Positions 1 through 47,754 of a DNA stretch of 47,754 bases are shown piece after piece. The notes beneath the pieces are model-generated. The model made no database searches, had not been told where the DNA came from, and saw nothing but the letters and a program-made list of their open reading frames with translations. The translations under genes were made by a program, and so were the position numbers. How positions within the stretch are numbered: the stretch's first letter is position 1; each line of letters opens with the position of its first letter. The DNA comes from Thermodesulfobacteriota bacterium (GTDB lineage: Bacteria > Desulfobacterota > Desulfomonilia > UBA1062), in contig JALOOZ010000002.1 in assembly GCA_025454155.1 (NCBI GenBank), forward strand, positions 1-47,754. Direction: 5' to 3'.

Positions 1-33
1 CCGGGAAAAGTTCTTGAAGCTCTTGCTGCCCAT
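1..33 (-). CDS. 5' end of an unidentified gene leaving the window
   Basis: An ATG at 33-31 on the minus strand opens a frame of 11 codons (MGSKSFKNFSR) that runs off the left edge. It is preceded by a strong ribosome binding site, AGGAGG followed by TAGGT and then the ATG. The start lies 42 nt downstream of the acyl-CoA synthetase stop codon on the same strand, so it is probably the third gene of that operon. Eleven residues are too few to assign a family. The call rests only on the ribosome binding site, the spacing and the strand. Confidence 0.6.
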   Translation of the reverse strand, partial: MGSKSFKNFSR

Positions 34-75
34 ACCTACCTCCTCGTCATGATGGAAACAAGAACAGAAGGGCGT

Positions 76-1839
76 CTATTCCTGCACAACGCCATAGAGA
101 TCTTTCACCTGTTTCCTCAGGACCTTGCCCACCGGGCTCAGGGGCAGGGTCTCTGCGAACACCACCTGCTTGGGCCGCTTGAACCCTGTCATCTTGTCCC
201 TGCACCAGGAGATGATCTCCTCCTCTGTTCCTGATGCTCCCTGCTTGAGCACCACCACGGCCCTGACGGCATTACCCCAGGTCTTGTCCGGTACGCCGAT
301 GACGCACACCGAGTCTATCTTTTCATGGCCGGAGAGGATCTCCTCCACCTCGTGGGGGAAGACCTTCTCGGCGCCGGTGGAGATGCACTCGTTCTTGCGG
401 TCCACCACGATGATCTCGCCGTCGTCGTCGATGTACCCCAGGTCGCCCGAGTGGAACCACCCGTCCCTGATCACCTCGGAGGTCTTTCCCTCTTCCCCGT
501 AGTATCCCTTCATGATGGTTCGGCTCCGGTAGAGGATCTCTCCCACCTGCCCCGGAGGCAGATCGTGGCCCTTCTCGTCCACTATGCGCATCTCGATGCC
601 GGAAAGGGGCCTGCCCACGGACTTGTTCTTGACCGTCTCGGGTACCGCGTCGATGCGGAGTGCCGTGTCAGGGGTCATCTCGGTCTGGCCGAACACGTCG
701 ACGACAATGGAGTTGGGGAACCTCTCGAGTATCTGCCTCTTACGGTGAGCCGGGTTCACGCCTGCACCTGTCATGGCCACCAACACGGATCTGCGGTCGT
801 AGTTCTCCAGGTCAGGACAATCGAGCACCATGTTCCACTGGGTGGGAACGAGCAGCACTCCCATGGGCCTTTCCCGTTCGATCGTTTCAAGGACCTCCTT
901 GGGGTCGAAATGGATTCCTTCCCTGAGGATGAACCGGATGAGACCCGACATGGGGCCGATGATGAGGAGCTGATAGTTGGCCATGTGGAACAGGGGCATG
1001 TTCATGAACATGGAGATGCCGCCTGTTATCCTGCCCAGGACAGGACCCAGGGCGGTGCCGGTGGTATCCGAGATGAGATTCGGGAGTGCCCCTGAGATGA
1101 ACGACCGGATCCTGGCACGACCCATGAGCTTGTTCAGCACATACTCAAGGCCGGGCACGGGCATGAGACGGGAGATGATCCGGCCGAAGTTCACCTTCTC
1201 ATCGGAGGCAAGTCTGCCCATCAGATCTCCGAAGAGGGAGCGGGCCAGGCTCCAGAAGTTGCCATAGGTGAGGACCACCCCTTTGGGAAGGCCCGTGGTA
1301 CCGCCGGTGTAGCAGATGGTGCATACGTCGTCATCCGTGGTGCAGGCCGGCGGCTCGGTGGTCTCCCCTGTGCGGATCAGTGCAAGGAAATCTGCCATGC
1401 CTGCGGGTACGGTACGCCCCCCCCGGGCCAGGCACACCTTCAGGCTGATCCCCGGTGCGTCCTGGATAGCCTTGCTCACTTCCGCAAGATAAAGGTCATC
1501 GAAGATGAGGATGCTCGAGTTGGAGTGGTTGAACTGGTAGGCGATCTCGCGGGCGACAAAGCGGAAGTTCACGGGTATGGGGATCGCCCCGAGCTTCTGC
1601 AGGGCATAGTTGGCCACGAGAAACTCCGGGCAGTCATGGAAAAGTATGGAGGCATGGTCACCCTTCTTCACCCCCAGGCGCGCCAGGGAGTTTGCCAGTC
1701 TGTTTACACGCCCGTTCAGGTCCTGCCAGGTCAAGTTCGTCTGCCCGTAGGTGACTGCAACGCCCCTCGGATTGAAGCGGGCGGTCATTGCAAGCACCTC
1801 GCCGAAGCTCTTGAGGGGTGAAGTTCCTTTTCTCGTCAT
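76..1839 (-). CDS. AMP-forming acyl-CoA synthetase (ANL superfamily)
   Basis: Activates a carboxylic acid to its acyl-CoA through an acyl-adenylate, using ATP and CoA; presumably cytoplasmic or membrane-peripheral. The 587-aa protein has the family's core motifs in order: the P-loop YTGGTTGLPKG (177-187), FGQTE, GWFHSGDLGYIDDDG, the hinge VDRKNE, and a C-terminal PVGKVLRK whose Lys572 is the expected adenylation lysine. About 96 residues separate the P-loop lysine from PLFH (282-285), roughly 50 more than I expect for the family. The gene starts 20 nt after the upstream acyl-CoA dehydrogenase stop, with AAGGAG 12 nt before the ATG, so the two are co-transcribed. This pairing points to fatty or other organic acid degradation; substrate chain length cannot be read from sequence. 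Confidence 0.9.
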   Translation of the reverse strand: MTRKGTSPLKSFGEVLAMTARFNPRGVAVTYGQTNLTWQDLNGRVNRLANSLARLGVKKGDHASILFHDCPEFLVANYALQKLGAIPIPVNFRFVAREIAYQFNHSNSSILIFDDLYLAEVSKAIQDAPGISLKVCLARGGRTVPAGMADFLALIRTGETTEPPACTTDDDVCTICYTGGTTGLPKGVVLTYGNFWSLARSLFGDLMGRLASDEKVNFGRIISRLMPVPGLEYVLNKLMGRARIRSFISGALPNLISDTTGTALGPVLGRITGGISMFMNMPLFHMANYQLLIIGPMSGLIRFILREGIHFDPKEVLETIERERPMGVLLVPTQWNMVLDCPDLENYDRRSVLVAMTGAGVNPAHRKRQILERFPNSIVVDVFGQTEMTPDTALRIDAVPETVKNKSVGRPLSGIEMRIVDEKGHDLPPGQVGEILYRSRTIMKGYYGEEGKTSEVIRDGWFHSGDLGYIDDDGEIIVVDRKNECISTGAEKVFPHEVEEILSGHEKIDSVCVIGVPDKTWGNAVRAVVVLKQGASGTEEEIISWCRDKMTGFKRPKQVVFAETLPLSPVGKVLRKQVKDLYGVVQE

Positions 1840-1859
1840 TCCTGTAGCCGCTCCTTAGG

Positions 1860-3011
1860 CTAGAGATCCAGACTCCGGGAGATGATCAGCAGCATGATCT
1901 CGGAGGTTCCGGCATAGATGGTCTGAACGCGGGCGTCACGGAACATGCGGGCGATGGGATATTCCTCCATGTACCCGTACCCGCCGTGGAACTGCACGCA
2001 CTGCGGTACGACACGGTTGAGCATCTCCGCAATCCAGTACTTTGCCATGGATGCCTTCTTCACGATCTTGGCCCCTGCCATGTGGTCTATGAGGAGGCTT
2101 TCCAGGAAGGCGCGGCCGACCTCCACCTCGGTGGCCATCTTGGCGAGTTCGAATGATATGTACTGGAAACGGCTGATGGGCCTGCCGAAGGCCTCGCGGG
2201 TCTTGGTGTAGTCGATGGTGAGGCGCAGCGCCTCTTCCGCCGCTGCCTGGCAGATGATGGCGCACACGATGCGCTCCTGCTGGAGCTCGTCCATGAGGTA
2301 GAAGAAGCCGCTTCCCTCCTTGCCGATGAGGTTACCGGCAGGCACGCGGCAGTCCACGAAGGCCATCTCCGAGGTGTCCTGTGACTTGAGGCCTATCTTG
2401 TCGAGCTTCCTGCCCTTCTCGAAGCCCGGTGTGCCGTCCTCCACCGCGATGAGCGAGATGCCGGTGTACGGCGGATCGGCCTTCTGGTCGGTCCTGGCTG
2501 CCACGAGCACGAGGTCGCAGAGCAGGCCGTTCGATATGAAGGTCTTCTGGCCGTTGATGACATAGGAGTCGCCTTCCTTCACGGCGGTGGTGCGGATGGA
2601 CGCCAGGTCCGATCCGGCGCCGGGCTCGGTCATGGCGATGGCCGTGACGATGTCGCCGCTGGCGCAACCCGGAAGCCACCGTCGTTTCTGATCCTCGCTC
2701 GCGAAGTTGTAGATATAGGGGGCGATGATGTCCGAGTGGAGCGGGAAGGCGAACCCGCTGCAGTGTGTCCGTGAGGCCTCCTCGATGGCGATGAGCGTGT
2801 AGAGGAAGTCCGCGCCGGTGCCGCCGTACTCCTCGGGCAGCCACGGGCAGAGGAAGCCCTGGGCTCCGAACCGGCTCCAGATATCCCTGGGCACAATGCC
2901 GGTTCTTTCCCACTCGTCGACAAAGGGCGTGACTTCCCTGGCGAAGAATCTCCTGATGGATTCCCGGAACAGCGAATGCTCCTCAGTGTAGTAGCGATCC
3001 AGCAGCGACAT
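1860..3011 (-). CDS. Acyl-CoA dehydrogenase with LCAD/IVD-type catalytic base
   Basis: FAD-dependent alpha,beta-oxidation of an acyl-CoA, passing electrons to an electron-transfer flavoprotein. The 383-aa length is normal for the family. TEPGAGSD (129-135) and FHGGYGYMEEYP are family signatures. The C-terminal motif reads YAGTSEI (366-372), so the glutamate of the medium/short-chain YEGT motif is alanine. An alternative base, Glu246 in QQERIV, sits where long-chain and isovaleryl-CoA dehydrogenases place theirs. I chose the ATG at 3011: GGGAGG lies 9 nt upstream on the minus strand, whereas the in-frame ATG at 3020 directly abuts that site and further upstream codons do not resemble the family. 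It is the first gene of the operon with the acyl-CoA synthetase. Confidence 0.92.
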   Translation of the reverse strand: MSLLDRYYTEEHSLFRESIRRFFAREVTPFVDEWERTGIVPRDIWSRFGAQGFLCPWLPEEYGGTGADFLYTLIAIEEASRTHCSGFAFPLHSDIIAPYIYNFASEDQKRRWLPGCASGDIVTAIAMTEPGAGSDLASIRTTAVKEGDSYVINGQKTFISNGLLCDLVLVAARTDQKADPPYTGISLIAVEDGTPGFEKGRKLDKIGLKSQDTSEMAFVDCRVPAGNLIGKEGSGFFYLMDELQQERIVCAIICQAAAEEALRLTIDYTKTREAFGRPISRFQYISFELAKMATEVEVGRAFLESLLIDHMAGAKIVKKASMAKYWIAEMLNRVVPQCVQFHGGYGYMEEYPIARMFRDARVQTIYAGTSEIMLLIISRSLDL

Positions 3012-3069
3012 GCTATACATCCTCCCATACAGAATGCAACGGTGATGATACCCGTAATATAGTTTTATC

Positions 3070-3098
3070 ATATTACAATAAGAATTCATTGAATTCAA
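3070..3098 (-). promoter_or_regulatory. Candidate promoter of the acyl-CoA dehydrogenase operon
   Basis: On the minus strand TTGAAT (3098-3093) and TAATAT (3075-3070) are separated by 17 nt, giving a sigma-70-like promoter with four or more matches in each box. Transcription would start near 3063, leaving a leader of about 50 nt before the ATG at 3011. The stretch is strikingly AT-rich in a GC-rich neighbourhood. Read by eye only. Confidence 0.5.
3082..3096. promoter_or_regulatory. 15-bp palindrome, candidate repressor operator
   Basis: GAATTCA-T-TGAATTC is a perfect inverted repeat with a single central base. It overlaps the candidate -35 box and spacer of the acyl-CoA dehydrogenase promoter. 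That is where a dimeric repressor would block RNA polymerase, and beta-oxidation operons are often controlled by TetR- or GntR-type acyl-CoA-responsive repressors. No regulator gene is in the window, so the identity of the binder is unknown. Confidence 0.4.
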
Positions 3099-3123
3099 TC
3101 GGGGATGTCAGTTTGGCGCATCT

Positions 3124-3150
3124 AAAAAAAGCGGGCCCTTTCGGGCCCGC
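3124..3150 (-). terminator. Intrinsic terminator downstream of hisF
   Basis: On the minus strand an 8-bp GC stem (plus-strand arms 3131-3138 and 3143-3150, loop 3139-3142) is followed by seven T residues (plus-strand A tract 3124-3130). This is a textbook intrinsic terminator about 84 nt past the hisF stop codon. It separates hisF from the acyl-CoA dehydrogenase promoter. Confidence 0.9.
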
Positions 3151-3233
3151 CCCATACACACCGGAGGTCTGTGATGTATGGATGGCGGGTGGAGAGAATA
3201 GGAGGCCGTTCTGTTTCCGGATGATAACCGGGA

Positions 3234-4013
3234 TCAGGCTCTCTCCCGCACCGGGATGCCGCTTTCCTTCAGGAATTGCTTGATCCCTGCAACGGTGTAT
3301 TCCTTGTAGTGTACCATAGAGGCGATGAGCGCGGCGTCGGCATCCGCCTCGAGGAACACGTCACGGATATGCTCCGGCCGGCCTGCCCCGCCGGAGGCGA
3401 TGACCGGGATGGTGACGTTCCGGGAGATGAGGGAGGTGATGGTGAGTTCGTAGCCTTCGGTGGTGCCGTCGGCGTCGATGGAGTTCAGGCAGATCTCCCC
3501 CGCACCGAGGCCTTCGGCCCTCTTCGCCCACGCCAGGGCATCCATTCCCATGGGGGTTCTGCCGCCGTTGATCACCACCTCGTAGCCGCACGGTATCTTC
3601 TTGTCCGGGGTGACCTTCCTGGCGTCCATGCCGAGCACGATGCACTGGTTGCCGAAGTGTCTGGCTCCCTCCGAGAGGATGAGGGGATCGAGCACCGCAG
3701 CACTGTTGAGGCTGATCTTCTCGGCTCCTGCATCCAGGACCCTGTACATGTCGTCCAGCGACCTGATGCCGCCGCCCACGGAGAAGGGGATGAATATGTT
3801 CTCGGCAACGCCGCGCACCACGTCGATCATGATGTCTCTCTTCTCCGAAGATGCGGTGATGTCGTAGAACACCAGCTCGTCCACGCCCTGCTCGTAGTAC
3901 TCCCGTGCCATCTGCACCGGGTCGCCGATGTCGATGTTGTCGAGGAACCTGATCCCCTTGGTGGTCCTGCCGTCCTTCACGTCGAGGCAGACGATGATGC
4001 GCTTGCTGAGCAT
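3234..4013 (-). CDS. hisF: Imidazole glycerol phosphate synthase cyclase subunit HisF
   Basis: With the HisH glutaminase this (beta/alpha)8-barrel subunit converts PRFAR and ammonia to imidazole glycerol phosphate and AICAR in histidine synthesis. At 259 aa the length is canonical. Both catalytic aspartates are present: Asp11 in CLDVKDGR and Asp130 in [21 protein letters not shown] and VIASGGAG are typical phosphate-binding and barrel motifs. The usual TSMDRDGT segment reads NSIDADGT, a tolerated variant. A GAGG lies 7 nt before the ATG. No other his gene is nearby and the gene has its own terminator, so it is a detached single-gene unit. A HisF-like paralogue such as WbuZ is less likely because the N-terminal and catalytic motifs are canonical. 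Confidence 0.9.
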
Positions 4014-4108
4014 GATAGGTCCTCATAGGACAAAAAGGGTGAGAATTCCAGAGGAATGTGGCGGGGAAAGGTGGAGTGCGGCCTTGTGGGAGAAGGAGCA
4101 ATAGCGAT

Positions 4109-4143
4109 GCGGCCGGGGGGAAGAGAGAGCGCCCCCCGGCCGC
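4109..4143. terminator. Perfect 12-bp GC hairpin between acyl-CoA dehydrogenase and hisF
   Basis: Arms 4109-4120 and 4132-4143 (GCGGCCGGGGGG and its complement) flank an 11-nt purine-rich loop. It lies 29 nt beyond the stop codon of the dehydrogenase at 4173 and about 96 nt before hisF. Neither strand has a T tract after the stem, so it is not a classical intrinsic terminator. It may instead be a transcript 3' end stabiliser or a partial terminator that isolates hisF. Confidence 0.45.
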
Positions 4144-4172
4144 ACCCGGGCATGGGTTCTACGGTCTAGAGC

Positions 4173-6032
4173 CTAGAAGCCCTCGTCTGTGATCTCCATC
4201 ATGGAGAGGTCTTCGCTCTTGATGGCCTTCACCACGGCATCCACCTCGGGCAGCACGTTCTTGATGAAATACTTGGCGGACTTCACCTTGCCGTCATAGA
4301 AGGCGGCCTCCTTGTTCTCCTTCAGGAAGGGTGCCAGGGCCAAGGGATCGGTTGAGCTGACGCCCTTTGCCGCGCACAGGGATCCGAACTTTGCGTGGGC
4401 GATGCCCGCCTGCCACAGCAGGAGCCATGCACAGACGACTTTGCCCATCATCATGAGGAACGGGTAGGCATTGCCGACAGGCACGAGGAATTTGCCCTGC
4501 TTGCCGCAGGAGGCGAAGAACATACCAATGTCGGCGAGGGCGTTCACGCCTCCCTGGACATCGTCCGCAATGCCCTTCAGGGCGTCGATGTCGCGGTACT
4601 TGGCCACGGTGGCCCCCATCTCTCCGAGCAGGGTCATGAAGTAGGCGCCCTTCTTCATGCCCAACTTCCTGCCCACCAGGTCCAGTGCCTGGATGCCGTT
4701 GGTTCCTTCATAGATGGACGCGATCTTCTCGTCACGCAGGAACTGCTCGACAGGGTACTCGCTGCAGTAGCCATAACCGCCGTAACACTGCATGGCCGTC
4801 TCGGTGATGCGGAACCCGATGTCCGTGCAGTAGGCCTTCACGATGGGGGTGAGCACCTCCACGATGCCCAGCCACTTCTCCGCTTCCACCGGGTCCTTGA
4901 TGCTGGCGGCCTTGTCGCCGCAGATCGTGGCATAGTACATGAGGGCGCGCATGCCCTCGACGTTTGACTTCATCCACAACAGCATGCGCCTGACATCAGG
5001 ATGCTGGATGATGGGCACGCGGGGGGCGTCTGGATTCTTGAATTCGAGGAGTGACGAGCCCTGGAGCCGGTCCTTGGTGTACTGCAGGGCATGGAGATAA
5101 GCTATGCTTGCGCTGCCCAGACCCTGGAGGCCGGTGGCGATCCTGGCCTCGTTCATCATCTGGAACATGACCTTCATGCCCTCGCGTTCGCCCCCGAGCA
5201 ACTCTGCATAGCAGTCGTTGTTGTCGCCGAAATTGATGAGGCAGGTGGCGCTGCCGTGGATGCCCATCTTCTCCTCGATCTTGGCGATCTCGAAGTCGTT
5301 TCGCCTGCCCAGCGACCCGTCTTCGTTCACCAGGTACTTGGGAACGATGAAGATGGAGATGCCCTTGGTGCCGGCAGGATCCCCCTCGATGCGTGCGAGC
5401 ACCGGGTGGATGATGTTCTCGGTGAGGTCCTGGTCTCCGCCCGTGATGAAGATCTTGGTGCCCTGGAGCTTGAATGTGCCGTCGGGCTGGCGAACCGCCT
5501 TGGAGCTGAGGTTGCCGACATCGCTCCCGGCCCCCGGCTCGGTGAGGCACATGCTGCCTCCCCACTGGCCCGTGACCATCTTGGGTAGGTACTTTTTCTT
5601 CTGCGTCTCGGATCCGTACACCTCGACGAGGTGACCTGCGCCCTCGGCAAGCCCCGGGTACGAGACAAAGGCGAAGTTATGGATGAACCATTCGTGGGCC
5701 GCGATCCTCATGATGAAGGGGAGCCCCTGCCCGCCGGCGTGCTGGGGGAAGGACATGCAGTTCCATCCGGCCTCGCAGAAGAGCTTGAACGGCTTCTGGA
5801 AGCATTGCGGCACATGCACCTGCCCGTTTTCGAGCCTGCACCCTTCCTTGTCCGATTCAGCCAGGGTGGGGAAGATCGCCTCGGTGGCGAACTTCTGGGC
5901 CTCGCTCAGGATCATGTCGAACATATCCGGGGAAAAGTCCGCGTATCGCTCCAATCCGCAGAGCTTCTCAAGTTCGAGCATCTCGTACAGTGTGAACCGC
6001 TGGTCACGGTCATCCAAAATCAGGTTTGCCAT
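4173..6032 (-). CDS. Large acyl-CoA dehydrogenase of the DmdC type with C-terminal extension
   Basis: FAD-dependent acyl-CoA dehydrogenase of 619 aa, about 230 residues longer than ordinary family members. It matches the class that includes 3-methylmercaptopropionyl-CoA dehydrogenase DmdC and many deltaproteobacterial homologues. Visible motifs are LTEPGAGSD (163-171), CYGGYGYCSEYP (417-427) and IYEGTNGIQAL (440-450); Glu442 in the last is the expected catalytic base. Residues after about 460 form the helical C-terminal domain of this class. The start has an excellent site, AAGGAGG six nt before the ATG. The gene stands alone, with no electron-transfer partner alongside. Substrate is unknown: short or branched acyl-CoAs are as likely as DMSP catabolites, and no dmd genes are near. 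Confidence 0.9.
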   Translation of the reverse strand: MANLILDDRDQRFTLYEMLELEKLCGLERYADFSPDMFDMILSEAQKFATEAIFPTLAESDKEGCRLENGQVHVPQCFQKPFKLFCEAGWNCMSFPQHAGGQGLPFIMRIAAHEWFIHNFAFVSYPGLAEGAGHLVEVYGSETQKKKYLPKMVTGQWGGSMCLTEPGAGSDVGNLSSKAVRQPDGTFKLQGTKIFITGGDQDLTENIIHPVLARIEGDPAGTKGISIFIVPKYLVNEDGSLGRRNDFEIAKIEEKMGIHGSATCLINFGDNNDCYAELLGGEREGMKVMFQMMNEARIATGLQGLGSASIAYLHALQYTKDRLQGSSLLEFKNPDAPRVPIIQHPDVRRMLLWMKSNVEGMRALMYYATICGDKAASIKDPVEAEKWLGIVEVLTPIVKAYCTDIGFRITETAMQCYGGYGYCSEYPVEQFLRDEKIASIYEGTNGIQALDLVGRKLGMKKGAYFMTLLGEMGATVAKYRDIDALKGIADDVQGGVNALADIGMFFASCGKQGKFLVPVGNAYPFLMMMGKVVCAWLLLWQAGIAHAKFGSLCAAKGVSSTDPLALAPFLKENKEAAFYDGKVKSAKYFIKNVLPEVDAVVKAIKSEDLSMMEITDEGF

Positions 6033-6255
6033 GGAATCCTCCTTATATGAGAGTTCATTTTTTCTCTTGCATCATGGAGGCCCTGAAGTTCTGATCGTGA
6101 AGGGATGCGCTTTCGTAACTAGGGCCCCGGAAACCGAACGTATTACAGTATGAATCACTGACAAAGAAAGATAGAATCATGTTCGGGGATTCTTGTCAAG
6201 ACGGCATCGTTCCTGACAGCTCGAGGGTGGGCCTGACGACTTCAGAAGGGGTGTG

Positions 6256-7293
6256 TCAATCGCCTGTGCCGGGGTTGGCGGCGTCCATCTTCCCCCGTCC
6301 GGGGAGCGCAAGGCGCTTGAGATGGGCCAGGGCCTTGCGGTTGAGGAGGACCTCCTTGCGCAGGAAGTGGATCTGCGTGGCAAGGAAGCCGAAGGCCAGT
6401 ATCTGGATACCGCCGAGAATGAAGAGGATCATGAGGGTGAGGAGCGGCCGGTTCGGGTTGAGGACTTCAGCGTAGTACAGATAAAGGATATATCCGCCCA
6501 GCCCCATGCCGATGAAGACTGCCAGGGCCCCCAGGAAACCGAAGAGCAGGGTAGGACGCTCGAAGATGGTGAAGAGGAGATGGGAGACCGCAGTGGACTT
6601 GAAGGCGAACTTCGAGGCCCCCTTTTTCCGGGAGGTGAGCACGGCGGGTATTTCCTTTACATGGAACCCCATGGCGAGCACCTTGGAGAGGATTTCAAGA
6701 TGGATCTCCTTGCCGTCGGACTCCAGGTCGAGGCTGCTGATGACCTCGTTCCGATAGCACCGCACGATGCAGGTCAGGGTGTGGATCTTCTCGGGCATGG
6801 CCAGCTGCAGCACCTTGTTGCCCATCCATGAGACGAGAAGCCTTTTCCTCGGCACCCCTTCGGTCCTGCCGCCCTCCATGTAGGGGCTCACGAGCACCAC
6901 GTCGATGTCGCTCTCCTCATCAAGTACGTGCGTCATCTGGATGATGTATTCCGGGTCATAGGAGAGGTCGGCGTCGATGGTGGCTATGTATCTGCCCCGT
7001 GCCGCCTTGAACCCATACCTGATGGCCTTGCCCCTGCCGCCGTTCTTCCAGTATGATACGACGTGCACCGTGGGGTTGCGTGATGCGATCTCATCGAGGA
7101 TTTCAAGGGTGCCGTCCGTGCTCCCGTCGTTGACCGGTATGATCTCATAGGACTGGCCGGTTCCCTGCAGCAGTCTCTCGACCCGGGCTATGGTATCCGG
7201 GGCGTTTTCCTCTTCGTTGTACATGGGGATGATGACGCTGACCTTGACCGGGTAATCCTCCGACACTGTTTCGGTATGGACAGGCTTGAGCAT
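6256..7293 (-). CDS. Family 2 glycosyltransferase with two C-terminal membrane helices (polyprenyl-phosphate type)
   Basis: Resembles dolichol-phosphate mannosyltransferase/GtrB-like enzymes, which load a sugar from a nucleotide donor onto a polyprenyl phosphate at the inner membrane. The GT-A domain begins VSVIIPMYNEEEN, has the loop NDGSTDGT, and the metal-binding DAD in IDADLSYDP. Two hydrophobic segments near the C-terminus (starting LLFGFLGALAVF and PLLTLMILFILGG) are the usual membrane hairpin. I chose the ATG at 7293 (345 aa), just before the domain. No strong ribosome binding site precedes it. A GTG at 7335 with AGGG close upstream is an alternative, and the longer open frame to 7500 looks non-coding. 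Sugar and acceptor cannot be told. A basic, cytoplasmic tail follows the second helix. Confidence 0.85.
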   Translation of the reverse strand: MLKPVHTETVSEDYPVKVSVIIPMYNEEENAPDTIARVERLLQGTGQSYEIIPVNDGSTDGTLEILDEIASRNPTVHVVSYWKNGGRGKAIRYGFKAARGRYIATIDADLSYDPEYIIQMTHVLDEESDIDVVLVSPYMEGGRTEGVPRKRLLVSWMGNKVLQLAMPEKIHTLTCIVRCYRNEVISSLDLESDGKEIHLEILSKVLAMGFHVKEIPAVLTSRKKGASKFAFKSTAVSHLLFTIFERPTLLFGFLGALAVFIGMGLGGYILYLYYAEVLNPNRPLLTLMILFILGGIQILAFGFLATQIHFLRKEVLLNRKALAHLKRLALPGRGKMDAANPGTGD

Positions 7294-7612
7294 GGATTGA
7301 TCATAACCAAGAAACGGGAGGTTGTATAGATCCACTTTTCCCTGCCCTGGCAGGGATGGCTGCATCCAGGTTCGGTCTCTATGGAAACACAGGGATCTCC
7401 CCCGATGGGAAATCCCTGGAAGATGAGAGGAGGAATGAGGCCGGGTATAGCTTGCATGCCCTGTCGGGCCGCATGAAACAGTAAGCAATGGGGATGCCAA
7501 AGCATATCATTTTGTAACGCAATGAAATAATTATATTAATAAGAATGACCATCAGGGCAGAGTAGCATTGAGGGAAAAAAATTGCCTTTTTCAGGCAATG
7601 CTTTTTCAGTTC
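7294..7612. other. Intergenic region between cysteine synthase and glycosyltransferase
   Basis: About 320 nt with no convincing gene. It contains the terminator of the cysteine synthase gene near 7580. An AT-rich block (7500-7560) carries a perfect minus-strand TATAAT at 7535-7530, though without a good -35 box. An 18-nt palindrome, TCCCTGCC-CT-GGCAGGGA, lies at 7339-7356. If TATAAT is the promoter, the glycosyltransferase mRNA has a leader of about 230 nt that includes this hairpin, some 46-63 nt before the chosen start. Open frames here have atypical composition and no family resemblance. Confidence 0.45.
7574..7600 (-). terminator. Intrinsic terminator of the cysteine synthase gene
   Basis: On the minus strand a stem built from AGGCAAT and its complement (plus arms 7581-7587 and 7593-7599, loop 7588-7592) is followed by seven T residues (plus-strand A tract from 7574). 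It lies 13 nt after the cysteine synthase stop codon. Confidence 0.88.
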
Positions 7613-8515
7613 CTAGATGAGGCTGGTGGAAAAATACCGTTCCGCCCTGTCCGGCAGGACCGTGGCGATGATCTTCTCGGGACCGTATTTCCTGGCCATC
7701 TGGATGCATGCCCACACATTGGCCCCTGCAGATGTTCCCACGAGCAGCCCCGCCCTGCGTGCGAGCATCCTGCTTGTTTCGACGGCATCATCATCCGTCA
7801 CCTCCAGGACCTCATTGATGAGAGAGGTGTCGAGAACGGGAGGGATGAAGCCGTCACCGATGCCTTCTATCCGGTGGAGGCCGGGCTCGTGACCCAGAAG
7901 GGCGGATACGTTCTTGGGTTCCACGGCAACGATGATGGTGTCATTGTTGCGCTCCTTGAGAAATTTCCCCACACCCTGCAGGGTGCCGCCGCTGCCGAGG
8001 CCCGAGACGAAGATGTCCACGTGATGCCTGAGCTGGGTCCAGATCTCCGGGCCGGTCGTGAGGTAGTGGGCCAGCGGGTTGTTGGGATTTTCGAACTGCT
8101 GGGGAACGTATATATTGTTCCGGGAGCTCCTCAGGTCGTTAATGACCCCGATGCATCCTTCCAGACTCTCTTCTGAAGGTGTCAAAATGAGCTCCGCCCC
8201 CAGTGCCCTGATGATCTTCTTGCGTTCCTCACTCATGTTCTCGGGCATGACGCATATCACCTGGTGACCCAGGACGCCTCCGACAAGCGCCATGCCGATG
8301 CCGGTGTTGCCGGAGGTCGGCTCCGCTATGATGTCGCCGTCCCTGAGTTGACCTGTCTTCTTTGCCTCCTCCAGCATGAAAAGGGCGACCCGATCCTTGA
8401 TGCTGCCCCCCGGGTTCAGGTGCTCGGCCTTGGCAAAGATATTGGCGTCGAATACGCCCTTCAGGCATACGATGGGTGTGTTGCCGATCTGATCGAGGAC
8501 ATTCTTGGAAAACAT
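7613..8515 (-). CDS. PLP-dependent cysteine synthase (O-acetylserine sulfhydrylase family)
   Basis: Fold-type II PLP enzyme that replaces the acetyl group of O-acetylserine (or the phosphate of O-phosphoserine) with sulfide to give L-cysteine in the cytoplasm. At 300 aa it has the family length. The Schiff-base lysine is in NPGGSIKDR, the substrate loop is EPTSGNTGIGMA, the phosphate-binding glycine loop is GSGGTLQGVG, and GTSAGAN holds the residue near the pyridine nitrogen. GGGAG lies 8 nt before the ATG. It is followed by its own terminator and preceded by 174 nt after the PHP gene, so it is likely a separate unit, possibly with read-through. The motifs do not separate CysK from CysM, so no symbol is given. 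Confidence 0.9.
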   Translation of the reverse strand: MFSKNVLDQIGNTPIVCLKGVFDANIFAKAEHLNPGGSIKDRVALFMLEEAKKTGQLRDGDIIAEPTSGNTGIGMALVGGVLGHQVICVMPENMSEERKKIIRALGAELILTPSEESLEGCIGVINDLRSSRNNIYVPQQFENPNNPLAHYLTTGPEIWTQLRHHVDIFVSGLGSGGTLQGVGKFLKERNNDTIIVAVEPKNVSALLGHEPGLHRIEGIGDGFIPPVLDTSLINEVLEVTDDDAVETSRMLARRAGLLVGTSAGANVWACIQMARKYGPEKIIATVLPDRAERYFSTSLI

Positions 8516-8689
8516 GTACTGCGCTCCCGTTCTGCTCCCTGTTGTTGATCACCCGGGTGCGTACAGGCACCTTTCAATGCCGGTGGCACCCGCTGCTGCA
8601 CCTTCCATGGTTAGATAAGAAGGGCACCGCTGTCAAGCAAGAAACAAGGCCCCCGGCGGTTTTTCGTACTACCTGAACGTGACCTCCCT

Positions 8690-9523
8690 TTACAGTGTGA
8701 GGTGTTTGCGGAAGAGGTCAAACTGGCTCTCGTCGATGCCGTGATCACCCGGGGAGCAGTCGTATCTCTCAGGACCGTGATAATCGCTCCCCCCGGTAGC
8801 GATGAGTCCCAGCGACGAGGCGATATCTGAGTACAGGGAGACCTGTTCTGGTGTGTGGTCGGGGTAGTTGATCTCAACTCCGGCAAGGCCTGCAGCCGAG
8901 AGCCGTTCCACGAATGATCGCAGAGCCCCGTCGTCCAGGGCGAGGGTACAGGGATGGGCAAGGACCGGCAGGCCGCCATGCTGCCGGATAAGGGCAATGG
9001 CCGCCTCCCAGGACAGTTTTTCCTTGGGCACATAGGCCTGTTTCCCCTTGCCGAGGTATTCATGAAAAGCCTCGGCAAAGGTTTTCACATAGCCCTTCTT
9101 GATGAGGGCGCGCGCAATGTGAGGCCTGCCGATCTGCGCCTCGCTGGCCTCCCTCATGACATCGGTTTCGGTGAGCATGATCCCGATGGCGTTGAGCTTC
9201 CTGATGATTCTGGGTATGCGCTCCCTTCTTGCCTCCTGGACTTGTTTCAGGGAACCTTCGAGGCCCTCGGGACAGGAGGGGAAATAGCCGAGCATATGGA
9301 GCATGCCGGGCTCGCATTCGGCGCTGACCTCGATGCCGGGGATCACCAGGATACCCTCGTCTTTCGCAGACAGGAGCGCCGGCGGTATGCCGGCCAGTGT
9401 GTCGTGGTCGGTCAGCGCCAAGGCAAGGAGACCCTTTGAAGCTCCCAGCGTTACGAGCTCGGCCGGGCTCAGGTGCCCGTCGGATACATGGGAATGGGTG
9501 TGGAGATCGGCGACGATACGCAA
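8690..9523 (-). CDS. PHP-domain phosphoesterase (RNase AM/YciV-like)
   Basis: Polymerase-and-histidinol-phosphatase fold metal hydrolase. The metal-binding motifs are all visible: DLHTHSHVSDG near the N-terminus, LTDHDT, PGIEVS, AHP and GSDYHG. Relatives include the E. coli 5'-3' exonuclease RNase AM (YciV) and phosphatases of nucleotides or sugar phosphates; the 277-aa size fits that group. The start is a TTG at 9523, only 7 nt after the stop of the receiver gene. No good ribosome binding site is present, and no other in-frame start exists before the DLHTH motif. This implies translational coupling to the upstream genes. It is the third gene of the glycosyltransferase-receiver-PHP unit. Confidence 0.85.
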   Translation of the reverse strand: MRIVADLHTHSHVSDGHLSPAELVTLGASKGLLALALTDHDTLAGIPPALLSAKDEGILVIPGIEVSAECEPGMLHMLGYFPSCPEGLEGSLKQVQEARRERIPRIIRKLNAIGIMLTETDVMREASEAQIGRPHIARALIKKGYVKTFAEAFHEYLGKGKQAYVPKEKLSWEAAIALIRQHGGLPVLAHPCTLALDDGALRSFVERLSAAGLAGVEINYPDHTPEQVSLYSDIASSLGLIATGGSDYHGPERYDCSPGDHGIDESQFDLFRKHLTL

Positions 9524-9530
9524 GGATGTA

Positions 9531-9896
9531 TCAGGCCGGCACCGTGGTCTCCAGGACCTGGGCTATCTTCTTCTTGAGCTCGGTGAGGTCGGACGATTTC
9601 ACGACATAGGCATCGGCTGCAATGGATTTGATGTCGACCTTGTAGCTGCCGTAGGCGCTGCAGAGGATGACGGGGAGGTTGTAGTACATGTTCCTGATCT
9701 CCTGGAGGACGTCCAGGCCGTTGGAGGAGACCATCTTGATGTCGAGGACCACCACATCGGGCTGTTCCTTCTTTATGCGCTCCAGGATCCCGATGCCGTC
9801 GGCCGCGGTGGCTACGTCGTAACCTTCCTCCTCCAGCTCTTCCGCATAGAGAAGCCTGATATGCTTTTCATCGTCGACGACCAGAACCTTGGGCAT
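9531..9896 (-). CDS. Stand-alone response-regulator receiver domain
   Basis: A 121-aa CheY-like protein with nothing but the receiver fold. The acidic pair is Asp8-Asp9, the phospho-acceptor Asp52 (VVVLDIKM), the switch Ser80 and the conserved Lys100. All residues needed for phosphorylation are present, so it should be an active phospho-switch working by protein-protein contact rather than DNA binding. No histidine kinase lies next to it; the only kinase in the window is 28 kb away. AAGGAGAAGG precedes the ATG closely. It sits 15 nt after the glycosyltransferase stop codon and 7 nt before the PHP start, so the three are one operon. Confidence 0.92.
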   Translation of the reverse strand: MPKVLVVDDEKHIRLLYAEELEEEGYDVATAADGIGILERIKKEQPDVVVLDIKMVSSNGLDVLQEIRNMYYNLPVILCSAYGSYKVDIKSIAADAYVVKSSDLTELKKKIAQVLETTVPA

Positions 9897-9911
9897 GGCC
9901 TTCTCCTTTTC

Positions 9912-11135
9912 CTATTGCCCCCACCGGTAGGTGAGGTAGGGCTTGCTCTGCTCGAACACGAGGCATATGTCTTCCAGATATTCCTCGGCCTGCTGGTGCG
10001 ACATCCCCTCGGTCTTGTTCACAAAGGACAGGGTCATGCCATAGTGAAGGGGGATCAGAACCTCGAGGAGCTTCGACCTGTCCAGGGTCTTCCTGTGATA
10101 ACATATGGCACAGTCGAAGAGGATACGGGCCCATACGGTTATGGGCATCTCGAAGTGATCGATATCCAGCGATGCGATCTCCCTGACCTTCTGGAGGTTT
10201 TCGGTGGAGAAAAGAGTGCGGTACACGTCCCAGTGGGTATTGAAGCCTTCCCTGAACTTCATGTACAGCTTGTCCTTGCTGACCTTGAGGGCGGGGGGGG
10301 CCTCCACGTCGCTGAGGTCGAATCCGAAGATGGCCGTGGGCTTGCTCCACTTAGTCGTGGTCCACTTCTTTTCAAAGGCGTTCATGAGGTTGAACAAGGT
10401 GATGACCATGTGACGGAACATGGATCCCACATCCAGGGCGGGATCCTTGGGCTTGGTGGTGCTTATCTTGGGCCTGCCCAGAAATGCCTGGCAGATTGGC
10501 AGCCCCTCGTTCACAGCAATGGTGCTCATCCAGATGTCGATGCCGAACTGGCTTACCTCCTCATCCCACAGTGAACTCTTCAGGAATGCTCCGGCCATCT
10601 GGCTGGAAAATCCACAATCCCCACCCATGGGCTGCCTCACCCTCCTGCCGTAGAGACAGCGGGAAAGGGGATAAGCGATGTTGTTGGCTATGGTGCCGTC
10701 GTATTTATGCCGCACATACAGGGGGGAGACGAAGGCGAAGTCCTTGAAGAGCGGCTCTCCCAGGTTCTTGATCCAGACCGGTGAGACGCTCCTGAGATTC
10801 GCTTCGATCACGATGGCCGCCTTGGCATCCATCTCCAGGACCTTTCTGAAGAGGTTCTTCAGGTTATTCCCCTTGCCCCGGATGCCCCTCGGTGTGGCAA
10901 TGGAGACCTTGGGTATTCCATGGGTCTCGGCGGCCATGAATGCCCTGCTGGTTCCATCCGTGCTGGTATTGTCACAGTTGATGATGACGCTTTGCATCTG
11001 GCGGAAGTGTTCATTGAGCCCCAGCGCCGCCTGCTCCGTCGGGAACGCTATGCCCTCTGCTTCGTTGTATGAGGGTATGCCGATGATGAGATCGGCCTTC
11101 CTGATTCCGCTGGGGTTGTCCTCCTGGAATTTCAT
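9912..11135 (-). CDS. GT-A fold glycosyltransferase resembling glucosyl/mannosylglycerate synthases
   Basis: A 407-aa protein beginning with a family-2 type GT-A domain (ADLIIGIPSYNEAEGI, then DNTSTDGT and RGIRGKGNNL). It continues with features I associate with glucosyl/mannosylglycerate synthases (GT81/GT78 neighbourhood): QPMGGDCGFS and FGIDIWMSTIAVNEG, followed by a long helical C-terminal half. In these enzymes the metal- and nucleotide-binding DXD stands just before LRS; here the tripeptide is Glu-Ala-Asn (111-113). Activity as a metal-dependent transferase is therefore uncertain. GGGAGAAGGC precedes the ATG. It is the first gene of a three-gene operon with a receiver domain and a PHP phosphoesterase. 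Compatible-solute or surface-glycan synthesis are both possible; family assignment is by recall. Confidence 0.7.
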   Translation of the reverse strand: MKFQEDNPSGIRKADLIIGIPSYNEAEGIAFPTEQAALGLNEHFRQMQSVIINCDNTSTDGTSRAFMAAETHGIPKVSIATPRGIRGKGNNLKNLFRKVLEMDAKAAIVIEANLRSVSPVWIKNLGEPLFKDFAFVSPLYVRHKYDGTIANNIAYPLSRCLYGRRVRQPMGGDCGFSSQMAGAFLKSSLWDEEVSQFGIDIWMSTIAVNEGLPICQAFLGRPKISTTKPKDPALDVGSMFRHMVITLFNLMNAFEKKWTTTKWSKPTAIFGFDLSDVEAPPALKVSKDKLYMKFREGFNTHWDVYRTLFSTENLQKVREIASLDIDHFEMPITVWARILFDCAICYHRKTLDRSKLLEVLIPLHYGMTLSFVNKTEGMSHQQAEEYLEDICLVFEQSKPYLTYRWGQ

Positions 11136-11164
11136 GCCTTCTCCCGATTATCGTGAAGCAGTAC

Positions 11165-11205
11165 ACATGGACATGTATTGTCTGACATTTTCCCGGGGGT
11201 GGCAA
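11165..11205 (-). promoter_or_regulatory. Candidate promoter and operator of the glycosyltransferase-receiver-PHP operon
   Basis: On the minus strand TTGCCA (11205-11200) and GACAAT (11182-11177) are 17 nt apart, predicting a start near 11170 and a leader of about 35 nt. A 12-bp inverted repeat, ACATG-GA-CATGT (11165-11176), sits directly beyond the -10 box at the predicted transcription start. This is a common place for a repressor site. Identified by eye only. Confidence 0.4.
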
Positions 11206-11381
11206 CAGAAAAATGCCGCGCTTCAGAGGAATAAACCCTTTGTGACAGAGGCTGGAAGGAGGATTTCATGGGCGGGGATGGCCACGTGGATATTCTTTCT
11301 GGAGGAACGTCCTTATCCAGGTAAATAGCCTGAAATCTCCCCTTGCCTTTTATAGGGCGCTATGTGATCGTAAATAATTCC

Positions 11382-13064
11382 ATGTACACACCGGATAAAC
11401 CGCTGATCATACAGAGTGACGGGAGCATCCTGCTGGAGGTGCTTTCGGGTATTTATGAGGAGGCGAGGGATGCCATTCTGCCCTTTGCCGAGCTCATCAA
11501 GTCACCCGAATATGTCCACACCTACCGGATAACACCCCTTTCCCTGTGGAACGCAGCGGCCATGGGTATCCGGCACGATGAGGTCCTTGAGGGTCTCCAG
11601 AGGTACGCACGCTATGATATCCCCGCCACGGTTGTAAGCCGTATTGCAGATGCCTTTGAACGGTGGGATGCCGTCCGTCTGTACCGTCACGACATAGACA
11701 CGCTGCGTGTTGAAGTCCGGTCAGAGAATCTCCTGAGCCAGCTCTCGGCAAAGAAAGAGATCGCACTGGTTATTGTCGACCATATACCACCGCGAGGCTT
11801 CCTGATTCCTTCCGGCATCCGGGGCAGGTTCAAGCACCAGCTCATCAAGATGGGCTACCCGGTACACGATCTGGTCGGGTATGACAAGGGTGACGACCTG
11901 GCCGTTGATCTGCGGGAGCGGACCCTGGCCGGTCAGGCCTTCGGGATGAGGCCCTATCAGGTCGAAGCTGCGGACAACTTCTGGGCGGGTGGAAGTCCCC
12001 AGGGCGGGCAGGGCATCGTGGTGCTCCCGTGCGGGGCCGGCAAGACCATTGTCGGCATGGCAGTGATGGCAAAGGCCAGGGCCCATACCCTTGTCCTGTG
12101 CACCAACGTCTCCGCAGTTCACCAGTGGATCGGGGAACTGGTGGACAAGACCACGATCTCAAGGGAGGACATCGGTGAGTATACCGGAGGCAGGAAGGAG
12201 ATCAGGCCCGTAACCGTAACCACCTATCAGATGCTCACCTTCCGCAGGACCAAGGACGGGCCATTCGAGCACATGAATCTCATGATGGCCCGCAACTGGG
12301 GGCTCATCCTCTATGATGAGGTGCACGTTGTTCCGGCGCCGGTCTTTCGCGCCACCACCGAGCTGCAGGCCAAGAGAAGGCTCGGGCTCACGGCCACACT
12401 CATAAGGGAGGACGGCCTGGAGCAGGACACCTTCTCGCTCGTGGGACCCAAGTGCTATGACGTGCCGTGGAAGGAGCTCGAGCAAAAGGGATTCATAGCT
12501 GAGGCCGTCTGCTGCGAGGTGAGGGTGCCCCTGCCGCCCGAGAAGACCCCTGAATATGTGCACGCATCGGAAAAGACACAGTTCAGGATCGCATCCGAGA
12601 ATGCCAACAAGGAATGCGTGCTCAGGGATCTTCTGAAAAAGCATGCCGACGAGCCTGTGCTCGTCATCGGACAGTACCTGAGCCAGCTCAGGAAGATCTC
12701 CTCGACCCTCAAGGCCCCCATGATCACGGGATCCACCGCCAATGCGCGCAGGGACCTTCTCTATGAATCCTTCAGAAGAGGGGAGATCCCGGTCCTCGTG
12801 GTTTCCAAGGTGGCCAACTTCGCCATCGATCTCCCCGATGCATCGGTGGCGATCCAGGTCTCAGGGACCTTCGGCTCGCGACAGGAAGAGGCCCAGCGGC
12901 TCGGCAGGATACTCAGGCCCAAGGAGCGGATCTCGACCTTCTATACCCTGGTGACCAAGGAGACCTCCGAAGAGATCTTTGCCCACAAGCGGCAGGTCTT
13001 CCTGGCCGAGCAGGGATACAAGTACCGGATCGAGGAGTGGTCCCTTGATGACATCAACGCATGA
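11382..13064 (+). CDS. XPB/Rad25-type superfamily 2 DNA helicase
   Basis: ATP-dependent 3'-5' DNA helicase/translocase of the bacterial XPB group, expected in DNA repair or transcription-coupled opening. From the chosen ATG the protein has 560 aa. An N-terminal accessory domain (about 8-95; YRITPLSLWNAA) precedes Walker A PCGAGKT (Lys221), the DEVH box (312-315), LGLTATLIRED with the XPB-specific RED triplet (342-344), and motif VI QRLGRILRP. The open frame reaches a TTG at 11343. The GTG at 11364 has AGGG 6 nt before it and the ATG at 11382 has no clear site, so the true start is uncertain within 13 codons. The gene overlaps its downstream neighbour by 17 nt, implying coupled synthesis of the two proteins. 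Confidence 0.9.
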   Translation: MYTPDKPLIIQSDGSILLEVLSGIYEEARDAILPFAELIKSPEYVHTYRITPLSLWNAAAMGIRHDEVLEGLQRYARYDIPATVVSRIADAFERWDAVRLYRHDIDTLRVEVRSENLLSQLSAKKEIALVIVDHIPPRGFLIPSGIRGRFKHQLIKMGYPVHDLVGYDKGDDLAVDLRERTLAGQAFGMRPYQVEAADNFWAGGSPQGGQGIVVLPCGAGKTIVGMAVMAKARAHTLVLCTNVSAVHQWIGELVDKTTISREDIGEYTGGRKEIRPVTVTTYQMLTFRRTKDGPFEHMNLMMARNWGLILYDEVHVVPAPVFRATTELQAKRRLGLTATLIREDGLEQDTFSLVGPKCYDVPWKELEQKGFIAEAVCCEVRVPLPPEKTPEYVHASEKTQFRIASENANKECVLRDLLKKHADEPVLVIGQYLSQLRKISSTLKAPMITGSTANARRDLLYESFRRGEIPVLVVSKVANFAIDLPDASVAIQVSGTFGSRQEEAQRLGRILRPKERISTFYTLVTKETSEEIFAHKRQVFLAEQGYKYRIEEWSLDDINA

Positions 13065-14799
13065 CCTCATCAGCAACATACCTTCCTACATGATCCCCAT
13101 CATCTCCACGCGGATCCTGGGCGATGTTGCGGACCAGAGGGCGTTGGCCGAAGGCCTTTCCGATACTGACCGGCTCGAGAGGGTCATTGCAGAGCTGACG
13201 GACAGGCAGCGGGATCTCCTGCTGAATCTTCACGAACTCGGTGAATATGTCGCCTGGGACATCCTCGGGAGGACTCACGGATGCTCGCCGGACGAACTGA
13301 GGGCAGATCTGGAGGAACTGGGTCTGAAAGGGCTGGTGTTCCAGGGAGGGCTTTCCGGAAGGGATCCGGTCATCCTCCTTCCGTCCCTTGCATCGCTCAT
13401 GGACACCATGAAGGCGAAGTACTACTCCGCTGTCGATGGTATCAACTGGAGTGAACAGAAGAGGCAGGGCCTCTGGGGACACATCACCATGATCAATGCC
13501 CTGCTTGTGGGCAGAATCCGCTGTAAGGCAGGGATCGAGCCTTTCAAGAAGGGGTGGGAGTATCTCGACGAGAAGCTCTCGGCGGTTCTCGATGTCAGGA
13601 GGATCTACTGGGAACTCGTGGAGCTGTCCTGTCTCAAGGAAAAGAACGGCAACGTTACCCCGGTGGTGCGGGCCATCGCCGGTCTTGCCGTGGAAGGCGA
13701 TTCCCGGTACAGCCTCTGGAGGTTCTGCCAGTCATGCAAGCCGTATCATGGCCTTGACTACCAGACATACCTGACCATCGGGGAGCGGGGGGTCATGAGG
13801 GAGTTCCTTGCAAGGTCGCTCACTCTGTGGATCGCCAGCAGGGATGAAACCATTGAGAATGGGAGGGCAACCATCGAATCCCTCCTGGATCTCTGGCTCG
13901 ACCTCGGGGTGCTCCAGCAGGATGTTGCGGGGGGGTGGATGCGTTTTGCGCCTCAGGCGGTCCGTGCATTGAAGACCGGCAGGACCGATGCAGCTCCGCA
14001 CTCCTACTCCGAGGAGGCCATCATCCAGCCCACCATGGAGATCCTCGTGCCTGGCGACTTCGACACGGTTGACCTGCTCAATGTCGGGGAGATAGCTGAC
14101 CTCGTCCAGGCAGATGTGATGAGCATCTACCGCATAACCAGGGAATCGGTGTTCAGGGCCCTCCAGGAGGGGTGGACCGTGGAAAAGATCATGAGCTTCC
14201 TGGACAGGATCTCACGCCACACCCTGCCGGACAACGTCCGGATGAACATAACCGGCTGGTCCCGGCTCCATTCCGAGGCACATATCATCAAGGGCACATT
14301 CCTGGTGCTCAGCGGCGAGAAGGCGGTTGTCCCCAAGGGGTTGGAAGAGGTCCTGCCCGGCATCTTCCGCATCCCGGAAAGGTGCGAGGAGGAGATCACC
14401 TCGTTTCTGGAGAAAAAAGGGGTCATGATCAGGAATGCCGAGGGTATCAGGGAGACGGACTACGATATCGACTGGGGAAAGCCCCTTCCTCTCAAAGGGC
14501 CTCAGCGCAGCACGGCACGCACCTCCCAAAAGGAAGGGGTATACCCCTTCGGCATGGTCATGCCGCTGCCGTACGGTCCCAGACGGGAGATGCTTTTCGA
14601 AGAGGCCCTCAATGACGGCAAGACCCTCATCATCTTCTATCCCCGGCAGGGTTATGGCGAGATGCAGGCCAGAAAGATCAGCCCGCTGTTCATCTTCCGC
14701 AGGGGAGGCATGCCGTTCATGGAGGCCTACTGCGATGACACGGGCGAGGGAGAAGTCTTCGACATCAGCAAGGTACGGGCCATCTTCAGGCAGCAGTGA
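13048..14799 (+). CDS. Helicase-associated protein with XPB-type accessory domain and WYL-like C-terminus
   Basis: A 583-aa protein partnered with the XPB helicase. Residues 325-410 (IIQPTMEILVP, YRITRESVFRAL, then HTLPDNVR) match the XPB/Ssl2-like Helicase_C_3 domain. The same domain forms the N-terminus of the helicase upstream. Residues 512-583 (TLIIFYPRQGYGEMQARKISP, then a beta-rich end) look like a WYL-type ligand-binding fold. The N-terminal 310 residues are helical with winged-helix character and are otherwise unrecognised. The start at 13048 has GAGGAG about 9 nt upstream and overlaps the helicase stop. Pairing of these two families also occurs in actinobacteria (the Rv0861c/Rv0862c region, from memory). 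No nuclease motif is evident. Its stop lies 3 nt from the convergent M48 gene. Confidence 0.75.
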   Translation: MTSTHDLISNIPSYMIPIISTRILGDVADQRALAEGLSDTDRLERVIAELTDRQRDLLLNLHELGEYVAWDILGRTHGCSPDELRADLEELGLKGLVFQGGLSGRDPVILLPSLASLMDTMKAKYYSAVDGINWSEQKRQGLWGHITMINALLVGRIRCKAGIEPFKKGWEYLDEKLSAVLDVRRIYWELVELSCLKEKNGNVTPVVRAIAGLAVEGDSRYSLWRFCQSCKPYHGLDYQTYLTIGERGVMREFLARSLTLWIASRDETIENGRATIESLLDLWLDLGVLQQDVAGGWMRFAPQAVRALKTGRTDAAPHSYSEEAIIQPTMEILVPGDFDTVDLLNVGEIADLVQADVMSIYRITRESVFRALQEGWTVEKIMSFLDRISRHTLPDNVRMNITGWSRLHSEAHIIKGTFLVLSGEKAVVPKGLEEVLPGIFRIPERCEEEITSFLEKKGVMIRNAEGIRETDYDIDWGKPLPLKGPQRSTARTSQKEGVYPFGMVMPLPYGPRREMLFEEALNDGKTLIIFYPRQGYGEMQARKISPLFIFRRGGMPFMEAYCDDTGEGEVFDISKVRAIFRQQ

Positions 14800-14802
14800 G
14801 TA

Positions 14803-16113
14803 CTATCGCCCGCTCTGCTTTCTCTCCTTGATCATGTCATGCATGGTCTTCAGCTCTTCGAGCACATCCGGGGGAAGATTGTCCTTGTCCTTGAGGGCCG
14901 CCTCGATGTGATAACGGCCGGCCTCGTAGCTCTCGGTCCGAAAGAAGTACCTGCCGAAGGAAACGTGGGCCAGCGTCTGCTTCTTCGCCTTTTCGTAGAG
15001 GATCCCCAAGGTGTAGTCCACCCTGACGTCCCTGCCCTGGTAAGGCTGGATGACCTTGATGGCCTCGTCGAACTCACCGCGCTCCTGAAGGATCTCGGCC
15101 AGGGCTGTTCTGGTCCGGGCTGATCGGGCATGTTCCTTCAGCAGAGGATAAGCCTCGTCATTTCTGCCCAGCGCATGCAGGCTGAGGCCCTGGTAGGCCT
15201 TTGCGACGCTCAGATCTATCTTCTCCAGCTGGGCGAGAGCCTGGGCATAGTTGCCGCTTCTCGTATTGGACAGGGCTTGTGCGAGGGACCTGTAGGGCTC
15301 CGGCATCTGTGCGGTCCGCATGCCTGCCTCAGAACTGGGGAGGATCAGTCCTGCCATGCATGCGGAGAGGGTCCAGTACGCCTCACCGGGCCTGGGTTTT
15401 CCCGGGTCTTCGGCGATGGTTGCAATCCTGTTCTGGGTAAAGGGGTGGGTGAGGAGATATTCGGGTATACCGGAGGTACCGGAGAACGCATGGAGCCTGA
15501 TGAGGAAGCGCGCCATGGCTGAAGAATCGATGCCGGATGCCCTCAGGAGATTTCTTCCGAACTCGTCGGAGCTGAACTCATGCTGCCGTGAATAGGCAAG
15601 CCGGATATTTTCCGTGCCGCCCAGGGATGAGAAGATCATGGCAGCCCCTGCCTCGGGGTTCTTGGAGGAGAGCAGGGTTCCCGCCAGCACACCGAGGATG
15701 GTGGCCGTATTGATCTTCATCTGGGTGTTGAAGTTCTCGGGTATGTGGCGAAGCTGGCTGTGTCCCATCTCGTGGCCGATGACCGCGGCTATCTCATCCA
15801 TATCCTGGGAGAAGAGCAGCAGACCCAGATTCACAAAGATATGTCCGTCCGGGATGGTGAAGGCATTGACCGAACGGTCACGGACAATGTGCACCTTGAA
15901 GTTGTACACGGGGTCCCTGACATGATCGGCCAGCTTCTCAGAGATCATCTGCACCGGCCATACGATCTCGGGGTCGTGGACGATGAGGTTGTTGGCCTCC
16001 AGAAGGTTGATGAAATCCTTCGCAACGGTGCGCTCGTCCTCATAGGTCATGGCATGTGCCTGGCCGCTCAGAAGCAGGATGAACCCGAGGAGAACAACGG
16101 AGTATCTTTTCAT
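14803..16113 (-). CDS. Periplasmic M48-family metalloprotease with TPR repeats (BepA-like)
   Basis: Zinc metallopeptidase likely involved in outer-membrane protein quality control, by analogy with BepA. Starting at the ATG at 16113 the protein has 436 aa: a signal peptide (1-21, MKRY... LLSGQAHA), the peptidase domain with HEMGH (114-118), the downstream zinc-ligand motif HEFSSDEFG, and a C-terminal half of tetratricopeptide-type helices (LAQALSNTRSGNYAQAL, AYQGLSLHALGRNDEAYPLL, ALAEILQERGEFDEAI). This is the BepA architecture. Another in-frame ATG at 16125 has AAGGG four nt upstream but would add four residues before the signal peptide. The gene converges on the helicase-partner gene and diverges from the PKD-repeat protein. 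Confidence 0.88.
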   Translation of the reverse strand: MKRYSVVLLGFILLLSGQAHAMTYEDERTVAKDFINLLEANNLIVHDPEIVWPVQMISEKLADHVRDPVYNFKVHIVRDRSVNAFTIPDGHIFVNLGLLLFSQDMDEIAAVIGHEMGHSQLRHIPENFNTQMKINTATILGVLAGTLLSSKNPEAGAAMIFSSLGGTENIRLAYSRQHEFSSDEFGRNLLRASGIDSSAMARFLIRLHAFSGTSGIPEYLLTHPFTQNRIATIAEDPGKPRPGEAYWTLSACMAGLILPSSEAGMRTAQMPEPYRSLAQALSNTRSGNYAQALAQLEKIDLSVAKAYQGLSLHALGRNDEAYPLLKEHARSARTRTALAEILQERGEFDEAIKVIQPYQGRDVRVDYTLGILYEKAKKQTLAHVSFGRYFFRTESYEAGRYHIEAALKDKDNLPPDVLEELKTMHDMIKERKQSGR

Positions 16114-16219
16114 AAACACCCACATATGCCCTTGGAGCATGGTTTTCAAGGGTATCTTTCGGCCAGGTTCCAGGGGAGAAAAGCATATCAGCTGCACCCC
16201 TGCAGGGGAGCGGTACTAT

Positions 16220-16237
16220 GGTTACGTTTGAGTAACC
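16220..16237. promoter_or_regulatory. Inverted repeat in the divergent M48/PKD intergenic region
   Basis: GGTTAC and GTAACC (16220-16225 and 16232-16237) flank a 6-nt spacer between the divergent starts at 16113 and 16366. The dyad fits a dimer-binding operator that could act on either gene. No clear promoter boxes were found around it, and the short stem could also be a chance match. Confidence 0.3.
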
Positions 16238-16365
16238 CCATGTACGAATCTGTTCATCATAAACGGGTGTTAATCCAAACAACTATCTGAATTTATTGCC
16301 GGAAAAGATTTGGTCTCCATCTTGCCTCTTATGGTGCCAGCAATGGAACTACTGGAGGTAACACC

Positions 16366-18756
16366 ATGAAACGTGTCCGGAGCATCCTCTTTCTGATCGT
16401 GGCCTTCATTGCTTTTTTCCCTGTCCAGGGTTTTGCTGCTTCGTTACGAGTGAACTGGAACGCAAACGGCGAGACAGACCTTGCCGGCTACAAACTCTAT
16501 TACGGAACCCAGTCGAACACCTACGGTCAGCCCGTTGTTGTCGGTTCAGCCACCACGTACACCTTGAGCAACGTGCAGAATGGCGCGACCTACTATGTGG
16601 CGGTCTCAGCATATGATTCAGCCGGAAATGAGTCGACGAGGTCCACTGAGCAGAGTGCGTACATCCCCGTGGCGGACACCACGCCCCCTACGGGAAGCGT
16701 CTCCATCAATGCAGGGGCGGCCCGGACCACCTCGAGGACGGTGACGCTGTCTCTCAATGCCAGTGATGCAGGCGGCACGGTCACGGGCATGAGGTTCAGC
16801 AACGACGGCACGACCTTTTCCAATGAAGTCGCTTATGCGGCGAGCTGTTCCTGGACCCTCACCAGCGGCGACGGCATCAAGACCGTGTATGCACGATTCA
16901 AGGATTCCTCGGGCAACTGGATGAGCTCTTCCGCCACGGACACCATCGAGCTGAGGCTCGATACGGACGGCGACGGCATGCCTGACGCGTGGGAGACCAC
17001 ATACGGACTGAATCCCAGCGCGAACGACGCGTCGGGAGACAGCGATAATGACGGTGTTTCCAACCTGAATGAATACCTGGCCGGATCGAATCCGACCAGC
17101 CCAGCGGACAATGCGCCGGTGGCCAATGCAGGCCCGGACCAGAATGTGGCCCCCCAGAGGGTGGTCCTTGACGGCTCCGCATCGTATGATCCAAGCAACG
17201 ACTCCCTGGGCTACTCATGGAACCAGCTCAGCGGCCCGGTCACGGTCCTTATCGAGACCTCGAACCAGAAGGTGGCCAGCTTCCTCGGGATCAAGGCAGG
17301 GACATACACCTTCCGGCTGAGCTGTTCGGACGGCCACCAGGCATCGACAGACAGCATGGGCGTAACCGTCCGGAACGTCTCGCCGACGGCAGATGCGGGC
17401 AGCGACAGGACCATCAACGCCGGCACCCAGATCACGCTGCACGCCATCGGAGCCGACCCCAACGAGGACACCCTCACCTACACCTGGACCAAGGTATCAG
17501 GTCCGGGCGTGAGCCTGCCGAACCTGAACCAGCAGGACATCACCTTCACACCGAGCGCCGCTGGCCTGTACACCTTCTCGGTGAGGTGCTCCGATGCCGT
17601 CAATACCAGTGCGGCAGACCAGGTCAATGTCACGGTCAATTCCGTGAACCAGGCCCCAACCGCCAATGCCGGGCAGGACCAGGACGTGAACGTCGGCAGC
17701 CAGGTCCGTCTGAGCGGATCCGGATCCACGGATCCGGACGGCAACCTGCTGACCTATGCATGGACCCAGCTCTCCGGATCCTCCGTTACCCTGAGCAGCA
17801 CCACTGCCTGCGAGCCGACCTTCACCGCTACCTCAGTAGGAACCATGGAATTCCAGCTCGTGGTCAACGACGGCGCAGTCTCGTCGACCCCTGACAGGGT
17901 CATCGTCAGGGTGGTCTCCCAGAACACACCGCCGGTGGCGAACGCGGGAATAGACGGGCACGCCTTCGTGGGCGACGACGTGGTGCTCGATGCATCCAAT
18001 TCATACGATCCTGACAACGATGGTCTGACCTTCAGCTGGACCCAGGTGGGAGGCGCAGCCGTGCAGATCTTCAATGCCGCCACCATAAGCCCGTTCTTTA
18101 CACCCACCACCTCGGGCGTGTTCGAATTCAGGGTTAGCGTGTCCGACGGACAGACCACTTCGACCGATGACGTGATCGTCACCGTGGACAACGCCAACCA
18201 GCTGCCAGTCGCCAATGCCGGGAGTTCCGTGGTGGCGATGGTAGGAGAGACCATCACCCTGGACGGGAGTGCCAGCTACGACCCGGATGGCGACCCCATC
18301 TCCTATGTCTGGTCCCAGACCGGCGGAACCAGCGTTTCCATGAGTGCATCCAACACCGCGCGGCCGTCTTTCTCAGAGGTCCTGGAAGGGGTGTACGTGT
18401 TTGAGCTGCGTGTTTACGACGGCCATGACACCAGCAGTCCGTCCAGTGTCACGGTGACCGTACAGTCAGCTGCGCGGGAGATCACCCAGATTACTCCTGA
18501 GGATGGAACCGTCTGCTATTCGAGCCCGACCCTCAAGTGGACAGGGGTAGGCTTCAAGGGCTACAAGACGTACCTGTCCATAGACGGGAAGCGGTTCAGC
18601 AAGGTCTACAGCGGCACCTCCACCTCCACGACGCTCCACTCGGTCCTGTGGCGGTGGTTCATCCCCGCAGGGACCACGGTGACCTGGTACGTGGAAGGTA
18701 CCGCGACCGATGGCCAGATCGTAAAGAGCGCCAACAAGAGATTCATCAGAAAATGA
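16366..18756 (+). CDS. Secreted FN3/PKD-repeat protein with calcium-binding segment
   Basis: A 796-aa exported protein. A signal peptide (1-24, ending VQGFAA) is followed by a fibronectin type III domain (25-102). Next comes a beta-rich segment and then aspartate-rich loops LDTDGDGMPDAWE and GDSDNDGVSNLNEY (about 197-240), typical of thrombospondin-type-3/dockerin-like calcium sites. Five PKD-type domains follow, starting near residues 249, 338, 428, 520 and 612, each opening with a variant of PVANAG and carrying YSW/YTW and FRLSCSDG-like motifs. Residues 703-796 form another beta-rich domain. There is no sorting signal, catalytic domain or membrane anchor, so it is probably an adhesin or matrix component. 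GGAGG lies 7 nt before the ATG and a strong terminator follows. Confidence 0.9.
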   Translation: MKRVRSILFLIVAFIAFFPVQGFAASLRVNWNANGETDLAGYKLYYGTQSNTYGQPVVVGSATTYTLSNVQNGATYYVAVSAYDSAGNESTRSTEQSAYIPVADTTPPTGSVSINAGAARTTSRTVTLSLNASDAGGTVTGMRFSNDGTTFSNEVAYAASCSWTLTSGDGIKTVYARFKDSSGNWMSSSATDTIELRLDTDGDGMPDAWETTYGLNPSANDASGDSDNDGVSNLNEYLAGSNPTSPADNAPVANAGPDQNVAPQRVVLDGSASYDPSNDSLGYSWNQLSGPVTVLIETSNQKVASFLGIKAGTYTFRLSCSDGHQASTDSMGVTVRNVSPTADAGSDRTINAGTQITLHAIGADPNEDTLTYTWTKVSGPGVSLPNLNQQDITFTPSAAGLYTFSVRCSDAVNTSAADQVNVTVNSVNQAPTANAGQDQDVNVGSQVRLSGSGSTDPDGNLLTYAWTQLSGSSVTLSSTTACEPTFTATSVGTMEFQLVVNDGAVSSTPDRVIVRVVSQNTPPVANAGIDGHAFVGDDVVLDASNSYDPDNDGLTFSWTQVGGAAVQIFNAATISPFFTPTTSGVFEFRVSVSDGQTTSTDDVIVTVDNANQLPVANAGSSVVAMVGETITLDGSASYDPDGDPISYVWSQTGGTSVSMSASNTARPSFSEVLEGVYVFELRVYDGHDTSSPSSVTVTVQSAAREITQITPEDGTVCYSSPTLKWTGVGFKGYKTYLSIDGKRFSKVYSGTSTSTTLHSVLWRWFIPAGTTVTWYVEGTATDGQIVKSANKRFIRK

Positions 18757-18785
18757 GGATGCCTGTGGCTGACCCCACATGGATG

Positions 18786-18817
18786 GGGGACGGGCTGCCT
18801 GCCCGTCCCCTTTTTTT
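18786..18817 (+). terminator. Intrinsic terminator of the PKD-repeat gene
   Basis: GGGGACGGGC (18786-18795), a 5-nt loop and the exact complement (18801-18810) are followed by seven T residues. It ends transcription 30 nt after the PKD-protein stop. Read on the minus strand, the hairpin lies just after the stop of the last gene of the dcw run at 18819 but has no T tract, so it could only weakly terminate that transcript. Confidence 0.92.
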
Positions 18818-18818
18818 A

Positions 18819-20252
18819 TCATGCAGACATCGCCCGGGTCCTGGTGTCCTCTGCCTGTCTCTTCCGCTGGGCATACCTCACCAGGTGTCCCAGGGCCTCT
18901 ATGGCCTTGCGCGTGGAGGGATAGGCGGGGATACCGTGGCTCTCGGTGAATGCCCCGAGCCTCCTGACCGACTCGGATGAGGGCCCGTAGGACCACGACA
19001 CAACGGGCTTTCTCAGGTTGTCCGCCATGTGCCGGAACACGTGCGCATAACCCTCGGCTTCGAGGTAGCTGCTTATATAGGTGTTGAGGTAGATGCAATC
19101 GATGTTTTCGTCTTCCATCAGCACCTCGAAACACTTCATGTAATAGGCGAAGAAGTCTATGCCGTTGGCTGCAGTTGCAGGACCCAGGTCGATGGGGTGG
19201 CCAGCCAGGGTGTGATGGACGGCATGGAGTTTTTCCATGCTGCTCCCTGTCAGCCTGCCCAGGACGAGGCCGTTTTCCACAGCAGCGTCAATGCACTGGA
19301 TACCCATGGCACCGGTCAGACTGATGATCCCGAGGCGGTTGCCCCTGGGGAGCGGCTGGGTCAGAAAGACCTTGGAGGTCAGCATCAGGTCTTCGTACTC
19401 GAATATGCGGATGATGCCGGCCTGGCGGAAGAGGGCGTCGTACAGGACGTCCTGGCCGGCTATACTGCCGGTGTGTGACGCCATGGCGTGGGCGGCTTCA
19501 CTGCTCCTGCCGCCTTTCAGGCAGATGACTGGCTTGTTGCTTGAGACCTCCGCTGCGATCTCCATAAGCTTGCGTGGCCTGCGGGTGTGTTCTATGTACA
19601 TGCCAATCACGGTCGTATCAGGGTCGCTGCCGAGGTATTCGAGGCAGTCGACCTCGTCGATGTCGCACATGTTGCCCAGATCGATGATGGTGCTGATCCC
19701 GAAACGGTACTCGTTCAGGGCTGCAGCCTGAGGCCCGTATATCCCGGTCTGGGTTATGATGGAGAGGCCGCCCCTGGGCGGCAGGTGGTAGCCTTTCTCG
19801 TAGGGGACCGTGCTGATGCCCTCCTGCGGCCGATAGATGCCCAGGGTATTGGGGCCGATGATGCGGATGCCCCTTGCCTTTGCGACTGCCACCAGTTCGT
19901 CCTGGCGTCCGATGCCTTCCGGGCCGACTTCGGCGAATCCGTCGGCGATCACCACCGCCGCAGAGACCCCCTTCTTCCCGCATGCCTCAAGGATCTCAGG
20001 GACCGCCCGGTACGAGGTCGCTATCACCGCCATGTCCACGACCCCCTCTACCTGCAGGAGGTCCGGATAGACCTTCAATCCGTACACCCTGGAGGCACTG
20101 GGGTGGATGGGGTAGATGCGCCCTCCGTAGCCCAAAGCCTGCAGTTCCTTGACTACCACCGCCCCGCCGAAGAACCATCCCTCCATCATGCTTCCGAACA
20201 CGGCGATGCCGCCGGGCCGGAAGAAACGAACGAGACTCCCGGGAAGATCCAT
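18819..20252 (-). CDS. NDP-forming acyl-CoA synthetase, alpha (CoA-binding/ligase) subunit
   Basis: Alpha-subunit-like member of the acetate-CoA ligase (ADP-forming) family, which makes ATP from acyl-CoA, or the reverse, through a phosphohistidine. In 477 aa it shows the N-terminal CoA-binding Rossmann domain (FFRPGGIAVFG, IGPNTLGI) and then ligase-CoA domains with ASHTGSIAGQD; His260 is the expected phospho-acceptor. The usual GPNC and SQSG motifs read GPNT and TQTG. The ATP-grasp beta subunit is neither fused nor adjacent, so a partner must be encoded elsewhere. It is the last gene of the dcw run, 40 nt after alr. Its ribosome binding site (a run of G about 9 nt upstream) is weak. A regulatory rather than catalytic role is possible. 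Confidence 0.8.
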   Translation of the reverse strand: MDLPGSLVRFFRPGGIAVFGSMMEGWFFGGAVVVKELQALGYGGRIYPIHPSASRVYGLKVYPDLLQVEGVVDMAVIATSYRAVPEILEACGKKGVSAAVVIADGFAEVGPEGIGRQDELVAVAKARGIRIIGPNTLGIYRPQEGISTVPYEKGYHLPPRGGLSIITQTGIYGPQAAALNEYRFGISTIIDLGNMCDIDEVDCLEYLGSDPDTTVIGMYIEHTRRPRKLMEIAAEVSSNKPVICLKGGRSSEAAHAMASHTGSIAGQDVLYDALFRQAGIIRIFEYEDLMLTSKVFLTQPLPRGNRLGIISLTGAMGIQCIDAAVENGLVLGRLTGSSMEKLHAVHHTLAGHPIDLGPATAANGIDFFAYYMKCFEVLMEDENIDCIYLNTYISSYLEAEGYAHVFRHMADNLRKPVVSWSYGPSSESVRRLGAFTESHGIPAYPSTRKAIEALGHLVRYAQRKRQAEDTRTRAMSA

Positions 20253-20292
20253 GGAGAAAACCCCCGCATGAAAGATTTCAATCTGGGACGTA

Positions 20293-21414
20293 TTATGCAG
20301 CGTCCTGCGTGTTCCCGGAGTACATCCTGGGGACGCGCCTGCTCATGTCGCAGGTGACCTCGTACGGGATGGTCCCGCACCAGGCGGCAACCGTTGCCGC
20401 AGTGATGGTGTCAGGACCGAAGAGGGTCACCTCTTGCCCCACCGGGTAGGTCTCGTCGCCCAGATCGATGAGCGTCTGGTCCATGCAGATCCTTCCAACC
20501 ACAGGGTAGCGCTTGCCCGCAATGAGGACCTGTGCGGTGTTGGAAAGGGAGCGGGGGTAGCCGTCCGCATAGCCGACGGGGATGGTGGCGATGGTCGTGT
20601 CCCGCTCGGGCCGGTAGGTCAACCCGTAAGACAACCCGACCCCCTTCCTGACACGCTTGACGAACATGATCGCAGTCTTGAGGGACATGGCAGGTCTCAC
20701 GTCGAGCTTCTGAGGCATGCCCTGACCGGGGTAGAGTCCGTAACACAGGATCCCGGGTCTCACCAGGTCCATGAATGACTCGGGATTGTTGATGATGGCC
20801 CCGGAATTGGCCAGGTGGCGGAGCCCGACATCGATCTTCATGGAGGCGAGCCTGTTGGACAGATCGATGAACTGCCTGATCTGGGCCTCTGTAAAGGGGT
20901 TCCCCGGTTCGTCAGCGACCGGAAAATGCGTGTAGAGCCCCGACACTTTGATCTCCTGCAGAGAAGAGAGGTGCTGGATGAGGACCAGGGATTTTTCCGG
21001 CGGCAGGCCGAGCCTGCCCATGCCCGTATCGGTCTTGATGTGCACGGCTATCGGGCGGTTCCACTTCCTGGACCCATGGAGGAGGGCCTCCACCGGGGCC
21101 ATGTCCACTACGGTGGGGGTCAGGTTCTGGGAAAAGAGTGCGTCTATGTCGTCGACGCTGCCCGAGATGAGACCGAAGATGAGGATGGGAAGCCTCACCC
21201 CCGCCCTCCTGAGCTGCAGCCCTTCCTCGATGCAGCTCACCCCCAGCATGTCCACCAGAGATCTGTCCTGGACGAAGCGGCCAACGGTCTCGGCGCCGTG
21301 GCCATAGGCATCGGCCTTGATGGCCATCATGACGCGGCCCTTCGTGTGCCCTCTGATGAGGCTGATGTTGTGCTTGATGGCCGAGAGGTCTATTTCAACC
21401 CGTGTGGGCCGCAT
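20293..21414 (-). CDS. alr: Alanine racemase
   Basis: PLP enzyme that interconverts L- and D-alanine, supplying D-Ala for the peptidoglycan stem peptide. It is 373 aa, normal for the family. The PLP-binding lysine is Lys33 in AIKADAYGHG. The catalytic tyrosine region is VGLSYGLTY, and GRICMDQ lies in the C-terminal beta-domain. The ATG is 8 nt after the ftsZ stop with GGGAGG just before it, so it is translated from the dcw transcript. Placement directly after ftsZ ties D-alanine supply to the septal cluster, which here has no ddl. Confidence 0.95.
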   Translation of the reverse strand: MRPTRVEIDLSAIKHNISLIRGHTKGRVMMAIKADAYGHGAETVGRFVQDRSLVDMLGVSCIEEGLQLRRAGVRLPILIFGLISGSVDDIDALFSQNLTPTVVDMAPVEALLHGSRKWNRPIAVHIKTDTGMGRLGLPPEKSLVLIQHLSSLQEIKVSGLYTHFPVADEPGNPFTEAQIRQFIDLSNRLASMKIDVGLRHLANSGAIINNPESFMDLVRPGILCYGLYPGQGMPQKLDVRPAMSLKTAIMFVKRVRKGVGLSYGLTYRPERDTTIATIPVGYADGYPRSLSNTAQVLIAGKRYPVVGRICMDQTLIDLGDETYPVGQEVTLFGPDTITAATVAAWCGTIPYEVTCDMSRRVPRMYSGNTQDAA

Positions 21415-21422
21415 GGGCCTCC

Positions 21423-22607
21423 CTAGTCAGCCTTCTTGCGCAGGAAGGTGGGGACGTTGTAGAGTTCCTGGTCGAGCACGCTCTCGTCGACGACCATGCC
21501 CAGCTTGATGACCTCTTTCTCCTTCTCTTCCTTCTGCTCTTTCTTGCGCATGAAGGCGGGCCTGCTGTAGTCGATGACCGTCGCATTCTGTGCATCGCGC
21601 ATGGTCTGGTGGACCCTGCCCTTGTCCGCCCCGGCCGACAGGACGATGGGCTTGTTGGCGAAGCCCGTTGCCACCACGGTGATGGCTATCTTATCAACGA
21701 GGGCCTCATCGATGACGACGCCCCAGATGATGTTGGCATCGTCGTGTGCCGCGGCCTGTATCAACGAAGATGCCTCGTGGATTTCGTTCATGGTGATGGA
21801 GGGGCCGCTCGTAATGTTGATGAGAAGGCCCTTGGCGCCGTGGATGTCCATGTCCTCCAGCAGAGGCGAGCTGATGGCGGACTGGGCTGCGGTGGCCGCC
21901 CGGTCCTCTCCTGAACCGTATCCGATACCCATGAGGGCTTTGCCCTTCTCGATCATGACGGCCTTCACGTCATTGAAGTCGACGTTGACCAGACCGGTGT
22001 TGTTGATGAGGTCCGATATCCCCTTGACCGCGTTGATGAGGATTTCGTCGGCCATCTTGAAGGCGTCGAGCAGGGGGACGTTCTTTCCGGCCATGCTGAG
22101 AAGGCGGTTGTTGGGGATGACTATGATGGCGTCAACATTCTCGGCAAGCTCCTTTTCCCCGACCTCGGCCTGGTTCATCTTGCGTTTGCCCTCGAAGGGG
22201 AAAGGCTTGGTGACCACCGCCACGGTCAGGATGCCCATGTCCTTGGCGATCTGGGCTACTATGGGGGATGCACCGGTTCCGGTGCCGCCGCCCATGCCCG
22301 CGGTGATGAACACCATGTCGGTGTCTTCCAGTATGGCCCGAAGATCCTTCTCGCTCTCCAGAGCCGCACTCCTGCCGATGTCCGGATTGCCGCCCGCCCC
22401 GAGACCACGGGTGAGCTTGGTCCCGATCTGGACACGGCTCGTTGACAAGGAGGACTTCAGTGTCTGGATATCAGTGTTGCACGCGAGGAACTCAACGCAC
22501 TTGAGGTTGGCGTTGATCATGTTGTTCACGGCATTGCACCCGCATCCCCCGACGCCGATGACCTTTATCTGAGCGCCCGGGCTCTCGACTTTCTCCAATT
22601 CAAACAT
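21423..22607 (-). CDS. ftsZ: Cell division GTPase FtsZ
   Basis: Tubulin-like GTPase that forms the cytoplasmic Z-ring. The 394-aa protein has the signature GGGTGTGASP, the T7 synergy loop NVDFNDVKAVM, a short charged linker (KKEQKEEKEKE), and a C-terminal conserved peptide LYNVPTFLRKKAD that would bind FtsA. The first nucleotide loop is unusual: GVGGCGCNAVNNM has cysteines at 22 and 24 where most bacterial FtsZ proteins have glycines. AAGGGGG lies near the ATG, 18 nt after ftsA. Confidence 0.97.
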   Translation of the reverse strand: MFELEKVESPGAQIKVIGVGGCGCNAVNNMINANLKCVEFLACNTDIQTLKSSLSTSRVQIGTKLTRGLGAGGNPDIGRSAALESEKDLRAILEDTDMVFITAGMGGGTGTGASPIVAQIAKDMGILTVAVVTKPFPFEGKRKMNQAEVGEKELAENVDAIIVIPNNRLLSMAGKNVPLLDAFKMADEILINAVKGISDLINNTGLVNVDFNDVKAVMIEKGKALMGIGYGSGEDRAATAAQSAISSPLLEDMDIHGAKGLLINITSGPSITMNEIHEASSLIQAAAHDDANIIWGVVIDEALVDKIAITVVATGFANKPIVLSAGADKGRVHQTMRDAQNATVIDYSRPAFMRKKEQKEEKEKEVIKLGMVVDESVLDQELYNVPTFLRKKAD

Positions 22608-22625
22608 AGTAGCACCCCCTTGCAG

Positions 22626-23852
22626 TTAAAAGACTTCCTTAAACCAACTGATCATTCTCTCCAGTATCTTCTCAAAGACGCCGGTGCCCTTTGTTTTGAA
22701 ACCGTAAGACGGTTTGCCGGCCTCGTACACGCACAGGCCCACTGCGGTTGCATAGGCAGGGCTGTTGACCAGTTCCACCAGCCCCTTCACCCCTCTGGGA
22801 AGCCCTATCCGCACAGGCATGTGCATAATACCTTCAGCCAGCTCGGCAACACCCTCAAGCGAGCTTGCACCGCCGGTGAGCACAAGCCCGGCCGACATCA
22901 TTTCCGAATACCCGGTGTTCCTGATTTCATTATATGCAAGTTTGAAAAGTTCTTCCACCCTAGATTCGATGATCTCGGCTAAAATTCTTCGGGGCACCAT
23001 GTTCACCGTGTCTCCGCCGATGGAAGGCACTTCAATCTGCTCATCCGGCGAGATCCTCGAGGCGCTCGCGTGGCCGTACTTGATCTTGAGCCGCTCCGCC
23101 TCGGCAATGGGACAGCGCAGCCCCACGGCGATATCGTTGGTGATGTTGTCGCCGCCAAGCGACAGGACCGAGGTGTGCCTTATGGCCCCCTCGTTGAAGA
23201 CCGCGATGTCCGTGGTGCCACCGCCGATGTCCTTGATGATCACGCCCAGCTGGATCTCGTCCGGCGTCAGGATCGAAGCGGCGGAGGCTATCTGCTGGAG
23301 CACGATGTCCTGGAGCCCGAGCCCTGCCTTCTGTGCGCACTTGGTGATGTTGCTCACCGCCGAGACAGAGCCGGTCACAATGTGAACCCTTGCCTCCAGC
23401 CGTGAACCGGCCATGCCCACGGGATTCGTGATGCCCGTGATGTCGTCCACCGTGAACTCCTGCGGCAGCACGTGGATGATCTCCACGCCGACGGGCTTGG
23501 CAAAATCCTTGGCCTGCTCCACCACCCTGCGGCGGTCGACATCGGTTATCTCCTCTCCCTTGATGGCGATCACCGCACTGGTGCTGATGCCCTGGATATG
23601 CCCCCCCGCGATGCCGGTATAGACCTCGTCCACCCGGATGCCCGCCATGCGTTCGGCATCCTCCACGCAGCCCCTGATGGCCTCCACGGTCTGCTCCATG
23701 TTCACCACCAGACCCCGCCTGAGCCCCTTGGACTCGGAGACCCCGAATCCTATGACCTCAAGCTCCCCGGCCTCGCTCATTTCGGTGATGAGGCAGCAGA
23801 TCTTGGTGGTCCCGATATCCAGCCCGACAATTATTCTATCCCTCGCTGCCAT
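22626..23852 (-). CDS. ftsA: Cell division protein FtsA
   Basis: Actin-like ATPase that tethers FtsZ to the inner membrane and recruits later divisome proteins. At 408 aa it has the usual size. The actin-family phosphate-1 motif is IVGLDIGTTKICC, the phosphate-2 region is IKDIGGGTTDIAVF, and the adenosine motif is VLTGGASSLEGV. The C-terminus, ILERMISWFKEVF, is the amphipathic membrane-targeting helix. The start overlaps the end of ftsQ by 17 nt, so the two are translationally coupled. Confidence 0.97.
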   Translation of the reverse strand: MAARDRIIVGLDIGTTKICCLITEMSEAGELEVIGFGVSESKGLRRGLVVNMEQTVEAIRGCVEDAERMAGIRVDEVYTGIAGGHIQGISTSAVIAIKGEEITDVDRRRVVEQAKDFAKPVGVEIIHVLPQEFTVDDITGITNPVGMAGSRLEARVHIVTGSVSAVSNITKCAQKAGLGLQDIVLQQIASAASILTPDEIQLGVIIKDIGGGTTDIAVFNEGAIRHTSVLSLGGDNITNDIAVGLRCPIAEAERLKIKYGHASASRISPDEQIEVPSIGGDTVNMVPRRILAEIIESRVEELFKLAYNEIRNTGYSEMMSAGLVLTGGASSLEGVAELAEGIMHMPVRIGLPRGVKGLVELVNSPAYATAVGLCVYEAGKPSYGFKTKGTGVFEKILERMISWFKEVF

Positions 23853-24633
23853 GTATACCCCTATTCCGAAGTACTATCTTGTCATCACACCTCAGATCCA
23901 TAACCGTCCCTTCCGGTGGTTTTATTTTTGCCATGGCCTTCATAGCCCGTTCTATCCTCAAGGAAGGCACCTCACCGAAGATGGTGAAGGATATTCCATT
24001 TTTCAGTCTGATGTCCACGAGACCGCCCGGTTCGATCGAAATGTCATTTACCGGGAGGCCCTTCGATTGGACAAGTTTTGCTGCGGCTATGGCGTTGCAC
24101 AGGATCCTGTCGAAGCCCTCTTTCATATCCTGGCGTGAATAATCCCGGGCCTGAATCATGAGTCCGCAGTATGCCTCCGGGGATGAGATGAACACCATCC
24201 CCTCCTCCGAGATGAGGTAAGGCCTGTCCTTCAGGAAAAGGGTTGCCGCCGCTTGGTGCTCCTGGACCATGACCTCGATAGAAGCCGGGACGAAGTTCCT
24301 GGAGATTGTAAGATCCCTGATCCAAGGGTGCTTCTGCAGTCTCTTCCTTGCCTCGTTCATGTCCCATGACAGTATGTTGTCGCCCTGCTCGATGTCCAGG
24401 AGGGTGAGAACTTCATCGGCCTTCACCTGGGATATACCCTGTATGTCGATCCTCTTGACGTTGAACACCGCTGAATTAGCTGTGTAGGCGACGGCACAGA
24501 CGGTTATCAGCACTCCCGATATCCCGATGAAGAGCCACATGAAGAGTCTCAGGACCGTGTTGACCTGGGAGATGGCCTTCTTCTTGGAAGGAGTCCTGAA
24601 ACGCTCCCTGAGATCGCTGTAGTCAGTGACCAA
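23836..24633 (-). CDS. ftsQ: Cell division protein FtsQ
   Basis: Bitopic inner-membrane protein linking cytoplasmic and periplasmic divisome parts. In 265 aa it has a short basic cytoplasmic tail, one membrane helix (RLFMWLFIGISGVLITVCAV, about 29-48), a POTRA domain (FNVKRIDIQGISQVKADEV) and the FtsQ beta domain. The start codon is TTG, inside the last codons of murB (11-nt overlap), with GGAGG about 9 nt upstream. A TTG start would keep FtsQ at low level, consistent with its low abundance in other bacteria. Confidence 0.93.
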   Translation of the reverse strand: MVTDYSDLRERFRTPSKKKAISQVNTVLRLFMWLFIGISGVLITVCAVAYTANSAVFNVKRIDIQGISQVKADEVLTLLDIEQGDNILSWDMNEARKRLQKHPWIRDLTISRNFVPASIEVMVQEHQAAATLFLKDRPYLISEEGMVFISSPEAYCGLMIQARDYSRQDMKEGFDRILCNAIAAAKLVQSKGLPVNDISIEPGGLVDIRLKNGISFTIFGEVPSLRIERAMKAMAKIKPPEGTVMDLRCDDKIVLRNRGIHGSEG

Positions 24634-25462
24634 TGATCTTCACCTCCTCCCTCAGGACTATCCCGAACCGTTCCTTGACCCGGGCCTTGACCTGGCGGAT
24701 CAGATCCTTGATGTCGGAGGTCGTGGCGCCACGGTCATTGATGATGAAGTTCGCATGGACCTCGGATATCTTGGCGCCGCCGACCCGGAGACCCTTGAGG
24801 CCCGCCTGGTCGATGAGATATCCTGCGGCGCTGCCCTCGGGATTGAGGAAAATGGAGCCGCAGCTGTACCCGCGCGGCTGGCTGCGGCGCTGGGCAAGGA
24901 AGGGAAGAACGGCCTTTCGCACCGTTTCCCTTGTGGATTGCTCAAGCCGCAGGACTGCGGCGGTTATGACAGTCTTCCCTGCGATGCCGCCATTCCGGTA
25001 TCCGCAGTCAAGATCGGCCCTCTGCATGACGCAGACCCCGGAACGGTCCACCGCCTCAACAGCAACCGCCACATCCATGATGCCCCTTGCGGGTGTGCCT
25101 GCATTCATGAAAAGGGCTCCACCCAGCCAGCCCGGGATACCGGCCATGAACTCGATACCCGACAGCCCGTTCCGTATGCAGAAGGAAAGCAGACGTTTCA
25201 TGGGGACCGCGGCTCCGGCGCGAACCCCGCCTTCAGTGAGTTCGATGAAGGTGAATTCGCTTCCCAGGCGGAGGACGGGCATGGCAATGGTGGTGTCCTC
25301 GAAGATGGTGTTGGTCCCCCCGCCCAGGACATGAAAATCGCCCAGTTCCCTGATGAGTGCATGGATTTCGCCGACGTCTCCGGGCTCGTAGATGTGCGCT
25401 ATGGTCCCCCCGCAGTGCATGGAGGAGACCTCGGTCGCGGGGACAGCTTCCATCATTCTCAT
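24623..25462 (-). CDS. murB: UDP-N-acetylenolpyruvoylglucosamine reductase MurB
   Basis: FAD/NADPH enzyme that reduces UDP-GlcNAc-enolpyruvate to UDP-MurNAc in the cytoplasm. FAD-binding motifs are VLGGGTNT and AGIPGWLGGALFMNAG. The catalytic serine lies in CGSIFLNP and the C-terminal active-site glutamate in EVHANFIIN; the usual lysine of GSxFKNP is leucine. The compact form without an extra Tyr-loop insert resembles type II MurB. I chose the ATG at 25462 (279 aa): it overlaps the murC stop as ATGA and has GAGAGG 5 nt upstream. The longer frame to 25498 lies inside murC. Confidence 0.95.
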   Translation of the reverse strand: MRMMEAVPATEVSSMHCGGTIAHIYEPGDVGEIHALIRELGDFHVLGGGTNTIFEDTTIAMPVLRLGSEFTFIELTEGGVRAGAAVPMKRLLSFCIRNGLSGIEFMAGIPGWLGGALFMNAGTPARGIMDVAVAVEAVDRSGVCVMQRADLDCGYRNGGIAGKTVITAAVLRLEQSTRETVRKAVLPFLAQRRSQPRGYSCGSIFLNPEGSAAGYLIDQAGLKGLRVGGAKISEVHANFIINDRGATTSDIKDLIRQVKARVKERFGIVLREEVKIIGH

Positions 25463-26829
25463 CCAAGCCTCTCTAACACCCTGAGTCCCTGGCGCCATAC
25501 GTCGCCGGCCCCCAGGAAGATGACAAGGTCGCCCTTCTTGAGGACCTTCAGGAGGACATCCGGCAGGTCTTCCTTGTTTCCCACATAGAAGGCATCCCGG
25601 TAACCGTGGTTCTTTATGGCTTCGAAAAGCCTGCTGCTGCTCACACCCTCAATGGGCTGCTCCGATGCCGGGTATATCTCGGTGAGGTAGAGCCTCGAGG
25701 CGTCGTAGAAGGAGTTCACGAACTCTTCAAAGAGATCGCGGGTCCTCGTGTAGCGGTGCGGCTGGAAGACCGCGATGACCCTTCGTTTCGGGAAGCCGTT
25801 CTTGATGGCCGAAAGCGTCATCCTGATCTCGGTGGGGTGGTGTCCATAGTCGTCCATGACGGTGATGCCATTCTTTTCGCCGCGCACATGGCATCTCCTC
25901 TGGACACCCTTGAAACCGGCAAGGCCCCTGCGGACAACATCGAAATCGATGCCGAGTTCGAGGGCAGTCGCGATGGCGGCCAGCGCATTGAGACAGTTGT
26001 GCTTTCCCGGGACCCCGATGGTGACCTCTCCCAGGACCGAGCCTTTCCGGTGGGCGGTGAAGCTCGTCTGCAAGCCACTGTACTGCGGTTCCGTGTATCG
26101 GTAGATTGCCTGGGTATGCGATCCGTAGGTGATGACCTTGCGGTCGAGCAACGGCAGTATGTGCTGGATATTGGCATCGTCCAGGCAGACCATGTCAAAG
26201 CCGAAGAAGGGCACCTTGTTGAGGAACTGTATGTAGGTGTCGCGGATGTCATCGATATCCTTGTAGCAGTCCATGTGCTCCTCTTCGATGTTGGTCACCA
26301 CCGCCACGATGGGTGCAAGCTTGAGGAAGGATCGGTCGCTCTCGTCGGCCTCCGCCACCAGCAGATCGCCATCCCCCAGCCTGGCGTTCGACCCGAACAT
26401 GTCAAGCCGACCCCCGATGACTGCGGTGGGGTCCTTTTCAGCCTTGGCCAGGATGGTGGCCAGCATGGAAGTGGTGGTGGTCTTGCCGTGGGTTCCGGCA
26501 ATGGCGATGGAGAATTTCATGCGCATGAGCTCGGCGAGCATTTCGGCACGTGGGATGACGGGCAGGGTCCTGGTCTTGGCGGCGACACACTCGGGGTTGT
26601 CGAGTCCCACGGCGGACGAGTAGACGACCACCTGGGCATCCCCGATGTTCTCGGGGCGGTGGCCGATGTGGATCACTGCACCGAGGGACCTGAGGCGCGC
26701 AACGGCCTCTGAATCCGATACATCCGACCCGCTGACGGAGAATTCAAGGTTGAGCAGCAGTTCGGCGATGCCGCTCATGCCGATGCCGCCGATGCCGACG
26801 AAATGGATCCTCGTTATACCTCTAAACAC
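25459..26829 (-). CDS. murC: UDP-N-acetylmuramate--L-alanine ligase MurC
   Basis: ATP-dependent ligase adding the first residue, L-Ala, to UDP-MurNAc. At 456 aa it carries the N-terminal Rossmann motif HFVGIGGIGMSGIAELL, the ATP loop AGTHGKTTTTS, and the Mur-ligase C-terminal motifs DDYGHHPTEI and FQPHRYTRT typical of MurC. The start codon is GTG with GGGAG 7 nt upstream, overlapping the murG stop by 8 nt. It is followed by murB with an ATGA overlap. Confidence 0.97.
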   Translation of the reverse strand: MFRGITRIHFVGIGGIGMSGIAELLLNLEFSVSGSDVSDSEAVARLRSLGAVIHIGHRPENIGDAQVVVYSSAVGLDNPECVAAKTRTLPVIPRAEMLAELMRMKFSIAIAGTHGKTTTTSMLATILAKAEKDPTAVIGGRLDMFGSNARLGDGDLLVAEADESDRSFLKLAPIVAVVTNIEEEHMDCYKDIDDIRDTYIQFLNKVPFFGFDMVCLDDANIQHILPLLDRKVITYGSHTQAIYRYTEPQYSGLQTSFTAHRKGSVLGEVTIGVPGKHNCLNALAAIATALELGIDFDVVRRGLAGFKGVQRRCHVRGEKNGITVMDDYGHHPTEIRMTLSAIKNGFPKRRVIAVFQPHRYTRTRDLFEEFVNSFYDASRLYLTEIYPASEQPIEGVSSSRLFEAIKNHGYRDAFYVGNKEDLPDVLLKVLKKGDLVIFLGAGDVWRQGLRVLERLG

Positions 26830-27880
26830 TCAATATCTCCCGTGCAATGGCTTCAGCCCCTGCGCCCAGTCCGAGGCCCTTCATGTTCCCTGATGCCCGG
26901 GCGAGCCCTTCGGTATCAGCCAGCTTGGCCCTGATCTCGACGGCGAGGCGCTCGGGGGTCAGGTGGATGTCTGGTATCAGCCAGCCGCCTCCATGGTTCG
27001 CCACGTACATGCCGTTTTCCGTCTGGTGGTCGTCCGTTGCCTGGGGGAAGGGCACGAGGATGGACGGCAGTCCCGCGCACGACAGCTCGGCAAGGGTGAT
27101 ACCCCCGCAGCGGCTGACGGCAAGACGTGCAGATCGGTAGGCCGAGGCCATGTCGTCGATGAAATCCCTCACATCGACCTCGAGCGCCATCTGCCGGTAG
27201 GTGTCCCTGACCCAGGCATAATCCTGCCTCCCGCACTGGTGTGTCACGTCCAGGTGCATGCCTTCGTTCTTCAGGATCTTCATGGCTCCGGTCATGGCCC
27301 TGTTGATGCTGGAGGCACCCAGGCTCCCTCCCAGTACCAGCAGGCGGTTCCCCCTGCCCTCGGCGTGCATGACCGCGAGTTCCCTTCGCAGGGGGTTGCC
27401 GACAAGCCTGGTCTTGGCCCCGGGGAATCTGCCCGAGGTGTCGGGAAAGGCAAGGAACACACGGTGGGCGATACGTGCAAGGAGACGGTTGGTGAGTCCG
27501 GGGATGGTGTTCTGCTCCTGGATGGCGCAGGTGCATCCCCTGAGTCTGCCCGCAAGGACCACCATGCCCGTGACATACCCGCCCGTGCCGATGACCCATG
27601 CGGGGCCGAAATCCTCTATGATGCGGAGGGCTTTCATGAATGCACGGGTGTTGACCCTCAAGGCCTTCATGATGGTTGCCGCGGACTTGCCCTTGATGCC
27701 GAGGGCGGGGAGGGGAATGAAGGCCAGACCGCTGAGTCCTGCGATACGTTCTTCCATGCCCCGGTCCGTACCGACGAAGAGGATACCGGTATCGGGGTCA
27801 GCGGCCCGGATCGCCTCTGCGATGGCCACTGCCGGCATGATGTGGCCCCCGGTTCCCCCCGCAGTGATGAGCACCTTCAT
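26822..27880 (-). CDS. murG: UDP-GlcNAc:lipid I N-acetylglucosaminyltransferase MurG
   Basis: Peripheral inner-membrane GT28 enzyme that converts lipid I to lipid II. The 352-aa protein starts MKVLITAGGTGGHIMPAV, contains the second glycine loop GGSLGASSIN, and has the UDP-GlcNAc-binding segment SRCGGITLAELSCAGLP followed by VPFPQATDDHQ. The frame is open a further 212 codons upstream, but that part lies inside ftsW. The ATG at 27880 overlaps the ftsW stop (ATGA) and begins the family sequence exactly. Confidence 0.97.
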   Translation of the reverse strand: MKVLITAGGTGGHIMPAVAIAEAIRAADPDTGILFVGTDRGMEERIAGLSGLAFIPLPALGIKGKSAATIMKALRVNTRAFMKALRIIEDFGPAWVIGTGGYVTGMVVLAGRLRGCTCAIQEQNTIPGLTNRLLARIAHRVFLAFPDTSGRFPGAKTRLVGNPLRRELAVMHAEGRGNRLLVLGGSLGASSINRAMTGAMKILKNEGMHLDVTHQCGRQDYAWVRDTYRQMALEVDVRDFIDDMASAYRSARLAVSRCGGITLAELSCAGLPSILVPFPQATDDHQTENGMYVANHGGGWLIPDIHLTPERLAVEIRAKLADTEGLARASGNMKGLGLGAGAEAIAREILSV

Positions 27881-29004
27881 AGGCGGGCCCTCCTGGAAAC
27901 CGAGAGGATCACCCCGCAGATGCACATGGTGCTGAGCAGGGGGGAGCCGCCGTAGCTGAAGAAGGGGAGAGGTATGCCCTTGGTGGGAAGAAGGGAAAGG
28001 GCGACCCCCATGTTGAAGATCGCCTGGAGCCCGATCAGGCACACGGACGCGATGACCAGATGGTACCCGAAGGAGTCGTTGGTGGCCATGGCTATGGAGA
28101 AGCCCCTCCAGATCCAGATGCCGAAGAGCCCTGCCACAAGCACTACGCCGATGAAACCCATCTCCTCCCCCACGACGGCCAGGATGAAGTCCGTATGGGG
28201 GGCGGGAAGATAAAAGAGTTTCTGGGTTCCCTCTCCGAGTCCGGATCCGAAAAAGCGGCCGTTTGCAAAGCCCACCATGGACTGGATGATCTGATATCCT
28301 ATGCCCAGCATATCTCCCCAGGGATCGAGGAAGGCGGTGAGTCTGGCCCTCCGGTAGGGCTCCATGAGCATGCCGGCCAGGCCCAGCGGCACTCCTGTAC
28401 CCACCAGGATGAGAAGATGCTTGGTCCGCATCCCTGCTATGAAGAGCAGCATGACCGACCAGATGCCGAGGGAGGCGGCCGTGCCGAAATCGGGCTCGAT
28501 GAAGATGAGCAGGCACATGACGGCCACAATGGCGAGCGCAGGCAGCGGCCCCCGGGCGAAGTCATCCATGGTGCGGCTCTTCCTCGAGAGATAGTTGGCG
28601 ATGAAGAGAATGAGCGCCATCTTGGCGAGTTCCGAGGCCTGGATGGAGGCCGGTCCGATACCGATCCACCTCTGGGCGTGGCCCCCGGAGCGGCCGATGA
28701 CCGGTGCGAAGCAGAGCACCAGGGCCAGCGCACTCCCTGCAAGGGCGAACAGGACCAGGTTCCGGTTGCTGAGCTTCCGGTAGTCGATGGACATGATGCC
28801 CAGCATGGCGACGGTTCCCAGGGCCACATGGAGAAGGTGCTTCTTGGTCATGGTGATGCCATTGCCGTAGAGTTCCTTGGAGATGAAATAACTCGAGGAG
28901 AAGATCATCACCGTGCCCAGCACGAGTAGGGCCATGGTGGCGAGAAAGAAGATGACGTCGAAGTCTATCTCGCGTGTTCTGTCTTCAAAAGACCACGGAC
29001 GCAT
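27877..29004 (-). CDS. ftsW: Septal peptidoglycan glycosyltransferase FtsW (SEDS family)
   Basis: Polytopic inner-membrane protein that polymerises lipid II at the septum with FtsI. From the ATG at 29004 it has 375 aa and about ten hydrophobic segments. The first begins in VIFFLATMALLVLGTVMIF. RWIGIGPASIQASELAKMAL and the late GGSPLLSTMCICGVIL are SEDS signatures, and KKHLLHVALG is typical of FtsW. The start overlaps the end of murD by 40 nt; GAGAGG lies 10 nt upstream. Codons before 29004 read as a murD shadow. The stop overlaps the murG start as ATGA. Confidence 0.95.
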   Translation of the reverse strand: MRPWSFEDRTREIDFDVIFFLATMALLVLGTVMIFSSSYFISKELYGNGITMTKKHLLHVALGTVAMLGIMSIDYRKLSNRNLVLFALAGSALALVLCFAPVIGRSGGHAQRWIGIGPASIQASELAKMALILFIANYLSRKSRTMDDFARGPLPALAIVAVMCLLIFIEPDFGTAASLGIWSVMLLFIAGMRTKHLLILVGTGVPLGLAGMLMEPYRRARLTAFLDPWGDMLGIGYQIIQSMVGFANGRFFGSGLGEGTQKLFYLPAPHTDFILAVVGEEMGFIGVVLVAGLFGIWIWRGFSIAMATNDSFGYHLVIASVCLIGLQAIFNMGVALSLLPTKGIPLPFFSYGGSPLLSTMCICGVILSVSRRARL

Positions 29005-30260
29005 TCCTGAAAGACCTCTCCCCTGTGGGCATAGCTGTTGAACATGTCGAAGCTCGCGCATCCCGGGCTCAGGAGGACCACATCACCCGGGGAAGCGCTC
29101 CCATATGCCAGGTGAACCGCCTCTTCCATATCACGGGCCGCCCCGCAATCCACTATCCCTGCAATCTCGCCGGTGATCCGGCCCGTTGCTTCACCGATGA
29201 CGTAGGCCTTCCTTATGGCCCCCCTGTATCTCTTCGCTATATCCGAGAAATCCCCCCCCTTGTCCTTGCCACCCAGGATGATGATGACCTTGGAACTCAG
29301 CGTGGAAAGCGCCTTGTCCAGGGCACCGACGTTGGTGGCCTTGGAGTCGTCGATGAAGGTTATCCCGTCGATGGCCTCCACGAACTCGAACCGGTGGTGG
29401 ATCACCTTGAAGCTCAGGAACACCTCCTCCATCACCTCGCTGGACACGCCGAGCAGTCTCCCGCTCAACGCCGTCGCCAGCATGTCCTCGATGACACCCC
29501 CCCCGACCTTCTCCGGCGGAGGAACCCTGGGCCCGGCACCCGCAAAGGAACCGGTGAAGACGATCCGGGCGTTCTGAACATACGCGCCGTCCCCCACGGT
29601 GGGATGGTGCATGGAAAAGACCACCCGCCGGGCCTTCAGGGGGATGTCCTTCAGATGGGGATCGTCGTCGTTGATGATGGCGATATCGCTCTCGGCCTGG
29701 TTTTCGAAGATCCTGAGCTTGTAGAGGGTGTACTCCTCCATGCTCCTGTACCGGTCCAGGTGGTCCGGGGTGATGTTCATGCAGATGCTTATGTAGGGCC
29801 TGAACCGCTCGATCCACTCGAGCTGGAAGGAGCTGATCTCTGCCACCACATAGGCCGGATCCGCTTCCACCAGGGATATGAGCGGGGGCGAGATGTTCCC
29901 CCCGATCCCGGCATCGAACCCCTGGGCCCTGAGGATCTTGTGGATCAGGGTCGTTGTGGTGGTCTTTCCGTTGGTGCCCGTGATGGCGATGAGCCTCCCC
30001 GAGAGCAGTCCGGCAGCCACCTCGATCTCGGAGAGGACCTTCTTCGCCCTGGCGAGCAGGGGGTGGTGCTGGGGGACCCCGGGGCTCGGGATGACGAGAT
30101 CAGCCCAGACCAGGTCCTCCTCCGCGAGGAGCCGGACAGGTATATCCGGCACGGACGTGGGGATCTTTTCATCCACGAGCCTGACTTCGTGCCCTCTGCT
30201 CATCATCACGCGCGCCGTCATGATGCCCGTGATACCTGTGCCCCATACCACTATGCGCAC
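28965..30260 (-). CDS. murD: UDP-N-acetylmuramoylalanine--D-glutamate ligase MurD
   Basis: Cytoplasmic ATP-dependent ligase adding D-Glu to UDP-MurNAc-L-Ala. The 431-aa protein has the N-terminal nucleotide motif VVWGTGITGIMTARV, the ATP loop ITGTNGKTTTTTL, and the C-terminal Mur-ligase motifs FIDDSKATN and ILGGKDKGGDFS. The carbamylated lysine region is within the central domain. The start codon is GTG at 30260, overlapping the 44-aa ORF upstream by 10 nt, with GGAGG about 10 nt before it inside that ORF. Confidence 0.97.
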   Translation of the reverse strand: MRIVVWGTGITGIMTARVMMSRGHEVRLVDEKIPTSVPDIPVRLLAEEDLVWADLVIPSPGVPQHHPLLARAKKVLSEIEVAAGLLSGRLIAITGTNGKTTTTTLIHKILRAQGFDAGIGGNISPPLISLVEADPAYVVAEISSFQLEWIERFRPYISICMNITPDHLDRYRSMEEYTLYKLRIFENQAESDIAIINDDDPHLKDIPLKARRVVFSMHHPTVGDGAYVQNARIVFTGSFAGAGPRVPPPEKVGGGVIEDMLATALSGRLLGVSSEVMEEVFLSFKVIHHRFEFVEAIDGITFIDDSKATNVGALDKALSTLSSKVIIILGGKDKGGDFSDIAKRYRGAIRKAYVIGEATGRITGEIAGIVDCGAARDMEEAVHLAYGSASPGDVVLLSPGCASFDMFNSYAHRGEVFQECVRGLLKTEHAR

Positions 30261-30385
30261 GCCTTGAGCCCCTCCAGTCTCTGCCGGATCTGCATGATGA
30301 GCGATGCCAGTCCCTGGTCCTCGTGCTCCTGGTAGACGGCCAGGAGCATCTGCAGGTAATCAATCGCTTCAACAGCACTCTGCAT
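30251..30385 (-). CDS. Predicted 44-aa protein between mraY and murD
   Basis: A short frame that fills the 130-nt space between mraY and murD. It starts with ATG 5 nt after the mraY stop, preceded by GAGG and TAAGG, and ends overlapping the murD GTG by 10 nt. That is the same tight geometry as the genes around it. About three quarters of its codons end in G or C, like its neighbours. The predicted peptide (MQSAVEAIDYLQMLLAVYQ... QGLASLIMQIRQRLEGLKACA) should form two amphipathic helices with no signal peptide or membrane span. I recognise no family. It may be a small divisome or Mur-complex adaptor, or a leader that merely couples murD translation. Confidence 0.6.
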   Translation of the reverse strand: MQSAVEAIDYLQMLLAVYQEHEDQGLASLIMQIRQRLEGLKACA

Positions 30386-30390
30386 GGGCC

Positions 30391-31470
30391 TTACCTCAGC
30401 TTTAAGGTCGAGATGGCGACCATTGCAAGGAATATGGATATGATCCAGAAACGCACGATGATCTTGGGCTCCGGCCACCCCTTCAGCTCAAAGTGATGAT
30501 GAATGGGTGCCATGCGGAAGATCCGCTTGCCGTTGGTGAACTTGAAGAAGCCCACCTGGAGGATGACAGATACGACCTCCATGAAGAAGATGCCGCCCAC
30601 GATGAGCAGGAGCATCTCCTGTTTGGTCATGACCGCCACGGCACCCAGGATACCACCCAGGCTCAGCGAGCCCACGTCACCCATGAACATCTGGGCCGGG
30701 TACGAGTTGTACCAGAGAAAGCCCATGCCGGCGCCCACCAGGGCGCCGAGAAAGACGCTCAACTCGCCGATACCCGGTATGAAAGGAATCTGGAGGTAGG
30801 TGGCGGCCTTGAAGTTGCCCGTGACGTAGGCGAACAGGATATAGGTCGCGGCCGCGATGGTGCAGGGTCCGATGGCCAGCCCGTCCAGGCCGTCGGTGAG
30901 GTTGACGGCATTCGCCGTCCCCACGATGACGACCATGACAAAGGGGATGTACAGCGCTCCGAGTTCGAGGTGGATGCGCTTGAAGAACGGGATGGTTACG
31001 GTGTCGTCGAATCCGGGAGTGGTCATGAGGGCCAGACCCACCGACGCTGCAACCGCGAACTCCACGAGCAGCCGCACCCGCCCGGAAAGGCCCCGCATGT
31101 TGCCTTTGACGGTCTTGACGTAGTCGTCGATGAATCCCAGGGCGGCATAGGTGACAAGGATGGTCATGCCCAGCCACACGTAGATGTTGAACAGATCGAC
31201 CCACATGAGGGTGGAAAAGACGATGGCACAGGTGATGAGGAGCCCGCCCATGGTGGGTGTGCCGGTCTTGCCCTTGTGGGTGTCCGGGGTATAGCCGTTG
31301 ATGCGTTCTTTCATGCGCAGGTTGCTCATCTTCTCCATGAACCACGGGCCCAGCAGCAGCGTGATGAGCAGGGCCGTGATGGTGGCGTAGATGGTGCGGA
31401 AGGTGAGGTACTTGAAGACGTTGAAGGCGCTGATGGTGGTATGGAGTGGATAGAGGAGGTAATAGAGCAT
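30391..31470 (-). CDS. mraY: Phospho-N-acetylmuramoyl-pentapeptide transferase MraY
   Basis: Integral membrane enzyme that moves phospho-MurNAc-pentapeptide onto undecaprenyl phosphate, making lipid I. At 359 aa with about ten membrane helices it has canonical size. Signatures include TPTMGGLLI, the aspartate pair in [12 protein letters not shown], the nucleotide-binding [27 protein letters not shown] and [12 protein letters not shown]. The ATG is 1 nt after the murF stop. Confidence 0.98.
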
Positions 31471-31471
31471 C

Positions 31472-32842
31472 CTACGCCACCGTCTTGAGCATGTTGACCA
31501 CCTGGTCGAGCTTGAGGGCGCGTGAAGCCTTCACCAGCACCATGGCGTCCTTGTCGAAGAGATCCTGGAGGTTGTACAGGATCTCATCCATCTTTTCCAC
31601 GGGGTGTATGGCGGAGGAATCCATGCCCTCCGTCTGGGCCGTATCGCAGACGACCCTGGCCATATCACCGATGCAAATCAACCGGTCGATTCTTGACTGA
31701 GCCACCCACCTGCCCAGCTCCTCATGCCAGAATCCCGCATCCTTGCCGAGTTCCAGCATGTCACCGAGCACCGCCACCTTCAGCGAGTGGGGGGAGTCGA
31801 CCAGCAGGGACAGGGCCGCCCTCATGGATGCAGGGTTGGCGTTGTAACAGTCGTTGATGATGGTGAGGTGGTCGGACACGATGATCTCGGAGCGCATGCC
31901 CGGGAATTTTGCCTGACGAACACCTTGAGCGATCATGTCCGGATCGATGCCCAGGGCAACGGCACACGCACAGGCTCCCAGGGCATTGACGACATTATGC
32001 ATTCCGGGCAGGGGCACGTGGGAACGGATGACCTTACCCGCCAGATCGACCTCGATGTCGCTGCCGTCGAGGCCTTGGTGCTCGATATGGTTCAGGGTTA
32101 TGTCCGCCCTTTCCTTATGGGAGTAGGTGATCAGCTGGAGGTGGCTGGGTATCTCGATCTTGTCCATGTGTTCCAGGCTCGGGTTGATAACCGCCATACC
32201 GCACTTGGCGGTGTTCCTGAAGATGGCCTGTTTTTCCTTGATGATGCCCGAAATGCTCCGCAGGCCGTTGAGGTGCACGGGATGGATATTGGTGATGATG
32301 GAGACCTGGGGCCGGGTGATGAAGGAAAGCCGGTCGATCTCGCCGAACCTGTTCGTGCCCATCTCGATGACCGCGAACTCGTATTCGGGGCCCAGGGCCA
32401 TCAGTGCCAGGGGGACACCGATGAGGTTGTTGTAGTTCTTCTCGGTCTTCAGGCAGGGGCCCTGAAGCGAGAGGATGGATGAGCAGAATTCCTTGACCGT
32501 CGTCTTCCCCGTGGATCCGGTGACGCCCACGATGGCGGTGTCGAACCGGTTCCTCACGCCTGCGGCTATGTCGCCCAGGGCCTGCATCGTATCCTCCACC
32601 GAAATGATGACGGCCCCGCCCCTGGGGATGTCCTCCATGACGACAACCCCTGCGGCCCCCTGCTCGACGGCCTGGGCGACGAACGCATGTCCGTTGAATC
32701 GCTCCCCCCGGAGCGCCACGAAGAGCTCCCCGGTTGTGATGCCCCTGGAGTCGGTGGATACACCCGAGAAGACCGTGTCCACATCCCCGGAGAGGATGTA
32801 TCCATCGGTGAAGGCGGCCACATCCCTCGCGCTGATCTTCAT
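31472..32842 (-). CDS. murF: UDP-MurNAc-tripeptide--D-alanyl-D-alanine ligase MurF
   Basis: Adds the D-Ala-D-Ala dipeptide to UDP-MurNAc-tripeptide in the cytoplasm. From the ATG at 32842 the protein has 456 aa. Motifs are [18 protein letters not shown] (N-terminal uridine-binding domain), the ATP loop [24 protein letters not shown], and the C-terminal [11 protein letters not shown] and [10 protein letters not shown], all typical of MurF. The start overlaps the murE stop as ATGA, with GGAGGAGGG upstream; the extra 12 codons of open frame before it lie in murE. Its dipeptide substrate needs a Ddl ligase not encoded in this window. Confidence 0.97.
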
Positions 32843-34290
32843 CGCCCCGTTCCCTCCTCCAGGCACTGCCGGACACACAGCCTGTCATCGAACATGATCC
32901 TGGTGGTGCCGATGATCTGGTAATCTTCATGGCCCTTGCCGGCGATGACCAGACAGTCCTCGGGCTTCATCTCCCGGATGGCACGGCAGATGGCCTGCCG
33001 GCGGTCAGGCTCAACGGTAATCTTGTCTCTGTCGGTGATGCCCTTGAGGATGTCTTCTATGATGGCAAGCGGGTCTTCGCTCCGCGGGTTGTCCGAGGTC
33101 ACGAAGGCATGGTCTGCACGAGAGGCTGCAATGGACCCCATGATGGGGCGCTTGGTGCGGTCCCTGTCCCCGCCGCATCCGAACACGGTGAGGAGTCTGC
33201 CCCTGGTGAAGGCCCGGGTGTTCTTCAGGACAGTGTCCAGCGCATCCGGGGTGTGAGCGTAGTCCACGATGATGCTCAGTCCCTTCGGGTTGGTTACCGA
33301 TTCCATTCTGCCCGGCACCCCCTGCAGGTCTTCGATGCCTTCCCTGATCCGGTCGAGGGGAATGCCCATGGCCTGACAGATGCCGACGGCCGCCATGATG
33401 TTATAGGCATTCATCTCCCCCTTGAGGACGCTTCTGAGGGAGATATCCCCCTGGGGGCTCCTCAGGAGCATCGTGAGCCCGTTCGAGGTGTTGTCCAGGG
33501 AAAGGGGATGGATGAGGGCTTCGGTGCGAAACCCGTAACTCACTGCATCCCGCAGCTCCTTGAAGAGGCGGCTGCCGTATCCGTCATCCGTATTCAGCAC
33601 GGCCGTCCCCTTGAGATGGTCAGAGAAAAGCCTCCTCTTGGCCAGGAAATAGGTCTCCATGTCATGGTGATAGTCGAGGTGGTCCTGGCTGAGGTTGGTG
33701 AACAGTGCGTAGTGGAAGGCAAGGCCGTTGATGCGGTCCTGGTCCAGGGCATGGGAACTCACCTCCATGACGCAGACCTTGACGCCCTGTGTGTGCATGG
33801 AGTGGAGCATCTCGAAGAGATCCAGCGGGCCGGGCGTGGTGAGTGATGACCCGACCTCCCTGCCGAGGTAGCGCGTGCTGATGGTTCCAATGACGCCGCA
33901 GGCCGTTCCTGCACGGGCCAGGACCGACTCGATGAGATAGGTGGTGGTGGTCTTCCCGTTGGTGCCCGTGACCCCCACCATTTCGACCTCGGAGGCCTCC
34001 GGATGGAGCATGTTCAGGATCGCCGGGAGGGCCGCCCTGGTGTCGGGAACCCTGAGAATGGTGGCGTCTGGGGCATCCACTGGATGGCCCGCGTTGCAGA
34101 TGACCAGGCAAGCACCCCTGCGCAACGCGTCAGAGATGAACCTGTGTCCGTCCGTGACGCTGCCCTTCAGTGCGATGAAGGCCTCTCCTGTCCGGATGCG
34201 TGTGGAGTCGGCCCTGAGGGCGGTGAAGGCCCTGTCAGATCCCGAGATGACGGCGCCGGGGAGTATGCGGGCGATGTCTGATGCAGTCAT
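32839..34290 (-). CDS. murE: UDP-MurNAc-L-Ala-D-Glu--meso-diaminopimelate ligase MurE
   Basis: Adds the third stem-peptide residue. The 483-aa protein has the uridine-binding start ADSTRIRTGEAFIALKG, ATP loop GVTGTNGKTTTTYLI, and YAHTPDAL. DNPRSEDP matches the DNPR motif of meso-diaminopimelate-adding enzymes, so the peptidoglycan is expected to be DAP-type. GGAGG lies 7 nt before the ATG, which overlaps the ftsI stop as ATGA. Confidence 0.97.
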   Translation of the reverse strand: MTASDIARILPGAVISGSDRAFTALRADSTRIRTGEAFIALKGSVTDGHRFISDALRRGACLVICNAGHPVDAPDATILRVPDTRAALPAILNMLHPEASEVEMVGVTGTNGKTTTTYLIESVLARAGTACGVIGTISTRYLGREVGSSLTTPGPLDLFEMLHSMHTQGVKVCVMEVSSHALDQDRINGLAFHYALFTNLSQDHLDYHHDMETYFLAKRRLFSDHLKGTAVLNTDDGYGSRLFKELRDAVSYGFRTEALIHPLSLDNTSNGLTMLLRSPQGDISLRSVLKGEMNAYNIMAAVGICQAMGIPLDRIREGIEDLQGVPGRMESVTNPKGLSIIVDYAHTPDALDTVLKNTRAFTRGRLLTVFGCGGDRDRTKRPIMGSIAASRADHAFVTSDNPRSEDPLAIIEDILKGITDRDKITVEPDRRQAICRAIREMKPEDCLVIAGKGHEDYQIIGTTRIMFDDRLCVRQCLEEGTGR

Positions 34291-35993
34291 CCGCTACCCT
34301 CCCGGGTTGCGATCGTGATGTTGGGGTTCAGGTCCATGATGGTCGCGCACTGAGATACAATTTCTTTGAACAAAGGGCAAACAACAATGCTGGCATAGTA
34401 ATAGGGGCGGGGTTCGTTGATGCACACGACCATGGTCATCCTCGTCTTGCCCGTGGCATCAATCACCCCCCCGACAAAGGAGGAGATATAGTCGCCGTCC
34501 GCATAGGACCCGGTGAGCTGGTCGATCTTCTGGGCGGTTCCCGTCTTGCCGAAGACCTGGAAGGTTGGCATTGACGCTGATTCTCCGGTGCCGCCCTTGA
34601 CCGTGACGGTCTTCATGACGGCCACGATCTGGTCGCTGACCTCCCGGGACAGGACCTTGCGCATGATCGTTGGCCTGATCTCCTGGACGGAGCTGGTCTT
34701 GGCATCGGCGATGCGGCCGACAAGATAGGGCTTCATGACCATGCCGCCGTTGATCATGGCGTTGAATGCCGTGATGAGCTGGATGCCGGTGACTGCGAAT
34801 CCCTGGCCGAAGGCGATGGTGGCTTTATCCACGCTGGTCCAAGACCCCGGCGACCGCGTCAGACCTGCGGGCTCCCCGGGGAAGTCGATCCCGGTGGGCT
34901 CCAGGAGGCCGAAGGCATCCATGCAGGCGTACATCTCGCCGGCACGGATGGAGTCCATGAGCTTGGCCATGCCGATGTTGCTGCTGTACTTGACGATGTC
35001 GTTCACCGGGAGCCAGCCGTACTTCTCGTGGTCATGGATGGTGACCCGGTGGAAGGTATAGGCGCCGTTCTCGCAGAAGATGCTCCGGGATATGTTGAAC
35101 GCCTTCTTTTCCAGCCCCCAGGACACCCACAGGGGTTTGATGACGGAGCCCGGCTCGAAATTGTGGGTGATGGCGATGTTTGCGTGCCCCGCCAGGTGGC
35201 GGTAACTGCCCTTGTTCGGGTCGAAACTGGGGAACGATGCAAGGGCCAGGATCTCGCCCGTGGATGGATTCGTGATGATGACGAATCCCGACTGGGCCTT
35301 GAAGCTTGATATGGCCTTTTTCAGTTCCTGGAAGGCGATGTACTGTATCCTCCGGTCGATGGTGAGCCAGAGCGCATTGCCGTCATTGACGTTCTCGGGC
35401 TGCAGGCCCCTGGCATAGATGATCCTTCCCATGCCGTCGCGGTGTACGCCGATCTTGCGGTCCTTTCCCTTGAGGAGGCTGTCATAGTAAAGCTCGATCC
35501 CTTCGAGGCCCTTGCTGTCGAGGCCCACGAAACCTATGAGGTTCGCCAGCGACTCGCTCTCCGGATAGAACCTTTTAGCCTCGTCATAGAAACCGAGGCC
35601 CTTTATCTTGAGGGCCTTGACCGCCTCCACCTCGTCCGGGGTGACCTGCCGCTTGACCCAGACAAAGTATCTTTTCCCCGAGAGCTTCTTTTCCAGAACC
35701 CTGCGGTCGAGGCCAAGGATTTTGGACAGCTGCCGGGCCGCGACATGGCGGTTCTCGAGGATCTTCGGATTCGCCGCTATGGACTTCACGTCGAGACTTA
35801 TCGCAAGGGGCGCTCCGCTTCTGTCGAAGATGGTCCCCCGGTGCGGACTGAGCTCCACGGCGTGGTCGAATCTCTTGTTGGCCCTCTCTATGATCTGTCC
35901 GGGGTGGATGACCTGGAGTTCGAACGCCCGAGCACTGATGAGCCCGAGCATGACAAGCAGGATGAGCTGGATGAGCCTCAGTCGTCCAGCCAT
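34287..35993 (-). CDS. ftsI: Septal peptidoglycan transpeptidase FtsI (PBP3)
   Basis: Class B penicillin-binding protein that cross-links septal peptidoglycan together with FtsW. In 568 aa it shows one N-terminal membrane helix (IQLILLVMLGLISARAF), the PBP dimer/pedestal domain (PHRGTIFDRSGAPLA) and the transpeptidase domain. Its triads are the acyl-serine Ser283 in GSVIK, SSN at 337-339, and KTGT at 483-486. There is no PASTA domain. The start overlaps ftsL by 16 nt, with AGGTGG upstream of the ATG. Confidence 0.96.
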   Translation of the reverse strand: MAGRLRLIQLILLVMLGLISARAFELQVIHPGQIIERANKRFDHAVELSPHRGTIFDRSGAPLAISLDVKSIAANPKILENRHVAARQLSKILGLDRRVLEKKLSGKRYFVWVKRQVTPDEVEAVKALKIKGLGFYDEAKRFYPESESLANLIGFVGLDSKGLEGIELYYDSLLKGKDRKIGVHRDGMGRIIYARGLQPENVNDGNALWLTIDRRIQYIAFQELKKAISSFKAQSGFVIITNPSTGEILALASFPSFDPNKGSYRHLAGHANIAITHNFEPGSVIKPLWVSWGLEKKAFNISRSIFCENGAYTFHRVTIHDHEKYGWLPVNDIVKYSSNIGMAKLMDSIRAGEMYACMDAFGLLEPTGIDFPGEPAGLTRSPGSWTSVDKATIAFGQGFAVTGIQLITAFNAMINGGMVMKPYLVGRIADAKTSSVQEIRPTIMRKVLSREVSDQIVAVMKTVTVKGGTGESASMPTFQVFGKTGTAQKIDQLTGSYADGDYISSFVGGVIDATGKTRMTMVVCINEPRPYYYASIVVCPLFKEIVSQCATIMDLNPNITIATREGSG

Positions 35994-36268
35994 AGGTATA
36001 CCACCTGTTCGGGCTTCGGTGCGCTCAATCCCAGCTGACCGGTTGCTATGAGCTCGAGCCTCTTCGGGCTCTTGAGCGTTGAGATCTCGATGCGCAGGGC
36101 CTTGTTCTCGCTCATGAGCTGATCATTGCGGCCCTGCTCCTCGGAAAGCGAGTAACCCAGTTCAGTGACCATGTGGCGCGACCAGACATGGAACATGGCC
36201 CAGACGCTCAGGACCATGAGCATGATCAGGCAGAAGGGGAAGGCCCGTGCCGGGTTGAGCCGTCTCAT
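35978..36268 (-). CDS. ftsL: Cell division protein FtsL
   Basis: A 96-aa bitopic protein: short basic tail, one membrane helix (AFPFCLIMLMVLSVWAMFHV, about 9-28), then a periplasmic coiled coil (SLSEEQGRNDQLMSENKALRIE) ending in an ERLELIAT-like motif, here PKRLELIATGQLGL. This architecture and the position between rsmH and ftsI identify FtsL, which forms the FtsQLB bridge and activates FtsWI. The start overlaps the rsmH stop as ATGA. Sequence conservation in the family is low, so position is an important part of the call. Confidence 0.9.
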   Translation of the reverse strand: MRRLNPARAFPFCLIMLMVLSVWAMFHVWSRHMVTELGYSLSEEQGRNDQLMSENKALRIEISTLKSPKRLELIATGQLGLSAPKPEQVVYLWLDD

Positions 36269-37188
36269 GACACCCTCCGGGCCGCCCGCAGCCGTGCGCT
36301 TCGGGCCCGGGGATTCATCCGGACCTCTTCCTCGGTTGCCAGGATGGGTTTCTTCGTGATCCTCTTCAAAGGTGCCGCCGGGGCTTCCCGCTGCAAAGGA
36401 AGCCCGCGGCGGTATAGGAGGGCGGCCGAGGTGCCCGCAAAAAACTGTTTGACGATGCGGTCTTCGAGGGAGTGGAATGAGATGACAGCAAGGACACCGG
36501 ATTCGGCAAGCAGGGAGGCGGCCTTGGGCAGGAATTCCCTCAGGTTGTCGAGCTCGGAGTTGACCTCCATCCGGATGGCCTGGAAGGTCCGGGTAGCCGG
36601 ATGGATCCTGGCCGGCCAGAATCTCCTGGGAATTGCCCGGCCGACGATGTCAGCAAGCCCCCGGGTGGTTTCGACGGGCCTGGACTCCACGATGCGCCTG
36701 GCGATCCTGCGGGCGAAACGCTCCTCGCCGTAATCACGGAGGATTCCCTCGAGGGTCTCCCCATCATAGGCATTCACCACGTGGTGGGCGCAGAGGTCCT
36801 GATCGGGATTGAAACGCATGTCCAGGGGGCCGTCTCCCAGGAAAGAGAAGCCTCTGGCCTCATCATCGAGCTCGATGGACGACATGCCGAGATCCACGAG
36901 CACCCCGTCGAGCCTCTCCCAGCCGAGGCGGCTGCAGATCTGATCGATGTCGGTGTAGTTTGCGGTGAAGAGATGGGTACGGGGTTGGAACCGGGCCAGG
37001 GCCGCGGACACCTTTTCGACTGCACCGCGGTCCAGGTCGCATCCGGCGAGCTCGCCCGAGGGCGAGCATGCATCGAGGACGGCCCCGGCATGACCCCCGT
37101 CGCCGAGGGTGCCGTCGAAATATCTTCCGCCGTCTGCCGGCTTCATCACCTCGAGGACCTCCTTGAGAAGAACAGGGACATGCTTCAT
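36265..37188 (-). CDS. rsmH: 16S rRNA m4C1402 N4-methyltransferase RsmH (MraW)
   Basis: SAM-dependent methyltransferase for C1402 of 16S rRNA, near-universally encoded in dcw clusters. The 307-aa protein starts MKHVPVLLKEVLEVM, then the SAM loop FDGTLGDGGHAGAVL, GVLVDLGMSSIELDD, GFSFLGDGPLDMRF and the late VISFHSLEDRIVKQFF, all diagnostic. The frame continues 75 codons upstream into mraZ, but the ATG at 37188 matches the family start, has AGGA just before it, and lies 4 nt after the mraZ stop. Confidence 0.97.
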   Translation of the reverse strand: MKHVPVLLKEVLEVMKPADGGRYFDGTLGDGGHAGAVLDACSPSGELAGCDLDRGAVEKVSAALARFQPRTHLFTANYTDIDQICSRLGWERLDGVLVDLGMSSIELDDEARGFSFLGDGPLDMRFNPDQDLCAHHVVNAYDGETLEGILRDYGEERFARRIARRIVESRPVETTRGLADIVGRAIPRRFWPARIHPATRTFQAIRMEVNSELDNLREFLPKAASLLAESGVLAVISFHSLEDRIVKQFFAGTSAALLYRRGLPLQREAPAAPLKRITKKPILATEEEVRMNPRARSARLRAARRVS

Positions 37189-37192
37189 CGTC

Positions 37193-37636
37193 CTACACGC
37201 CGATACTGGCAAGCCCCTCGCGCAACTTCTCGGAGTCTTTGAGTGCCCCCTCCATGTCTTTGTTATACGTGTCCTGGTCCCAGATCTCGATGCGATCGAC
37301 AAGGCCCACCACCAGGCACTTCTTTCTGAGACCCGCATACTCGCGCAGGCTGGCCGGGATGAGGATCCTGCCCTGTGCATCCAGGGGACATTCCTCTGCC
37401 GAGCCCACGACATGCCGTTTGAACACGATGTCTTCCCTTTTCACCATGGAAAGGCCCGCGGCCAACTTCTCGATCTTCTCCCAGTCGTCCGGGGTGAACA
37501 CCCACAGACAGGGATCGATGCTCTTGGTCACGATGAGGACGTTCGCCCCCCACTCATTCAGGAAGTCCCTGAATTTCGAAGGGATGCTCAACCGTCCCTT
37601 CTCGTTGATGGTGTTTACGTAATGCCCCTTGAGCAC
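37193..37636 (-). CDS. mraZ: Transcriptional regulator MraZ
   Basis: First gene of the cluster; MraZ is a DNA-binding protein that in E. coli represses its own dcw operon. The 147-aa protein has two SpoVT/AbrB-type half-domains: GHYVNTINEKGRLSIPSKFR near the N-terminus and CPLDAQGRILIPASLREYA in the middle, the family hallmark. The start codon is GTG (37636), preceded by GGGAG 4 nt upstream. The upstream region holds a promoter and 10-bp tandem repeats that are candidate MraZ sites. Confidence 0.95.
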   Translation of the reverse strand: MLKGHYVNTINEKGRLSIPSKFRDFLNEWGANVLIVTKSIDPCLWVFTPDDWEKIEKLAAGLSMVKREDIVFKRHVVGSAEECPLDAQGRILIPASLREYAGLRKKCLVVGLVDRIEIWDQDTYNKDMEGALKDSEKLREGLASIGV

Positions 37637-37659
37637 CGCTCTCCCCCCCGTTCAGTTGA

Positions 37660-37689
37660 CACAAAATGTCACTTTATGCCATATAGATG
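37660..37689. promoter_or_regulatory. Tandem 10-bp repeats, candidate MraZ operator
   Basis: CACAAAATGT (37660-37669) is followed without a gap by CACTTTATGC (37670-37679), and a weaker third copy CATATAGATG (37680-37689) follows. The pattern CAC-WWW-ATG recurs once per helical turn, as expected for the ring-shaped MraZ binding direct repeats. On the minus strand the copies read as AAAGTG/TTTGTG, close to the GTG-containing boxes reported for MraZ elsewhere. The repeats overlap the predicted transcription start and -10 box of mraZ. Confidence 0.45.
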
Positions 37690-37708
37690 AATAGTATAGT
37701 AAAGTCAA
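37680..37708 (-). promoter_or_regulatory. Candidate promoter of the dcw cluster
   Basis: On the minus strand TTGACT (37708-37703) and TATATG (37685-37680) are separated by 17 nt. The predicted start is near 37673, giving an mraZ leader of about 36 nt. This is the only good sigma-70-like match seen upstream of the 18-gene run. The surrounding 150 bp is very AT-rich. Confidence 0.55.
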
Positions 37709-37821
37709 CATGAAGTTGCTCCTTATATATATAATTATATCTCGGAAAATCATTATGATAAATGAAGATAGAAATGGTGAAAAAAGTGCCATGTATATGA
37801 GAAAATTATCTGGATGTTTTC

Positions 37822-38832
37822 ATGCGCATTGGCTATATGGGATCCATGGTTGCGGACGTTCTCAGGGAAATCCTCGAGATGATGCCCACCGGCATCATGC
37901 TGGCCGAAGATGACGGCAGCGTGGTTTTCGCCAACAAGGCCGCCCTGGAATATCTCGGTATCGGGGTTTCGAACCTGAGGGAGATCAACGTGGACGGATT
38001 CATAGAGCGGGATGCCACCAGAAAGGAGACCGTGATCCGCACCAGGGGGAATGACAGGCTCGCCATACGCCTGAACAAGATGCCGCTGAGGAACGGGCAG
38101 TCCGTCGTTTTCCTTGCCGATATCAGCGAGATCCACCAGCTCCAGAATGAGATCCTGAAAATGGACAAGCTCGCATCCGTAGGCGAGCTCACCTCAGGCA
38201 TTGCACACGAGATACGGAACCCCCTGGCAGGCATCAAGACCACGGCCCAGGCATTGAACGAGGAGCTGGAGGTCGGGGATCACCGGAGGGCCTATGTATC
38301 GCGGATCATCACAGAGATAGACCGGTTGAACAGGCTTCTGCTGGGCTTCTTCGATTTTGCCCGGCCCCGCGAACTCTCCATCGCCACGTGCGATCTCTCG
38401 AAGATCATCGAGAACGCGGTGTACATGGTGAGAGACACGGCCAGGGAGAATCACGTGCAGATCATCGAATTCCTCCCTCCGAAAAAGACGGGCATCAAGG
38501 CCGACGCCCACATGATCCAGCAGGTGCTCATGAACGTCTTCATCAATGCGATACAGGCCATGGAACTCGGGGGGAATATGGAGGTCCATCTGTCCGAACG
38601 GGGCGATGGCGTGGAGATCATGGTGTCGGATACGGGCAAGGGCATCCCGGACCATGTCAAGGGGAGGATCTTCGATCCCTTCTTCACCACCAAACCCAAG
38701 GGCATCGGGCTGGGCCTCTCCATATCATACCGGATCATCAAGCTGCATTCCGGGAGCATCACCTTTGCATCCAGTCCCGGTTCAACGACCTTCACCATCA
38801 CCCTGCCCAGGGACCCCGGCAAGGTGAGGTGA
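37822..38832 (+). CDS. Soluble PAS-domain sensor histidine kinase (NtrB-like)
   Basis: A 336-aa kinase with no membrane segment. An N-terminal PAS domain (MMPTGIMLAEDDGSVVFANKA onward) is followed by the HisKA domain with the H-box SGIAHEIRNPLAGIK and an ATPase domain with N-box FINAIQAM, G1 DTGKGIP, F-box FDPFFTTK and G2 GIGLGLSI. The arrangement resembles NtrB-type kinases of NtrC-family regulators, but no response regulator is next to it. It ends 41 nt before tolQ on the same strand. The start at 37822 has only a weak GGA upstream; an in-frame ATG at 37846 with GGGA 3 nt before it is an alternative. A TATAAT at 37730-37735 may be its -10 box, though no -35 box is clear. Confidence 0.9.
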   Translation: MRIGYMGSMVADVLREILEMMPTGIMLAEDDGSVVFANKAALEYLGIGVSNLREINVDGFIERDATRKETVIRTRGNDRLAIRLNKMPLRNGQSVVFLADISEIHQLQNEILKMDKLASVGELTSGIAHEIRNPLAGIKTTAQALNEELEVGDHRRAYVSRIITEIDRLNRLLLGFFDFARPRELSIATCDLSKIIENAVYMVRDTARENHVQIIEFLPPKKTGIKADAHMIQQVLMNVFINAIQAMELGGNMEVHLSERGDGVEIMVSDTGKGIPDHVKGRIFDPFFTTKPKGIGLGLSISYRIIKLHSGSITFASSPGSTTFTITLPRDPGKVR

Positions 38833-38873
38833 GTCCATGACGCTCAGGCGGAAGTAACGCAAGGAGGATTGCA

Positions 38874-39573
<700 letters not shown>

Positions 39574-39587
<14 letters not shown>

Positions 39588-39984
39588 ACCGAGAACCTTC
39601 ATGGCGGAGATCAACGTGACACCCTTCGTGGATGTCATGCTCGTGCTGCTCATCATTTTCATGGTCTCGGCCCCCATGATGAAGGAGGGCATGAAGGTCG
39701 ATCTTCCCGAGGCCGAGTCGCGGGCCCTGGGAGAGAGCCAGGACCTGGTGATCACCATCGGGGGCGACAGGACCATCGATCTCAACGGTTCGCCGGTGGA
39801 ACTGGACCGCCTGGGCTTGATTCTGGGGCAGGTCAGGGAGCAGCGGAACATCGAGGCGGTCTACCTCCAGGCGGACAAGGGGATACCCTACGGATTCGTC
39901 GTCCAGGTCATGTCGCTCATACGCTCCACAGGCCTCACCAAGATCGGCCTGGTGACGCAGCCACCGGCGCCTTTCCGGCAATAG
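39574..39984 (+). CDS. tolR: Tol-Pal proton channel subunit TolR
   Basis: 136-aa ExbD/TolR-family protein: short N-terminus with the INVTPFVDVMLVLLIIFMV helix, whose Asp (FVDVML) is the proton-carrying residue, followed by the periplasmic domain (DLPEAES ... GDRTIDLNGSPVELDRL). It pairs with TolQ to form the stator. The ATG lies inside the end of tolQ with a GGGGGG run upstream, implying coupled synthesis and fixed stoichiometry. Confidence 0.95.
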
Positions 39985-39995
39985 CAAGAGACGGG

Positions 39996-40703
39996 ATGGC
40001 CCGACTACGGACATTTCTGATCATCTCTCTGATCTGCCACCTGGTGCTTATCCTGGCCATGGTTGAGGTCCGTCTCGCCGGGAAAAGGACGGACACCTCC
40101 TCGGTCTATGAGGTCTCCATAGTGGCCGGGGTGCCTGCCGGCGGAGCGGGCCCTTCTGAGAGCGCCTCCATCCCTCAGGGCAGGAAGTTCGTCTATACCG
40201 GCAGCCAGAAGACCGCGTCCATCGGCGAGGTCAGGAAGGAGCAGGGCGGGAAGGATCAGGCCCCGGAATTCTCGCCCTCGGACATCAGGCCGGAATCCCC
40301 TGCGGAGGCCCAGGACATGCCGGGTGCGGCGGGCCTTATCAGGGGCCAGCCGCAGGCAGCCCCCGGCACCCCCCGGGGATCGGGGGGCGGGACGCCATCG
40401 GAGATCGCCATATGGAAGGCCCGCGTCAGGGGCATAGTGGAAAGCCTCTGGAGGACGCCTCCCGAGATCGACATCATGGACTCCGGGCTCAAGACCACGT
40501 ATCTCCTCCGGGTGGGAAGGGCTGGAGAACTGCATCAGAAGAAGCTTCTGGTGTCGTCGGGCAACGTCCCCTTCGACCGCTCGATCCTCGTGGCTCTGGG
40601 GAAGGTGAGCAGGTTTCCTGCACCTCCCCTTGCGTTGATTGCAGGCGAGGAATGGGTGGAGGTCACCATTTCGTTCACGCCCCCGAAAGGAGCACAGCAA
40701 TGA
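39996..40703 (+). CDS. tolA: TolA/TonB-like energy transducer of the Tol-Pal system
   Basis: 235-aa protein with an N-terminal inner-membrane helix (TFLIISLICHLVLILAMVEV), a proline/glycine/alanine-rich periplasmic stretch (about 48-140) and a C-terminal TonB/TolA-like domain (KARVRGIVESLWRTPPEI, TTYLLRVGRAGELH, FDRSILVAL). It should bridge TolQR to TolB/Pal. It is much shorter than E. coli TolA (421 aa) and lacks the long alanine-rich helix, as is common outside gammaproteobacteria. Placement between tolR and tolB supports the name. Its stop overlaps the tolB start as ATGA. Confidence 0.85.
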   Translation: MARLRTFLIISLICHLVLILAMVEVRLAGKRTDTSSVYEVSIVAGVPAGGAGPSESASIPQGRKFVYTGSQKTASIGEVRKEQGGKDQAPEFSPSDIRPESPAEAQDMPGAAGLIRGQPQAAPGTPRGSGGGTPSEIAIWKARVRGIVESLWRTPPEIDIMDSGLKTTYLLRVGRAGELHQKKLLVSSGNVPFDRSILVALGKVSRFPAPPLALIAGEEWVEVTISFTPPKGAQQ

Positions 40704-41974
40704 GAAGATACTGGATCATCGCCATCCTCCTGCTCGCCTCGTTACCGGGTGCGCTCCCGGCCCAGCAGATCCATATAGACGTGGAGGCAAGCGAATTCCG
40801 GAAGATGAGGATCGCCATGCCAGCCTATGCTGGCCCGGACGACCTCACAGGTTCGCTGTGGGCCACCTGCGCCAGGGACTTCGCACTCTCGGGGCTCTTC
40901 GAGGTCATATCGCCGCAGAGCTATGTAAACCCCGGGCCCCTGGGCGAGATCCAGGCCGGCACCCTCAAGGACTACTCCCTCATCGGTGCGGACTACGCGG
41001 TCGCGGCGTCCGTCTCCAGGCAGGGACAGATGGGTCTGTTCAGGGTACAGATGATCGAGATCAGCACCGGGACCGTCATCGAGAACACGACCTATTCGAG
41101 CAGCGACCAGACCATGTACAGGGCGGTCCACGCCTTCATGAACCACATGCTCAAGGAGAAGTTCGGGCTCGACCCCCTGTTCTCATCCAAGATAGCCTGC
41201 ATCAGGAAGGCGGGGGGTGCGAAGCAGCTCCATGTGATGTGGTGCGACGGCACGGGCGGCAATACCATAAAGGGCGGCGGAAACCTGGTGCTGAATCCCG
41301 CATGGTCGCCCGACGGGAAAAAGATCGCCCTGGTGTCCTACTACAGGAACAACCCGGACCTGTATATCTTCGACACCATCTCTTTCAGACTGAATCTCTT
41401 CTCCGGGCTCAAGGGCATCAACATCTCTCCGGCCTTCGATCCGACCGGGAACAGGCTTGCGTTCACCCAGTCCGGCGACGGCAATCCGGAGATCTACATG
41501 ATAAATCTGGACGGCACGGGAAGGACCCGCCTCACCACCAGCTGGGCAACCGATACCTCGCCGTCCTTTTCCCCCGACGGAAAGGGCCTGGTCTTCTGCT
41601 CATCCAGGGCCGGCAACCCTCAGATCTTCTTCCTGGATCTTGCCGGCAGGAAGGTGACCCGGCTGACCTACGAAGGGAAGTACAACACCGAGCCGGTCTT
41701 CTCCCCCCGGGGGGATCTGGTGGCGTTCTCCCATCTGGCAAAGAACGGGAAGTACTACATTGCCCTGGTCAGGCCAGACGGATCGAGGTTCAGAGTGCTC
41801 CAGGGAACGGGCCTGTCCGACGAGGCCCCCGCGTTCTCGCCGGACGGCAGGCTCATCGCCTTTGCCGCCGCTGACGGGAACATCTACGTCATGGACCTCC
41901 TGGGCAACGCTGCGGTGCCCATAACCACGGGGGGAGGATTTTCAGAGCCGGCATGGTCCACGTTCATGAGGTGA
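40700..41974 (+). CDS. tolB: Periplasmic protein TolB
   Basis: Periplasmic protein that binds Pal and is displaced by TolA during outer-membrane constriction. From the ATG at 40700 it has 424 aa: a signal peptide (MRRYWIIAILLLASLPGALP), the N-terminal TolB domain (FRKMRIAMPAYAG), and a six-bladed beta-propeller whose repeats carry PAWSPDGKKIALVS, SPAFDPTGNRLAFTQ, PSFSPDGKGLVFCSS, PVFSPRGDLVAFSH and PAFSPDGRLIAFAA. AAAGGAG precedes the start. The frame upstream of 40700 belongs to a shadow of tolA. Confidence 0.97.
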   Translation: MRRYWIIAILLLASLPGALPAQQIHIDVEASEFRKMRIAMPAYAGPDDLTGSLWATCARDFALSGLFEVISPQSYVNPGPLGEIQAGTLKDYSLIGADYAVAASVSRQGQMGLFRVQMIEISTGTVIENTTYSSSDQTMYRAVHAFMNHMLKEKFGLDPLFSSKIACIRKAGGAKQLHVMWCDGTGGNTIKGGGNLVLNPAWSPDGKKIALVSYYRNNPDLYIFDTISFRLNLFSGLKGINISPAFDPTGNRLAFTQSGDGNPEIYMINLDGTGRTRLTTSWATDTSPSFSPDGKGLVFCSSRAGNPQIFFLDLAGRKVTRLTYEGKYNTEPVFSPRGDLVAFSHLAKNGKYYIALVRPDGSRFRVLQGTGLSDEAPAFSPDGRLIAFAAADGNIYVMDLLGNAAVPITTGGGFSEPAWSTFMR

Positions 41975-42050
41975 AACGGGAGATTCATGCTTGACCTGGC
42001 ATCAGGTTGGATTAGACTACACATATCTTCACAAGGGAGAGGAGAAGGAT

Positions 42051-42623
42051 ATGAGAAACAAGAGCCTTATCGCGTGTTCGCTCATCGTGCTCGGGATGGT
42101 GCTGTTCCTTTCAGGGTGCCCGAAGAAAGCCCTGGAGCCTGTTGCCACCGAGGTCACGCAACCCCAGCAGCCCACACCCCCGAGCACGGAGCCCGGTGAA
42201 CCCACCATGCAGATGGAACCTTCGGTGACCGGGCAGGGCGGTGGGGCGGCAGCAGGAAAAGCCGGCCTCGAGGAAGCCCGGGCCGTATTCGAGCAGGGAG
42301 ATGTCTATTTCGAATACGACAGCTTCGATCTGAGCGCCCAGGCCAAGAAGGTGCTTGCCGAGAAGGCGGCCTTCCTCAACGCCCATCCGGGGATCAAGAT
42401 CCGCATCGAGGGGCACTGCGACGAACGGGGAACCCAGGAATACAACCTGGCCCTGGGAGAGAGGCGTGCCAAGGCTGCACAGGAGTACCTCGTCTTCCTC
42501 GGCATTGGTGCACAGCGGCTGTCCACCATCAGTTACGGCGAGGAGAAGCCGGCGGATCCCGGGAACAGCGAGGCGGCCTGGGCCAAGAACAGAAGGGCCC
42601 ACTTCGTCATCCTGGAAGGGTAG
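42051..42623 (+). CDS. pal: Peptidoglycan-associated lipoprotein Pal
   Basis: Outer-membrane lipoprotein that grips peptidoglycan and anchors the Tol system. In 190 aa there is a lipoprotein signal (IVLGMVLFLSGC, cysteine about 22), a proline-rich linker, and an OmpA-like domain with VYFEYDSFDLS and the DAP-peptide-binding segment EGHCDERGTQEYNLALGERRA. The start at 42051 follows a GGAGAAGG and matches the lipoprotein signal; 20 upstream codons of open frame are leader. It lies 76 nt after tolB. Confidence 0.97.
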   Translation: MRNKSLIACSLIVLGMVLFLSGCPKKALEPVATEVTQPQQPTPPSTEPGEPTMQMEPSVTGQGGGAAAGKAGLEEARAVFEQGDVYFEYDSFDLSAQAKKVLAEKAAFLNAHPGIKIRIEGHCDERGTQEYNLALGERRAKAAQEYLVFLGIGAQRLSTISYGEEKPADPGNSEAAWAKNRRAHFVILEG

Positions 42624-42629
42624 CCGGCC

Positions 42630-43346
42630 ATGAAACGGCTCATCATCCCCATAGCGCTTCTCCTCCTCGGCGGATGTGCTACCCAGCGGGACATGGACAC
42701 CCTGAAGTTCCAGGTGGATACCCTCCAGTCCAGGCTGGCCATGACCGAGAACAAGCTCGCTGAGAAGGAGAAGGTTCTCGACCAGGGACTGAAGCAGCAG
42801 GGCGAGCTCCTGAACAAGTATTCCGAGCTGCAGAACCAGCTGTTCACCATGCAGGGATCCATCGACCAGCTCTCGGCGTCGGCGGGCCTCACCCCGGGGG
42901 GAGGCGGTGAAACAAGGGTAGCCCTGCTGGAAAAGGACGTCCAGGCCCTCAAGGAGGTGATCCAGGGCAAAGGCTCCGGCGCTGCCGGCGCCCAGAAGTC
43001 GCTGTACGACAGCGGCATGGAGAAATTCAAGGCCGGCCTCTACGCCGATGCCCTGCAGGATTTCAAGGGATACCTCGCCCAGAATCCGGACCCGGTGCTC
43101 TCAGGAGACGCATATTTCTACATGGGTGAATCGCTCTATGCCCTGAACCGCTATGACGATGCCATCCTGAGCTACGATACCGTGGTGAAGAAGTTCAAGG
43201 GCAGCACGGGGCTGGCCTTCATCAAGATGGGCGACAAGGAGACCGGGGAGCTCATCTGGAAGCAGCTCATAAAGGACCACCCCGACTCGGAACCCGCCCA
43301 GAAGGCAAAGAAAAGTCTCAAGAACCCAACGGCCGGCAAGGGGTAG
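42630..43346 (+). CDS. cpoB: Tol-associated coordinator CpoB (YbgF), lipoprotein form
   Basis: Links PBP1B/LpoB activity with Tol-driven constriction in E. coli. The 238-aa protein has a lipobox (LLLLGGC, cysteine 16), an N-terminal coiled coil (LQSRLAMTENKLAEKEKVLDQG, trimerising in the family), a glycine-rich hinge, and C-terminal tetratricopeptide repeats (LYDSGMEKFKAGLYADALQDF, AYFYMGESLYALNRYDDAILSY). E. coli CpoB is soluble and periplasmic, so the lipid anchor is a lineage feature. It is the last gene of the operon, 6 nt after pal. Confidence 0.9.
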   Translation: MKRLIIPIALLLLGGCATQRDMDTLKFQVDTLQSRLAMTENKLAEKEKVLDQGLKQQGELLNKYSELQNQLFTMQGSIDQLSASAGLTPGGGGETRVALLEKDVQALKEVIQGKGSGAAGAQKSLYDSGMEKFKAGLYADALQDFKGYLAQNPDPVLSGDAYFYMGESLYALNRYDDAILSYDTVVKKFKGSTGLAFIKMGDKETGELIWKQLIKDHPDSEPAQKAKKSLKNPTAGKG

Positions 43347-43513
43347 GGTCCTCCATGGTTATCTTTTCGCGGCCGATTGCCGATGGGGCATGCAGTGGAC
43401 TGCGCGGGGTGCCGGCAGAGACAGAATGACTGGTGAGATCGGATTGTTCCCCTTGAAGGAAGACCATTCTCACCCCGTTTCCATGAGACCGTACATGAAC
43501 GAAAGGGGCATGC

Positions 43514-46066
43514 ATGAAGATCAGGTCCTTTAGGGTGATTCCCACCCTGCCCGAGACGCTCAATCCCATCCTTCAGCTCGCATACAACGTCTGGTACTGC
43601 TGGAACCACAAAGGCCTGAGGCTTTTCCAGCACATGGACCGGGACCTCTGGGAGGAGACCGGCCACAACCCGGTGGACATGCTCTCCCGCATCTCCCAGG
43701 GGCGCATCATGGATCTCATGGAGGACGAGGGATTCCTGTCCCAGATGAAGAAGACCTACGAGGAGTTCGAAGACTATATCGAGGAGAAGGGAGTCTACTC
43801 CTTTCTGCTGGCACAGCCCATCGACTTCACCATCGCCTACTTCTCCATGGAGTTCGGCATAACCGAGAGCCTGCCCATCTACTCGGGCGGGCTGGGGGTG
43901 CTGGCGGGCGACCACCTGAAGAGCGCCAGCGACCTGCGGCTGCCGCTGACCGGTATCGGTCTCCTGTACAAGCATGGCTACTTCACCCAGTATCTGAGCT
44001 GGGACGGCTGGCAGCAGGAGGAGTCGCCGAACAACGACTTCTACCACATGACCCTCATGCTCGAGCAGACCAAGAGCGGCAGGCCCGTCAAGATATCTGT
44101 GAAGATGGGGGACAGGGAATGCTGGGCCCAGATATGGAAGTGCCGGGTGGGCCGCGTGCCGCTGTACCTCCTGGATTCGAATGTCGAGGAAAACCACCCC
44201 GATGAGCGCAACATCACCGGCGGCCTCTATGCAGGCAACCAGGAGGACAGGCTCCGCCAGGAGATCCTGCTGGGCATCGGCGGCATGAGGGCCCTGGATG
44301 CCCTGGGCATCGATCCCATGGTGTACCACATGAACGAGGGCCACAGCTTTCTGGTGGGGCTCGAACGTATCCGCAACCTCATGAAGCGCAGCAACCTCGA
44401 TTTCAAGACCGCCCGCGAGCTGGTGAAGGCATCGTTCGTCTTCACCACCCACACGCCGGTCCCTGCAGGGAACGACGTCTTCGATATCGGGCTCGTGGAA
44501 AAATACCTCAAACCCTTCGTGGACGACCTGGGCGTCCCGTGGGCCGAGTTCCTTGCACTGGGCAGGAAGAACCCCTTCGACGACAAGGAAGGGTTCGGGG
44601 CGACCGTGTTCGCCATCAAGAACTCGGCCTTCCGCAACGGGGTGAGCAAGCTCCATGGCGAGGTGTCCCGGGATATGTGGAAGGACATCTGGCCCCATGT
44701 CAAGACCGAGGATGTGCCGATATCCTCCATCACCAACGGCATCCACATCCCCTCGTGGATCTCCGACGAGATGGCCGAGCTCTTCGACCGGTACCTGGGG
44801 CCCAAGTGGAAGGAAGATCCGGACAACCAGAAGGTGTGGGAGCGCATCGACGAGATACCCGACGCCGAGCTCTGGTCCACCCATCAGCGACGCAGGGAGC
44901 GGCTCGTGGCGTATGCCCGCAGGAGGCTCATGAGGCAGCTCGCCACACGCGGCGGCAAGCCGAAGGACATCCAGCGGGCCATGGAGACGCTGCATCCGGA
45001 TGCGCTCACCATAGGCTATGCAAGGCGGTTCGCCACCTACAAGCGGGGAATGCTCATCTTCCGGGACATCGAGAGACTCAAGGCGATCCTTTCCAGCCGC
45101 GAGCTTCCCGTGCAGCTCATCGTCGCAGGCAAGGCGCATCCCAGGGACCATGAAGGCAAGACCATCATCCAGAGGATCATCCACATAGCCCGGGAGGAGC
45201 CTTTCAGGGACAGGATCGTGTTTCTGGAAGACTACAACATGAACATCACCCGCTACCTGGTCGAAGGCGTGGACGTGTGGCTCAACAACCCCAGGAGGCC
45301 GCTTGAGGCCTGCGGCACATCGGGCATGAAGGCCACTGCCAACGGCGCGCTCAACCTGAGCGTACAGGACGGCTGGTGGGTGGAGGGATACCGGCCCGAT
45401 CTCGGCTGGTCCATCGGCAACGGCGAGGTCTATGACAACCACGACTACCAGGACCAGGTGGAAAGCAAGGCCGTCTACGACCTGCTGGAGCGCGAGATCA
45501 TCCCGCTGTTCTACGAACGGGGGCTCGACGGCCTGCCCAGGGGGTGGATCGGGATGATGAAGAAGTCCATGCGCACCCTGTGCCCGGTGTTCAATTCGAA
45601 CCGGATGGTGGAAGAGTACACCGACCGGTGCTACATGGCCGCCGCCCTGAACATGAAGGCGCTCACCGGGGACAATTTCAAGACCGTCCGCCAGGTGGTC
45701 AAGTGGAAGGACACCCTGTCGTCGAAGTGGACCGATGTGGCGGTGCAGGACATCAGCCACGAGGGCGGAGACGAGGTGGCTGTTCACAGCGACATAACGA
45801 TCCGTGCAGAGGTGAAGCTGGGTACCATCAGCCCCTCCGACGTGAGCGTGCGCGTGTACTACGGCATCATCGACGATGCAGGCAACCTGTCCGGGACGAA
45901 AGATGTGATGATGGATCACATCAAGGAGCTCGGCAAGGGGGTGCACCTCTTCGAGAGCCGCATCACCTGCGAGGACACGGGCAGGTTCGGATACTCCGTG
46001 AGGATACTGCCGTCGCACCCGAGCCTCATCTACCCGGTGGACATGGGGCTGATCTGCTGGGCATGA
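43514..46066 (+). CDS. glgP: Alpha-glucan (glycogen/maltodextrin) phosphorylase, GT35
   Basis: PLP-dependent phosphorolysis of alpha-1,4-glucans to glucose 1-phosphate in the cytoplasm. The 850-aa protein belongs to the group with an N-terminal DUF3417-like domain (PTLPETLNPILQLAYNVWYCW). Its catalytic core includes YFSMEFGITESLPIYSGGLG, ITNGIHIPSWIS and the PLP loop EACGTSGMKATANG, with Lys606 as the PLP lysine. GlgP of this kind is shared by Thermotoga, cyanobacteria and deltaproteobacteria. GAAAGGGG precedes the start. A 167-nt gap separates it from cpoB. Its stop overlaps the pyruvate kinase start as ATGA. Confidence 0.93.
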   Translation: MKIRSFRVIPTLPETLNPILQLAYNVWYCWNHKGLRLFQHMDRDLWEETGHNPVDMLSRISQGRIMDLMEDEGFLSQMKKTYEEFEDYIEEKGVYSFLLAQPIDFTIAYFSMEFGITESLPIYSGGLGVLAGDHLKSASDLRLPLTGIGLLYKHGYFTQYLSWDGWQQEESPNNDFYHMTLMLEQTKSGRPVKISVKMGDRECWAQIWKCRVGRVPLYLLDSNVEENHPDERNITGGLYAGNQEDRLRQEILLGIGGMRALDALGIDPMVYHMNEGHSFLVGLERIRNLMKRSNLDFKTARELVKASFVFTTHTPVPAGNDVFDIGLVEKYLKPFVDDLGVPWAEFLALGRKNPFDDKEGFGATVFAIKNSAFRNGVSKLHGEVSRDMWKDIWPHVKTEDVPISSITNGIHIPSWISDEMAELFDRYLGPKWKEDPDNQKVWERIDEIPDAELWSTHQRRRERLVAYARRRLMRQLATRGGKPKDIQRAMETLHPDALTIGYARRFATYKRGMLIFRDIERLKAILSSRELPVQLIVAGKAHPRDHEGKTIIQRIIHIAREEPFRDRIVFLEDYNMNITRYLVEGVDVWLNNPRRPLEACGTSGMKATANGALNLSVQDGWWVEGYRPDLGWSIGNGEVYDNHDYQDQVESKAVYDLLEREIIPLFYERGLDGLPRGWIGMMKKSMRTLCPVFNSNRMVEEYTDRCYMAAALNMKALTGDNFKTVRQVVKWKDTLSSKWTDVAVQDISHEGGDEVAVHSDITIRAEVKLGTISPSDVSVRVYYGIIDDAGNLSGTKDVMMDHIKELGKGVHLFESRITCEDTGRFGYSVRILPSHPSLIYPVDMGLICWA

Positions 46067-47490
46067 AGATCCCGCTCCACAAGACCAAGATCATCTGCAC
46101 CATCGGCCCCGCTTCGAATACCTCCGCGGTCATGGAGCGGATGATCCTTGCCGGCATGGACATTGCCCGCATCAATTTCTCCCACGGCGACTTCACCTCC
46201 CATGCGGAGACCATCGCATCCTTGAGAGGCGCCGAGCGTTCCACAGGCAAACGCATCGCCGTCATGGCCGACCTGCCGGGTCCCAAGATGCGCATCGGTG
46301 AGCTCGCCCGTGAGCCCGTCGAACTCAAGGCCGGGGAAGATTTCTCGCTCACCACCGAGGACATCACGGGCGACGGGGAGCGGGTTTCCGTGACCTTCAA
46401 GCGACTCCCACAGGCCGTCAGGGAAGGCGACACCCTCTTTCTCAACGACGGCATGATACAGCTCAGGGTTACCGGTGTCGAAGGTCCCGAGGTATTCTGT
46501 GCCGTTGTGGTCGGGGGAGAACTGAGGTCCCGCAAGGGGCTCAACCTGCCGGGCATCGACCTGGGCATCAGCGCCTTCACGGAGAGGGACCATGCGTGTC
46601 TGCGGTTCGCGGCCATCCACGGGGTGGATGCCCTGTGCCAGTCCTTCGTCGTCTCGGGTGACGATGTCCGGGCCGTGCGTGCTGCTGCGGATGAGCTCGG
46701 GTACCACCCCTTCATCATCGCCAAGATCGAGCGCTCGGGGGCCCTGGACCATCTCGACGATATCCTGGAGGCCGCCGACGGCATCATGATCGCCCGCGGA
46801 GACCTCGGCGTGGAGATCCCCATCGAGCGCATGGCCGTGGTGCAGAAGCAGGTCATGCACGCTGCCACCGTGCTCGGCAAGCCGGTGATCACGGCCACCC
46901 AGATGCTCGAGTCCATGACCGAGAACAAGCGGCCCACCAGGGCCGAGGCCACGGACGTGGCGAACGCCATCCTGGACGGCACCGACTGCGTGATGCTTTC
47001 GGCGGAATCGGCCATGGGGAAATACCCCGAAGAGGCCACGGACATGCTCGGGCGCATCGCTGCGGCCACCGAGCCCTTCGGCCCTGGATACCGCCTGAGG
47101 GAGAGGCTCAAGGAGGTCCTGAACACCAGGGCGACGGGCATGTCGGACCTGGTGGTGTTCAGCATCGAGACGGCCCTGCGGCATGTATCCCCCGCCGCCG
47201 TGGTCGTGCCGACCCTGAGCGGTGCCACGGCCCGAAGCATCGCCCGGTTCCGGCCGCCCGTGTGGATCGTTGCCGTCAGCCCGGATCTTTCCACCTGCCG
47301 GAGGCTCGTGTTTTCCTCCGGGGTCTTCCCGGTCCATGAGCCGGACTATCCGGAGGACTGGAAGTCATACAGCAGGGCCTGGCTTGCCGCGCACGGGGTG
47401 GAAGGCGACCTGGTCATCCTGGCCGAGGGTCCTTCCCCGAAGAATCCTCAGGCCAGCCACCGCATGGAGATCATCGACCTGAAAGCCTGA
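46063..47490 (+). CDS. pyk: Pyruvate kinase
   Basis: Transfers phosphate from phosphoenolpyruvate to ADP, the last ATP-yielding glycolytic step. The 475-aa protein has KTKIICTIGPAS at the N-terminus, the A-domain substrate and metal motifs (ARINFSHG, IIAKIERSGAL, IMIARGDLGVEIP, ATQMLESM) and a C-domain for allosteric effectors (about 350-475). I set the start at 46063 because it matches the family N-terminus exactly and overlaps the glgP stop by ATGA; the 173 open codons before it lie within glgP. Pairing with a glycogen phosphorylase suggests co-regulated glycogen use. Confidence 0.96.
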   Translation: MKIPLHKTKIICTIGPASNTSAVMERMILAGMDIARINFSHGDFTSHAETIASLRGAERSTGKRIAVMADLPGPKMRIGELAREPVELKAGEDFSLTTEDITGDGERVSVTFKRLPQAVREGDTLFLNDGMIQLRVTGVEGPEVFCAVVVGGELRSRKGLNLPGIDLGISAFTERDHACLRFAAIHGVDALCQSFVVSGDDVRAVRAAADELGYHPFIIAKIERSGALDHLDDILEAADGIMIARGDLGVEIPIERMAVVQKQVMHAATVLGKPVITATQMLESMTENKRPTRAEATDVANAILDGTDCVMLSAESAMGKYPEEATDMLGRIAAATEPFGPGYRLRERLKEVLNTRATGMSDLVVFSIETALRHVSPAAVVVPTLSGATARSIARFRPPVWIVAVSPDLSTCRRLVFSSGVFPVHEPDYPEDWKSYSRAWLAAHGVEGDLVILAEGPSPKNPQASHRMEIIDLKA

Positions 47491-47495
47491 TGGGG

Positions 47496-47523
47496 TAGAC
47501 AAAACACCCGCGATCCATATAGA
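47496..47523 (+). promoter_or_regulatory. Candidate promoter of the tRNA-Leu gene
   Basis: TAGACA (47496-47501) and TATAGA (47518-47523, extending to TATAGAAT) are 16 nt apart and end 11 nt before the mature tRNA 5' end. This spacing suits a tRNA promoter and implies the gene is not only read through from pyk. Confidence 0.6.
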
Positions 47524-47532
47524 ATCACCCCC

Positions 47533-47619
<87 letters not shown>

Positions 47620-47754
47620 TTGATTTCATTGAGCTTTCCGGTTGCACAGTCATCTCCTGCCACCCTGTATGACCTGGAATCCTGAGTTCCATGTGAATTG
47701 TAACAAGGAAATAACTTAACCATCAGATATTATTTCCATGGAGCTGGTGGAGTC

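Follow-up and report, generated by a model that had tools for sequence, protein, structure and literature searches.

The locus examined here raises the question of what a bacterial XPB helicase does together with the protein whose gene overlaps its own. The XPB of Mycobacterium tuberculosis by itself is a weak enzyme (PMC3353954), and the role of bacterial XPB has been called elusive (PMC3353954, PMC13024598). The window, a 47,754-nucleotide stretch of DNA from a Thermodesulfobacteriota bacterium, carries an XPB gene and a partner gene, which are listed with their domains and neighbors in Table 1. The XPB product exceeded the cut-off of 610 for NF045503 “DNA repair helicase XPB”, with 809.5 bits over profile 1–548, and its Walker A (GAGKT), DExH (DEVH), and RED (IREDG) motifs are all present. 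For its start, the ATG at 11382 was preferred over a TTG at 11343, because a 1-bp indel just 5' of the ATG in a relative (L004) disrupts the upstream frame. The same family, with the same bacterial/eukaryotic type of N-terminal domain, includes the XPBs of M. tuberculosis and Kineococcus, which differ in having been studied alone in vitro.

Table 1. Features of the XPB–partner locus, in coordinates of the window.
Feature	Coordinates	Strand	Extent and basis
Divergent upstream neighbor, glycosyltransferase-like by eye	9912..11135	-	homologue adjoins the pair in 7 of 9 family loci
XPB helicase gene	11382..13064	+	ATG to stop, 560 aa; NF045503 equivalog; ERCC3_RAD25_C, ResIII, Helicase_C
XPB N-terminal docking domain (Helicase_C_3), corresponding to the NTD of TFIIH XPB	11403..11768	+	PF13625; aligns to human XPB NTD
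Second small domain of XPB, common to partners	11694..11876	+	residues ~105–165; hhalign
SF2 helicase core of XPB, with GAGKT, DEVH, and RED	11943..13031	+	Pfam ResIII, Helicase_C, ERCC3_RAD25_C; motifs read from the protein
Overlap of XPB and partner genes	13048..13064	+	17 nt including stop
Partner gene, candidate p52-like scaffold	13048..14799	+	ATG to stop, 583 aa; domain and profile comparisons
N-terminal helical half of partner	13048..14007	+	winged-helix-like pattern by eye only
Clutch-like domain of partner (Helicase_C_3)	14020..14328	+	residues 325–427
Reduced copy of second small domain in partner	14293..14439	+	residues ~416–464; hhalign
WYL-like C-terminal domain of partner	14599..14784	+	residues ~518–579; PF13280
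Convergent downstream neighbor, M48-like metalloprotease by eye	14803..16197	-	homologue adjoins the pair in 9 of 9 family loci

The first-pass annotation had proposed that the N-terminus of the helicase and a region of the partner beginning at residue 325 are the same Helicase_C_3 domain. PF13625 was indeed detected on both proteins, at residues 8–129 of XPB (E 4e-27) and 325–427 of the partner (E 5e-16; 59.2 bits, where the cut-off is 34.2). BLASTP between the two window proteins gave nothing significant (best E 0.6), but profile–profile comparison aligned the two domains with 98.2% probability and E 5e-14, or with 94% and E 1e-7 when the sequences of this bacterial family were used alone. 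This indicates that the common domain is real but very diverged. The homology extends past Helicase_C_3 into a second small domain, predicted by eye to be beta-alpha-beta-beta-alpha in XPB, whose XPB and partner segments matched at 96.8% in hhalign. Residues 324–464 of the family partner aligned with XPB 8–164 (hhalign), and the partner families aligned to XPB 4–166 when full-length profiles were compared. The shared unit is therefore a two-domain module of about 155 XPB residues, composed of the N-terminal docking domain and the small domain after it, which is larger than had been noted. As for the suggested origin of the pair by sharing or duplication, the homologous domain stands, but a recent duplication at the locus does not: a tree joining the partner and XPB domains of the window family was rejected (delta lnL 38, AU p 1e-4).

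The most informative comparison, which was missing from the first-pass annotation, is with TFIIH. There, the same domain pair, the XPB NTD and the p52 clutch, makes up the docking interface by which XPB is recruited; the XPB and p52/Tfb2 copies form a pseudo-symmetric dimer, and the XPB ATPase is stimulated by p52 and p8 (PMC6422496, PMC9557730). Profile comparisons identified in our partner a clutch domain homologous to the XPB NTD, as in p52/Tfb2, and it likewise lies toward the C-terminal side of a protein with a helical N-terminal half. A profile built from the partner domain only matched XPB structures in the PDB (4e-8 to 1e-5) and then p52/Tfb2 (0.0026 to 0.027); one malate dehydrogenase also appeared among the matches, at 0.02. 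With bacterial XPB NTDs added, the values were 4e-16 for XPB, 1.4e-5 for p52, and 3e-4 for Tfb2, the next unrelated entry standing at 0.43. Partner profiles of three phyla scored 45, 47, and 41 at the clutch of full-length p52, where 120 column shuffles per profile gave a maximum of 28, and the Deinococcus match also took in the stretch directly before the clutch (p52 264–419). The partner profile gave p52/Tfb2 scores approximately 7–11 bits above those from the profile of the bacterial XPB NTD, whereas for eukaryotic XPB the latter profile was ahead by 27–42 bits. The partner is not a canonical Tfb2: PF03849 reached 15.5 bits, far under its cut-off of 34.5 and over residues 358–387 only, and the p52–XPB interface residues (yeast/human E342/E310, R369/R337, and F370/F338; positions from PMC9557730) are not conserved in the alignment with the window partner. 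With regard to the winged-helix domains of p52, the N-terminal half shows a winged-helix-like pattern by eye and no profile match in the window family. The bacterial pair further differs from its TFIIH counterpart in being encoded by two genes in an operon and in a partner with a WYL-like C-terminus at the place of the p8-binding domain.

These comparisons bear on descent as well as on function. The clutch-like domain and eukaryotic p52 may have been derived independently from XPB N-terminal domains, so that the partner works like p52 and is not its relative, which we consider a real possibility, if short of an even chance. In the domain tree, placing p52 with XPB, or away from the partners, costs only 0.7 log units; the likeness of the partners to p52 outside the clutch is marginal, and no WYL domain is known in p52. 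On the other side, an origin of p52 by eukaryote-only duplication from XPB was weakly rejected (AU p 0.04), the reciprocal profile scores favor the partner–p52 pairing, and the alignment in Deinococcus includes residues ahead of the clutch. The second small domain has its own likeness to consider. Yeast Tfb5 matched it above 400 shuffles but human p8 did not, and a PDB search placed Tfb5 near the top, but with an E of only 0.5; an equivalence to p8 is only suggestive. In Deinococcus, a small ORF (99–114 aa) carrying this domain is located between XPB and the partner. That the TFIIH XPB–p52 core descends from a prokaryotic two-subunit machine, surviving in bacteria as the XPB–partner operon, with the Deinococcus ORF as the p8/Tfb5 counterpart, is a tentative proposal that we hold nearer to doubtful than to likely.

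The remaining parts of the partner are less readily placed. Its N-terminal half had no Pfam match, and hhalign detected no internal repeat at the sequence level that would correspond to winged-helix repeats; this half and the clutch are collinear with the Paenibacillus partner (93%, 426 columns in profile alignment). The C-terminus, which had been read as WYL-like, is consistent with that assignment. PF13280 scored a borderline 20.6 bits in hmmscan and 24.9 bits in a six-frame genome search (cut-off 21.8), the latter also placing three relatives above the cut-off, and 18 of 23 relatives matched at E <= 0.1. The segment is the best conserved part of the partner (64% mean identity), and its AlphaFold model, of low confidence (pLDDT 45), shows a helix followed by four strands; the model of the full partner, from a 3-sequence alignment, was also of low confidence (pLDDT 35). 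The WYL domains of PafBC bind ssDNA (PMC11804915), and that of a PIF1 helicase is an ssDNA-binding module, as cited in the same paper; together with DriD, these proteins set a precedent for a WYL domain that binds ssDNA and for one that is joined to a helicase. The window partner differs from them in having no recognized HTH-WYL-WCX arrangement, in having PF[MV] in place of the WYL motif residues, and in attaching the domain to a clutch-type scaffold. Homologues in Actinobacteria, Deinococcus, and Paenibacillus are annotated as “Helicase-associated domain-containing protein”, to which databases give no function; those of Deinococcus and Actinobacteria are collinear with the window partner over the clutch and C-terminus. 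The homologues differ in their low sequence identity and length (657–847 aa); Paenibacillus has no clear WYL, and the cyanobacterial-type partners and two others (G277 and G368) are without the WYL tail.

Taken as a whole, XPB and its partner probably constitute a two-subunit, XPB/p52-like DNA-opening machine. The machine would act like the XPB–p52 core of TFIIH, with XPB as its ATP-driven SF2 motor and the partner as a p52-like scaffold whose clutch-like domain would pair with the homologous XPB N-terminal domain in a tightly associated, pseudo-symmetric heterodimer. This pairing would hold the motor and stimulate its ATPase. The WYL domain is likely to bind the single strand that arises or is recognized at the opening, and the helical N-terminal half is likely to touch DNA or a further protein. 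A DNA-damage role, as suggested by the first-pass annotation, is possible, and the task would be to repair DNA or to open it in association with damage, next to the standard UvrC and Mfd, both of which are present. The same heterodimer could instead serve transcription, through promoter- or RNA-polymerase-linked opening. In TFIIH, XPB–p52 works in transcription initiation (PMC6422496); PafBC, a WYL transcription factor, binds RNA polymerase as well as ssDNA (PMC11804915); and with UvrC and Mfd, repair is already covered. No RNA-polymerase-binding element was identified, however, and the annotation of XPB, albeit by homology only, is that of a repair helicase; we regard a transcriptional task as unlikely.

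A pairing of the two proteins is also suggested by their genes. The genes are tightly coupled: their overlap, from which a fixed complex had been proposed, measures 17 nt exactly in 17 of 23 genomes, and the others have 11–29 nt (start codons as picked). Of 395 genomes of the phylum, 14 have XPB and the same 14 have the partner, representing three taxonomic families and two gene orders. In five bacterial phyla, partners lie beside XPB or close to it, with several arrangements of the genes. The partner adjoins XPB in Deinococcus, in Paenibacillus (14-nt overlap), in Gloeocapsopsis (partner first), and in Actinomyces (divergent), while the two lie 3.5 kb apart in Tsukamurella and ~5 kb apart in Nocardia. 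Some actinobacterial plasmids carry partner genes with no XPB in the plasmid neighborhood, and in one genome without XPB a partner-like protein adjoins an SNF2 helicase. Homologous domains often homodimerize. Each copy might thus self-associate, and the partner would then be a DNA-binding regulator in its own right, linked to XPB only by a common operon and an ancient domain, a reading to which the distances in Tsukamurella and Nocardia would lend themselves. The strict co-occurrence in the phylum sample, the overlap kept in most of the family, and the TFIIH precedent for heterodimerization by the same domain pair make it improbable.

The surroundings of the locus bear on a role in defense. 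Across the bacterial family, the same ordinary genes flank the pair (counts over nine loci in Table 1). One genome (G037) is missing both XPB and the partner and the nearest counterparts of the flanking genes there are distant (39% and 31%), so that its assembly may simply lack the entire block. Promoter and terminator sites were no more frequent than chance. PADLOC gave only generic WYL or helicase matches for the pair, none of them specific to the partner, and none at all for distant partners; viral contigs contained no relatives of either window protein, in a search that reached close relatives only for XPB. A role as an anti-phage or foreign-DNA sensor, with WYL sensing and XPB as the effector motor, would suit the frequency of WYL domains in defense regulators (PMC4012209, PMC9122601), a weak PADLOC resemblance of XPB to the PbeA defense helicase, and the plasmid-borne homologues, but the phage-DNA-responsive role first suggested is poorly supported and very improbable: the neighboring genes are ordinary, conserved ones, PADLOC yields no specific match, and Pfam recognized no nuclease in either protein.

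Archaeal XPB offers a parallel in that it, too, is paired with a dedicated partner, the nuclease Bax1 (DUF790), which binds ThM and HD2 (PMC13024598). Bax1 is absent here, in line with the first-pass annotation, which saw no nuclease motif: PF05626 was found in 0 of 42 genomes of the class, with positive controls in archaea and Deinobacterium, and the window partner is unrelated to Bax1 by profile. Previously, no other TFIIH subunits had been identified in bacteria, and a TFIIH-like complex was thought unlikely (PMC3353954); among openly accessible papers, we found no published bacterial p52-like partner. A dedicated partner of this kind could account for the weak activity of the lone bacterial XPB, and the pair could serve as a minimal model, of two proteins, for how TFIIH opens DNA. 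A p52-like partner in bacteria could also bear on the origin of TFIIH.

The XPB of the window scored 809.5 bits against the NCBIfam profile (cut-off 610), and is a full member of that family. Its start codon is likely the ATG at 11382, since a 1-bp indel just 5' of this ATG in a relative breaks the upstream TTG frame. Directly 5' of this start, a block at 11335–11382 (CCCTTGCCTTTT ... TGTGATCGTA..TAATTCC) is kept in three relatives; it may be a promoter whose leader is very short. In the overlapping partner, a domain search located Helicase_C_3 at residues 325–427 and a borderline WYL match at residues 518–578. The latter reached 24.9 bits in a six-frame genome search, where three relatives also exceeded the cut-off of 21.8 bits, and a WYL match at E ≤ 0.1 was found in 18 of 23 relatives, which supports the WYL-like C-terminus proposed in the first-pass annotation. 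Across the family, mean identity along the partner is highest in the clutch-like segment (60%) and the WYL segment (64%), vs 36–50% elsewhere. One His and three Cys of the helical half (residues 145, 159, 195, and 230; window 13480–13737) are invariant or nearly so family-wide, and constitute a possible metal site.

XPB, partner, and the small ORFs between them on Deinococcus plasmids
Feature	Locus	Positions	Strand	Remarks
XPB	window	11382-13064	+	560 aa; NCBIfam NF045503
Partner	window	13048-14799	+	583 aa; gene overlaps XPB gene
99-114 aa ORF	L031	4484-4780		
99-114 aa ORF	L061	7753-8079		
99-114 aa ORF	L067	7743-8087		

BLASTP between the XPB and the partner of the window gave no significant match, indicating that their relation is ancient. 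Profile–profile comparison matched partner domains to XPB N-terminal domains at 98.2% (E = 5e-14), and at 94% with the window family alone, in agreement with the earlier suggestion that both proteins carry Helicase_C_3. This homology extends past that domain, as partner families align to XPB residues 4–166. With full-length profiles, the alignment probabilities to XPB were 96% for Actinobacteria, 94% for G368 (another genome of the phylum), 96% for Paenibacillus (XPB 42–164), and 67% for the window family (XPB 8–164). The NCBIfam XPB profile agrees, placing residues 510–665 of the G368 partner on XPB 2–164 (E = 1e-7). A second small domain alone joins XPB and partners (96.8%), and also occurs in the Deinococcus plasmid ORFs (95.3% to partners, 80.8% to XPB). 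A PDB search with this domain placed yeast Tfb5 (p8) near the top at an E of only about 0.5, and equivalence to p8 is only suggestive.

The XPB ATPase is stimulated by p52/Tfb2 and p8/Tfb5 in TFIIH, and Tfb2 interface mutants weaken the XPB/Ssl2 interaction (PMC9557730). A profile made only of partner domains from several phyla was searched against all PDB chains, which gave XPB (4e-8), then p52/GTF2H4 (0.0026) and Tfb2 (0.005–0.03), together with one malate dehydrogenase (0.02). When bacterial XPB domains were added, p52 rose to 1.4e-5, with the next unrelated chain at 0.43. The full partner compared with p52 by profile–profile alignment selected the clutch (window family 45.3, Deinococcus 47.3, Actinobacteria 40.9; maximum 27.8 in 120 column shuffles per family); the human p52 query sequence was identical to PDB chain 28jm_D. 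The Deinococcus alignment also reaches N-terminal of the clutch (p52 264–419), and a winged helix adjoins the clutch of p52 within the stretch before it (PMC6422496). On p52/Tfb2, the partner profile outscored the bacterial XPB profile by about 7–11 bits; on eukaryotic XPB, the XPB profile was ahead by 27–42 bits. The window partner and p52 have in common TRESV, then A...G.T...I..FL, and later I..W. The interface side chains of p52 are not conserved in the partner, which also falls below the PF03849 cut-off. Given these differences and a p8 equivalence that is only suggestive, the partner is classed as p52-like in its proposed way of working, not as a p52 family member.

A tree built on 117 columns placed every XPB domain, whether bacterial or eukaryotic, apart from a group of partners plus p52 at an ultrafast bootstrap of 100%; this value should not be over-read for p52, because a tree with p52 beside XPB was only 0.7 log units worse. 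By AU tests, an origin of p52 within eukaryotes alone was disfavoured (p = 0.04), whereas its placement among the partners and its placement at the XPB base were both compatible with the data. The first-pass annotation had ascribed the two proteins to sharing or duplication; the homologous domain accords with this, but duplication inside the window family was rejected (AU p = 1e-4). On this evidence the two-protein arrangement is old, and the partner may be an ortholog of p52.

The partner was found in 23 of the 24 genomes of the window family, adjoining XPB wherever the contig allows a check, with an overlap of 17 nt in 17 of these 23. Among 395 genomes sampled from the phylum, XPB and a partner occur in the identical 14; as 12 of these belong to one taxonomic family, they count as about three independent cases (the window family, G277, and G368). 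Three more, which lack XPB, gave a single sub-cut-off Helicase_C_3 match, two in partner-like proteins and one in an unrelated frame. The partner lies upstream of XPB in G277 and downstream in G368. Outside the phylum, it adjoins XPB in Deinococcus, Paenibacillus, Gloeocapsopsis (a cyanobacterium, partner first), and Actinomyces (divergent), and lies a few kb away in Tsukamurella and Nocardia. Since gene orders differ while the company stays constant, these loci argue for a functional pair, not mere inheritance of one operon. In G374, an XPB-less genome of the phylum, a partner-like protein with weak Helicase_C_3 lies directly 3' of a SNF2-family helicase (L074:5177-9818), which suggests that clutch-type scaffolds can serve motors other than XPB. 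Plasmids of Streptomyces, Kitasatospora, and Rhodococcus (L100:5269-7041, L101:5050-7515, L102:4516-6873) carry partner genes with no XPB nearby, which a chromosomal XPB may serve. A C. diphtheriae plasmid ORF beside an IS3 transposase (L099:7989-9569) matches XPB up to residue 367, and is probably a truncated copy.

All 9 family loci that were compared have a convergent M48-like protease next to the pair, and 7 of them also have a divergent glycosyltransferase-like gene; further out lie a response regulator and more genes of ordinary kinds (all named by eye). Most of the relatives compared also keep, close to the pair, a gene for a large secreted protein (window 16366–18756) that by eye has fibronectin/PKD-like repeats. 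PADLOC gave no specific match to partners, and Bax1 was absent from all 42 genomes of the class that were searched. The family also has UvrC (only as a fragment at a contig end in the window genome) and Mfd, so the pair is, on gene content, an addition to normal excision repair. In this context a mobile anti-phage system is unlikely; the phage-DNA-responsive role raised at first pass finds no backing.

According to a 2012 study, bacteria had no other known TFIIH subunits, and their XPB probably works outside any complex of the TFIIH kind (PMC3353954); a 2026 review called the function of bacterial XPB elusive (PMC13024598). Among the open-access papers covered by the search, a single one mentions Helicase_C_3 and none brings together WYL, XPB, and winged helix; with this scope, priority for a bacterial p52-like partner is not certain. 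The sequences themselves show a helicase motor, homologous domains paired across the two proteins, a WYL-like tail, and coupling of the genes. By analogy with TFIIH, the XPB N-terminal domain and the clutch-like domain would dock face to face, such that the partner would hold XPB and stimulate it. On its own, M. tuberculosis XPB hydrolyzes ATP slowly and must be in large excess to unwind (PMC3353954), as expected for a motor assayed without its partner. The WYL domain probably binds ssDNA, as in PafBC and the PIF1 helicase cited in PMC11804915. XPB would then open DNA as it translocates, with a single strand gripped by the partner, and the task of the pair would be repair or transcription.
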